Below, in pieces: positions 1 to 39,044 of a stretch of 39,044 nt of DNA; the first letter of the stretch is position 1, and each line of letters begins with the position of its first letter. Made by a program: the position numbers and the translations under genes. Location: NCBI GenBank assembly GCA_017442085.1, contig JAFSAW010000019.1, positions 1-39,044 of the forward strand, in the 5' to 3' direction. The notes beneath the pieces were generated by a model, which was not told where the DNA came from, did not search any database, and worked only from the letters and a program-made list of their open reading frames with translations. The DNA is from Oscillospiraceae bacterium (GTDB lineage Bacteria; Bacillota; Clostridia; Oscillospirales; Ruminococcaceae).

Positions 1-1500
1 CCTGCAACAGGCCACCGTCTTGACGGTCTTGTAACTTCCATGATGGAAGCTGTTGCAGAAACAGACGAAGAACTGTTTGAAAAATACTTCAGCGGCGAAC
101 AGTTTACAAAAGCAGAAATCATCAAAGGTATCAAAGCAGGCTTCAAGGCAGGTACAATCACACCTGTTATGTGCGGTTCCTCCACACTTATGGAAGGTCT
201 TGACCTTACACTTGAAACACTTTATGCCCTTGTTCCAACACCGGAAGACACAGAAGGCACAGAACTTCTCATCGGTGATACAGAAGTTACACTTCCATTC
301 AACGAAAACAGCCAGGTTGCAGCACTTGTTTTCAAAACAGTTGCAGACCCGTTCGTTGGCAAAATGAGCTTTGTTAAAGTGCTCAGCGGCAACCTTAAAT
401 CTGACTCCAACGTTGTTAACACAACAACAGGCGAACCTGAAAGAATGGGTAAAGTTCTCTTTGTTCGCGGCAAAAAACAGATAGACGCTGAATACATCAA
501 AGCAGGCGACATCGGCGCAGTAACAAAACTTGCAAACGCAAAAACAGGCGATATTCTCTGTGACCCACAGAACGAATATAAATATCCTGCATTCGAATTC
601 CCTAACCCAACACTTGAAATGTGCATCAAGCCAAAGAAAAAAGGCGAAGAAGCAAAAATCTCCGCTTCCCTGCAGAGAATTATGGAAGAAGACTGCACAG
701 TTGGCTACCGTCAGGATGTAGAAACAAGCCAGCAGCTTATCAAAGGTCTTGGCGAACAGCACCTTGATGTTGTGCTTGCAAAAATGAAAGGCAAATTCGG
801 CGTTGAAGCAGAACTTAGCCAGGCAAGAGTGGCTTACCGCGAAACAATCCGCAAAAAAGTGGAACTTGTTGAAGGTAAACACAAGAAACAGTCCGGCGGT
901 CACGGTCAGTACGGTCACGTTAAAATCACATTCGAACCACACGACGGCGAAGAACTTATCTTTGAAGAAGAAGTATTCGGCGGTTCTGTTCCAAAGAACT
1001 ACTTCCCTGCAGTTGAAAAAGGTCTTCAGGGCGCAATCAAATACGGTGTATTGGCAGGCTATCCTGTAGTTGGTCTTAAAGCAACACTTATGGACGGCTC
1101 CTACCATGCAGTTGACTCCAGCGAAATGGCATTTAAACTTGCTGCAACACTTGCCTACAAAGCAGGTCTGCCAAAAGCAAGCCCAGTGCTTCTTGAACCA
1201 TTCGGCACACTTACAGCTTATGTTCCAAGCGCAAACGCAGGCGACGTAATGGGCGAAGTTAACAAACGCCGCGGCCGTGTTCTGGGTCTTGACCCTGCAG
1301 AAGACGGTATGCAGGCTGTATTGGCAGAATGCCCAATGAGTGAAATGTCCAACTTTACAACATACATCCGCTCACTTACAGCAGGTGCAGGTTGGTTTAC
1401 ATTTGAATTTGTAAGATACGAACAGCTTCCTGCACATCTTGAAGAAAAAGTAATCGCAGAAGCTAAAGAATTTATCAACGTTAAATACGACGAAGAGTAA
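1..1500 (+). CDS. fusA: Elongation factor G-like GTPase, C-terminal part (5' end outside window)
   Basis: The reading frame is open from base 1 and ends at TAA 1498-1500, giving 499 residues; a whole EF-G is about 690, so the N-terminal GTPase motifs lie upstream of the window. The visible part covers the end of the G domain, domain II, and domains III-V. Domain IV is marked by SGGHGQYGHVK and by GVLAGYPVVGLKATLMDGSYH; domain V by GEVNKRRGRVLG. The family moves tRNA and mRNA through the ribosome using GTP. Several normally strict positions differ from the main EF-G (GAGWFTFEF where GRGTYTMEF is usual), so this may be the EF-G2/FusA2-type paralogue rather than the principal translocase. Codon use is strongly biased (ACA, CTT, GAA), as in lysS and greA, suggesting high expression. 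A strong terminator follows directly. Confidence 0.9.
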   Translation, partial: PATGHRLDGLVTSMMEAVAETDEELFEKYFSGEQFTKAEIIKGIKAGFKAGTITPVMCGSSTLMEGLDLTLETLYALVPTPEDTEGTELLIGDTEVTLPFNENSQVAALVFKTVADPFVGKMSFVKVLSGNLKSDSNVVNTTTGEPERMGKVLFVRGKKQIDAEYIKAGDIGAVTKLANAKTGDILCDPQNEYKYPAFEFPNPTLEMCIKPKKKGEEAKISASLQRIMEEDCTVGYRQDVETSQQLIKGLGEQHLDVVLAKMKGKFGVEAELSQARVAYRETIRKKVELVEGKHKKQSGGHGQYGHVKITFEPHDGEELIFEEEVFGGSVPKNYFPAVEKGLQGAIKYGVLAGYPVVGLKATLMDGSYHAVDSSEMAFKLAATLAYKAGLPKASPVLLEPFGTLTAYVPSANAGDVMGEVNKRRGRVLGLDPAEDGMQAVLAECPMSEMSNFTTYIRSLTAGAGWFTFEFVRYEQLPAHLEEKVIAEAKEFINVKYDEE

Positions 1501-1533
1501 ACACAACTCCCTTTTACTTTTAACCGGCAAAGA

Positions 1534-1560
1534 GGGCCCGCAAAACTGTGGGCCTTTTTT
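1534..1560 (+). terminator. Intrinsic terminator of the EF-G-like gene
   Basis: A 7-bp stem (GGCCCGC 1535-1541 with GTGGGCC 1548-1554, one G-U pair) has a 6-nt loop and is followed by six T. It starts 34 bases after the stop codon. Confidence 0.85.
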
Positions 1561-1623
1561 GCTGCCTTTTTTTATCGGCGGTATATTGTTATGTTAAGTA
1601 TGTCATTTTGAATATATTTTTTC

Positions 1624-1690
1624 TGTCATCCTGAGCGTCAGCGAAGGATCTCTCTGTCAGCACAGCACAAGGGCTGCGGGCAGACTGATT
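1624..1690. repeat. Palindromic intergenic repeat, family 1, half copy
   Basis: It begins TGTCATCCTGAGCGTCAGCGAAGGATCTCTC-like (a 5' half) but lacks the inverted 3' half seen in full copies such as 2786-2893. It lies between a terminator and the next promoter and has no coding potential. Confidence 0.7.
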
Positions 1691-1730
1691 TTCTGCAACC
1701 GCGAATGATACCAGCATTGGTTTTATGTTC

Positions 1731-1759
1731 TTGTTTTTTTATCCCATAATATATATAAT
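1731..1759 (+). promoter_or_regulatory. Probable sigma-A promoter of the phospholipase C-like gene
   Basis: TTGTTT (1731-1736) and TATAAT (1754-1759) are separated by 17 bp. The -10 lies inside a 22-bp perfect AT palindrome (1749-1770), which could be an operator or simply low-complexity AT sequence. Confidence 0.55.
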
Positions 1760-1794
1760 ATTATATATATCATTTATAAAAGGAGGGCGGGACT

Positions 1795-2682
1795 ATGCCT
1801 GACGGATATGCACACAAATACAACGGTCAGTGCGCTTTGAATATTGCGGGCTATACACCGCGCAGCTATCATGCTTTTGTTCTTGGCTGCAGCGGCCCCG
1901 ACCTGCTGTATTTTTATCAGATGTACAATCCCTTCCGCAAGTTTTCAATGGCGGACCTGGGGCGTCGTATGCACACCGAAAAAACGGGCCTGTTTCTGCA
2001 GAATATGTTCCGCTTTGCCCAGACAAATGCCCAGAAGGACTACTGCCTTGGCTTTTTGTGCCACTATTCCCTGGACAGTGTTATGCACCCGTATGTAAAC
2101 TATATCACCACAGCCTATGCCCACCCCTACAACCGCGATTTTGGCCACGGCTGGTTTGAAAGCAGTCTGGACAGTCATCTCTATCACAGCCAGTACGGCG
2201 AAGCTGCCGCCAACCCGGCACAGTACATCCCCGAAATCAAAAAGATGTATCTCGACCAGATTGTCACACTGTTCAAGCAGGCGGTGGAGGCAACCTATCA
2301 GGATATATGCTATGACCGCAGCGAATATACAAAGCTGTTCAGCGACTATCGCTGGATTAAAAAGGCGTTGTATTCTCCGGGCAGGCTTAAACACAGCTTT
2401 ACCCGCATTGCCGAGCTTTGCCTTGGCCACCCCAAAGGCTATATTGCCTGCCGTATGCAGCCCTGCACCGAACCCATACAGGACGTTGCAATGTGGCGCA
2501 ACAACGAGATGGGCTTTTTCTGCGACAGCACCATAGAAGAATTGCTTGGCAAGGCAAACCAGCAGAGTGCCGACTATATAAAAGTTGGGCTGGACTATTT
2601 TGCAGGGGTATACACAATCCGTGACCTGCTGGAAGATATCGGCAACAAAAGCTATGTTACGGGTGTAACAATAGACCTGTAA
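1795..2682 (+). CDS. Zinc-dependent phospholipase C-like protein
   Basis: 295 residues. The start is fixed by AGGAGG at 1781-1786, 8 bp before the ATG. The protein resembles the bacterial Zn_dep_PLPC family: the N-terminus carries a His soon after the start (PDGYAHKY), then SYHAFVLGCSGPDLLYFY, a conserved CHYSLDSVMHPYV segment near residue 90 and HGWFESSLDSH near residue 120; these His and Asp residues are the likely metal ligands. Characterised members hydrolyse phospholipids, but most clostridial homologues of this size are uncharacterised and the substrate cannot be told from sequence. No signal peptide is visible, unlike secreted phospholipase C toxins, so a cytoplasmic role is more likely. 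It appears monocistronic. Confidence 0.75.
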   Translation: MPDGYAHKYNGQCALNIAGYTPRSYHAFVLGCSGPDLLYFYQMYNPFRKFSMADLGRRMHTEKTGLFLQNMFRFAQTNAQKDYCLGFLCHYSLDSVMHPYVNYITTAYAHPYNRDFGHGWFESSLDSHLYHSQYGEAAANPAQYIPEIKKMYLDQIVTLFKQAVEATYQDICYDRSEYTKLFSDYRWIKKALYSPGRLKHSFTRIAELCLGHPKGYIACRMQPCTEPIQDVAMWRNNEMGFFCDSTIEELLGKANQQSADYIKVGLDYFAGVYTIRDLLEDIGNKSYVTGVTIDL

Positions 2683-2763
2683 AAAACGGTTAAAAAGGTA
2701 AACACCCAATGTCATTCAGTTAAGCAAATTTCAAAGATATCAACTTAATATAACAAAAGTTAA

Positions 2764-2893
2764 ATGTCATTCTGAGCACGCCATTTGTCATTCTGAGCGC
2801 AGCGAAGAATCTCTCGGTCTGCACAGTACAGCGGCTGACGGCAGACCGATTAAACCGGGAGATGCTTCGCCACTTGCGTTTTTCAGAATGACA
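2764..2893. repeat. Family 1 palindromic repeat (full copy plus a short 5' fragment)
   Basis: A truncated start (2764-2782) is followed by a full copy at 2786-2893. The left half TGTCATTCTGAGCGCAGCG and the right half ending TTTTTCAGAATGACA are imperfect inverted repeats, so a transcript would fold into a hairpin of about 100 nt. Confidence 0.8.
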
Positions 2894-3050
2894 TATTTTT
2901 TGTTGACTTAATTACACGGGTAAACTATCATTTTTGCCATTATGACAGGCATAAAACAGAAAACAGAGCATATAATTTATCAGTACGGGCAGAAAACACC
3001 TGTAAAAAATGAAAAATATGTGTTTTGGTTGGAAAAATCCACAAAAGTTA

Positions 3051-3079
3051 TTGACTTTTTGTGCTTTTATCTATATACT
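3051..3079 (+). promoter_or_regulatory. greA promoter
   Basis: TTGACT (3051-3056) and TATACT (3074-3079) with 17-bp spacing make a near-consensus sigma-A promoter. The predicted start near 3086 gives a leader of about 77 nt before the TTG start codon. Confidence 0.8.
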
Positions 3080-3105
3080 ATGATAATGTCATTTTAAAGA
3101 TAAAC

Positions 3106-3141
3106 AGCTATGCCCCATCTGAGACACGGCATAGCTTTTTT
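3106..3141 (+). promoter_or_regulatory. Terminator-like hairpin in the greA leader
   Basis: AGCTATGCC (3106-3114) pairs perfectly with GGCATAGCT (3128-3136), followed by T 3136-3141. This is a textbook intrinsic terminator shape, but it lies between the promoter and the greA ribosome binding site (AAGGAG 3148-3153) rather than after a gene. It could attenuate greA and release a short leader RNA. Confidence 0.7.
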
Positions 3142-3162
3142 AACGATAAGGAGATAGTAAAA

Positions 3163-3633
3163 TTGAGTAAAGAAATTTTGTTGACACAGGCAGGTTATGA
3201 TGACCTTGTTAAAGAACTTGATTACCTCAAAAGCGAAAAACGTGCAGAAATTGCAGAAAAAATCAAGGTAGCACGCGGCTTTGGTGACCTTTCCGAAAAC
3301 AGCGAATATGACGAAGCTAAAAACGAACAGGGCCTTGTTGAACAGAAAATCAACGAGCTTGAATACACAATCAAGCACGCAAAAATTGTAAACAAAGAAG
3401 ATGTGCACGCAAACGGCATCAACGTTGGCAGCCACGTAACTGTTGTGGACGAAGACGATTTTGAAGAAGAATACGACATTGTTGGCGCAACAGAATTTGA
3501 CCCGTTCAACAACAAAATCAGCCTTGAAAGCCCAATCGGTGCAGCACTTGTTGGCAAAAAAGAAGGCGACGTTGCAGAAGTTCTGCTTCCAACAGGCGCA
3601 AAAATGAAACTTACAATTGTAAAAGTGGGTTAA
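3163..3633 (+). CDS. greA: Transcription elongation factor GreA
   Basis: GreA rescues backtracked RNA polymerase by stimulating transcript cleavage. The start is TTG 3163, chosen because AAGGAG lies 9 bp upstream and it gives 156 residues, the normal length for GreA (about 158). An earlier in-frame start would add 34 residues encoded by the leader hairpin. The N-terminal coiled coil holds the signature GFGDLSENSEYDEAKNEQ (about residues 37-54), including the acidic tip residues; the C-terminal FKBP-like domain has VGSHVTVVDED and ends with SPIGAALVGKKEGD. The neighbour lysS follows, a common order in Firmicutes, but a repeat and a separate promoter lie between them. Confidence 0.95.
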   Translation: MSKEILLTQAGYDDLVKELDYLKSEKRAEIAEKIKVARGFGDLSENSEYDEAKNEQGLVEQKINELEYTIKHAKIVNKEDVHANGINVGSHVTVVDEDDFEEEYDIVGATEFDPFNNKISLESPIGAALVGKKEGDVAEVLLPTGAKMKLTIVKVG

Positions 3634-3668
3634 TCATTTGCAGCTGATGCTACAATAAATTGAAAATC

Positions 3669-3746
3669 TGTCATTCTGAGGAACTTTTGTTCCGAAGAAT
3701 CTCACGGCTTGTACGCACGGGATTCTTCGCTTATGCTCGGAATGAC
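3669..3746. repeat. Family 1 palindromic repeat, short form
   Basis: TGTCATTCTGAGGAAC at the left and CTCGGAATGAC at the right are inverted, with GAAGAATCTC and GGGATTCTTC pairing inside. It makes a 78-nt hairpin between greA and lysS. Confidence 0.8.
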
Positions 3747-3818
3747 TTTTTAATTTGTATTTTTGCTTTTATACAATATTATCCGCCGCCATAAGCCTAT
3801 TTTTGTAATGTAAATATA

Positions 3819-3847
3819 TTGCGGCAAAGCTTTGTTTGTGGTACAAT
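3819..3847 (+). promoter_or_regulatory. Candidate lysS promoter
   Basis: TTGCGG (3819-3824) and TACAAT (3842-3847) are 17 bp apart. The -35 is weak. The leader would be about 90 nt. Confidence 0.45.
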
Positions 3848-3943
3848 AATTTAATAATGGATTAGTATGTCCGCAGGGCAGACGGTCCGTTTGTACAAAA
3901 CAGTTTTTTACCAATTTCACATAAATATAAAAAGGAGAATAAA

Positions 3944-5455
3944 ATGGAACAGAAAAATCCAAACATTGAAACAGTTGAAACAGAAGTTTCTTTAAGCGAA
4001 ATTCTGCAGGTTCGCCGCGACAAGCTTAAAGCATTGCAGGAAAAAGGCCAGGACCCATTTGCAAAAACAAAGTTCAATGTTACAAGCTATGCCAAAACAG
4101 AAGTGGACAACTTTGACGACGAAGCAGTAGAAGTTAAAACAGTAAGCCTTGCAGGCCGCATTATGTCCAAACGTGTTATGGGCAAAGCTGCATTTATGGA
4201 TTTGAGAGACAACAGCGGCAAAATTCAGCTTTATCTGCGTCAGGATGCTCTTGGCGTTGACTATTTTAAAGAAGTTTGCACATGGGACATCGGTGATATC
4301 GCAGGCGTTACAGGCGAGGTTTTCCGCACAAAACACGGCGAAGTTTCCATCCGTGTAAAAGCAATCGAACTGCTCAGCAAATCCTTGCTTCCGCTTCCTG
4401 AAAAATTCCACGGTCTTAAAGACCAGGATACACGCTACCGTCAGAGAGAACTTGACCTTATCGTAAACCCTGAAGTTAAGGATACATTTGTAAAACGCAG
4501 CCAGATTCTGCGCACACTCCGCGAATTTCTTGACAACCGCGGCTTCCTTGAAGTTGACACACCAATCCTCAACCCAATCGAAATCGGTGCAAGTGCACGT
4601 CCTTTCTACACACACCACAACACACTTGATATGGATATGGTGCTGCGTATCGAAACAGAACTTTATCTCAAACGCCTTATCGTTGGCGGCTTTGACAAAG
4701 TTTACGAAGTTGGCCGCATCTTCCGCAACGAAGGTATGGACACAAAGCACAACCCTGAATTTACATCCATCGAGCTTTATCAGGCATACACAGACTACAA
4801 CGGTATGATGGACCTTGTTGAAGATATGATGAAAACAGTTGCTTCCAAAGTTTGCGGCACACTGGAAATTCCATATCAGGGCAACACAATCAACCTTGGT
4901 CACTGGGAGCGTATGACAATGAAAGAAGCTGTTAAAAAATACAGCGGCGTTGACTTTGACACAATCGCAACAGACGAAGAAGCAATTGCAATTGCAAAAC
5001 AGCACAATGTTGACCTGCCTGAAGTTCCAAGCAAAGGCGCAATCCTTGCAGAATTCTTTGATGCTTTTGTTGAAGACAAGCTTATCCAGCCAACATTTAT
5101 CTACGACTACCCTGTAGAAATCTCTCCGCTTGCAAAACGCAAACCGGAAGACCCTGCATTTACAGAACGTTTTGAATACTTTATCAACGCAACAGAATTC
5201 GGCAACGCATTCAGCGAACTCAACGACCCAATCGACCAGCGCGCACGTTTTGAAAAACAGGTTGCAGACCGCAAAGCTCTGGAACCAAACACAAGAGCAC
5301 AGGTTGACTACGACTATGTAACAGCTCTCGAATACGGCCTTGCACCAACAGGCGGCCTTGGCTTTGGCCTTGACAGACTTGTTATGCTGCTTACAGACTC
5401 CAGCAGCATCCGTGACGTACTGCTGTTCCCAACAATGAAACCGCTGGATAAATAA
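3944..5455 (+). CDS. lysS: Lysyl-tRNA synthetase, class II
   Basis: Charges tRNA-Lys with lysine using ATP. 503 residues, full length. AGGAG lies just upstream of the ATG. An N-terminal OB-fold anticodon-binding domain (about residues 70-165, VSLAGRIMSKRVMGKAAF) is followed by the class II core: motif 1 around FLEVDTPILNP, motif 2 RIFRNEGMDTKHNPEFT (about 257-273) and motif 3 GLGFGLDRL (471-479). The last nine codons (FPTMKPLDK) and stop are duplicated at 14229-14258, because an integrated element has recombined into the gene's 3' end. The protein is left intact; only one silent base differs (Thr ACA here, ACT in the distal copy). The gene is now followed by the element's terminator at 5599-5628 rather than by the hairpin at 14310. 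Confidence 0.97.
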   Translation: MEQKNPNIETVETEVSLSEILQVRRDKLKALQEKGQDPFAKTKFNVTSYAKTEVDNFDDEAVEVKTVSLAGRIMSKRVMGKAAFMDLRDNSGKIQLYLRQDALGVDYFKEVCTWDIGDIAGVTGEVFRTKHGEVSIRVKAIELLSKSLLPLPEKFHGLKDQDTRYRQRELDLIVNPEVKDTFVKRSQILRTLREFLDNRGFLEVDTPILNPIEIGASARPFYTHHNTLDMDMVLRIETELYLKRLIVGGFDKVYEVGRIFRNEGMDTKHNPEFTSIELYQAYTDYNGMMDLVEDMMKTVASKVCGTLEIPYQGNTINLGHWERMTMKEAVKKYSGVDFDTIATDEEAIAIAKQHNVDLPEVPSKGAILAEFFDAFVEDKLIQPTFIYDYPVEISPLAKRKPEDPAFTERFEYFINATEFGNAFSELNDPIDQRARFEKQVADRKALEPNTRAQVDYDYVTALEYGLAPTGGLGFGLDRLVMLLTDSSSIRDVLLFPTMKPLDK

Positions 5456-5456
5456 T
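5426..5456 (+). other. Left attachment site (lysS-proximal 31-bp direct repeat)
   Basis: Encodes LysS FPTMKPLDK-stop plus a few bases. It matches 14229-14259 except at 5434 (A here, T at 14237), a silent third-codon position. Since lysS reads into the element, part of these codons probably derives from the element's own attachment site. Confidence 0.88.
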
Positions 5457-5537
5457 TGGTTTAAAATTGGCGAATAAAGTGGTTTAGGTGGCAATAATGG
5501 GGTGAATTTTGATGATTTCTCCAAAATATTTTGTACC

Positions 5538-5558
5538 ACTACACCCAAACTACACCCA
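5538..5558 (+). promoter_or_regulatory. Left arm-type integrase sites (two direct repeats)
   Basis: ACTACACCCA occurs at 5538-5547 and 5549-5558, an 11-bp period (one helical turn), 82 bp from the core repeat. The related ACTGCACCC occurs three times near the other end. A CCAGTTT/AAACTGG inverted repeat (5556-5573) abuts them. Confidence 0.6.
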
Positions 5559-5598
5559 GTTTATGAAAACTGGCAGAAAAGGATATGTTAATAATTAA

Positions 5599-5628
5599 GG
5601 ACAAGAGATAAAACTCTTGTCCTTTTTT
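5599..5628 (+). terminator. Intrinsic terminator inside the left end of the element
   Basis: GGACAAGAG (5599-5607) pairs perfectly with CTCTTGTCC (5614-5622), followed by six T. It would end lysS transcripts and insulate the exporter operon from lysS read-through. Confidence 0.9.
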
Positions 5629-5657
5629 GTTGAAAAATTTTATAAAAGCCCGACACC

Positions 5658-5689
5658 TTTAGTCTGTCTTTAAGGCGGAGACATATAAT
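5658..5689 (+). promoter_or_regulatory. Exporter operon promoter with predicted response-regulator box
   Basis: TTTAGTC (5658-5664), a 4-bp spacer and TTTAAGG (5669-5675) form two direct heptads at 11-bp period, typical of OmpR/PhoB-family sites. TATAAT (5684-5689) follows after 8 bp. The -35 hexamer position (AGTCTG) is far from consensus and lies under the heptads, as expected for an activator-dependent promoter. The same layout occurs at 9785-9816. Confidence 0.65.
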
Positions 5690-5721
5690 TGTTTCTGATA
5701 TTGAAAGGAGAAGTCTGACAG

Positions 5722-7653
5722 ATGAACAATTCAGAAACAGAAATTAAAAAAGAAAATCCAATAAAAAGATTTTTCAAAGGTTTATTGTCGAAATGCAAAA
5801 AGTATAAATTTATTACAGTTGTCACAGTGCTGGCGGTGATACTGCTGTTTTCGCTGTGGCGTCTGAACAATAATATGAAAGAAATTGAAGAAGCTACATA
5901 CAGCTTTGTCCGAACAACAACATTGTCAAGGGACGGGCTGGAAACGGCGGTCAATGTTACAGGCAGTGTGGAGAGTGCAAATACCTCTACAGTAAGCTAC
6001 TCGGCAGGTATGAATTCAAGTGCACCGAAAATCAAAACGGTAAATGCTGCTGTGGGTGACTATGTGCAGGAGGGCGATATTATTGTTGTGCTGGACAATA
6101 CAGATATCCTCGAAAAAATAACCGAACAGCAGGAACTTTTAAGCGAAAAAGCAGCAGAGCTGTATGAAAAATATGAAGATGCTGTTGAAGCTTACGAGGA
6201 TGCTGACGACGCATACGATAACAGCAAAACAGCGTTGGATGCCGCCTACAATGCTATGGTAAATGCGGAAAAGCAATTGAAAGCGGCAAAAAGCAGCATA
6301 GCAGCATTCCAGACAGACTATGACAATGCGGTAAAAGCCGAGGATGCGGCAGGCAAGACATATACAGAAACATACACAAAGCTTGTGAATGATATGAACA
6401 ATGCCGAAAGTGAACTTGCAGCGGCAAAGAGTGATGAGGCAGACAAAAAGGTTGCGGCGGAAAAGGCTGCGTCAGACCTGACCGCATCTCCAGAAGATAC
6501 TGCCTTGAAAGAAGCAAAGGAAGCGGCAAATAAAGCATACAGTGATGCACAGGCCAAAACAGCCGAAGCACAGGCGAAATATGACACGGCAAAGGGATTG
6601 GCTGATGATTTTACAAACAGCCAGACAGCTACAGATTATGCCAAGGCAAAGGAAAACACAAAAACAGCACTGGATAAGCTGAACACCGCCAAGGATGCAG
6701 CAAACTATTCAAGCTATGAATCTGCTTATAACAATGCGGTTTCTGCCTACAATTCTGCTGTTGCAGACAAACAGCAGCTTGACCAGAAGGCAGAAGCGGC
6801 AAAGGAAGCCATGGAACAGGCTTATGAAGCTTATGAGGACAGCCAGACAAACGACACACTGGAAGATTTGCAGGAACAGCTGGAAAACTGCAATCTCAAG
6901 GCCGAAACCAGCGGAAAGGTAACAAACCTTAATGCTGTTGTGGGTAACACAGTTAACGGCACAATTGCAACAATTCAGGATACAGACAGCCTGAAAATAT
7001 CGGTTACTGTAGGGGAAGCTGACATAAACACAGTCTCTGTCGGAATGAAGTGCAAAATCCGCAGTGACGCAACCGAAGGATATATCAGCGGCACTCTTAC
7101 ACAGATTGACCCTGTTTCCAGTCAGGGCGGCAGCTTTGGCGCAGAGGTTACTGTTGACGGAACAGCGCAGGGATTGCTTATCGGTATGAACGCTGATGTT
7201 GATATTATTATATCCGAAGTAAAGGGTTGCTTTACTGTACCTGCAGATGCCATAGGCGAAGATGAACAGGGCAGTTTTATCTATCGTCACACAAGCGGTG
7301 AAGGTGTGGATATGGAGTTTGAAAAGGTTTATGTAACCGTAGGAGAAAACAATGACTACTATGTTGAAATATCTTCTGACCAGCTTAATGAGGGAGATGT
7401 AATCCGCAGCTATGCAGACCTTACAATCGGTATTGAAACTGTAAGCGGAGAAGAAGCGGCACAGATGCAGAACTTTGGCGGTCTGTTAGGCGGCCTTATG
7501 GGCGGCGGAAATATGCCAAACGGCGGCGGTGCACCAGGTAATATGGGTGGCGGCAACCGAGATTTTGGCGGCAACGGCCAGAATGGCGGTCAGCGTCCTA
7601 ATATGCCAAGTGGCGGAGGGTTCCCCGGCGGTAACGGCGGAGGTATGCCATAA
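5722..7653 (+). CDS. HlyD/YknX-type membrane adaptor of an ABC exporter
   Basis: 643 residues, longer than usual for YknX-like adaptors (about 380-500). AAAGGAG lies 11 bp before the ATG. Order: short basic cytoplasmic N-terminus; one membrane helix at about 29-47; first half of the lipoyl-like domain (VNAAVGDYVQEGDIIVVLD, 107-125); a very long Ala-rich coiled coil (about 131-385); second lipoyl half (GKVTNLNAVVGNTV); beta-barrel region; and a Gly/Asn/Pro-rich tail (about 593-643) with many GGG repeats. Such adaptors link a MacB-type transporter to extracellular or wall components. It is the first gene of the three-gene exporter; its stop overlaps the next start by one base (TAATG), implying coupled translation. 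The closest functional analogue is YknXYZ of Bacillus, which protects against a toxic peptide; the substrate here is unknown. Confidence 0.85.
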   Translation: MNNSETEIKKENPIKRFFKGLLSKCKKYKFITVVTVLAVILLFSLWRLNNNMKEIEEATYSFVRTTTLSRDGLETAVNVTGSVESANTSTVSYSAGMNSSAPKIKTVNAAVGDYVQEGDIIVVLDNTDILEKITEQQELLSEKAAELYEKYEDAVEAYEDADDAYDNSKTALDAAYNAMVNAEKQLKAAKSSIAAFQTDYDNAVKAEDAAGKTYTETYTKLVNDMNNAESELAAAKSDEADKKVAAEKAASDLTASPEDTALKEAKEAANKAYSDAQAKTAEAQAKYDTAKGLADDFTNSQTATDYAKAKENTKTALDKLNTAKDAANYSSYESAYNNAVSAYNSAVADKQQLDQKAEAAKEAMEQAYEAYEDSQTNDTLEDLQEQLENCNLKAETSGKVTNLNAVVGNTVNGTIATIQDTDSLKISVTVGEADINTVSVGMKCKIRSDATEGYISGTLTQIDPVSSQGGSFGAEVTVDGTAQGLLIGMNADVDIIISEVKGCFTVPADAIGEDEQGSFIYRHTSGEGVDMEFEKVYVTVGENNDYYVEISSDQLNEGDVIRSYADLTIGIETVSGEEAAQMQNFGGLLGGLMGGGNMPNGGGAPGNMGGGNRDFGGNGQNGGQRPNMPSGGGFPGGNGGGMP

Positions 7654-8396
7654 TGGATAAACCTGATTTTCCTTTTGATGATTTCAAACTTAAAAAGCCT
7701 ATCATTCAGATGAAAAGTATCCGAAAAAGCTATTATATAGGAAAGCCGAATCAGCTGGAAATTCTCCACGGCATAGACCTTACGGTTTATGAGGGTGAAT
7801 TTGTAGCTATTGTAGGCGAAAGCGGCAGCGGCAAGTCCACGCTGATGAACATTATAGGTGCACTTGACCGCCCGACAGAGGGCAGCTATATTCTTGACGG
7901 TGTTGATATACAAAGGGCGGACGACAAAAGCCTGAGCGAGATACGCAACCGAAAAGTAGGTTTTGTATTTCAGACCTTTAATCTTATAGGCAGGCAGTCT
8001 GCACTGAAAAATGTGGAACTGCCTATGCTGTATGCAAAAGTGCCGCAAAAGGAGCGCAATGCCCGTGCAAAACAGCTGCTGGAGATGGTCAATATGTCTG
8101 AACGAATGAATCACCAGCCAAACGAACTCAGCGGCGGACAGAAACAGCGTGTAGCAATTGCAAGGGCGATGGCCAATAACCCTGCCATTATTCTGGCTGA
8201 CGAGCCTACAGGTGCGCTGGACAGTGCAACCAGCCGCACGGTTATGGATATTTTCCATACGCTCAACAAGGAGCACGGAAAAACCATAGTGCTCATCACT
8301 CACAGCCCTGCCCTTGCGGCTGAATGTGACAGAATAATCACCCTTGTTGACGGTGAGATTACTGATGACAGAAAGGGCGGCGGTAAATATGCTTGA
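7653..8396 (+). CDS. MacB/YknY-type ABC transporter ATPase
   Basis: 247 residues. Provides ATP hydrolysis for the exporter. Walker A GESGSGKST (about 55-63), Q-loop FQTFNLI, signature LSGGQKQR, Walker B IILADEPTG with D-loop ALD, and switch His in LITHS are all present, so it should be active. The sequence has the features of the LolD/MacB/YknY subfamily (ALDRPTEG, NVELPMLY). The start ATG overlaps the adaptor's stop, and its own last 8 bases overlap the permease start, so the three genes are translationally coupled. The N-terminal extension of about 18 residues before the ATPase core is slightly longer than usual. Confidence 0.93.
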   Translation: MDKPDFPFDDFKLKKPIIQMKSIRKSYYIGKPNQLEILHGIDLTVYEGEFVAIVGESGSGKSTLMNIIGALDRPTEGSYILDGVDIQRADDKSLSEIRNRKVGFVFQTFNLIGRQSALKNVELPMLYAKVPQKERNARAKQLLEMVNMSERMNHQPNELSGGQKQRVAIARAMANNPAIILADEPTGALDSATSRTVMDIFHTLNKEHGKTIVLITHSPALAAECDRIITLVDGEITDDRKGGGKYA

Positions 8397-9660
8397 CAAT
8401 ATATTAATGGCGTTGCAGAGCCTTAAAGCCAACAAGATGCGCGCTTTGCTGACAATGCTGGGAATTATTATAGGCATAGGTTCGGTTATTGCCATAGAAA
8501 CTGTGGGCAACAGCCTCAGCGGTTCAATTACAGACAGTATGTCGGGGTTTGGGGCAAGTGATATAACCGTGTCGGTTGCCGAAAAGGAGGACGATGACGA
8601 AAACACATCATCAGATGTGCGAATGCGTCTGTTCCGCCCGTCAAGCCCTGATGAGAGCGATTTGATAACCGATGTTATGCTTGCGGATTTCAGAGCGGCA
8701 TTTTCTGATAAAGTGAGATATATAAAGATAAGTGAAAATGCGGGCAGCGGCACATATCAGACAGGCAGTGACAGCACATCGCTTACTGTGGTGGGGGTAA
8801 ACGATGAATATATTCAGGCAGAGGAAACAGTAATTCTGTATGGAAGAAGTATCTCAAACAGTGCCGATGCAGATAAAAAGCTGTGTATGATTGCCGATAC
8901 CTTTGCAGAGGATTATATGGCTATCTCCCCTGTAAATGCAGTGGGAAAAGAACTCAGCATAAAGATAAACGGCACACCCCACAGCTTTTATATTGTGGGG
9001 GTGTATGAGTACACAGAAGACGAAACCCTTTCTGCTGTGGCAGGAGAAACGGTTACAGATATGTACATTCCCCTTTCCACAGCAAAAATCATCAGCGGCA
9101 GCTATGACAACTATTCCTCCGTTACGGTGGTCAGCGCAGAAGGAACAGATGTAACCTCTTTTATAGATGTGGCAGAAGAATTCTTTGCCAGCTATTACAC
9201 CCTTAACGACAGCTGGACTGCCACAGCCAGCAGTATGGAAACGCTGGTAAGCACACTTACGGAAATGCTGGATACAGTCAGCCTTGCCATAAGTGCAATT
9301 GCGGCAATCAGCCTGCTGGTGGGAGGTATCGGTGTAATGAATATTATGCTGGTTTCTGTGACTGAAAGAACAAAGGAAATCGGTACAAGAAAAGCTCTTG
9401 GTGCACCAAAAAACACAATTCTGATGCAGTTTATAATCGAGGCAGTTGTAATCTGTCTTGTGGGCGGTGCACTGGGCATTATGCTTGGCACAGGTCTGGG
9501 GGCGGTTGCCTGCAGCTTTATGGGGTACTCGGCAAAGGCTGATGTTGAAAGTATAATTCTGGTTGTGGGAATTTCTATGGCCATAGGTGTGTTTTTCGGA
9601 TACTACCCTGCAAACAAGGCAAGCAAACTTGACCCGATTGAAGCATTGAGGTATGAATAG
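8389..9660 (+). CDS. MacB/YknZ-type ABC transporter permease (FtsX domain)
   Basis: 423 residues from ATG 8389, which overlaps the ATPase stop by 8 bases; an upstream in-frame start at 8344 is less likely because it lies deeper in the ATPase gene. One N-terminal membrane helix (TMLGIIIGIGSVIAIE) is followed by a large extracellular MacB-type domain (about residues 45-290) and a C-terminal FtsX block of three helices (SAIAAISLLVGGIGVMNIM; IIEAVVICLVGGALGIML; SIILVVGISMAIGVFFGY). The conserved cytoplasmic loop VTERTKEIGTRKALGA and the ending NKASKLDPIEALRYE are classic MacB features. With 5722-7653 and 7653-8396 it forms a mechanotransmission exporter, probably for a peptide antibiotic or toxin. 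Confidence 0.92.
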   Translation: MLDNILMALQSLKANKMRALLTMLGIIIGIGSVIAIETVGNSLSGSITDSMSGFGASDITVSVAEKEDDDENTSSDVRMRLFRPSSPDESDLITDVMLADFRAAFSDKVRYIKISENAGSGTYQTGSDSTSLTVVGVNDEYIQAEETVILYGRSISNSADADKKLCMIADTFAEDYMAISPVNAVGKELSIKINGTPHSFYIVGVYEYTEDETLSAVAGETVTDMYIPLSTAKIISGSYDNYSSVTVVSAEGTDVTSFIDVAEEFFASYYTLNDSWTATASSMETLVSTLTEMLDTVSLAISAIAAISLLVGGIGVMNIMLVSVTERTKEIGTRKALGAPKNTILMQFIIEAVVICLVGGALGIMLGTGLGAVACSFMGYSAKADVESIILVVGISMAIGVFFGYYPANKASKLDPIEALRYE

Positions 9661-9784
9661 CTTTACTTTTTTTATATGTCATCACAAAGTCGGCAATAGG
9701 CAGATTTTTCTGTGATAATTCGGTGAATATACACATTATCAACAAATAAATCCATTTAATATAATTACACATTCAAGTACCTTC

Positions 9785-9816
9785 TTTAGTCTGTTTTTAG
9801 CTGTTGATAGTATGAT
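9785..9816 (+). promoter_or_regulatory. Response regulator promoter with predicted autoregulatory box
   Basis: TTTAGTC (9785-9791), 4-bp spacer, TTTAGCT (9796-9802), then 8 bp to TATGAT (9811-9816). Spacing and sequence match the exporter promoter at 5658-5689 (15 of 16 bases identical across the box). The leader would be only about 11 nt, with GGGGTGAT as ribosome binding site. Confidence 0.65.
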
Positions 9817-9833
9817 ATTATCGGGGTGATTTA

Positions 9834-10508
9834 ATGAAACTGCTTATTGCCGAAGATGACCCAAGACTGCTTAAAAGTCTGGTTTATATTTTTGAAAAGA
9901 ACAAGTACACAGTGGACGGTGTCTCCAGCGGGGATGCCGCCCTTGATTATGCTCTGACCGATGAATACGACGGTATAATTCTGGATATTATGATGCCCGT
10001 AATGGACGGCATCGAGGTGCTGAAAAATATACGAAACAAAAAAATAACCACTCCCGTACTGTTTCTGACTGCAAGAACAGAGGTTGAGCAAAGAGTGGAA
10101 GGGCTGGATGCAGGTGCGGATGATTATCTGCCAAAGCCTTTTTCCACACAGGAACTGCTTGCAAGGGTGCGAGCAATGCTGCGCCGAAAGGATAACTACA
10201 CGGCGGATATTGTGGAGTGCAAAGGTCTTGTGCTCAACCGCTCCACCTATCAGCTCGGCAGCGGAGAAAGCCTGCTGTCTTTAAGCAGCAAAGAATTTCA
10301 GATAATGGAAATGCTTATCCTTCGACAGGGCAATATGGTATCCACCGAACAGCTGATAAGCCATATATGGGGCTGGGATACCGATGTTGATACAAGTGTA
10401 GTTTGGGTACATATCTCCAATCTGCGCAAAAAGCTGGCTGCACTGGACTGCGGTGCCGAGATAAAATTTATCCGCAGCGGCGGATATGTGCTGGAGGTTA
10501 AGGAATGA
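9834..10508 (+). CDS. OmpR-family response regulator
   Basis: 224 residues. Receiver domain 1-118: acidic pocket E7/D8/D9, phosphoacceptor D51 (ILDIMMP), T79 (LFLTA) and K101 (LPKPF) are all present. The C-terminal winged-helix DNA-binding domain (about 128-222) contains LSSKEFQIMEML and VWVHISNLRKKL. It overlaps the kinase start by 4 bases (ATGA), so the pair is cotranslated. The shared heptad box before this gene and before the exporter suggests that it activates the exporter operon and its own gene when phosphorylated. The exact signal is unknown; location beside a MacAB-like exporter suggests a cell-envelope-active peptide. Confidence 0.93.
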   Translation: MKLLIAEDDPRLLKSLVYIFEKNKYTVDGVSSGDAALDYALTDEYDGIILDIMMPVMDGIEVLKNIRNKKITTPVLFLTARTEVEQRVEGLDAGADDYLPKPFSTQELLARVRAMLRRKDNYTADIVECKGLVLNRSTYQLGSGESLLSLSSKEFQIMEMLILRQGNMVSTEQLISHIWGWDTDVDTSVVWVHISNLRKKLAALDCGAEIKFIRSGGYVLEVKE

Positions 10509-11731
10509 TTTATTCCCTGCGAAAGAAATTCATAAAAATCAGTGCGGTTTCCATCCTTATTGTTTTTTCAGCCATATTTGCAGGCATTGCAGTTACAAAC
10601 CAGATACAGCTGAACGACACAATGGACACACTGACCGATGCAATATCCCGCAACGGAGGTGCTTTCCCCGATTTTAATAAAGGAAATCCTCCAAGGGATA
10701 GGCCTTTTAACAAACCTGACATCATAACCGAAGAAACAAAGTTCAGCACCCGCTTTTTTACCGTATGGCTGGATGATTATAACGAAATAATAAAGATAAA
10801 CACCGATTCAGTATTTTCAGTTGATGAGCAGCAGTCGGTGGAGTATGCACAGAAGGCACTGAACAAAAATAAAGAGCGTGGCTGGGTGGCAGATTACAGA
10901 TACAAAATTTTCAGCCATTTTGAGGGCAAAACCATCGTCTTTGTAAACGGAGAAATGAACCGTGCAGTATCCTACAGATTTCTGGTTGTTTCGTTTTTTG
11001 TTCTGCTGGGCAGCGGCATTGTGCTGCTTATGCTATTTGTGGTTATGTCAAAAAAGGTGGTTTCACCTATTGCCGAAAGCTATGACAGGCAAAAGCAGTT
11101 TGTCACCGATGCAAACCACGAACTGAAAACACCTCTTACGCTTATAATGTCCAATGTGGATATTGTGGAGGAAGAACTGGGCAAAAGCGAATGGCTGGAC
11201 GATATAAGAAGCGAAGGTCAGCGTATGACACAGCTTATAAACCGATTGGTTTCTCTTTCCCGTATGGATGAAGAGCATAATTCCATAGAGAGGAAAGATT
11301 TTAATCTGACAGGCGTGATTTACGATACTGCATCGGAATTTGTTCAGCTTGCAGCATCAAACAGCAAAATTCTCTACTGTATGGCGCAGCCCGATGTAAC
11401 TTACAAGGGTGACGAAGCACTCATACGCCAGCTTATGTCCATACTTCTGGACAATGCCGTAAAATATTGCGACACCGACGGAGATATACACGTTGACCTC
11501 AGCTTAAAACGACATCCGATTATAACGGAGGAAAATACATACACAGATGCAGACAATGTGGAACTGGACAAACTGTTCGACCGCTTTTACCGTGCCGACA
11601 AGGCCAGAACCTACGACGGCAGCTTTGGCATAGGTCTTTCGCTGGCAAAGGAAATCGTAAACAAACACGGCGGCGAAATTTCTGCATACAGAAAAGAAAA
11701 TGCCATCGGATTTAAAATTGAACTGAAGTGA
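10505..11731 (+). CDS. Sensor histidine kinase
   Basis: 408 residues. Two membrane helices (about 11-31 and 158-181) enclose a 125-residue extracellular sensor region with no domain I recognise. The dimerisation domain has the phosphoacceptor H205 in DANHELKTPL. The ATPase domain has the N-box (LLDNAVKYC, N317), an F-box-like FDRFYRAD and the G2 box (SFGIGLSLAKEI). The G1 box (DxGxG) usual between the N and F boxes is not recognisable: the segment reads NTYTDADNVELDKLFDRF. Some small clostridial kinases share this reduction, so activity is still plausible. It is the last gene before a strong terminator and the partner of the regulator at 9834. Confidence 0.9.
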   Translation: MIYSLRKKFIKISAVSILIVFSAIFAGIAVTNQIQLNDTMDTLTDAISRNGGAFPDFNKGNPPRDRPFNKPDIITEETKFSTRFFTVWLDDYNEIIKINTDSVFSVDEQQSVEYAQKALNKNKERGWVADYRYKIFSHFEGKTIVFVNGEMNRAVSYRFLVVSFFVLLGSGIVLLMLFVVMSKKVVSPIAESYDRQKQFVTDANHELKTPLTLIMSNVDIVEEELGKSEWLDDIRSEGQRMTQLINRLVSLSRMDEEHNSIERKDFNLTGVIYDTASEFVQLAASNSKILYCMAQPDVTYKGDEALIRQLMSILLDNAVKYCDTDGDIHVDLSLKRHPIITEENTYTDADNVELDKLFDRFYRADKARTYDGSFGIGLSLAKEIVNKHGGEISAYRKENAIGFKIELK

Positions 11732-11767
11732 TGCTGATTTGCATAATTCAACTGTAAAATGAAATAA

Positions 11768-11813
11768 CCCCGGAAGTATTCCATACGGAATATTTCCGGG
11801 GCTTTCTTTTTTT
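11768..11813 (+). terminator. Intrinsic terminator of the two-component operon
   Basis: CCCCGGAA (11768-11775) pairs with TTCCGGGG (11794-11801), and TATTCC pairs with GGAATA inside, with a 4-nt loop; a T-rich tract follows. Confidence 0.92.
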
Positions 11814-12299
11814 GTACAAATGCTTGTTTTTACAAACTGCCGTACTGCATATAGGTCAAAGATATATACGGTCCAATATATTAAAATAAAATTATATCAT
11901 AAATAATCTTATTTGTCGGTCCAAAAAAGGACCCGATTTCTTATAAAAATATTCTAAAATACAGGTAAGGTCGGGGTGCACACTGACCGGACATATATTA
12001 TACGCATAAATTGCGGGTTATACTGATAAAACACATTAAATTATATTATACCACATTTTAAAGTGTTCAGGGTTTCTCCGGAGAAAGCATTTTGGGGTTT
12101 TTTATTGTTACAATACATATAAGGTTAAAGTTGCAACGTAACCTGCAAAGAAAACGATAGCGGACATCGGATGGAAAAGCGCTTTAGGGTTTTGCATAGA
12201 GAGTATCTGCACGGATTTTGAAGGACGGGGAAAATCAGCGCAAAACTGCAGTTTCTGTAAAAGCAGATGGGATTTTATATGGAATAAACAGCCTTAAAG
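11814..12299. other. Gene-free AT-rich stretch upstream of xis
   Basis: I see no credible gene in these 486 bases. It holds small palindromes: TCGGTCC/GGACCCGA (11916-11936), the 14-bp palindrome TTTCTCCGGAGAAA (12073-12086) before a T-rich run, and AGGTTA...TAACCT enclosing GTTGCAAC (about 12122-12143). Such sites could be operators or RNA structure controlling excision. A 67-codon frame at 12218-12421 has no ribosome binding site and runs through the hairpins, so it is not called. Confidence 0.5.
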
Positions 12300-12413
12300 A
12301 GCCCGGGGCCGGCAATGCCGCGGGAGCGGGTAAAAAACCTTCTCAAAAGGTTTTGTCCCGCCAGGCGAAGCCGGCCCAGGCTTCCATAAGGTTAGTATTA
12401 CCCTTATGGAAGC
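12300..12413 (+). ncRNA. Candidate structured RNA between the kinase gene and xis
   Basis: Nested perfect pairings are visible: GGGCCGGC (12306-12313) with GCCGGCCC (12370-12377) encloses a hairpin (GCGGG 12326-12330 with CCCGC 12357-12361, and AAAACCTT with AAGGTTTT). A second hairpin follows with a 12-bp perfect stem (GCTTCCATAAGG 12380-12391 with 12402-12413). This density of pairing exceeds chance. I do not recognise a known RNA family; it could be an mRNA leader element controlling xis-int or a separate RNA. Confidence 0.45.
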
Positions 12414-12484
12414 AAATGTAGCGGTAGCAGAAAAAGAGGGTTAAACAGATGTTCAGCCACGGAAAGAAAAAGCAGAAAGATATG

Positions 12485-12520
12485 CATCTCTGCAACGCCC
12501 GAAAGCGTTTTTTAGAGATG
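12485..12520 (+). promoter_or_regulatory. Hairpin with internal terminator-like stem in the xis leader
   Basis: AACGC (12494-12498) pairs with GCGTT (12505-12509) and is followed by T-rich sequence; an outer stem CATCTCT (12485-12491) with AGAGATG (12514-12520) can form around it. It lies 45 bp before the xis start and could attenuate xis-int transcription. Confidence 0.5.
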
Positions 12521-12565
12521 TAAGCAAGGGTCTTTCGTTTGAAGGACAGCGTTAGGAGGTTAAAC

Positions 12566-12763
12566 ATGAAAGAAAGAGTAAGACTTAATGATAAGCCGAC
12601 ACTGACGATTGAAGAAGCTGCAGAACTTTACAGTATTGGTCAGCACAAGCTGAGAGCGCTTACAGATGACAGCAACTGTAATTTTGTACTGTTTGTAGGC
12701 CGAAAAAAGCTTATCAAAAAACGTCAATTTGATGAATACATCGCAAAGGCTTATTCAATTTAA
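12566..12763 (+). CDS. xis: Excisionase, Tn916 Xis type
   Basis: 65 residues from ATG 12566, chosen because AGGAGG (12554-12559) lies 6 bp upstream; an in-frame TTG start at 12539 lacks such a site. The small MerR-like helix-turn-helix has the family pattern LTIEEAAELYSIGQHKLRAL, then NFVLFVGRKKLIKKRQFDEYI, closely paralleling Tn916 Xis. It is a DNA-bending directionality factor that makes the neighbouring integrase favour excision. It lies 79 bp upstream of int in the same orientation, the usual module order. Confidence 0.85.
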   Translation: MKERVRLNDKPTLTIEEAAELYSIGQHKLRALTDDSNCNFVLFVGRKKLIKKRQFDEYIAKAYSI

Positions 12764-12842
12764 TATGTAGTAAAAGGGAAAAGGGTATGTTATAATTGCA
12801 GTAATATATCCTTTTTCTGCCTGTTAAGGAAGGAGAATATAA

Positions 12843-14075
12843 ATGGCAGAAAGAAGAAAAGATTCGAAGGGAAGAGTCTTAAAAGAGAATGAATCTCAGC
12901 GTTCTGATGGTATCTACTGTTACAGATGGAGAACATCAGACCACAAAAGACATTATATCTATGCAGGAACACTTGAAGAACTGCGAGAAAAAGAGAAAAA
13001 AGTGCAAAGAGATGTAAGCGACGGCATACGTGCTGATGCAACAAGGGTTAGCCTTAACGATATATATGAACTTTGGGTGGTTCTGAAAAAAGGATTGAAA
13101 CACAATACTTTTACCAACTATCAGTATATGTATAACCAGTTTGCGAGAGGTGATATCGGCAATATCAAAATTGTAAACCTTAAACGTTCTGATGTGCGCA
13201 GATTTTATAATCATTTGATAGACGACAAAGGACTGAAAATTGCTACTGTTGATAATATTCACACTGTTATACATCAGGTGTTGGATGTTGCGGTTGATGA
13301 TGGTTATCTGCGAAACAATGTAAGTGACAATGCGTTGAAAGAACTGAAAATGTCCCGCAATCTTTTTACCGAAAAGCGAAAAGCGCTCACCCTAGATGAA
13401 CAGCATATTTTTCTTGATTATCTCAGAAATACACCGCAATACAACCACTGGTATCCAGTATTTGCATTTATGCTTGGCACAGGCTTGAGAGTTGGCGAAG
13501 CAACGGGATTGAGATGGTGTGATATTGATATGGAGAATGGCAGTATCAGCGTCAATCATACTCTTGTATATTACAGCAGGGATAAAGGCCATTGCGGTTT
13601 TGCGGTAAATACACCTAAAACCAAGGCGGGAGAGCGCACAGTACCGATGATTGCAAGTGTAAAGGAAGCGCTGATGCTGGAAAAACAGTATCAGGAAGAA
13701 GCAGGGATACATAGCCGTGCACTGATAGACGGATTTACAGATTTTATATTTATCAACCGATTTGGCGATGTACAGCATTACGGAACACTCAACAAGGCAA
13801 TCAACCGCATAGTCCGTGACTGCAACAATGAAATACTGAACAATACAAAAAATATCGAAAAAGCAGTATTGTTGCCACATTTCAGTTGTCACACCTTGAG
13901 GCATACATTTACAACCAGATTGTGTGAATCGGGAATGAATGTAAAGGTAATTCAAGAAGTTTTAGGTCATTCGGATATTTCAACTACACTTGATATTTAT
14001 GCCGATGTAACAAGAGATTTGAAGAAAAGAGAAATGCAGAGGTTTGAAGATTTTATAGGTGAAACAAGAGTGTAA
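12843..14075 (+). CDS. int: Site-specific tyrosine recombinase (integrase), Tn916 type
   Basis: 410 residues with a GGAGAA site just upstream. The N-terminal arm-binding domain (about 1-65, RRKDSKGRVLKENESQRSDG) resembles Tn916 Int; a SAM-like core-binding domain spans about 70-165; the catalytic domain follows. The catalytic set is complete: R216 (GTGLRVGEA), Lys in the beta-hairpin around 259-261 (PKTKAGERTVP), H350 and R353 (HTLRHTF), H376 (LGHSDIS) and nucleophile Y386 (LDIYADV). It should act on the 31-bp core repeat in the lysS 3' end, with its N-terminal domain binding the ACTRCACCC repeats; three of these start five bases after its stop codon. It lies close to the right end of the element, as is typical. 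Confidence 0.95.
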   Translation: MAERRKDSKGRVLKENESQRSDGIYCYRWRTSDHKRHYIYAGTLEELREKEKKVQRDVSDGIRADATRVSLNDIYELWVVLKKGLKHNTFTNYQYMYNQFARGDIGNIKIVNLKRSDVRRFYNHLIDDKGLKIATVDNIHTVIHQVLDVAVDDGYLRNNVSDNALKELKMSRNLFTEKRKALTLDEQHIFLDYLRNTPQYNHWYPVFAFMLGTGLRVGEATGLRWCDIDMENGSISVNHTLVYYSRDKGHCGFAVNTPKTKAGERTVPMIASVKEALMLEKQYQEEAGIHSRALIDGFTDFIFINRFGDVQHYGTLNKAINRIVRDCNNEILNNTKNIEKAVLLPHFSCHTLRHTFTTRLCESGMNVKVIQEVLGHSDISTTLDIYADVTRDLKKREMQRFEDFIGETRV

Positions 14076-14079
14076 ATTC

Positions 14080-14112
14080 ACTGCACCCGTTACTGCACCC
14101 GTTACTGCACCC
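14080..14112 (+). promoter_or_regulatory. Right arm-type integrase sites (three direct repeats)
   Basis: ACTGCACCC occurs at 14080-14088, 14092-14100 and 14104-14112, a 12-bp period with GTT spacers, 117 bp from the core repeat. It matches the left-end ACTACACCC at all but one position. Confidence 0.62.
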
Positions 14113-14121
14113 AATTTGCGA

Positions 14122-14214
14122 AAACATATGAAAACAGGTGACAGTATATGTATGTTTTGTCTTGAAAAAGTGCAGCAAATGAGATAATATATAAACATAT
14201 GAAAGCTTATGAAA
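14122..14214 (+). repeat. AAACATATGAAA direct repeats near the right end
   Basis: AAACATATGAAA occurs at 14122-14133 and 14193-14204, with the related CTTATGAAA just after. TTATGAAA also occurs near the left end (5561-5568). These lie between arm sites and core, where excisionase usually binds and bends DNA; this role is inferred from position only. Confidence 0.4.
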
Positions 14215-14228
14215 TGGTTTCAGGGAAA

Positions 14229-14259
14229 TTCCCAACTATGAAACCGCTGGATAAATAAT
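14229..14259 (+). other. Right attachment site (displaced copy of the lysS 3' end)
   Basis: Reads in frame as FPTMKPLDK-stop and matches 5426-5456 with one silent mismatch. It is not preceded by lysS sequence. It probably retains the original chromosomal lysS tail, followed by what looks like the native lysS terminator. Confidence 0.88.
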
Positions 14260-14309
14260 AAATCCGTATAAAAGCGGCATTAAAGCGGCATTCAGATGAT
14301 AAAACATAA

Positions 14310-14354
14310 ATATCCGCCATACCATTGTTATGTGGTATGGCGGATATATTTTTG
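14310..14354. terminator. Strong bidirectional-type terminator, probably native to lysS
   Basis: A 14-bp perfect stem (14310-14323 with 14334-14347) is followed on the + strand by ATTTTTG. On the - strand it lies just past the end of the glycosyltransferase gene. An 11-bp tandem repeat AAAGCGGCATT (14271-14292) precedes it. Confidence 0.88.
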
Positions 14355-14368
14355 CTGTTATTTAAATT

Positions 14369-16180
14369 TTATTCTTCATACTTTGGCAGAACCCTTGCCT
14401 CGCTGAAATCTTCCATGTCAAGGGTAAGGTTAGGGTTGTAGAACGGGTCGCGCAGCAGGCCTTTGCCGTGGCGGTTCTGCAGGCGGTTGCGTTCGCCCTC
14501 AAAGCGTTCTTTTTTTTCGCCCTTCTTGTCGCTGCCTCGGCTTTTGCTTTCGTAGTGATAGCACTCGGCATAAGGTGTAAACAGCACCTGCCAGCCCATA
14601 TCACGTATGCGCAGGCAGAAGTCCACATCGTTGAAGGCAACGGTAAATTCTTCGTCCAGGCCGTTTGCGGCATCGTAGGCTTCTTTTGTCACCAGCAGGT
14701 TTGCGGCGGTAACACAGCTTAAATTCTGCACACAGGACAGACGGAACATATATCCGCTTTTTCCGCGGCGGTGATATTTGTGGCTGTGGCCCGCAAAGCC
14801 GCCAAGACCTGTGATAACGCCTGCGTGCTGCACTGTGTCGTCAGGATAGTAAAGCATTGCGCCCACAATGCCAACCTTTGGCTGAATTGCAAGGCTTACC
14901 ATTTCGGTCAGCCATTCGCTGTTGATAATTTCGATATCGTTGTTAAGCATCAGGTACATATCGCCCTTTGCCTGTCTTATTGCAAAATTGTTGATTGCAC
15001 TGAAATTGAAACCGCCCTTGTAATAAACAACCTTAAGGTTTTCGTGTTCGGCTTCGGCCTTTTTGTAATATTCAAAGGTGCTGTCTTCGGTGCTGTTGTT
15101 TTCACATACGATAATTTCAAAGTTTGTGTATGTGGTTTTTGCATAGATGCTGTCAAGGCACTTGCTTAAATCGTCAATATGGTCCTTGTTTGGAATAATA
15201 ATTGAAACAAGGGGCCGGCTTGTCAGTTCGTAGTCAATTTTGTATGTGCTGCCAAATCTGCCTGTGGTTGCCTTGCCCTTTATGCCAACACGTGCAAGGT
15301 GGTCATCAAGTGCACGGATTGCATTGGCTGTAACATAAGGCTTTGCATCAACGCCCCCCGATGTGCTCTGGGCGTGTACACGCCAATAGTAAAGTACCTT
15401 TGGAATGTGGTGGATTTTAACCCCGTCAATCTCGCTGATTTTAAGAAACAGGTCGTGGTCCTGTGCGCCGTTGTAATCATCATTAAGGCCGCCCACAGCT
15501 TCATAAACCGATTTGCGTATGCAGGCAAGGTGGCATATGTAGTTGCAGTTGGTCAGATAGTAATAGCTGTAGTCGGGTTTAAAATGGGCAACAATAGGGT
15601 TTGTCCAGTCGGTGTCAAACAGTGCTTCGTCGCTGTAGATAAAGTCGGCACCAGTTTCGTCAATAGCTTTTGCCATCTGATACAGTGCATCGGGGCTGAT
15701 GATATCATCGTGGTCACAAAGGCAGATATATTCGCCGTCCGCAAGGTCAATGGCTTTCTGCTGGTTGCCCGCAATGCCATAGTTTTTATCCAGCTTTACA
15801 TATTTTATTTTGTCGCTGTTCAAGGATTTTATGTATTCGCCCACATAGCTGTGATTTTCGTCACTGGCGTCGGCAAGACACAGCTGGCCATGGCTGTAGC
15901 TCTGGTTCAAAAAGCTCTGCACATATTCGGCAAGATGTTTTCTGTCGGTGTTGAACAGCGGTGTAACAATGCTGATGGTGCCGTCCTTTACACTCTGGCA
16001 TTTATAGCTTTTCTGCTTTTCAAGGGCATCCTTCGGCGGCAGAAAACGGCCTTTTTTGGCTTTCATTCTGCGGCGGAAAAAGCCCAGCGCACGTCTTGCT
16101 GTGCTGGAAAGCCCCTCTGTTTTTATATATTCAAAAAACAGAGCGATAAGTTCTTTAATTCTTCTGATTTTAAGTATCAT
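14369..16180 (-). CDS. Double-domain GT2 glycosyltransferase
   Basis: 603 residues from ATG 16180, chosen because AAAAGGAT precedes it; the frame extends further upstream only into repeat sequence. Two GT-A family 2 domains lie in tandem. The first (about 68-300) has ISIVTPLFNTD and the donor-binding CDHDDIISPDAL; the second (about 322-560) has VSIIIPNKDHIDDLSKC and LMLNNDIEI in place of DxD, followed by AFNDVDFCLR. The short basic N-terminus and lack of membrane helices suggest a cytoplasmic enzyme assembling a surface polysaccharide, as in rhamnan or teichoic-like pathways; sugar specificity cannot be told. It is closely paired with a paralogue upstream (18140-16317) and was probably transcribed with it. 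Confidence 0.88.
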   Translation of the reverse strand: MILKIRRIKELIALFFEYIKTEGLSSTARRALGFFRRRMKAKKGRFLPPKDALEKQKSYKCQSVKDGTISIVTPLFNTDRKHLAEYVQSFLNQSYSHGQLCLADASDENHSYVGEYIKSLNSDKIKYVKLDKNYGIAGNQQKAIDLADGEYICLCDHDDIISPDALYQMAKAIDETGADFIYSDEALFDTDWTNPIVAHFKPDYSYYYLTNCNYICHLACIRKSVYEAVGGLNDDYNGAQDHDLFLKISEIDGVKIHHIPKVLYYWRVHAQSTSGGVDAKPYVTANAIRALDDHLARVGIKGKATTGRFGSTYKIDYELTSRPLVSIIIPNKDHIDDLSKCLDSIYAKTTYTNFEIIVCENNSTEDSTFEYYKKAEAEHENLKVVYYKGGFNFSAINNFAIRQAKGDMYLMLNNDIEIINSEWLTEMVSLAIQPKVGIVGAMLYYPDDTVQHAGVITGLGGFAGHSHKYHRRGKSGYMFRLSCVQNLSCVTAANLLVTKEAYDAANGLDEEFTVAFNDVDFCLRIRDMGWQVLFTPYAECYHYESKSRGSDKKGEKKERFEGERNRLQNRHGKGLLRDPFYNPNLTLDMEDFSEARVLPKYEE

Positions 16181-16198
16181 AGATAAATCCTTTTCTGC

Positions 16199-16309
16199 GG
16201 CTCCCTCTGACGAGGGAGCTGTCACCACAGGTGACTGAGGGAGAGAATCTGAAAAGCCTCTCCCTCCGCTTCACTTTCGTTCAGCACCTCCCTCGGCAGA
16301 GGGAGGCTG
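16199..16309. repeat. Family 2 repeat (CTCCCTC/GAGGGAG)
   Basis: GCTCCCTCTGACGAGGGAGC is a small palindrome, followed by GTCACC...GGTGAC, TGAGGGAG and, after a spacer, CTCTCCCTC and CACCTCCCTCGGCAGAGGGAGG. It fills the gap between the two glycosyltransferase genes. A related partial copy ends the window at 38966-39016. Confidence 0.75.
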
Positions 16310-16316
16310 TTGTTAT

Positions 16317-18140
16317 TTACTTGTATCCGTAATTTTCGTACAGCAGAGTAAAATGCGGGTTGTAATAATGGTCACCATAATTGAAATATTTCTGCCATTT
16401 TTCTGCAAAGCGTGCCTTTTCGCCCTCATAGCGCGGGTTTGGCTTGTCGGTGTCGCTGCCGCGGCTTTTGCTTTCGTAATGGAAGCCCTCTGCATAAGGT
16501 GTAAACACGTTGAGATATCCGTCATCGTACATTTTAAGGCAGAAATCAATGTCGTTGTATGCAACGGCAAAGTTTTCTTCGTCCAGCTTGTATCTGTTGT
16601 ACAGTTCTGTCTTAACCATAAGGCAGGCACCTGTAACCGCCATATAGTTCTGTGCGGTAACAAGGCGGTACATATCCCCCGTGTTGTCCTTGGCGTTGTG
16701 CAGCCCCTTGTGGCTGTGGCCCGCACTGCCGTTTATGCCTATGATAACACCTGCGTGCTGCAAAGTGCCGTCAGGATAGTACAGCTTTGCACCCACCGCA
16801 CCAACGTCTTTGCGCTGGCTGAACATAAGCATCTCAACAAGGAAATCTTCGCTGGTAAATTCCACGTCGTTGTTAAGCAGCAGAATATGGTCGCCGCTTG
16901 CATACTGTGCCCCAAAGTTGCAGATGGCACTGAAGTTAAAGCCGCCTTCGTAGTATACAACCTGCAGATTGTCATACTCTTTAAGTGCTTTTTCGTAGTA
17001 TTCAAAGGTGGACTGTTCGGTGCTGTTGTTTTCCACAACAATAATTTCCACGTTGTCCCAGCCGCCTTTTTCCTTTATGGAAGAAAGACAGCGGCTTAAA
17101 TCTTCAATATTGTCCTTGTTTGGAATTATAATGCTGATTTTGGGGTTGCCGTCAATTGCATATTTTACGCGGTAGCTGCCCGGCCATTTCTGTATGGAAA
17201 CTTCACCCTTTAAGCCCACGCGGTCAAGGTGTGCGGCAATGGCGGCACGGCCTGCTTCAAAGGCGTACATCTTTGCGCTCATATCATTGGCAGTGCTGCC
17301 TGCGTGGCCGCGCCAGTAGTAAAGCACTTTAGGGATATGATATACACATTCTGCCTTTTCGCAAAGGCGCAGTGTCAAATCAAAGTCCTGTGCGCCGTCA
17401 AAGGCCTTGTCTTCGTAAAAACCAACCTTTTCGGCAAGTTCCTTTTTAAACACAAGAAAATGGGTTATGTAGTTGCAGCCTCTCAAAAAGTCGGGCGCAT
17501 AGTTGATTTTAAAGTGAAACTGGATAAGGTGCTCCAGCTTGCCGTCAAGGGTGATTTCGTCGCTGTAAAGCACATCTGCCCCGTGGTCGTTGATTGCCTT
17601 TACGTTTTCGTAAAGGGCATTTGGCAGAATAACGTCATCGTGGTCAAGCAAAGCGATATAGTCACCTGTGCAGTGCTTAAAGCCAAAGTTTGTGTTTTCG
17701 GCAATGCCAAGGTTTTCTTCCATAACTACATAGGTTATGCGGTCATCCTTTGCGGCTTTCTGTTCAATTTCCGGGTAGCTGCCGCTTGCATTTACCAAAA
17801 CAAGCTGCCAGTTGGTATAGCTTTGGTTTTCAACGCTTTCCACCATCTCCAGCAGAAAATCCTTTGGTGTGTTGTACAGCGGTACCACAATGCTGATTTT
17901 TGGCATATATTCAAATTTTGTTATGCGCTGTTCCTTAAGTTCACGCTTAAGGGGTATATCGCTGCGGAACTGCCACACATCTCTTTTAAGCATAAGATTA
18001 ACGCGGAACTGCACCTTGCGTTGTGTTGCTTCAAGGCCCTCGTTTTTAATGCTGTTAAAGCCGCGCTTTGCCAGATGTGCCACGCGGTTTATATTGAGAT
18101 TGCGTTTTAAAAACCTCAATGGGCTGTCCTGAATATCCAT
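16317..18140 (-). CDS. Double-domain GT2 glycosyltransferase (paralogue of the next gene)
   Basis: 607 residues from ATG 18140, preceded on its strand by AAAGGAGC; the longer open frame to 18260 has no ribosome binding site. Architecture matches the 14369-16180 protein: an N-terminal linker (RFLKRNLNINRVAHLAKRG), first GT2 domain with ISIVVPLYNTPK and LLDHDDVILPNAL, second GT2 domain with ISIIIPNKDNIEDLSRC and LLLNNDVEF, then AYNDIDFCLK. Both proteins share WRGHAGST/WRVHAQST and HYESKSRGSD motifs, so they arose by duplication and probably add successive sugars in the same glycan. The upstream flank carries a long array of palindromic repeats. Confidence 0.88.
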   Translation of the reverse strand: MDIQDSPLRFLKRNLNINRVAHLAKRGFNSIKNEGLEATQRKVQFRVNLMLKRDVWQFRSDIPLKRELKEQRITKFEYMPKISIVVPLYNTPKDFLLEMVESVENQSYTNWQLVLVNASGSYPEIEQKAAKDDRITYVVMEENLGIAENTNFGFKHCTGDYIALLDHDDVILPNALYENVKAINDHGADVLYSDEITLDGKLEHLIQFHFKINYAPDFLRGCNYITHFLVFKKELAEKVGFYEDKAFDGAQDFDLTLRLCEKAECVYHIPKVLYYWRGHAGSTANDMSAKMYAFEAGRAAIAAHLDRVGLKGEVSIQKWPGSYRVKYAIDGNPKISIIIPNKDNIEDLSRCLSSIKEKGGWDNVEIIVVENNSTEQSTFEYYEKALKEYDNLQVVYYEGGFNFSAICNFGAQYASGDHILLLNNDVEFTSEDFLVEMLMFSQRKDVGAVGAKLYYPDGTLQHAGVIIGINGSAGHSHKGLHNAKDNTGDMYRLVTAQNYMAVTGACLMVKTELYNRYKLDEENFAVAYNDIDFCLKMYDDGYLNVFTPYAEGFHYESKSRGSDTDKPNPRYEGEKARFAEKWQKYFNYGDHYYNPHFTLLYENYGYK

Positions 18141-18276
18141 AGATAGCTCCTTTATATAAAAGTTTACATATTTATCTAAAATAAAGTATAACACAACAGC
18201 ATATTTGCTTTCAACAGGCAGTTTTGAGCCGGTGGGGAAGGGGGCGAAATTTTCTGTCAATCAGAGTGCTCCGCTT

Positions 18277-18625
18277 TGTCATTCTGAGCACCCCACACTG
18301 TCATTCTGAGCGAATCGAAGAATCTCTCCGCCCACACAGAATAGCGGCTTACATCAGACCGATTAAACCGAGAGATGCTTCACATACGTTCAGCATGACA
18401 AATGGATATAGTTATGCTGATTTAGCTGTCATTCTGAGCGAAGCGAAGAATCTCTCCGCCTGCACAGCATAAGGGCTTACGGCAGACTGATTAAACCGAG
18501 AGATGCTTCACATACGTTCAGCATGACAAATGGATATAATTATGCTGATTTAGCTGTCATTCTGAGCGAAGCGAAGAATCTCTCCGCCCGCACAGTACAG
18601 CGGCTGACGGCAGACCGATTAAATT
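18277..18625. repeat. Tandem array of family 1 palindromic repeats (128-bp period)
   Basis: After a short fragment (18277), unit starts occur at 18299, 18427 and 18555, exactly 128 bp apart. The first two units contain the whole palindrome (TGTCATTCTGAGCG... to ...GTTCAGCATGACA) plus a shared spacer AAATGGATATAR; the third is cut after the left half. Amplification by slippage or unequal recombination is likely. It is not CRISPR: the repeated part is longer than the spacer and the spacers are the same. Confidence 0.85.
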
Positions 18626-18713
18626 ATATCGTTATGCACGGCAGAAAAGGGCTTTTACACCGCATTTTTTGCCTTTATGGGCATTTTTTACTGTGGTAAT
18701 TGTGTGAAACAGG

Positions 18714-18742
18714 TTGCAATTTTGCCTTTGCGAATATATAAT
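18714..18742 (+). promoter_or_regulatory. Promoter of the lipoprotein PPIase gene
   Basis: TTGCAA (18714-18719) and TATAAT (18737-18742) are 17 bp apart, with a leader of about 40 nt. Confidence 0.7.
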
Positions 18743-18788
18743 GTAAAGCGTTGCTATTTATTTTTAATTTATATAGAGGAGAATAAAG

Positions 18789-19841
18789 ATGAACCTTAAA
18801 AAACTTACAGCATTTTCCATGGCTGCTGTTTTAAGCTTGTCACTTTTTGGCTGTTCCCAGACACCAAAGGAAGATACAACACTCAGCAAGTACATTGACG
18901 AAAACGGCTATATCAAAGATGTTGACACAGCAGCAGTTGCACTTGTTGACTACGAAAGCCTTGTTATCCCTGCTGACCAGCACACACCAACAGAAGAATC
19001 CATCGCAGCATGGATGAACTATCAGCTTCCAAGCCAGAATGTATACGAAGGCGAAGTTTACGACGGCGCAACACTCAACATCGACTACATCGGCTACATT
19101 GACGGTGTTGCATTCCCTGGCGGTGACACAAACGGCATGGGCACAGAAGTTACAATCGGCGTTACACAGTACATCGATGATTTCCTTCAGCAGCTTGTTG
19201 GCCACGAAGTTGGCGAAAACTTTGAAATTGAAGTAACATTCCCTGAAGATTACCACAACACAGAACTTGCAGGCAAAGATGCAACATTTATGATTACAAT
19301 CAACCACCTTGTTGAACCAATTGCTGCAAGAGACCTTACAGACGAAGTTGTAAAAGAAGCACTTGGCGAACAGGGCATCGAAACTGTTGAAGCATTCCGC
19401 GAACAGGCAGTTGCTTATCTTACATCCACAATGGTTGGCAACTTTGTTTATGCAGAAATCTTTGAAAAATCCACAGTAGAACCTGTTGCACAGACAGCTG
19501 TTGATTTCCAGACAGACTACATCGTCCATACAACAACACAGCAGGCAGAAGCTTACGGTGTAACACTGGAAGAAATGCTGGAAATGTACGGTATGGGTAC
19601 AGTGGAAGAATTTAAAGAATCCAATGCAGAAGTTATTGCAAGTGCAGCAAAAGAACTTTGCATCACACAGGCTATCGCTGAAAAAGAAGGCATCACAGTG
19701 GAAAAATCCGACATCAAAGACTACTTTGGCGGTCAGGACTACTCTCCGGTTGAAGATGCTTACGGCGAAAACTTTATCAAATTTATCGTTCTTCAGAGCA
19801 AAACACTGGACCACCTTACAGCAAATATTGCAAGAGGTTAA
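18789..19841 (+). CDS. Trigger factor-like FKBP peptidyl-prolyl isomerase lipoprotein
   Basis: 350 residues. GAGGAGA precedes the ATG. A lipoprotein signal peptide is clear: basic N-terminus, hydrophobic stretch and lipobox LFGC with C22 as the predicted acylated residue, so the protein is anchored on the outer face of the membrane. An FKBP-type domain follows at about 87-175 (GATLNIDYIGYIDGVAFPGG, LVGHEVGE, VTFPEDY, GKDATFMITINHL), then a helical trigger factor-like C-terminal region (about 180-345). Unlike cytoplasmic trigger factor it has no ribosome-binding N-domain. It probably folds secreted proteins, playing the part that PrsA plays in other Firmicutes. Codon bias suggests strong expression. 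Confidence 0.85.
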   Translation: MNLKKLTAFSMAAVLSLSLFGCSQTPKEDTTLSKYIDENGYIKDVDTAAVALVDYESLVIPADQHTPTEESIAAWMNYQLPSQNVYEGEVYDGATLNIDYIGYIDGVAFPGGDTNGMGTEVTIGVTQYIDDFLQQLVGHEVGENFEIEVTFPEDYHNTELAGKDATFMITINHLVEPIAARDLTDEVVKEALGEQGIETVEAFREQAVAYLTSTMVGNFVYAEIFEKSTVEPVAQTAVDFQTDYIVHTTTQQAEAYGVTLEEMLEMYGMGTVEEFKESNAEVIASAAKELCITQAIAEKEGITVEKSDIKDYFGGQDYSPVEDAYGENFIKFIVLQSKTLDHLTANIARG

Positions 19842-19857
19842 TAAGCACAAAAATAAC

Positions 19858-20088
19858 GGCACACTGCTTTAGCGACCTCCGGATAAAAAACACAAATACC
19901 CACCAAAACACTGTATAGTGATTTGGTGGGTACATTTTTGCCCGTTTTTGCACAAAAAGTGCTGGTACAAGGAAAAGACACGCAGCACTACTTTGTGTAA
20001 TGCAAGTGTTGCTGACGCAGTAACAGCCTTTTTGTGTTGAAAATCGGGTTTTTGTTTTCTTGTCCGGAGGCCGCTTTAGCGGTGTGCC
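19858..20088. repeat. 230-bp palindromic (MITE-like) element
   Basis: Ends are 26-bp inverted repeats (19858-19883 and 20063-20088, 22 of 26 matching) beginning GGCACACTGC and ending GTGTGCC. Further inside, CCCGTTTTTGCACAAAAAG (19941 on) is inverted near 20027-20047, and GTGCTG/CAGCAC pairs lie at the centre, so the whole unit can fold into one long hairpin. It contains no gene. A strong terminator hairpin is included at 19897-19938. Confidence 0.65.
19897..19938 (+). terminator. Intrinsic terminator after the PPIase gene
   Basis: TACCCACCAAA (19897-19907) pairs with TTTGGTGGGTA (19922-19932), with CACT/AGTG pairing inside the loop, and is followed by CATTTTTG. It lies within the palindromic element. 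Confidence 0.85.
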
Positions 20089-20118
20089 TTTTGTTTTTGC
20101 AAAATTTATTATTGATAT

Positions 20119-20457
20119 TCAGTCAAGCAGTTTAAATACCACATTGGGTGTTTCTTTATGCACATCATCAAATATTTCCAGCATTTTGATACACTCTTCC
20201 TGCCAGTCGTCAGGCATTGTGTGATATCCATAAATGTGTACCTCAAAATATTCTTTATTGTAAAAACGATCCCGCAAGCAATCCCAAAGAGCGTCCCAGT
20301 TTTTACCGTAGTATTCAGGCAGGCCAAATTTTTCTTTTAAAAGTTCGTGTACCTGCAAAAAATATCTGCACTGTGAAAAATCAAGAACTATAGGATTTTC
20401 TTTTATTTCTTTAAATGAGCATTCTTCGTCAGTGTATTCTTTTATTTCAACTATCAT
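20119..20457 (-). CDS. Barstar-family ribonuclease inhibitor (immunity protein)
   Basis: 112 residues with AGGAGG immediately before the ATG. Barstar signature: IVLDFSQC near residue 23, then a helix (YFLQVHELLKEKFGLPEYYGKNWDALWDCL, quoted in part as FGLPEYYGKNWDALWD) that forms the inhibitor surface, with D and E residues expected to plug the RNase active site. It lies 9 bases downstream of the barnase-like gene, whose stop codon touches this gene's ribosome binding site, so both are made from one transcript. It should bind and inactivate the RNase in the producing cell. Confidence 0.88.
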   Translation of the reverse strand: MIVEIKEYTDEECSFKEIKENPIVLDFSQCRYFLQVHELLKEKFGLPEYYGKNWDALWDCLRDRFYNKEYFEVHIYGYHTMPDDWQEECIKMLEIFDDVHKETPNVVFKLLD

Positions 20458-20466
20458 AATTGCCTC

Positions 20467-20982
20467 CTATATTATTTCGTAAAATGTTTCGTAATGGTCA
20501 TAGGTTACAAAAACAAGACCGTCGTTTGAAAACACTATACGCTGTGAATTTCTTTTTCCGCTTTTATAGTTTATATCCGCTTCATACCATACTTTGCCAA
20601 TATCGTCAGGCAGGTGCCCGTTACTGTTTTTATACACTCCGCCCGTTATCATTTTGCCAGGTGCAACTTTGTGAAGGTTACCTGATTCACGGTTCCAACC
20701 TGCTTTTTCAGCAATATCTCTTGTAATATAATATTTGGGCAATGAAGCATAATTACTCAGCCACCAGTCTGCACCGTCTGTGCCCTTTTCGGTGGCATTG
20801 CCCGCATAAAGTGCTTTAAGATAATCTATATAGCATCTGCCTCTTTCGTGTATTGGCGGCTGCGGATATGGTATTTCGTGCATATAATATATTTTCCCGT
20901 TCAGCTTCTTACACTGCAAACAGGTTCTGCCGACCATAACAGCAACCCAGGTTTTATAATTTTTGCTTTGTACTGCATTCAT
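20467..20982 (-). CDS. Barnase-like ribonuclease toxin with MuF-like N-terminal segment
   Basis: 171 residues. The C-terminal half (about 78-171) matches barnase-type guanyl-specific RNases: LPKYYITRDIAEKAGW, GNLHKVAPGK, WYEADINYKSGKRNSQR and YDHYETF. The catalytic residues correspond to barnase E73, R87 and H102: here E134, R148 and H163, with identical spacing (14 and 15 residues). The N-terminal part has a CxxC (C21, C24), H45 and C50 pattern (TCLQCKKLNGK ... PPIHERGRC) like the C-terminal end of phage Mu F-type minor head proteins, a domain often joined to polymorphic toxins. No signal peptide is visible, so how it leaves the cell is unclear. The cognate barstar follows directly. Confidence 0.85.
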   Translation of the reverse strand: MNAVQSKNYKTWVAVMVGRTCLQCKKLNGKIYYMHEIPYPQPPIHERGRCYIDYLKALYAGNATEKGTDGADWWLSNYASLPKYYITRDIAEKAGWNRESGNLHKVAPGKMITGGVYKNSNGHLPDDIGKVWYEADINYKSGKRNSQRIVFSNDGLVFVTYDHYETFYEII

Positions 20983-21162
20983 TTTTTCTTTTCCTTTTTA
21001 TTTTATCACATATTCATTTTTTCAGTACTGAATTTTGCAAATAATTATAAATCGATTTATGTATATATAATAACACACTTTTGGCACTGCGATGTCGCAT
21101 CTTTTGCTGTATTTTGAGTTGTAAAACAGGTTGGATATAATGTTGCATTATTTTAAGTTTTA

Positions 21163-21194
21163 CAAAACAAAAAACCACCGCTTTAGCGGTGGTT
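21163..21194 (-). terminator. Terminator of the acyltransferase gene
   Basis: AACCACCGC (21173-21181) pairs with GCGGTGGTT (21186-21194) around TTTA; on the - strand a run of T follows. It lies 27 bp past the gene's stop. Confidence 0.88.
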
Positions 21195-21221
21195 ATAATA
21201 TCATATTTATGGTTGCAGCCC

Positions 21222-22277
21222 TTAAACTATCTTTTTCGCTCTTAAAGCAGGGATAAATCTCTGTGTAAACCAGGGTGTCAGTCTGTCCAGCAGCAGTACA
21301 GTAAAGACAGAGTACACAAGGCTTACTGCAGCGGCAAGCCAGGCAAACTGTGTGTGTGCCATTGTTATACCCATGGCGGCAAAAATATCTTCCATTGCCA
21401 TAATCACGGCAGGGTGGTTGAGATAAACCGCATAGGAAACATCGCCGATGCGGGCAAAAATTCTGCCTTTGACAATCCTGTTTATCCAGCTTTCAGGGCA
21501 CATTGTGTACAGCACAACAAATGCAAACAGAACAATGTGTATGTTTTTATAGCGTTCAAATGCAAACAGTGCCGCAATGCCAAAAAGGCCGATAAGGTTA
21601 AAGAACAGGCTGCCGTTGCGCACTGCTTCAAAGGCTTTGCTTTTAAAGATGCGGTAAATTATAACACCTTCGGCCATATACTGTGTGCAGCGCACAAGCG
21701 GAATGTACAGGGCACCGTACACATCAAAGTTATATCTGCCGAACTTCATATATGCACAGTTAAGGATAAAGAGTATCGGCAGTATAAATTCGCTGGTCTT
21801 TCTGTGGTCATAGCACATCATGGCGTAGATGAAATAGCCAATAATAACCATTGCGCTCACATACCACGCCGCAGGGTTTAAGCCGCCGCCGATAAAATAG
21901 CCCATATCCTGAACCATAAACATATCGGGGATAACTTCAAAAATGCGGAAAACCGTCTGGCCTATATTGCCTGCGTTTTCGCTGCCCAGCACAATGCGCA
22001 CAAGGTCTCTGCCGCACAGATAGCACAGCATAACCAGCAGAGAAAAAACATACTGCGGATAAAGGCGTTTTATATGGTCTGCTGTATAGCGGAACTGGTT
22101 GTACTCTTTTGGGTTTTCAGCCGATTTTGAGTAAAATTTCTTTGCAAGGAAAAAGCCCGAGAACACAAAGAAAAAGTCAACGGCAACGCTTGCGCCGGGA
22201 TAGCTGATATCCATATGGGCAAACACCACAAGATAGGCAAATATAAATTTTAAAAGGTCTATGGAGTATATACGCAT
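21222..22277 (-). CDS. Acyltransferase-3 family membrane protein
   Basis: 351 residues with GGAGAA before the ATG. About ten hydrophobic helices fill the protein. The family signature is at the N-terminus: RIYSIDLLKFIFAYLVVFAH with the catalytic-type His, then VAVDFFFVFSGFFLAKKFY; RLYPQYVFSLL follows near residue 75. Members (OafA/YrhL type) transfer acetyl or other acyl groups from the cytoplasm to sugars of surface polysaccharides. The neighbouring GT-C fusion and glycosyltransferases fit a role in decorating the same glycan. Acceptor and acyl group cannot be told from sequence. Confidence 0.88.
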   Translation of the reverse strand: MRIYSIDLLKFIFAYLVVFAHMDISYPGASVAVDFFFVFSGFFLAKKFYSKSAENPKEYNQFRYTADHIKRLYPQYVFSLLVMLCYLCGRDLVRIVLGSENAGNIGQTVFRIFEVIPDMFMVQDMGYFIGGGLNPAAWYVSAMVIIGYFIYAMMCYDHRKTSEFILPILFILNCAYMKFGRYNFDVYGALYIPLVRCTQYMAEGVIIYRIFKSKAFEAVRNGSLFFNLIGLFGIAALFAFERYKNIHIVLFAFVVLYTMCPESWINRIVKGRIFARIGDVSYAVYLNHPAVIMAMEDIFAAMGITMAHTQFAWLAAAVSLVYSVFTVLLLDRLTPWFTQRFIPALRAKKIV

Positions 22278-22383
22278 ATAAATTTCTCCGTTTATATATT
22301 TGTAGCTTTAATCAAAGTATATCTGATTTATTTTATCATATATCAAGCGCTTTTGTAAACACAGACAAATGTGTGCAGCAAAA

Positions 22384-22414
22384 CAAAAGGCTCTGACGTT
22401 TTTCTGTCAGAGCC
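22384..22414 (-). terminator. Terminator of the GT-C fusion gene
   Basis: GGCTCTGAC (22389-22397) pairs perfectly with GTCAGAGCC (22406-22414); on the - strand TTTTG follows the stem. Confidence 0.85.
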
Positions 22415-22420
22415 ATTGAT

Positions 22421-25400
22421 TTATATATTCACAAAATGCCACTGGGGCAGAAATTCCAGGAAATCAAGATATTCCTTTGCCACGGGCATACCTGTTGTCA
22501 CAGGCAGAAACATTACAAACAGCACAAGGCATACCGCAAGATAAACCCCAACTGCTTTTTTAAGCTGCGGTCTGGCACGGCAGATATCCCTGATTGCAAG
22601 GGCAATTGCCACAATGCCGAACACAGCACAGGGGAAATAGTGATAGATAAAGCACAGTCTTGTCACCATAACCCAGGGCAGATAGCTGCTCAGCCAGCCA
22701 AGGCCTGCAAACAGATAAGATGTCTGTCTGCTTTTTACGCCCTTGAAAATGCAGTAAAGGGCGGCAAAAGGGGTAAGTGCCCATATTGCAGGGTTGCCAA
22801 AGGCAGAAATGCTGCTGGCGGCAGTGCCCACGTCGCTTATTGCATACCATATAGGTTTAAGGCATACAGGCCAGGTGTACCACATTGACGAGAAGAAATG
22901 CTCTGCCACAAGGTTTGCGTGATAGTCGTACATATGCTTCTGATAGTTTGCAAACTGGCGGATATAGTCGGCAAAGCCGTCGGCTTTTATAACGGGGATA
23001 AAGCTGGCGGTGTATATTGCGGCAGGCACGGCGACAAAAAACACAAAGCACAGCGCAATGGTTCTTGCGGCAAGCTTTTTGTCGGCGGCGGTTTTTCCGC
23101 TGCCAAGATATTTGCCTGCAAAGCTGATAAAGAACAATACCGCCAGTGCCACCATAGGATAAGCGCCGTTCCATTTGCTTGCCACGGCACAGCCCATAAA
23201 GGCACCGCTTAATGCAAGACACAGCCAGCCTTTTCTGTCGCCCCACGGAGTGTTGTGCCAGTGCGCCATAAACAGAAAGGTCAGCAGCACAAACAGCACC
23301 ACATAGGTATCAACGGTGGCAATTCTTGTCTGTGTCAGGTGCATAAAATCAAGGGCGAGCAGTGCTGCCCCCGCAAAGCCTGCCCATTTATTGCGGCACA
23401 AGGCAACAATAAGCAGATAGATAACAGGTATCATAAAGGCACCGCACACAGCACCAACAATGCGCCAGCCAAAAGGTGTCATACCAAAAAGCGCAACGCC
23501 GATACTGATTAAAATTTTGCCCAGAGGCGGATGGGTGGTCTCGTATATCTGATAGCCTTCAAGCTGTTCGTAGGCTGTGCGGCCGTGATAGATTTCGTCA
23601 AAATACATACTGCCAAAATAGCTTGTGTCCTTCGGCACGGCGTCCTGCTCGTCATAGGCAAGGGCGGCACCGTAAGGGTTGGCGCTGTCGGCAGCGGGCA
23701 CAAGGCGGCCCTGCAGCAGATTGCCCGTTGTGTCAAAAAATGCAATTTCGTGCAGCACGTTGCCCACATATTTTGCCCGCACCCGCACCGCTTTTACGGC
23801 ATCGGCAGGCAGCAGGGTTTCTTTCCAGGTGTAAACCGACATATCGCCGATATCACACTGCACATCAAAGTTTGCCCCGTCGGCCGAGGTGGCAATTTCA
23901 AATTCGCCCAGCAGCTTCTGGCCTTCAGGCTGGGCAAACTGGTCTCCCAGACCGCTGTAGGTGTATATGCTGCCAAGGTTTACGGGACTGTCAAATTCAA
24001 CAGTGAACATATAGTCGCTGTCGGTGGCGATAAAATATGTCTGCGGTGCCCTGGTGCTGCCAAGGTTCCACAGTGCCACAAAGGTGTACAGCACCGTTAC
24101 AATGCCCACAAGGATATGGGGCTTAAGTAAGGATTTAAGGGTTTTCATACTTATTGTTTTCTCCTTTGCGGCCAGGTAAAGTGCAAAGCCTGCAAATGCG
24201 GCGGTGACAGCCACACACACAAGGCTTACTGCGCGTTCCGCAGCGGTGGAAAGGTCAAAGGTCTGATAGTACATTGCCATAACCCAGCTGGAATTTATAT
24301 AGCACAGACAGCCAAACAGTGCCCCAAAGCACAGATACTGTTTTTTGCCGGAGGCAATATATGCAAATACGCACAGCACAGCGGCAGGCCACAGATATCT
24401 TTCGTGCATCATTGTGCACAGGGCAAAGATAAGGCTGATAATCACACAGCCCGCGGCAAAAAAGCCGTCATAATTTTTGTGGCTGAAGAATATATATGCG
24501 GCCATAACCACACTGGCGGCAATAACCGCAGGTGTAATAAGGCTTACAAGGGGGCTGTCGGGCAGCTGCACCCAGTTGAGTTTTGCCAGATAATGCAGAT
24601 TGAATGCGTTTACGGTAAAATATTTATAGCCGCTTACGGTGTTTGTGTAAAGGTCTGCAAGCCAGCCGATGCCCAGCGGATTTTTGCAGAATGGCAAAGC
24701 GATAAGATAAACGGTGCCAAGGCCTGTGCCAACAGATTTCAAAAGCTCTTTCACGCTTTTTCTGCGGATAATGTAAAACAGAAACAGCGGCCCGAACATT
24801 ATTGCCTGGGGCTTGGTGATAAGGGCAGCGGCATAGGCAACGGCGGCAAAAACCGTTCTGTTTTCTGTGGCAAAGCACAGGGCAAGCAGTATAAAAAGCA
24901 TATACCAGCTTTCAATCTGCCCCCACACCGCACTGTTGAAGATGACGGAAGGCATAAATAGAAACATACCTGCTGCAAAAAACGCCTTGTTTCTGCCAAG
25001 GCCGCGGTTTTGTGCAAAGCGGTAAATCAGCAAGGCGATGCCAAAGTCGGCAAGCATGGAAGGCAGCTTTATCACAAAGGTTGCACCAACGCCGTTTATG
25101 TCCAGCCCAAGCAGATTTATAATGCCGTTTGCAAGGGCAAGAATGTACATATATCCCGGTGGATAGTCAAGGAAAAACTCTCCGCTGTAAAGATTTTTAA
25201 ACCCAAGGCTGTTTGCATAGCTGCCCCAGGCCTTAAAGCAGTTTGTATCATAGGTAAAGCTGTAGTCCTGCAGGGCAAAAAACACCCTTACCGCAGCGGC
25301 GGCAAGCAGAACAAAGATGACAGCACCGCGGTTAAGGGCGTTGTCTGCGCTGTCTTTTTTATCGGTATAAAAATATACAAGCACACACACGGCGCAGTAT

Positions 25401-25429
25401 ATTGCAGAAATTAAAACTGTGGTTAGCAT
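22421..25429 (-). CDS. Double GT-C membrane glycosyltransferase: Gpi18-like domain, beta-sandwich, PMT-like domain
   Basis: 1002 residues with GGAGAAAC before the ATG. Residues 1 to about 430 form a polytopic GT-C module resembling Gpi18-like mannosyltransferases (YDTNCFKAWGS at 60-70, DYPPGYMY at 88-95). About 465-570 is a soluble beta-rich region (FTVEFDSPVNLGSIYTYSG, FEIATSADGANF, VRVRAKYVG) resembling a discoidin/carbohydrate-binding fold. From about 605 a second GT-C module resembles protein O-mannosyltransferases (SMYFDEIYHGRTA at 607-619, THPPLGK at 632-638, many membrane helices after). These enzymes use polyprenyl-phosphate sugars on the outer membrane face, so the protein may add two sugars or glycosylate proteins or wall polymers. 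Substrate unknown. It is monocistronic or shares a transcript with the acyltransferase, but a terminator separates them. Confidence 0.85.
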   Translation of the reverse strand: MLTTVLISAIYCAVCVLVYFYTDKKDSADNALNRGAVIFVLLAAAAVRVFFALQDYSFTYDTNCFKAWGSYANSLGFKNLYSGEFFLDYPPGYMYILALANGIINLLGLDINGVGATFVIKLPSMLADFGIALLIYRFAQNRGLGRNKAFFAAGMFLFMPSVIFNSAVWGQIESWYMLFILLALCFATENRTVFAAVAYAAALITKPQAIMFGPLFLFYIIRRKSVKELLKSVGTGLGTVYLIALPFCKNPLGIGWLADLYTNTVSGYKYFTVNAFNLHYLAKLNWVQLPDSPLVSLITPAVIAASVVMAAYIFFSHKNYDGFFAAGCVIISLIFALCTMMHERYLWPAAVLCVFAYIASGKKQYLCFGALFGCLCYINSSWVMAMYYQTFDLSTAAERAVSLVCVAVTAAFAGFALYLAAKEKTISMKTLKSLLKPHILVGIVTVLYTFVALWNLGSTRAPQTYFIATDSDYMFTVEFDSPVNLGSIYTYSGLGDQFAQPEGQKLLGEFEIATSADGANFDVQCDIGDMSVYTWKETLLPADAVKAVRVRAKYVGNVLHEIAFFDTTGNLLQGRLVPAADSANPYGAALAYDEQDAVPKDTSYFGSMYFDEIYHGRTAYEQLEGYQIYETTHPPLGKILISIGVALFGMTPFGWRIVGAVCGAFMIPVIYLLIVALCRNKWAGFAGAALLALDFMHLTQTRIATVDTYVVLFVLLTFLFMAHWHNTPWGDRKGWLCLALSGAFMGCAVASKWNGAYPMVALAVLFFISFAGKYLGSGKTAADKKLAARTIALCFVFFVAVPAAIYTASFIPVIKADGFADYIRQFANYQKHMYDYHANLVAEHFFSSMWYTWPVCLKPIWYAISDVGTAASSISAFGNPAIWALTPFAALYCIFKGVKSRQTSYLFAGLGWLSSYLPWVMVTRLCFIYHYFPCAVFGIVAIALAIRDICRARPQLKKAVGVYLAVCLVLFVMFLPVTTGMPVAKEYLDFLEFLPQWHFVNI

Positions 25430-25517
25430 TGTTTCTCCATAGTACGAAATATAATTGTAGGGCAGGTATCTCTGTATATAAAATCACTGTGGTTGGCTGC
25501 CACTCTGAGCAATTTAT

Positions 25518-25656
25518 TGTCACCCTGAGCGTCAGCGAAGGGTCTCTCTGTGGGCACAGACCTGCGGTTGAGGATTGAAGAATTTCTGTATCCCGGTTGT
25601 ACAGCTGAAATTACACTGAGCAAATTGGGAGATTCTTCACTTCGTTCAGAATGACA
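25518..25656. repeat. Family 1 palindromic repeat, diverged copy
   Basis: TGTCACCCTGAGCGTCAGCG at the left and GATTCTTCACTTCGTTCAGA ending in ATGACA at the right, with a longer, unrelated centre. Confidence 0.75.
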
Positions 25657-25814
25657 GGCAGGACCAATCAGAATATCATGCAGTGTAATTTTTATAGAAT
25701 ACTGATTATTATACTATAAACATAACAATAAATAAAGACAAACTCTCTCTTGTGCATAACTCGCCCTTTTTTGCTAACAATATATGCAAAACGAAATTTT
25801 GAAAGGGAGAAACT

Positions 25815-26564
25815 ATGAAAAAGAACCTTTTTGGCACCCTTGGACAGTACATCAAAGGCAATGCCGTTATAATAGTGCTGGCTGTGGCAACGGTGGCGGC
25901 AGGGGCGTTGTCTTTCCGCACAATAAAGGATATCAACAACCGCCTTGACAACCAGAACTTTGAAGCCCCCATCGATATTGAACAGCCGTCGGACCCTGTG
26001 CCTGAAACACCCAGTCAGGACGTGGACAGCAGTGCGGACAATGTGCCCTTAAAGCCAAAGGCAACGGCAAAGCCAAAAGCCACAGCCGCACCGCAGGCAG
26101 AAGCAAGTGAAGAAACCGCCAAAGCCGCTGAAGATGTGGAGAAAAAGACCGAAGAAAATACCGATAAATTTAAACTGCCGGTGGACAACAAAATCATCGC
26201 CGCATTTTCGGGGGACGAGCTGGTGTACAATCTTACAATGGGCGACTGGCGCACCCACAACGGCATAGACATAAAAGCCACAAGGGATACGGCAGTCAAA
26301 GCCTGCTGTGACGGCACGGTGAAAAAGATTTACAACGACGGTATGCTTGGCTGGGTTGTGGAGATTGAAACGGAAGATTTTATCACACGCTACTGCGGCC
26401 TTGCCGAAAAGGTGTTTGTAAAGACAGGTGACAAGGTGCAGCAGGGCGACAGTATAGGCAAGGTGGGGGAAATACCCCTGGAATCTGCCACAGACAGCCA
26501 TCTGCATCTTGAAATTGTAAAAAACGGAAACTATCAGAATCCCGATGAATATCTGAAAAGGTAA
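25815..26564 (+). CDS. SpoIIQ-like M23 (LytM) peptidase
   Basis: 249 residues; GGGAGAAAC precedes the ATG. One N-terminal membrane helix (about 18-33), a low-complexity Pro/Ala/Lys/Glu linker (about 52-118) and a C-terminal M23 domain (about 120-245). Metal ligands are complete: H148 and D152 (THNGIDIK), and H229/H231 (SHLHLEI). In Bacillus SpoIIQ the first His is missing, while clostridial SpoIIQ keeps it; the size and layout here fit clostridial SpoIIQ, which acts in the forespore membrane during engulfment and joins with SpoIIIAH. No spoIID or spoIIIA gene is nearby, so assignment as SpoIIQ rather than another membrane-bound M23 protein is not certain. Confidence 0.75.
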   Translation: MKKNLFGTLGQYIKGNAVIIVLAVATVAAGALSFRTIKDINNRLDNQNFEAPIDIEQPSDPVPETPSQDVDSSADNVPLKPKATAKPKATAAPQAEASEETAKAAEDVEKKTEENTDKFKLPVDNKIIAAFSGDELVYNLTMGDWRTHNGIDIKATRDTAVKACCDGTVKKIYNDGMLGWVVEIETEDFITRYCGLAEKVFVKTGDKVQQGDSIGKVGEIPLESATDSHLHLEIVKNGNYQNPDEYLKR

Positions 26565-26630
26565 TACAAAAAGATATTACGGGTAGTGAAATCAGGGGAG
26601 TTCCCTGCATCTTTAATATAAAATAAGATA

Positions 26631-26723
26631 TGTCATTCTGAACGAAGTGAAGAATCTCTCTGATTTAACGGATTAATCTGTGCAGACAGAGAGATTCTTC
26701 GGCATAAATGCCTCAGAATGACA
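26631..26723. repeat. Family 1 palindromic repeat, near-perfect hairpin
   Basis: TGTCATTCTGA at the left is inverted as TCAGAATGACA at the right, with GAAGAATCTCTC and GAGAGATTCTTC pairing inside. It sits between the M23 gene and the rmlC promoter, where it may also end transcription. Confidence 0.85.
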
Positions 26724-26754
26724 TTTTGCTTTTATGTACAAAAAGACTTTTTTG

Positions 26755-26783
26755 TTGAAATATACACAAGTTTATGTTATATT
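26755..26783 (+). promoter_or_regulatory. Promoter of the rmlC-wzm-wzt operon
   Basis: TTGAAA (26755-26760) and TATATT (26778-26783) are 17 bp apart; the leader is about 55 nt. Confidence 0.65.
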
Positions 26784-26845
26784 TAATCTGTATAAATATG
26801 TTTAAGTATATCGTTGAATATATACCTTATATAGAGGAGAAAAGT

Positions 26846-27412
26846 ATGGCTAAATTTGAATTTATAAAAAACGAAATCGAAGGCCTTGTTGTTATCAAGC
26901 CAACAGTTTTCGGCGACAGCCGCGGTTTCTTTATGGAAACCTACCACAAGGACGAATTTGCAGCAGCAGGCATTGATAAAGAATTTGTACAGGACAACCA
27001 CTCCAAAAGCAGCAAGGGTGTTCTGCGCGGTCTGCATTTCCAGAAAGAAAACACACAAGGCAAGCTGGTGCGCGTTATCAAAGGCGAAGTTTTTGACGTT
27101 GCGGTGGACTGCCGTCCAAACAGCAAAACCTTTGGCCAGTGGTATGGTGTAACACTCAGCGAAGAAAACAAAATGCAGTTCTATGTGCCGGAAGGCTTTG
27201 CACACGGTTTTCTTGTGCTCAGTGACGAAGCAGAATTTGTTTACAAATGCACAGACGTGTACAACCCAAAGGCAGAAGGCGGCATACCTTACAACGATGC
27301 AACAGTAAATGTGCAGTGGCCTGCAGTTGACTGCGAAATCAAGCTCAGCGACAAGGACAAGGTTCACACACCTTTTGCAGACCAGACATTTGACTATTTT
27401 GAAAAATATTAA
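26846..27412 (+). CDS. rfbC: dTDP-4-dehydrorhamnose 3,5-epimerase
   Basis: 188 residues from ATG 26846, chosen because GAGGAGA lies just upstream; the open frame runs 72 bases further 5' through leader sequence. RmlC cupin enzyme that epimerises C3 and C5 of dTDP-4-keto-6-deoxyglucose on the way to dTDP-L-rhamnose. Family motifs: DSRGFFMETYHKDEF near residue 25, DNHSKSSKGVLRGLHFQ (catalytic His in RGLHFQ near 65), GEVFDVAVDCR, and YVPEGFAHGFLVLSD near 120. rmlA, rmlB and rmlD are not in the window. It heads an operon with a polysaccharide ABC exporter, suggesting a rhamnose-containing polymer. Confidence 0.95.
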   Translation: MAKFEFIKNEIEGLVVIKPTVFGDSRGFFMETYHKDEFAAAGIDKEFVQDNHSKSSKGVLRGLHFQKENTQGKLVRVIKGEVFDVAVDCRPNSKTFGQWYGVTLSEENKMQFYVPEGFAHGFLVLSDEAEFVYKCTDVYNPKAEGGIPYNDATVNVQWPAVDCEIKLSDKDKVHTPFADQTFDYFEKY

Positions 27413-27429
27413 TCCGAGGAATTTTTTGT

Positions 27430-28221
27430 ATGATTAACAATCTTAAAGGCAGATTTGCGATGTTCTACAAATACCGCTTTCTGCTGCAGAACCTTATACA
27501 GCGCGATATCAAGGTAAAATACCGCCGCAGCACTTTGGGCATCCTGTGGAGTGTTCTCAACCCATTGCTTATGATGCTGGTTATGACCCTGGTTTTCAGC
27601 CACTTTTTCCGCTTTGATATCGAAAACTACCCTGTTTATCTCTTAAGCGGCCAGCTTCTTTTTACATACTTTACCGAAAGCACATCCATGGCTATGGAGT
27701 CTGTTATCGGCTATGCACCTCTTATCAAAAAGGTGTATGTGCCAAAATATATCTTCCCGCTGGAAAAAAGCTGCTTTGCATTTATCAATATGTGCTTTTC
27801 CCTTGTAGCTCTTCTGGTGGTTATGGTGGTTACAGGTGCAAAGTTCTACCCTACATTTATCCTTGCGTTTTACCCAATGGCAATGCTGTTCTTCTTCAGC
27901 CTTGGGGTTGGCCTGTTCCTTGCATCCAGCGCAATCTTCTTCCGTGACATCATCCATCTGTGGAGCGTTTTCACCACAGTGCTTATGTACGCATCTGCAA
28001 TCTTCTACCCGACAAGCATTCTTGACGGCACAATCATGCAGCTGCTTATCAACTTCAATCCGCTTTACTGGTACATCGATGCTTTCCGTCAGTGCATTCT
28101 CCGCGGCGGTATGCTCAGCTTCAACCACATCTTTATCTGTGCACTGTGCGCAGTTATCGCTTTAATTGTTGGTGCAAAGGTGTTCAAAAAAGGTCAGGAC
28201 AACTTTATTCTTTACATTTAG
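27430..28221 (+). CDS. Polysaccharide ABC exporter permease (Wzm/TagG type)
   Basis: 263 residues; GAGGAA lies 8 bp before the ATG, 17 bp after rfbC stops. ABC-2 type permease with six predicted helices. The amphipathic N-terminal region contains LIQRDIKVKYRRSTLGILWSVLNPL-type sequence (quoted in part as RDIKVKYRRSTLG), diagnostic of the Wzm/TagG family, and the C-terminus has NPLYWYIDAFRQCIL. With the ATPase at 28231 it flips or exports a completed undecaprenyl-linked glycan across the membrane. Strong codon bias suggests good expression. Polymer identity is inferred from rfbC: probably rhamnose-containing. Confidence 0.92.
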   Translation: MINNLKGRFAMFYKYRFLLQNLIQRDIKVKYRRSTLGILWSVLNPLLMMLVMTLVFSHFFRFDIENYPVYLLSGQLLFTYFTESTSMAMESVIGYAPLIKKVYVPKYIFPLEKSCFAFINMCFSLVALLVVMVVTGAKFYPTFILAFYPMAMLFFFSLGVGLFLASSAIFFRDIIHLWSVFTTVLMYASAIFYPTSILDGTIMQLLINFNPLYWYIDAFRQCILRGGMLSFNHIFICALCAVIALIVGAKVFKKGQDNFILYI

Positions 28222-28230
28222 GGGGTTACT

Positions 28231-28968
28231 ATGGACAAGGAAATTATGGTCAAAGTTGACAATGTGGGCATCCGTTTTAACCTTGCTAAAGAACGTGTGG
28301 ACAGCCTTAAGGAATATTTTCTCAAATTCTCCAAAGGCACACTTAAATTTGAAGAATTCTGGGCACTGGACGGCGTAAGCCTTGAAATTGAAAAAGGCGA
28401 TTTCTATGGTCTTGTGGGCATCAACGGCAGCGGCAAATCCACTTTGCTCAAATCGGTTGCAGGCGTTTTCAAGCCTACAAGGGGCAAAATCACAGTAAAC
28501 GGCACAATCGCACCGCTTATCGAGCTGGGCGCAGGCTTTGATATGGACCTTACCGCAAGGGAAAACATCTTTCTCAACGGTGCAGTGCTTGGCTTCTCCA
28601 AGGAACATATGCTTGAAAAGTTTGACGACATCGTGGATTTCAGCGAACTGCACGACTTTCTTGATGTTCCGCTGAAAAACTATTCTTCCGGTATGGTTGC
28701 CCGTATAGCTTTTGCAATTGCAACAGCAACAAAGCCGGATATCCTTATCGCAGACGAAATTCTGGCAGTTGGCGACTATGCTTTCCAGGAAAAATGCGAA
28801 AAACGAATGCAGGAACTTCTGGACGCAGGCACAACCGTTATCTTTGTAAGCCACTCCATCGAGCAGGTTAAGCGTATGTGCAACAAGGCAACCTGGATTG
28901 AAAAAGGCAAGGTTATCATGAGCGGCGATGCCGAAACAGTATGCGATGCATACAGCAGCAAATATTAA
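28231..28968 (+). CDS. Polysaccharide ABC exporter ATPase (Wzt/TagH type)
   Basis: 245 residues; ribosome binding site AGGGGG before the ATG, 9 bp after the permease gene. Walker A GINGSGKST, signature YSSGMVARIAFA, Walker B ILIADEILAVGD and switch His in VSHS are present; the family-typical GTIAPLIELGAGFDMDLTAREN is visible (GTIAPLIELGAGFD). It ends right after the ATPase core, so it lacks the C-terminal glycan-recognition domain of some Wzt proteins; chain-length control, if any, must come from elsewhere. It is the last gene of the rfbC operon. Confidence 0.93.
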   Translation: MDKEIMVKVDNVGIRFNLAKERVDSLKEYFLKFSKGTLKFEEFWALDGVSLEIEKGDFYGLVGINGSGKSTLLKSVAGVFKPTRGKITVNGTIAPLIELGAGFDMDLTARENIFLNGAVLGFSKEHMLEKFDDIVDFSELHDFLDVPLKNYSSGMVARIAFAIATATKPDILIADEILAVGDYAFQEKCEKRMQELLDAGTTVIFVSHSIEQVKRMCNKATWIEKGKVIMSGDAETVCDAYSSKY

Positions 28969-29334
28969 AAAAAACCATGGCACTTTTGGCAGCAAAAGTG
29001 CCCAAAACTGCCGCTGTTGGCACGCAGCCCCTGCGGGCCAAGAAAGCAATCGGCGCAACTGCGGCGGCTTGGAGCGCCACCTTGTTGCTTGTGGCTTTCT
29101 CTTCCTCCGCCTCGCTGTATCTGCCACTGGCAGCGCTTCGGCTCCGTCGCCCCTTCTCTTTTCACAGCCGCAAGGTCTTTGAACAAAGAACTCGGATACA
29201 CCAAAATCTTCGATTTTGCTCATCCTCAGACACCTTTGTTCATTTTGCTAAAGCAAAAACAGACTTGCTGCTGCTGAAAGCAAGGTGATAGTGTGCTCAT
29301 TATTAATCTGTTAATTAAAATCACATATATAACA
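28969..29334. other. Gene-free GC-rich region with hairpins
   Basis: No credible gene in 366 bases; open frames on both strands lack ribosome binding sites and conserved sequence. It starts with a hairpin (GGCACTTTT 28979-28987 with AAAAGTGCC 28994-29002) that may end the operon, and holds CAAAATC/GATTTTG and TTTTGCT/AGCAAAA hairpins near 29200-29260. Its richer composition contrasts with the flanks and may mark a decayed repeat or insertion. Confidence 0.5.
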
Positions 29335-29372
29335 AAACTCCCGGCGGGTTATCCGTCGGGAGTTTGCTTTTT
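29335..29372. terminator. Terminator beside the hydrogenase gene
   Basis: AAACTCCCG (29335-29343) pairs with CGGGAGTTT (29357-29365), with additional GCGG/CCGT pairing; T-rich tract on the + strand, and it lies just past the hydrogenase stop on the - strand. Confidence 0.8.
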
Positions 29373-29384
29373 ATATAGTAACTT

Positions 29385-30851
29385 TTATTCTTCAGGCAGA
29401 TTTCTTGCAGGTTTTTCTTCTCTTGGGCGGATATCTGCGCATTTTACAGCACCCTTGATTGTCTTTTCAACAGCGTGTTCGCTGTAGGCATCAATCTGCA
29501 GTTTGTTTTTGATGCTGTGTGTCAGGTTGCCTGCACCGTTGATACAGCCGCCCTGACAGGCCATACCCTCGATAAAGTTGCCGTTAAGCAGGTTTTTGCT
29601 CAGGCGCACAAGTGCAGCCTTGCATTCGTCAATGCCGCTGCAGACAACAGGGTTAAAGGCGCTTTCATCTGCATCCATTTCTTTGATTGCCTGTTTAACA
29701 GCTTCCACAAGGCCGCCGCTGCGGGCAAAAATACGGCCGTATTCACTTGCATCGTACAGCATTGCACTGTCAAGGGTTTTAAGGTCGATGTCTTTTGCAT
29801 CAAACAGTGCCTGCAGTTCTTCAAAGGTAAGCACACAGTCAACTGCACCGCCAACGTGCTCCTGCTTGTATTCCATCTTTTTGGCTGTGCAAGGGCCAAT
29901 AAACACAACTCTTGCCAGCGGGTCAATTTCTTTTATGTATTTTGCAATTTCAACCATCGGGCTGTTGTTGTGGCTTACATATTTTGTAAGTTCAGGATAA
30001 TATTTCTTGATGTAGTCCACAAATGCAGGGCAGCAGCTGCTTGTCAGCAGGCCTTTTTCCAGAAATTCTTCTGTTTCGCTCAAAGCCACCATATCTGCGC
30101 CAAGGGCTGCTTCCACAACGCTGTAGAAGCCAAGCTTTTTGATGCCTGCCACAACCTGACCAAGTTTTGCCCAGTTGAACTGGCTTGCAACGGCAGGTGC
30201 AACAACCGCATAAACACGGCTGCCTGTGCGCCTGGATTCTTTAAGCAGGCCTATTGCATTGAGAATGTAGGATTTCTGTGTTATGGAGCCAAACGGGCAC
30301 ATATTTACACAGGCACCGCAGCTGATACATTTGTCGTTGTCAACCTTTGCTGCCTTGTGTTCGTCCATGCTGATAGCGTTTACCTTGCAGGCAGATTCGC
30401 ATGGGCGCTTAAAGTTCTGGATTGCGCTGTAAGGGCAAACCTTTGCACAAAGGCCGCATTCCACACATTTGCTTTTGTCAATCTGTGCCTTTTTGTTTTC
30501 GTCAAAGGTAAGTGCACCGCGTTTGCAGATGTCTTCGCAGTGGTGGGCAATACAGCCGCGGCAGGCGTTGGTAACTTCATAGCCGCCCTGCGGGCATTCG
30601 TCGCAGGCAATGGAGATAACCTCGATAACGTTTGGGTTTGTCTTGTCGCCGCCCATGGCAATTTTTATACGTTCATTTACAATTGCTCTTTCCTTGTATA
30701 CGCAGCAGCGGAAGGTAGGCTCGCCGCGGGGAACAATCATCTTTGGAATATCTGTTATATTTTCAAGCAGTGTGCCTTCAAAGGCTTCCTTTGCAACAGC
30801 CTTCAGCACACGGTATTTAAGGTATTGAACCTGAGTGTCAAATTTTCTCAT
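29385..30851 (-). CDS. [FeFe] hydrogenase, group B (monomeric, ferredoxin-type N-terminus)
   Basis: 488 residues from ATG 30851, preceded by GGAAAGG; a TTG start 15 bases upstream is also possible. The N-terminal half carries Cys-rich iron-sulphur motifs: CDECPQGG, CRGCIAHHCEDIC (97-109), CVECGLCAKVCP (129-140) and CISCGACVNMCP (175-186). The C-terminal H-cluster domain has L1 TSSCCPAF (270-277), L2 GPCTAKKMEY (319-328) and L3 EGMACQGGCINGAG (428-441), the variant signatures of group B hydrogenases rather than the electron-bifurcating group A. The enzyme evolves or oxidises hydrogen in fermentation, but group B function is little tested. No maturase genes (hydEFG) are in the window. It is monocistronic, with hairpins on both sides. 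Confidence 0.9.
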   Translation of the reverse strand: MRKFDTQVQYLKYRVLKAVAKEAFEGTLLENITDIPKMIVPRGEPTFRCCVYKERAIVNERIKIAMGGDKTNPNVIEVISIACDECPQGGYEVTNACRGCIAHHCEDICKRGALTFDENKKAQIDKSKCVECGLCAKVCPYSAIQNFKRPCESACKVNAISMDEHKAAKVDNDKCISCGACVNMCPFGSITQKSYILNAIGLLKESRRTGSRVYAVVAPAVASQFNWAKLGQVVAGIKKLGFYSVVEAALGADMVALSETEEFLEKGLLTSSCCPAFVDYIKKYYPELTKYVSHNNSPMVEIAKYIKEIDPLARVVFIGPCTAKKMEYKQEHVGGAVDCVLTFEELQALFDAKDIDLKTLDSAMLYDASEYGRIFARSGGLVEAVKQAIKEMDADESAFNPVVCSGIDECKAALVRLSKNLLNGNFIEGMACQGGCINGAGNLTHSIKNKLQIDAYSEHAVEKTIKGAVKCADIRPREEKPARNLPEE

Positions 30852-31022
30852 ACTGCACCTTTCCAATTTTGTATTTTATAAAATCAGTATAATTCCCAAA
30901 AGCCGAAAAATCAACAGTCGGGGTGTTTAATCCGGCGTTAAATCAGTTTTTCGGCGGTTTGTATGAATAATGCAAAAATAATATCGGCTTTATGGGTATA
31001 AAGCCGATAAACTACATTGGTC

Positions 31023-31124
31023 TGTCATGCTGAACGTATGTGAAGCATCTCTCGGTTTACACAGTCTGCCGTCAGCCGAAATACTGCGATGACAGCGAGA
31101 TTCTTCGCTTTGCTCAGAATGACA
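31023..31124. repeat. Family 1 palindromic repeat
   Basis: TGTCATGCTGAACGTATGTG at the left and GATTCTTCGCTTTGCTCAGA ending AATGACA at the right. It is the reverse orientation of the copies at 18299 and 18427. Confidence 0.82.
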
Positions 31125-31149
31125 GTAAAAGCGGCGTGACCGGAGCATT

Positions 31150-31251
31150 TGTCATGCTGAACGTATGTGAAGCATCTCTCGGTTTAATCAGTCTGCCGTC
31201 AGCCGAAATACTGCGATGACAGAGAGATTCTTCGCTGCGCTCAGAATGACA
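31150..31251. repeat. Family 1 palindromic repeat, second copy in tandem
   Basis: Nearly identical to the copy at 31023-31124 and 127 bp from it, so the two form a short direct tandem, as in the array at 18299. Confidence 0.82.
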
Positions 31252-31300
31252 AAGGGAAGTGCCAAAATAACAAAAGGGAATGCCGGAATGACAATCTGTA

Positions 31301-32422
31301 TTATACATTCACAAGGCACACGCTGTGCACTGCAATACCTTCGCCGCTGCCTGTAAAGCCAAGGCCTTCTTCGGTGGTGGCTTTTACGGAAACACGGTCA
31401 ATATCAAGGCAGAGAGTGCGTGCAATATTTTCACGCATTGTCACAATGTGGGGGGCAAGCTTTGGCTTCTGGCAAAGAATTGTCGCATCAACGTTTTCAA
31501 TTTTTGCGCCCTTTTCGTCCAGCAGTTTTTTAACACAGGCCATCAGATAAAGGCTGTCTGCACCTTTGTAGGCAGGGTCGCTGTCAGGGAAATGCTTGCC
31601 TATATCTCCAAGTGCCATAGTGCCAAGCAAAGCATCGCTTATGGCGTGTGCCAGCACGTCGGCATCGCTGTGGCCAAGCAGGCCTTTTTCGTATGGGATA
31701 TCCACACCGCCAAGGATAAGCTTTCTGCCTTCCACCAGCTTGTGAACATCATAGCCGTGACCGATTCTCATATTTTTCTCCTTTTTGATATCGCCAGGGG
31801 TTGTAATTTTAAAGTTTTCGTATTCGCCCTTGCACACAGTCACCCCAAAGCCTGCCTTTTCAAAAAGCTGGGCGTCATCGGTAAGGGTAAAGTCGGTGTT
31901 TTCTGCCAACAGTTTTTTATAGGTATCACAGCAGAACACCTGCGGGGTCTGGGTGATAAACAGCCTGCTTCGCTGCAAGGACTGTTCCACCACATCGTTT
32001 TCGCACATTTTGATGGTATCTTTTACTGCAACGCAGGGGATAGCCGCCTTTGATATGTATGCCGCCGCAACCGTGTCGCAGATTATGCGGTCGCTTACAA
32101 AAGGGCGCGCACCGTCGTGCACTGCCACAAGACAGCCGTCTTCGGTGTGGGCAAGGCCGTTGGCAACGCTTTCGGCACGTTCTGCACCGCCCATAATAAC
32201 CGCCTTAACCTTTGGATATTCTGCGGCAATTTCCTTTATATCGTCAATGTTTTCGCCCGCCACCACAACAATGCTGTCGCACAGGGCGTTGTTTGCAAAG
32301 GCCTGTATGGATTTTTCCACAACGGGCACGCCGTCAATTTTAAACAGTATCTTGTCAAAGCCCATTCTTCTGCCTTTGCCTGCCGCAACAATAACGGCAC
32401 AAACCTTTTTGTCCTTATACAT
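31301..32422 (-). CDS. ispDF: Bifunctional IspD/IspF isoprenoid enzyme
   Basis: 373 residues with GGAGATT before the ATG. N-terminal IspD (about 1-215): [15 protein letters not shown] nucleotide-binding loop, [12 protein letters not shown] and [11 protein letters not shown]-terminal IspF (about 218-373): [11 protein letters not shown] with metal-binding D and [33 protein letters not shown] and the C-terminal [17 protein letters not shown]. The two catalyse non-consecutive steps of the MEP pathway (CDP-ME synthesis and MEcPP formation). The linker between domains contains a good ribosome binding site directly before an in-frame ATG at 31771, so IspF may also be made on its own. Confidence 0.96.
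31769..31783 (-). promoter_or_regulatory. Internal ribosome binding site and start codon for the IspF domain
   Basis: On the - strand AAGGAG (31783-31778) lies 6 bp before an in-frame ATG (31771-31769), which begins [12 protein letters not shown], the exact natural start of a stand-alone IspF of 156 residues. Confidence 0.55.
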
Positions 32423-32499
32423 AATAATCTCCGTAGATATAGAAATATATTTGTGCTTCTTTATTTAAGTATACAGTTTTTTACACGGGAATAAAAGGT

Positions 32500-33294
32500 T
32501 TATTTATAAATTTTCTCTGCCAGAAATCTCTTGTGATATTTTATCCTTGCATACTCGTTTATCTGTTTCATATACACAAAGTCGTATGCACCGCCTACGG
32601 CACCCACAAGGGGAATGCCCTGCAGAAATTTCATATACAGCAGCTCGGTGGACATACAGGCGGAACATTCGGTTATATACTCATCCAGCGGTTTGTCACT
32701 GCGGTAGTGGCCGTAGTCGATAAAATAGTCAATTTCTTCGTCGGTCCATTGCTGTTCATCGCCAAAGGTCAGCGCTCCCTGTATTACCAAAAGTATAAAT
32801 TTGCGTTCTTTATCCGTATTGTAATCTATTCCGTAGCTTGTGGAAAGCTGATACATATTTTTAAGCACAAGGCTGACAAACAGCACAATGTCGGGTATGC
32901 CTATGCCCAGCACCCCAAGGCCCACACCTGCAACGGTGGACACCGCAAGATTGGCGTTTGCCGCCTTGCCCGCATGGGTTTTTACCCGTTTAAGTGCTTT
33001 GCGGCTTGGCCGTGCCTTTGCGGCAAGGGTGGTGTTGATAAAGGCGTTTTCCCGTGCCTTTTCCTTGTTGTAGGTTTTTTCTATTATCCCCGTGCCTTTG
33101 GTAAACACGGTGCGGAAAGCTTTGCCAAAGGCGCTGTCCAGAGTGGTCTGCAGGCCTGCAGGCACCTTGTTGGCAAGCAAAGTGTTAAGCTTTGACTGCT
33201 GCTTTGCGGCCTTTTTTGCCAGCAGAGCGGCTTCCTGCTTTTCCAGCTTATCCCATTCTTTCTGCAAAGGGCTGCGGAAATCAAAAATCTTCAT
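32500..33294 (-). CDS. EcsC-family protein
   Basis: 264 residues from ATG 33294, selected because AGGAGG (33302-33307 on the other strand) lies 7 bp upstream; the open frame extends 125 codons further 5' without coding character. The protein has a basic N-terminal region (about 1-100, many Lys/Ala, coiled), a hydrophobic Gly-rich stretch (VAGVGLGVLGIGIPDIVLFVSL, about 125-146) typical of EcsC, then ILLVIQGALTFGD and, near the C-terminus, GIPLVGAVGGAYDFVYMKQI. EcsC proteins are membrane-associated and of unknown biochemical role; the ecsAB transporter genes seen with Bacillus EcsC are absent here. Confidence 0.8.
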   Translation of the reverse strand: MKIFDFRSPLQKEWDKLEKQEAALLAKKAAKQQSKLNTLLANKVPAGLQTTLDSAFGKAFRTVFTKGTGIIEKTYNKEKARENAFINTTLAAKARPSRKALKRVKTHAGKAANANLAVSTVAGVGLGVLGIGIPDIVLFVSLVLKNMYQLSTSYGIDYNTDKERKFILLVIQGALTFGDEQQWTDEEIDYFIDYGHYRSDKPLDEYITECSACMSTELLYMKFLQGIPLVGAVGGAYDFVYMKQINEYARIKYHKRFLAEKIYK

Positions 33295-33307
33295 CTTTCT
33301 GCCTCCT

Positions 33308-33815
33308 TTGAAAATTTGATGAATATCGTTATAAGGTAAGGGGGAGTGTAATGAGGGGGATTTCCCCCTCTCATATAAAATATGTATTGTCGCCCCGTTT
33401 GTACAAATCGTACGGCGCGGTGTGTGCGGATATGCACACGGAAGCGCCACAGAAAAGCGACCTTGCGGTACATATTCCGCGTTCAGGGGTGCGGTTTCAA
33501 ACTTTGTTTGAAACGAGAGGGTTGCAGCGTTAATAAAACAGTGTTGAACACTGTTTTTAGCTGCAAGAGCTTGAGCGGCAGCGAAAGCCAGGTAGGTATG
33601 CAAGGTATACGCCGCCGCAGACGGAATCGCAACCCCCGCGTTCTTTGGTGCTTTCTTTAAAGAAAGCACATGGAAAAATAAATTCTGTTTGCCCGTCAGT
33701 TCACAGACGGCAGTCTGTGGTTTCGTGTTATATATCTATTGTACATAAAATAACTGGAAAATGTAAAGATTGTGTGATACTATAAAATTATATTAAAAGT
33801 ACGTTATTTTTATAA
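33308..33815. other. Gene-free region with palindromes upstream of the dehydrogenase gene
   Basis: About 500 bases without a credible gene. It contains perfect small palindromes: GTTTCAAAC/GTTTGAAAC (around 33495-33515), AAAACAGTGTT/AACACTGTTTT (about 33535-33557) and GTGCTTTCTTTAAAGAAAGCAC (about 33649-33670). The promoter for 33833 must lie near 33740-33790, but I cannot choose one with confidence. Confidence 0.5.
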
Positions 33816-33832
33816 AAGGAGATACAGCGGCT

Positions 33833-34948
33833 ATGAAAATGTTTCAGAACACAACACAGGTGCATCAGTACGCAGACTGTGCCGAATTTGTAAAAGAATT
33901 CAACATCGGCGAAAAGGATTTTATCCTTGCCACAAAAACAATCTACAACAGATACTTTGCAGACAAAATCAGCGGTGCAAAGGTTTTCTTTAAAAGCGAC
34001 TACGGCAAGGGCGAGCCTACCGATGCAATGGTAAATGCAATGCTTAAAGATTTCCGTGCAACCGACTGCGAAAGAATTGTTGCAATCGGCGGCGGTGCAG
34101 TTATCGATATGGCAAAAATTCTTGTGCTGGACGGCGGCGGAGATGCAGCAGACTATTATCAGCGCAAAATTGAGCTTAAAAAGGTGCTGCCAATCATTGC
34201 CGTGCCTACAACCTGCGGTGCAGGCAGCGAGGTAAGCAGCGTTTCCATTGCAGAGTTTGTGGATATGGGCACAAAGGTTGGCCTTGCAGACCCTGCAATT
34301 TTCCCGGACTATGCAATCATCATTCCTGACCTGCTTACAGAACTGCCATACGACTTCTTTGCAACAAGTGCAATTGATGCACTTATCCACGCAATCGAAA
34401 GCTATGTTTCACCACGCGCAAACCTTTACACAAGAATGTTTGCAAAACAGGCTATGGAAATGATTATCAAAGGTTTCCGCGAAATTGTGGAAAAAGGCCC
34501 TGACCACCGCTTTAACCTGCTGGAAGAATTTCTTGTTGCTTCCGACCTTGCAGGCATCAGCTTTGCCAACGCAGGCACAGGTGCAGTGCACGCAATGAGC
34601 TATCCTTTAAGCGGCGCTTATCACGTAACCCACGGCGAAGCAAACTATCAGTTCCTCACAGAAGTGTTCAAGCACTATCAGGCTGCAAACCCAACAGGCT
34701 TTATCACCGAACTCAACGCTTTCCTTGGCGGCATTATGGACTGCAACCCTGACGATGTTTATCCTGAAATTGAAAAGCTGCTGGGCAAAATCATCGCCAA
34801 AAAACCACTGCACGAATACGGCATGAAGGAAGAAGAAATCCAGCTGTTTGCTTTGAGCGTAGAAAAAAGCCAGCAGAGACTGCTCAACCAGAGCTATGTA
34901 AAATTCAGCGTAGAGGAAATGATGGAAATCTACAAGGCGCTTTATTAA
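33833..34948 (+). CDS. 4hbD: 4-hydroxybutyrate dehydrogenase (iron-containing alcohol dehydrogenase family)
   Basis: 371 residues, the same length as the Clostridium kluyveri enzyme, which it resembles along its whole length (for example IAVGGG-like IVAIGGGAVIDMAKIL, VPTTCGAGSEV, SAIDALIHAIESYVSP, NAGTGAVHAMSYPL, HVTHGEANY and the end EYGMKEEEI). AAAGGAG lies 11 bp before the ATG. The GGG-type loop binds NAD(H); the His residues of DALIHAIES, GAVHAMS and HGEANY plus Asp of the DALIH motif form the metal site. It reduces succinate semialdehyde to 4-hydroxybutyrate, a branch leading to butyrate. No other genes of that pathway are in the window. A strong terminator follows. Confidence 0.9.
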   Translation: MKMFQNTTQVHQYADCAEFVKEFNIGEKDFILATKTIYNRYFADKISGAKVFFKSDYGKGEPTDAMVNAMLKDFRATDCERIVAIGGGAVIDMAKILVLDGGGDAADYYQRKIELKKVLPIIAVPTTCGAGSEVSSVSIAEFVDMGTKVGLADPAIFPDYAIIIPDLLTELPYDFFATSAIDALIHAIESYVSPRANLYTRMFAKQAMEMIIKGFREIVEKGPDHRFNLLEEFLVASDLAGISFANAGTGAVHAMSYPLSGAYHVTHGEANYQFLTEVFKHYQAANPTGFITELNAFLGGIMDCNPDDVYPEIEKLLGKIIAKKPLHEYGMKEEEIQLFALSVEKSQQRLLNQSYVKFSVEEMMEIYKALY

Positions 34949-35013
34949 TGGTATAGGTGCATTGTTTATCTGCAAGAGTGCAGAGTGATATAACAGAATA
35001 AACAATAAAATAA

Positions 35014-35052
35014 ATACGGCACACCAAAAAACAGCGGTGTGCCGTATTTTTT
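35014..35052 (+). terminator. Terminator of the 4-hydroxybutyrate dehydrogenase gene
   Basis: A 12-bp perfect stem (ATACGGCACACC 35014-35025 with 35036-35047) is followed by six T. Confidence 0.93.
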
Positions 35053-35121
35053 GTTTTTACAGTTTAGTACATGGGAGAGTGACCGCCTGCGGTGCAGAAA
35101 TTGAAAAAACGGGGGATTATT

Positions 35122-35269
35122 AGCTTCGTTCAGAATGACAGGTAAATCAGCACAATTATATCCATTTGTCATGCTGAACGTATGTGAAGCATCTCTCGGT
35201 TTAATCAGACTGACGGCAGACGTTATTCTGCGCAGACAGAGAGATTCTTCGCCTGCGCTCAGAATGACA
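35122..35269. repeat. Family 1 palindromic repeat (half copy plus full copy)
   Basis: A right half (35122-35140) is followed by a full copy at 35167-35269, TGTCATGCTGAACG to GCTCAGAATGACA. The remaining gap up to 35445 shows nothing I recognise. Confidence 0.78.
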
Positions 35270-35445
35270 GCACTTGGAATGTTATTTCAATTTATTAAAA
35301 GCTATACCCAACGGCTGACGGGCAAACAAAGTTCTCCCTTGCAGAGTGCAAGAGGAGGTCTGCTGCTGTCACTCCATACCTTTAGGCTAACGAGCAAACA
35401 CGCATCCCTATAGAATACATACGGCGGTCTGCGGTTGTCAGGCGG

Positions 35446-36666
35446 TTATCCCGCTTTGTTCATATACACCTTTTCGGCGTTGTCCATGCTGAACAGCATA
35501 TTCTGTGCAAACACGCCATAGCCGCGCTCCACCTGGTTTACAAAAACGTGTGTCACCGCCCCAACCAGCTTGCCGTTCTGTATTATGGGGCTGCCGCTCA
35601 TACCCTGCACAATGCCGCCTGCAAGGCCAAGCAGCTGGGGGTCGGTTATGCGGATGACAAGGTTTTTGTTCTGATTGCTGCTGGTCAGGGCAACCTTTTC
35701 GATAACAATATCATATTTTTTGGCCTTTGTACCGTTTATGGTGGTCAGAATATACGCTTCGCCTGCGGTTATCTCCTGGGGGGAAGCCACGGGCATAACA
35801 TTGTCGGCAGGGGGCATAAAAATTGTGCCGTACACCCCGTTGGCGCTGTTTGCCAGCACTCTGCCCATTGGTATATCGGTTAAAAAGGTGCCTTTAAGCT
35901 CGCCTGTTTCGCCGTTTTTGCTTTTGATAAGCCCCATAATGCTCACGGGCACAATCTCGCCGCTTAAAAGGCGGATATCCTGCTGGGTGTCGGTGTCCTT
36001 TATGCCGTGGCCAAGGCCTGCAAACATACCTTTGGCAAGGTCATAAAAGGTCATTGTGCCAACCCCTGCGCTGCTGTCACGCACCCACATCCCTGTGCGG
36101 TAAACCCCGGTGTCACTGTCCATTACAGGCACAAGGGTGGTGCTGTATTCCTTACTGTCCCGCAGAAATGTCACATCTATGGGCCTGTCCGCATTTTTTA
36201 TTATAAAATCTTCCACATCATCGTTGGTTTTGGGCTGTGTGCCGTTAAAGGCAAGTATAACATCACCCATTTTAAGCCCTGCCAGCTTTGCGGGGCACTG
36301 ATATCCCGTGGTGGTGGGTATATCGCTGAAGCCCACAACCATAACCCCGTCGCTGAACATCTTTATGCCAAAAGGGGTGCCTGCCACCGCAACAACGCGC
36401 TGGTCGGTGTATGCCACATTTACGGTTTTTATGGGCACAATACCAAACAGACGGGCGGTGTATTCAAGGGGGGCATCCCCGTTTTGCACACTGCGGCTGC
36501 CAAAAACAGCCTTGGGCGCAAGGCTGACCATAGGCAGGGATTTTATGGCGGTATCTTCTTCTTTGGTAAAATAAAGGGTGTCGGGCACAAGAGAATGTAT
36601 ATAAAAGCCGAAAATTACAGTAAGCCCCAGCATTATCACAGAAATTCTTGCAGTTTTTTTAAGCAT
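35446..36666 (-). CDS. spoIVB: SpoIVB serine peptidase (S55), sporulation signalling
   Basis: 406 residues with GGAGG before the ATG. One N-terminal membrane helix (about 8-26), a PDZ domain (about 100-185; VVGFSDI, CPAKLAGLKMGDVILAFNG) and the S55 peptidase domain. The catalytic triad by comparison with Bacillus SpoIVB: H220 (GLGHGI), D342 (RITDPQLL) and S357 (GMSGSP), with the Asp-Ser spacing preserved. In the forespore SpoIVB is secreted into the space between the membranes and triggers SpoIVFB, so that pro-sigma K is processed in the mother cell. spoIIAB/spo0A, often linked in other species, are not adjacent. This is the strongest evidence that the organism is a spore former. Confidence 0.94.
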   Translation of the reverse strand: MLKKTARISVIMLGLTVIFGFYIHSLVPDTLYFTKEEDTAIKSLPMVSLAPKAVFGSRSVQNGDAPLEYTARLFGIVPIKTVNVAYTDQRVVAVAGTPFGIKMFSDGVMVVGFSDIPTTTGYQCPAKLAGLKMGDVILAFNGTQPKTNDDVEDFIIKNADRPIDVTFLRDSKEYSTTLVPVMDSDTGVYRTGMWVRDSSAGVGTMTFYDLAKGMFAGLGHGIKDTDTQQDIRLLSGEIVPVSIMGLIKSKNGETGELKGTFLTDIPMGRVLANSANGVYGTIFMPPADNVMPVASPQEITAGEAYILTTINGTKAKKYDIVIEKVALTSSNQNKNLVIRITDPQLLGLAGGIVQGMSGSPIIQNGKLVGAVTHVFVNQVERGYGVFAQNMLFSMDNAEKVYMNKAG

Positions 36667-36775
36667 AAGTTACCTCCTGCGGATAAAACTATTATGTGCA
36701 GGAATGGCAAGGTTATTAAAAAACGTGGATACAAAAACCAAAACACAGCAAAGTGTATTGGTAAAAAGGGGTTTT

Positions 36776-37438
36776 ATGCTTAAAGCAAAGGGAATAACAA
36801 AGATATACACAGGACCCGAGGGAAAAAACAAGGTGCTGGACAGCCTTGATTTTGAGGGGCACAAAGGCCAGCTTTGTATGATAACGGGCAGAAGCGGCTG
36901 CGGCAAAAGCACATTTTTAAATGTGTTAAGCTGCCTTGACACCTTTGACGGCGGATATCTGGAAATCTGCGGCAGAGATATATCACAGCTTGGGCACCGC
37001 GGCATCTGCCGTATCCGCCGCAATGACACCGCTTTTATCTTTCAGGGCTACAACCTTATTTCTTCTCTTACCGCACGGCAGAATGTGGAACTTGGGCTTA
37101 AATATAAAGGTGTAAAAAGGGCAGAACGTCAGCTTATGGCCCAAAGGACACTGCAGCAGGTGGGCCTTGCCGACAGGCTGGACTATCTGCCAAATCAGCT
37201 TTCGGGCGGGCAGCAGCAAAGGGTGGCAATTGCGCGGGCAATGGTGCTGCAGCCAAAAATACTTTTCTGTGACGAACCCACGGGCAACCTTGACCCCGAC
37301 AGCGCAAAGCTGGTTATGAACAATATAATGCAGCTTAAACAAAAGGGTGCGCTGGTGGTGATGATAACCCACGACAGCGGCCTGCTGCGTTTGGCGGACA
37401 GAGTGCTGCGCCTTGAAAAAGGAAAGCTTAAGGAATAA
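36776..37438 (+). CDS. LolD/MacB-type ABC transporter ATPase without a partner permease
   Basis: 220 residues from ATG 36776, preceded by AAGGGG; an upstream in-frame start at 36704 lacks a good site. All ATPase motifs are present: Walker A GRSGCGKST, Q-loop FIFQGYNLI, signature LSGGQQQRVAIARA, Walker B ILFCDEPTG with NLDPD, and switch His ITHDS. The subfamily usually works with FtsX/MacB-type permeases, but no permease gene lies on either side: spoIVB diverges upstream and a signal peptidase gene follows after 530 bp. It may serve a permease encoded elsewhere, or be the remnant of an operon. It is not closely similar to the element-borne ATPase (7653-8396). Confidence 0.88.
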   Translation: MLKAKGITKIYTGPEGKNKVLDSLDFEGHKGQLCMITGRSGCGKSTFLNVLSCLDTFDGGYLEICGRDISQLGHRGICRIRRNDTAFIFQGYNLISSLTARQNVELGLKYKGVKRAERQLMAQRTLQQVGLADRLDYLPNQLSGGQQQRVAIARAMVLQPKILFCDEPTGNLDPDSAKLVMNNIMQLKQKGALVVMITHDSGLLRLADRVLRLEKGKLKE

Positions 37439-37622
37439 CAGACTGCTGCTGCCTTTTGTGCTGCAGACAGCGGATATAAACGCAGAAATGTCTAACATTA
37501 TACAGTGAAGCAAAATGTGCTTTAAACTTTAAATAATACAGCCAAAAAGCGACACCAACGCAAAAATTGCACTTTTTTACCACGAAAGCAACAAAAATGC
37601 CATACAAAAACAATAAATGGCA

Positions 37623-37651
37623 TTGAATTGTCGACTGTAAAAAGGTATAAT
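37623..37651 (+). promoter_or_regulatory. Promoter of the signal peptidase gene
   Basis: TTGAAT (37623-37628) and TATAAT (37646-37651) are exactly 17 bp apart, giving a start near 37658 and a leader of about 310 nt. Confidence 0.75.
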
Positions 37652-37657
37652 GTTTTT

Positions 37658-37960
37658 GAGACTATGTCCTGTTTGGTTATATTGATGTTTTATCATATAA
37701 CATTGATGTTACGGGATAGATGATGCATTGTATAAAATTTAAAATAATAAAGCAAAGCAAAACCAACGGGAGTAAAATCTCTGATGGGTTGCTTTGGTTT
37801 CATATAAAATTTTAACTGATAAAACCAACAGTTAAAATAATAAAGTTAAGGCGGATTTTTACTTTTCACGCAATTATGGTTTTATTCTGCGGATACGCAA
37901 AACAAATCGGCAGAAAATGACAGGAAAATGTGGAAAAGTATGCTATAAAATAAAAACTGC
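37658..37960 (+). other. Long AT-rich leader before the signal peptidase gene
   Basis: No gene longer than about 31 codons with a ribosome binding site is visible. It contains a stem of CAAAGCAA (about 37754-37761) with TTGCTTTG (about 37791-37798), AACTG/CAGTT near 37813-37832, and a duplicated ATAAAATTT...AAAATAATAAAG motif. It matches no riboswitch I know. Confidence 0.4.
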
Positions 37961-37970
37961 AGAGGTATTT

Positions 37971-38609
37971 ATGAGCAAACAGGAAAAAGAACAGACAACA
38001 GCGGGCCACAAGGTGCTTACGGTTATCGGTGCTATACTGTGTGTTATCCTTACACCGATATTGGTTATCAACCTTACGCTTATTGCAAAAAGTTATTTTA
38101 ATCAGGACGAAGTTCCGTCCGTTGGCGGCTGGCTGCCACTGATAGTGCTTACAGACTCTATGAGTCCTGTTATCCAGGGGGGCGACCTTATCATCTGTCA
38201 CACAGCAGAAGCTGAAGATATTATGATAAATGACGTTATTGCGTTTTTCGACCCTGCCGGCAACGGCACAAGCATTGTAACCCACCGTGTTATTGATGTT
38301 GTCGAAGAAAACGGCACAATCAGCTTTCAGACAAAAGGTGACAACAACAACACCGAAGATAAACTGCTGGTGCCTGCCGAAAATCTGGTGGCGGTTTACA
38401 AAAACCGCATAGCAGGTGCGGGTAACGTGGCAATGTTTATGCAAAGCCCGACAGGCCTTATAGTTTGTGTGGTTATGCCAATCATCGCACTGATAGCATA
38501 CGACTTTATCCGCCGCAAACTGTACGAACGCAAACGCGATGACGACACAGCAGCACTGCTGGCAGAGCTGGAAGCACTGCGTGCAGAAAAAGCAGCAAAA
38601 CAGGATTGA
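37971..38609 (+). CDS. SipW-type signal peptidase I (S26B)
   Basis: 212 residues from ATG 37971 with AGAGGT upstream. Membrane helices at about 15-38 and 165-185 flank the extracytoplasmic catalytic domain. Catalytic Ser63 (TDSMSP) is paired with His105 (VTHRVID) instead of the Lys of ordinary bacterial signal peptidases; this Ser-His form is the archaeal/ER/SipW type. The domain also has GGDLIICH and KGDNNNTEDK. SipW enzymes process exported fibre, biofilm (TasA-like) or spore-coat proteins. No such substrate is in the window. The C-terminus is charged and coiled (residues 185-212). Function as SipW is by family resemblance. Confidence 0.88.
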   Translation: MSKQEKEQTTAGHKVLTVIGAILCVILTPILVINLTLIAKSYFNQDEVPSVGGWLPLIVLTDSMSPVIQGGDLIICHTAEAEDIMINDVIAFFDPAGNGTSIVTHRVIDVVEENGTISFQTKGDNNNTEDKLLVPAENLVAVYKNRIAGAGNVAMFMQSPTGLIVCVVMPIIALIAYDFIRRKLYERKRDDDTAALLAELEALRAEKAAKQD

Positions 38610-38690
38610 TTTACATAAAAAACAATGGTAGAATAACGGCTTTAAAATCTGACAAATATCCTCTGAAAAATAAAAATAAGATATATTAGA

Positions 38691-38726
38691 TACCCTCCTC
38701 CCCGCAATTTTCACGGGGGGGGGGTA
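38691..38726. repeat. Poly-G hairpin after the signal peptidase gene
   Basis: TACCC...CCCCG (38691-38704) pairs with CGGGGGGGGGGTA (38714-38726), including a run of ten G (38715-38724). It could be a terminator stem; the homopolymer is prone to slippage and to sequencing error. Confidence 0.55.
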
Positions 38727-38827
38727 GACCTTTATTTACCATTATAAAGTGCGTGCAGCACGGCAAAATGCGGCTGTGACAAGGTGCAAAACGGCACCTT
38801 GAAAGTCGGGGGCTGATTGGTGCAAGG

Positions 38828-38890
38828 TCTCAGAATGACAGAGTGTGTCACCCTGAGCGTCAGCAAAGGGGCTCGCTGCAGGTGCAGAAT
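38828..38890. repeat. Family 1 repeat fragments
   Basis: A right end (TCTCAGAATGACA 38828-38840) and the start of a diverged left half (TGTCACCCTGAGCGTCAGC from 38846). Just after lies a small palindrome GGGGACGGCGTCCCC (38908-38922). Confidence 0.6.
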
Positions 38891-38965
38891 TGCGGCTATG
38901 GATTGTAGGGGACGGCGTCCCCGATGTCCCGATTGCAAAGCTGATATTAAACCGAGCAGACCAAA

Positions 38966-39044
38966 GGCTCCTTCTGATGAGGGAGCTGTCAGCGCAAGCT
39001 GACTGAGGGAGAGAATTTTAAAAGCAAAAGCATACTGTCTCTCC
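38966..39044. repeat. Family 2 repeat, continuing beyond the window
   Basis: GGCTCCTTCTGATGAGGGAGC and GTCAGC...GCTGAC, then TGAGGGAGAGAATTTTAAAAGC, match the layout at 16199. The final CTCTCC suggests the second half begins at the window end. Confidence 0.65.

Follow-up and report, generated by a model that had tools for sequence, protein, structure and literature searches.

The window, a stretch of 39,044 nt from a gut bacterium of the Oscillospiraceae, carries the essential host lysyl-tRNA synthetase gene lysS, followed by an 8.8-kb block that lies between two copies of the lysS tail (Table 1). A repeat search recovers the two copies as a 31-nt direct repeat, identical at 30 of 31 positions (97%) and spaced 8803 nt apart, in agreement with the preliminary description, which had placed one copy at the end of lysS and the other past the integrase gene, with one mismatch. 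As was also claimed there, both copies hold the last nine LysS codons and the stop: they read TTC CCA AC(A/T) ATG AAA CCG CTG GAT AAA TAA, and the sole mismatch (A/T, 5434 versus 14237) distinguishes ACA in attL from ACT in attR, which both encode threonine. By simple arithmetic, about 1e-9 pairs of 31-mers with at most one mismatch are expected by chance in a 12.5-kb stretch. The right copy begins 153 nt beyond the end of int, and the block thus displays the features of lysS targeting, att repeats at the lysS 3′ end with an integrase adjoining one of them.

Table 1 Features of the lysS locus and the integrated element (positions within the window).
Feature	Position	Strand	Evidence or remark
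Host lysyl-tRNA synthetase gene lysS; integration takes place at its last codons	3944..5455	+	Pfam PF00152 1.6e-88
attL, left copy of the 31-bp repeat (final nine LysS codons, stop codon); probably element-supplied past the exchange point	5426..5456	+	exchange side judged from G004 and G011
TACACCC in two copies, candidate arm-type sites for the integrase, left end	5540..5557	+	likened to Tn916 DR2
Cargo block	5654..11727	.	96.9% identity over 6080 nt to G006:C61, a copy outside lysS
Cargo: HlyD/RND-type membrane-fusion protein, 643 aa	5722..7653	+	Pfam HlyD_3 2e-10; NCBIfam RND_mfp 6e-27, 94.5 bits against a cut-off of 94.9
Cargo: ABC transporter ATPase, MacB/LolD-like	7653..8396	+	NCBIfam scores below model cut-offs
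Cargo: MacB_PCD and FtsX permease	8344..9660	+	listed ORF start; true start may be slightly downstream
Cargo: response regulator, winged-helix output domain	9834..10508	+	
Cargo: sensor histidine kinase	10505..11731	+	
Core module (origin-like hairpin, xis, int, attR)	12043..14263	+	92.4% shared with G011:C27
Putative CRESS-type origin hairpin, perfect 12-bp stem, loop TTAGTATTAC	12380..12413	+	RF03070 59.1 bits at 12382-12429; DNA fold z -3.3
Two iterons (TGTAGCG GTAGCAG), presumably bound by Rep	12417..12430	+	alignment, 19 motif instances
xis, Tn916-type excisionase	12566..12763	+	PF09035 1.9e-17, TIGR01764 6.5e-8
int, Tn916-type tyrosine recombinase, 410 aa	12843..14075	+	PF02920 1.8e-17, PF00589 4.7e-30
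TGCACCC in three copies, candidate arm-type sites for the integrase, right end	14082..14112	+	
attR, right 31-bp repeat; probably the original lysS end, displaced	14229..14259	+	

The integrase combines an Integrase_DNA (PF02920) and a Phage_integrase (PF00589) domain, as expected of the Tn916 type. By these Pfam models its domains and the excisionase family are those of Tn916 Int and Xis; unlike Tn916, the window element is site-specific, and transfer genes were not found in it. Short repeats lie inside both ends, and in parallel with Tn916 DR2 we take the TACACCC copies on the left to be arm-type sites. We then scanned the best 80 of at least 498 confirmed integrase relatives, 78 of which have at least 150 nt of sequence past int. 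A lysS-tail core (at most one mismatch, within 600 nt past int) is present in 57 of these 78 loci and in none of 1560 shuffles, which makes lysS a widely used landing site for this integrase family in Clostridia, shared by related integrases that travel with differing transfer modules. Close integrase relatives in viral_contigs numbered 0.

Relatives carry either other elements or one lysS tail at this site. In three genomes of the same genus (G002, G007 and G014), the 17-18 kb downstream of lysS hold a single copy of the tail when 7 mismatches in 30 are allowed, and an integrase search at 1e-8 found nothing there. Complete counterparts sit at lysS in L192 and L239, with hairpin, Rep, FtsK-like protein, xis and int, their integrases each matching that of the window at 59%. 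The window element and a sister in another species have the hairpin, xis and int, with the Rep and FtsK-like gene undetectable. The comparison of lysS downstream regions proposed in the preliminary description thus yields other elements and single-tail sites, while the exact empty site of the window was not found among the relatives examined.

Between G004 and the window, lysS differs at 7 of 25 tail positions and at 79 of 1487 positions elsewhere in the gene (P 2.5e-4), and the att copy past the G004 integrase has one mismatch in 30 to the window lysS tail. This right att of G004 is on a different contig from its lysS, and 14 kb separate it from the counterpart of the window's glycosyltransferase. 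Together with the integrase and excisionase families, the arm-like repeats and the other occupants of the site, this recombined tail supports the earlier reading, a site-specific insertion into the 3′ end of lysS catalysed by the tyrosine recombinase of the element itself, with LysS unaltered because ACA and ACT are synonymous. The earlier idea that the element carries the synonymous copy can be refined: with an exchange point near TTCCC at the 5′ edge, the left copy, the present end of lysS, is most likely element-supplied, and the right copy would be the displaced host end.

The preliminary description, whose integrated element stands, had missed the origin-like hairpin ahead of xis and the absence of its usual Rep. 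The match to Rfam family RF03070 (ssNA-helicase) exceeds the gathering cut-off of 41.5 bits, making the window hairpin a member of a family that Rfam files as an sRNA gene and that reportedly originates from a 2017 RNA paper. Folded as DNA, the hairpin is equalled by none of 200 shuffles. Its loop contains AGTATTAC, as in all 19 aligned motif instances, and the stem arms vary among elements yet pair (mean score 10.0 against 4.9 with 3′ halves swapped; sd 0.44, maximum 6.7, 500 swaps), one of the 19 (G421) being unpaired in the arm-pairing script. RNAalifold on a MAFFT alignment of the motif returned no pairs, which we think is due to varying stem lengths, so model R1 is sequence-only and the pairing test was instead anchored on the loop. 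Across 96 sources, R1 matched only the window and L066; exact copies of the window hairpin in viral_contigs numbered 0, and a match to RF03070 in G722 falls under the cut-off and is without AGTATTAC. Conservation of the hairpin is only moderately better than that of other non-coding core DNA (differences at 1/61 versus 49/691, P 0.064). Adjacency to Rep genes, arms that pair despite unrelated sequences and a constant loop point to a putative DNA replication origin rather than an sRNA. A MobV-type oriT, our first idea of its identity, was displaced by the Rfam match and the Rep neighbours.

Of 18 genomes with the motif that were searched for a circovirus-type Rep, 14 yielded one, with five further genomes, judged by eye only, kept outside this count; all 15 Rep matches begin 37-120 nt past a hairpin. 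The Rep of L192 is a Viral_Rep protein (PF02407). Queries for Rep and the FtsK-like coupling protein match L192, L239 and L086 at 1e-90 or better, whereas at 1e-3 neither the window nor L066 gives a match. A helper Rep was likewise sought among the host assembly, the sister's assembly and the other relatives searched, and found in 0 of 61. In the motif-genome test Rep went undetected in G000 and G011, assemblies that are 83% and 76% complete, and G745 has the motif with no Rep among the ORFs listed. In G106, a 77-aa ORF past the hairpin starts like a Rep (MPNTQSRKYQLTINNP; weak match, 5e-4) and by eye continues into Xis-like sequence. A coupling-protein remnant between hairpin and xis was also considered and rejected: one of seven pairwise comparisons gave a promising match (score 42, 0/300 shuffles), but a profile of eight N-termini ranks the G011 peptide only 92nd of 5423. 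The profile test thus gave no support to an origin of the window element by deletion.

Both Rep-less copies retain an unbroken hairpin, and their recombination genes are under strong purifying selection (dN/dS 0.07). Between the two copies, dN/dS is 0.068 for int (dS 0.31) and 0.064 for xis (dS 0.73), compared with 0.107 for lysS, and the Rep-less form therefore looks maintained. A CIME is an att-flanked remnant without integrase; here int is intact. The two copies come from two species and differ in the DNA upstream of the core, where the match of G011:C27 to the window ends, so the core has been joined to other DNA since it arose. The cargo, a presumed ABC efflux system with a two-component regulator, has its 96.9% identical copy in G006 and is a separately acquired block that moved independently. 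Its five genes are the other recognised genes between the repeats, and conjugation machinery such as an ICE has was not found there.

We consider it probable that the block, an integrative element with the 3′ end of lysS as its target, is non-autonomous, excising itself, needing Rep in trans and carrying the efflux and two-component genes as cargo. In this model, Int aided by Xis would recombine the element's att with the final lysS codons; exchange near TTCCC would let the element provide roughly the final eight codons of LysS, leaving LysS unaltered and displacing the host's own tail to the right end. Excision, we infer, would yield a circle bearing a CRESS-type rolling-circle origin made up of the hairpin, AGTATTAC in its loop and two iterons. 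Autonomous relatives have this origin immediately upstream of a Viral_Rep-type Rep, and many of them also encode an FtsK/TcpA-like coupling protein. Since the window element has neither protein, nicking for replication and/or conjugative mobilisation would require Rep in trans, presumably from an autonomous element.

That the 31-bp match is a partial lysS duplication beside ordinary host genes is scarcely credible: the occurrence of the cargo operon outside lysS in G006 is the sole point in its favour, against an integrase and excisionase, the same layout with other genes in G006, G011, L192, L239 and further loci, and the occupied and single-copy sites that already contradict it. A more serious competitor, though still unlikely, is a decaying CRESS-type mobilisable element that lost Rep and coupling protein, ended transfer and is kept only for its cargo. 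Neither Rep nor relaxase was detected in element or assembly, and the Rep-like start running into Xis-like sequence in G106 suggests that Rep loss does occur; the constraint on int and xis at the divergences given above, and a core that occurs in two species and has been joined to other DNA since arising, argue against decay. Movement that does not involve the hairpin, whether through natural transformation, through transduction or as passenger of an adjacent or tandem lysS element, with the hairpin an idle relic or an RNA, seems improbable. In G011, what comes after the right att of a first element looks by eye like the left end of another, a possible tandem, and the sRNA entry in Rfam would suit an RNA role, whereas the evidence for a DNA origin and the wholeness of the hairpin in both Rep-less copies speak against this reading.

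As a target lysS is not new, its 3′ end being published for Streptococcus ICEs (PMC4701971). As described there and in PMC7168690, the streptococcal elements (e.g., ICE_SsuGZ1_lysS) share with ours a tyrosine integrase, the lysS 3′ end, direct repeats of lysS codons and a hardly altered LysS; they are conjugative elements that encode a transfer module and have 13- or 17-bp repeats, whereas the window element is 8.8 kb long with a 31-bp repeat and transfer genes were not found. IMEs described with a Viral_Rep relaxase (Rel_PF02407) and TcpA (PMC5357655, PMC5704250) are likewise compact, with xis and int last in order, and Reps of this type are those we find preceded by the origin-like hairpin; the window element has its own integrase and excisionase like an IME, but no relaxase, Rep or TcpA of its own was found, and its CRESS-type hairpin is a candidate origin of transfer. 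The pCRESS plasmids of PMC6668415 are comparable in being bacterial elements that integrate site-specifically and carry a replication module of CRESS type. The window element has the hairpin, conserved loop and iterons, a definition derived in this analysis rather than from the pCRESS paper, but its origin-like hairpin is without Rep (Viral_Rep nuclease, 0 matches in G000 and the window). The proposed helper dependence resembles that of hitcher elements, as reviewed in PMC11389934, except that here a CRESS-type Rep would be what is borrowed, for which the literature searched offers no example; titles and abstract openings of the open-access literature surveyed name no Rep-less CRESS element.

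More tentatively, at somewhat under even chances, gut Clostridia may harbour a whole class of such Rep-less elements, maintained as satellites of CRESS-type mobilisable elements. These satellites would keep integrase, excisionase and a circovirus-like origin, depend on Rep and coupling protein provided in trans and fill the room so gained with exchangeable cargo, and RF03070, the "ssNA-helicase RNA", would be their DNA origin. RF03070 would thereby gain a probable function, and circovirus-type Reps would serve in trans a second layer of hitchhiking elements, provided that the Rep-less ones are live. Hairpins with different following repeats occur in L086, L096 and L104 (0 matches in one shuffle of 1.6 Mb), and L101 has a 14-bp hairpin followed by a 455-codon frame.

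The 31-bp direct repeat claimed at the end of lysS and past the integrase gene was borne out by a repeat search, with the single mismatch as noted earlier, and either copy encodes the LysS end, FPTMKPLDK plus stop. Between the copies lie, in order, five cargo genes, then 0.8 kb in which no gene was recognised, and finally xis and int; a tRNA search of the whole 39-kb window found no tRNA. Two TACACCC copies start 84 bp inside the element near the left repeat and three TGCACCC copies lie 117–147 bp inside near the right; these five of the ten plus-strand T[AG]CACCC occurrences in the window look, by analogy, like candidate arm-type sites. The preliminary interpretation of site-specific integration at the lysS 3′ end is upheld.

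Positions of features in the window and in fetched loci
Feature	Position	Detail
Left repeat (fused to lysS)	5426-5456	mismatch at 5434
Cargo block	5654-11727	membrane-fusion protein, ABC ATPase, FtsX-type permease, response regulator, histidine kinase
Core shared with G011	12043-14263	hairpin, xis, int, attR
RF03070 motif	12382-12429	59.1 bits
Right repeat (attR)	14229-14259	mismatch at 14237
Glycosyltransferase beside attR	14369-18260	strand opposite to lysS
L192, left att	2349	lysS, att, 108-aa gene, hairpin, Rep, FtsK-like protein, xis, int, att
L192, right att	14007	
L239, right att		order as in L192; att weaker, 3 mismatches
L242 (G745:C5), RF03070 motif	9945-9994	with iterons
L075, Xis-like stretches	18.1-19.1 kb	four in tandem ahead of int
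L200, Xis-like stretches	1.6-2.6 kb	four in tandem ahead of int

The sole Rfam family found in 5400–14400 is RF03070 (ssNA-helicase), whose DNA folds into a perfect 12-bp stem capped by a loop of 10 nt (z −3.3). This motif is rare: among 61 relatives, two carry it, namely G011 and the window genome. Within the order it occurs in 17 of 394 genomes, with 12 scoring above the cut-off, and within the class in 7/391, two of these already counted in the order set. Across all 19 aligned instances AGTATTAC is unchanged and iteron-like repeats follow, while the stem arms differ between elements but still pair (mean score 10.0, versus 4.9 and at most 6.7 with halves swapped among elements), with one exception, G421, in the anchored pairing test. 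Origin loops of circoviruses and geminiviruses carry TAGTATTAC or TAATATTAC. When the window is compared with G011, 1/61 positions of the hairpin-iteron block are changed, against 49/691 in the other non-coding DNA of the core (P 0.064), a difference only suggestive of better conservation.

Elsewhere, this hairpin mostly stands beside a circovirus-type replication initiator. A PF02407 search found Rep in 14 of 18 motif genomes, all 15 matches beginning 37–120 nt past a hairpin; with a Rep-like ORF seen by eye in G364, only the window genome, G011 and G106 are left without one, and G106 keeps about 16 N-terminal Rep residues fused onward into Xis-like sequence. Two counterparts at lysS, L192 and L239, are complete. 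The Rep of L192 matches Viral_Rep at 1e-9 and, at 4e-11, the PDB Rep helicase chain 7lar, presumably a circovirus protein. A coupling-protein-like ORF with a P-loop pattern occurs in 9 of the 17 loci L183–L199, and the lysS elements L086, L096 and L104 combine a related hairpin with a second Rep type. In L242, no Rep is among the listed ORFs adjacent to the motif. Streptococcal IMEs with a Viral_Rep relaxase and TcpA (PMC5357655, PMC5704250) and integrated pCRESS plasmids (PMC6668415) have already been described.

Queries with the Reps and coupling proteins gave no match at 1e-3 in the window or in L066 (G011), and recovered L192, L239 and L086 strongly; nor was Rep found in the window's genome (assembly 83% complete). 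The iteron-to-xis gap is about 135 nt in both Rep-less copies. Their int genes differ by 65 synonymous and 20 non-synonymous changes (dN/dS 0.068; xis 0.064, lysS 0.107). G011 DNA upstream of the core has no match to the window, so the core is combined with other DNA there. We infer that the window element could be excised, supplied with Rep in trans and transferred.

In the integrase tree the window and G011 proteins group together (support 1.0) inside a clade with L085, L086 and L087 (1.0), and L192, L239, L096 and L104, four further lysS elements with the hairpin, make up a clade of their own (1.0). By eye, what lies between lysS and the integrase varies among related integrases, so modules seem to have been exchanged. 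We took the best 80 of 498 confirmed integrase loci (56–96% identical to the window's integrase), 78 of which have at least 150 nt after int. Of these 78, 57 have the lysS-tail core no more than 600 nt past int with one mismatch or fewer (40 match exactly), versus 0/1560 shuffled controls; lysS is also upstream in the fetched stretch in 10 of the 78, and 8 of those 10 have both features. The site itself is already known, as lysS is a published target of streptococcal ICEs (PMC4701971); what is new here is an origin that lacks its initiator. Small GenBank entries labelled Bacteriophage sp. (L200–L203; MT839623, MT838008, MT838679, MT839044) carry integrases of this family, followed in L200, L202 and L203 by a lysS-type core (3 mismatches); L200 and L201 have few further genes, and all four may be integrative elements, not phages.

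A lysS match at E < 1e-100 was present in 37/41 genomes, and downstream DNA was fetched for a selection. Comparing these regions, as the preliminary description had proposed, revealed other elements at the same site in G006 (15.7 kb; integrase 54% identical to the window's) and G011 (41%; on a separate contig, a 96% integrase then att), and single lysS tails within the stretch read in G002, G007 and G014. In G004, a 60% integrase is followed by an att copy nearly matching the window's lysS tail, while its own lysS differs from the window's at 7 of the last 25 nt versus 79/1487 in the gene body (P 2.5e-4), which is the best sign of recombination at lysS. The G004 contig with int and att also bears the window's flanking glycosyltransferases, 14 kb beyond; the pairing of its two ends is only inferred, because they sit on different contigs. 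The right ends of the window and G011 are 98% identical up to the repeat (3/152 differ), beyond which 5/30 differ. Both this end and the G004 tail place the exchange near TTCCC, making it most likely that the lysS-fused copy came from the element and the right-hand copy from the host.

Further arrangements were seen around this site. In G011 (L065/L066), what follows the first right att before the contig stops looks by eye like the left end of a second element, a possible tandem. In L068 (G014), an ORF by eye like a DNA methyltransferase begins about 30 nt past lysS, perhaps another cargo or relic, with no hit to the window's integrase family in the stretch read; in L074 (G020), two partial integrase copies and ORFs that by eye resemble type IV secretion genes lie downstream of lysS and are probably ICE remnants. 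Homologues of the attR-side glycosyltransferase lie about 29 kb (G014:C2) and 40 kb (G007:C7) beyond lysS and share its strand, and in G004:C32 the homologue lies past att on the strand opposite to int; DNA adjoining the occupied site has been rearranged.

The cargo block is 96.9% identical to a stretch of G006:C61, where no hairpin of this kind accompanies the copy, and the two G006 matches to the integrase family sit on other contigs; an ORF ahead of the copy resembles, by eye, an IS200-type transposase. dS to G006 is 0.05–0.08 for four of the five cargo genes (those computed), compared with 0.33 for lysS, which indicates a recent move of the block between species. The gene next after the block in G006 is present in G004, where the block itself is absent. 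By sequence, the cargo resembles MacB/LolD-type exporters.
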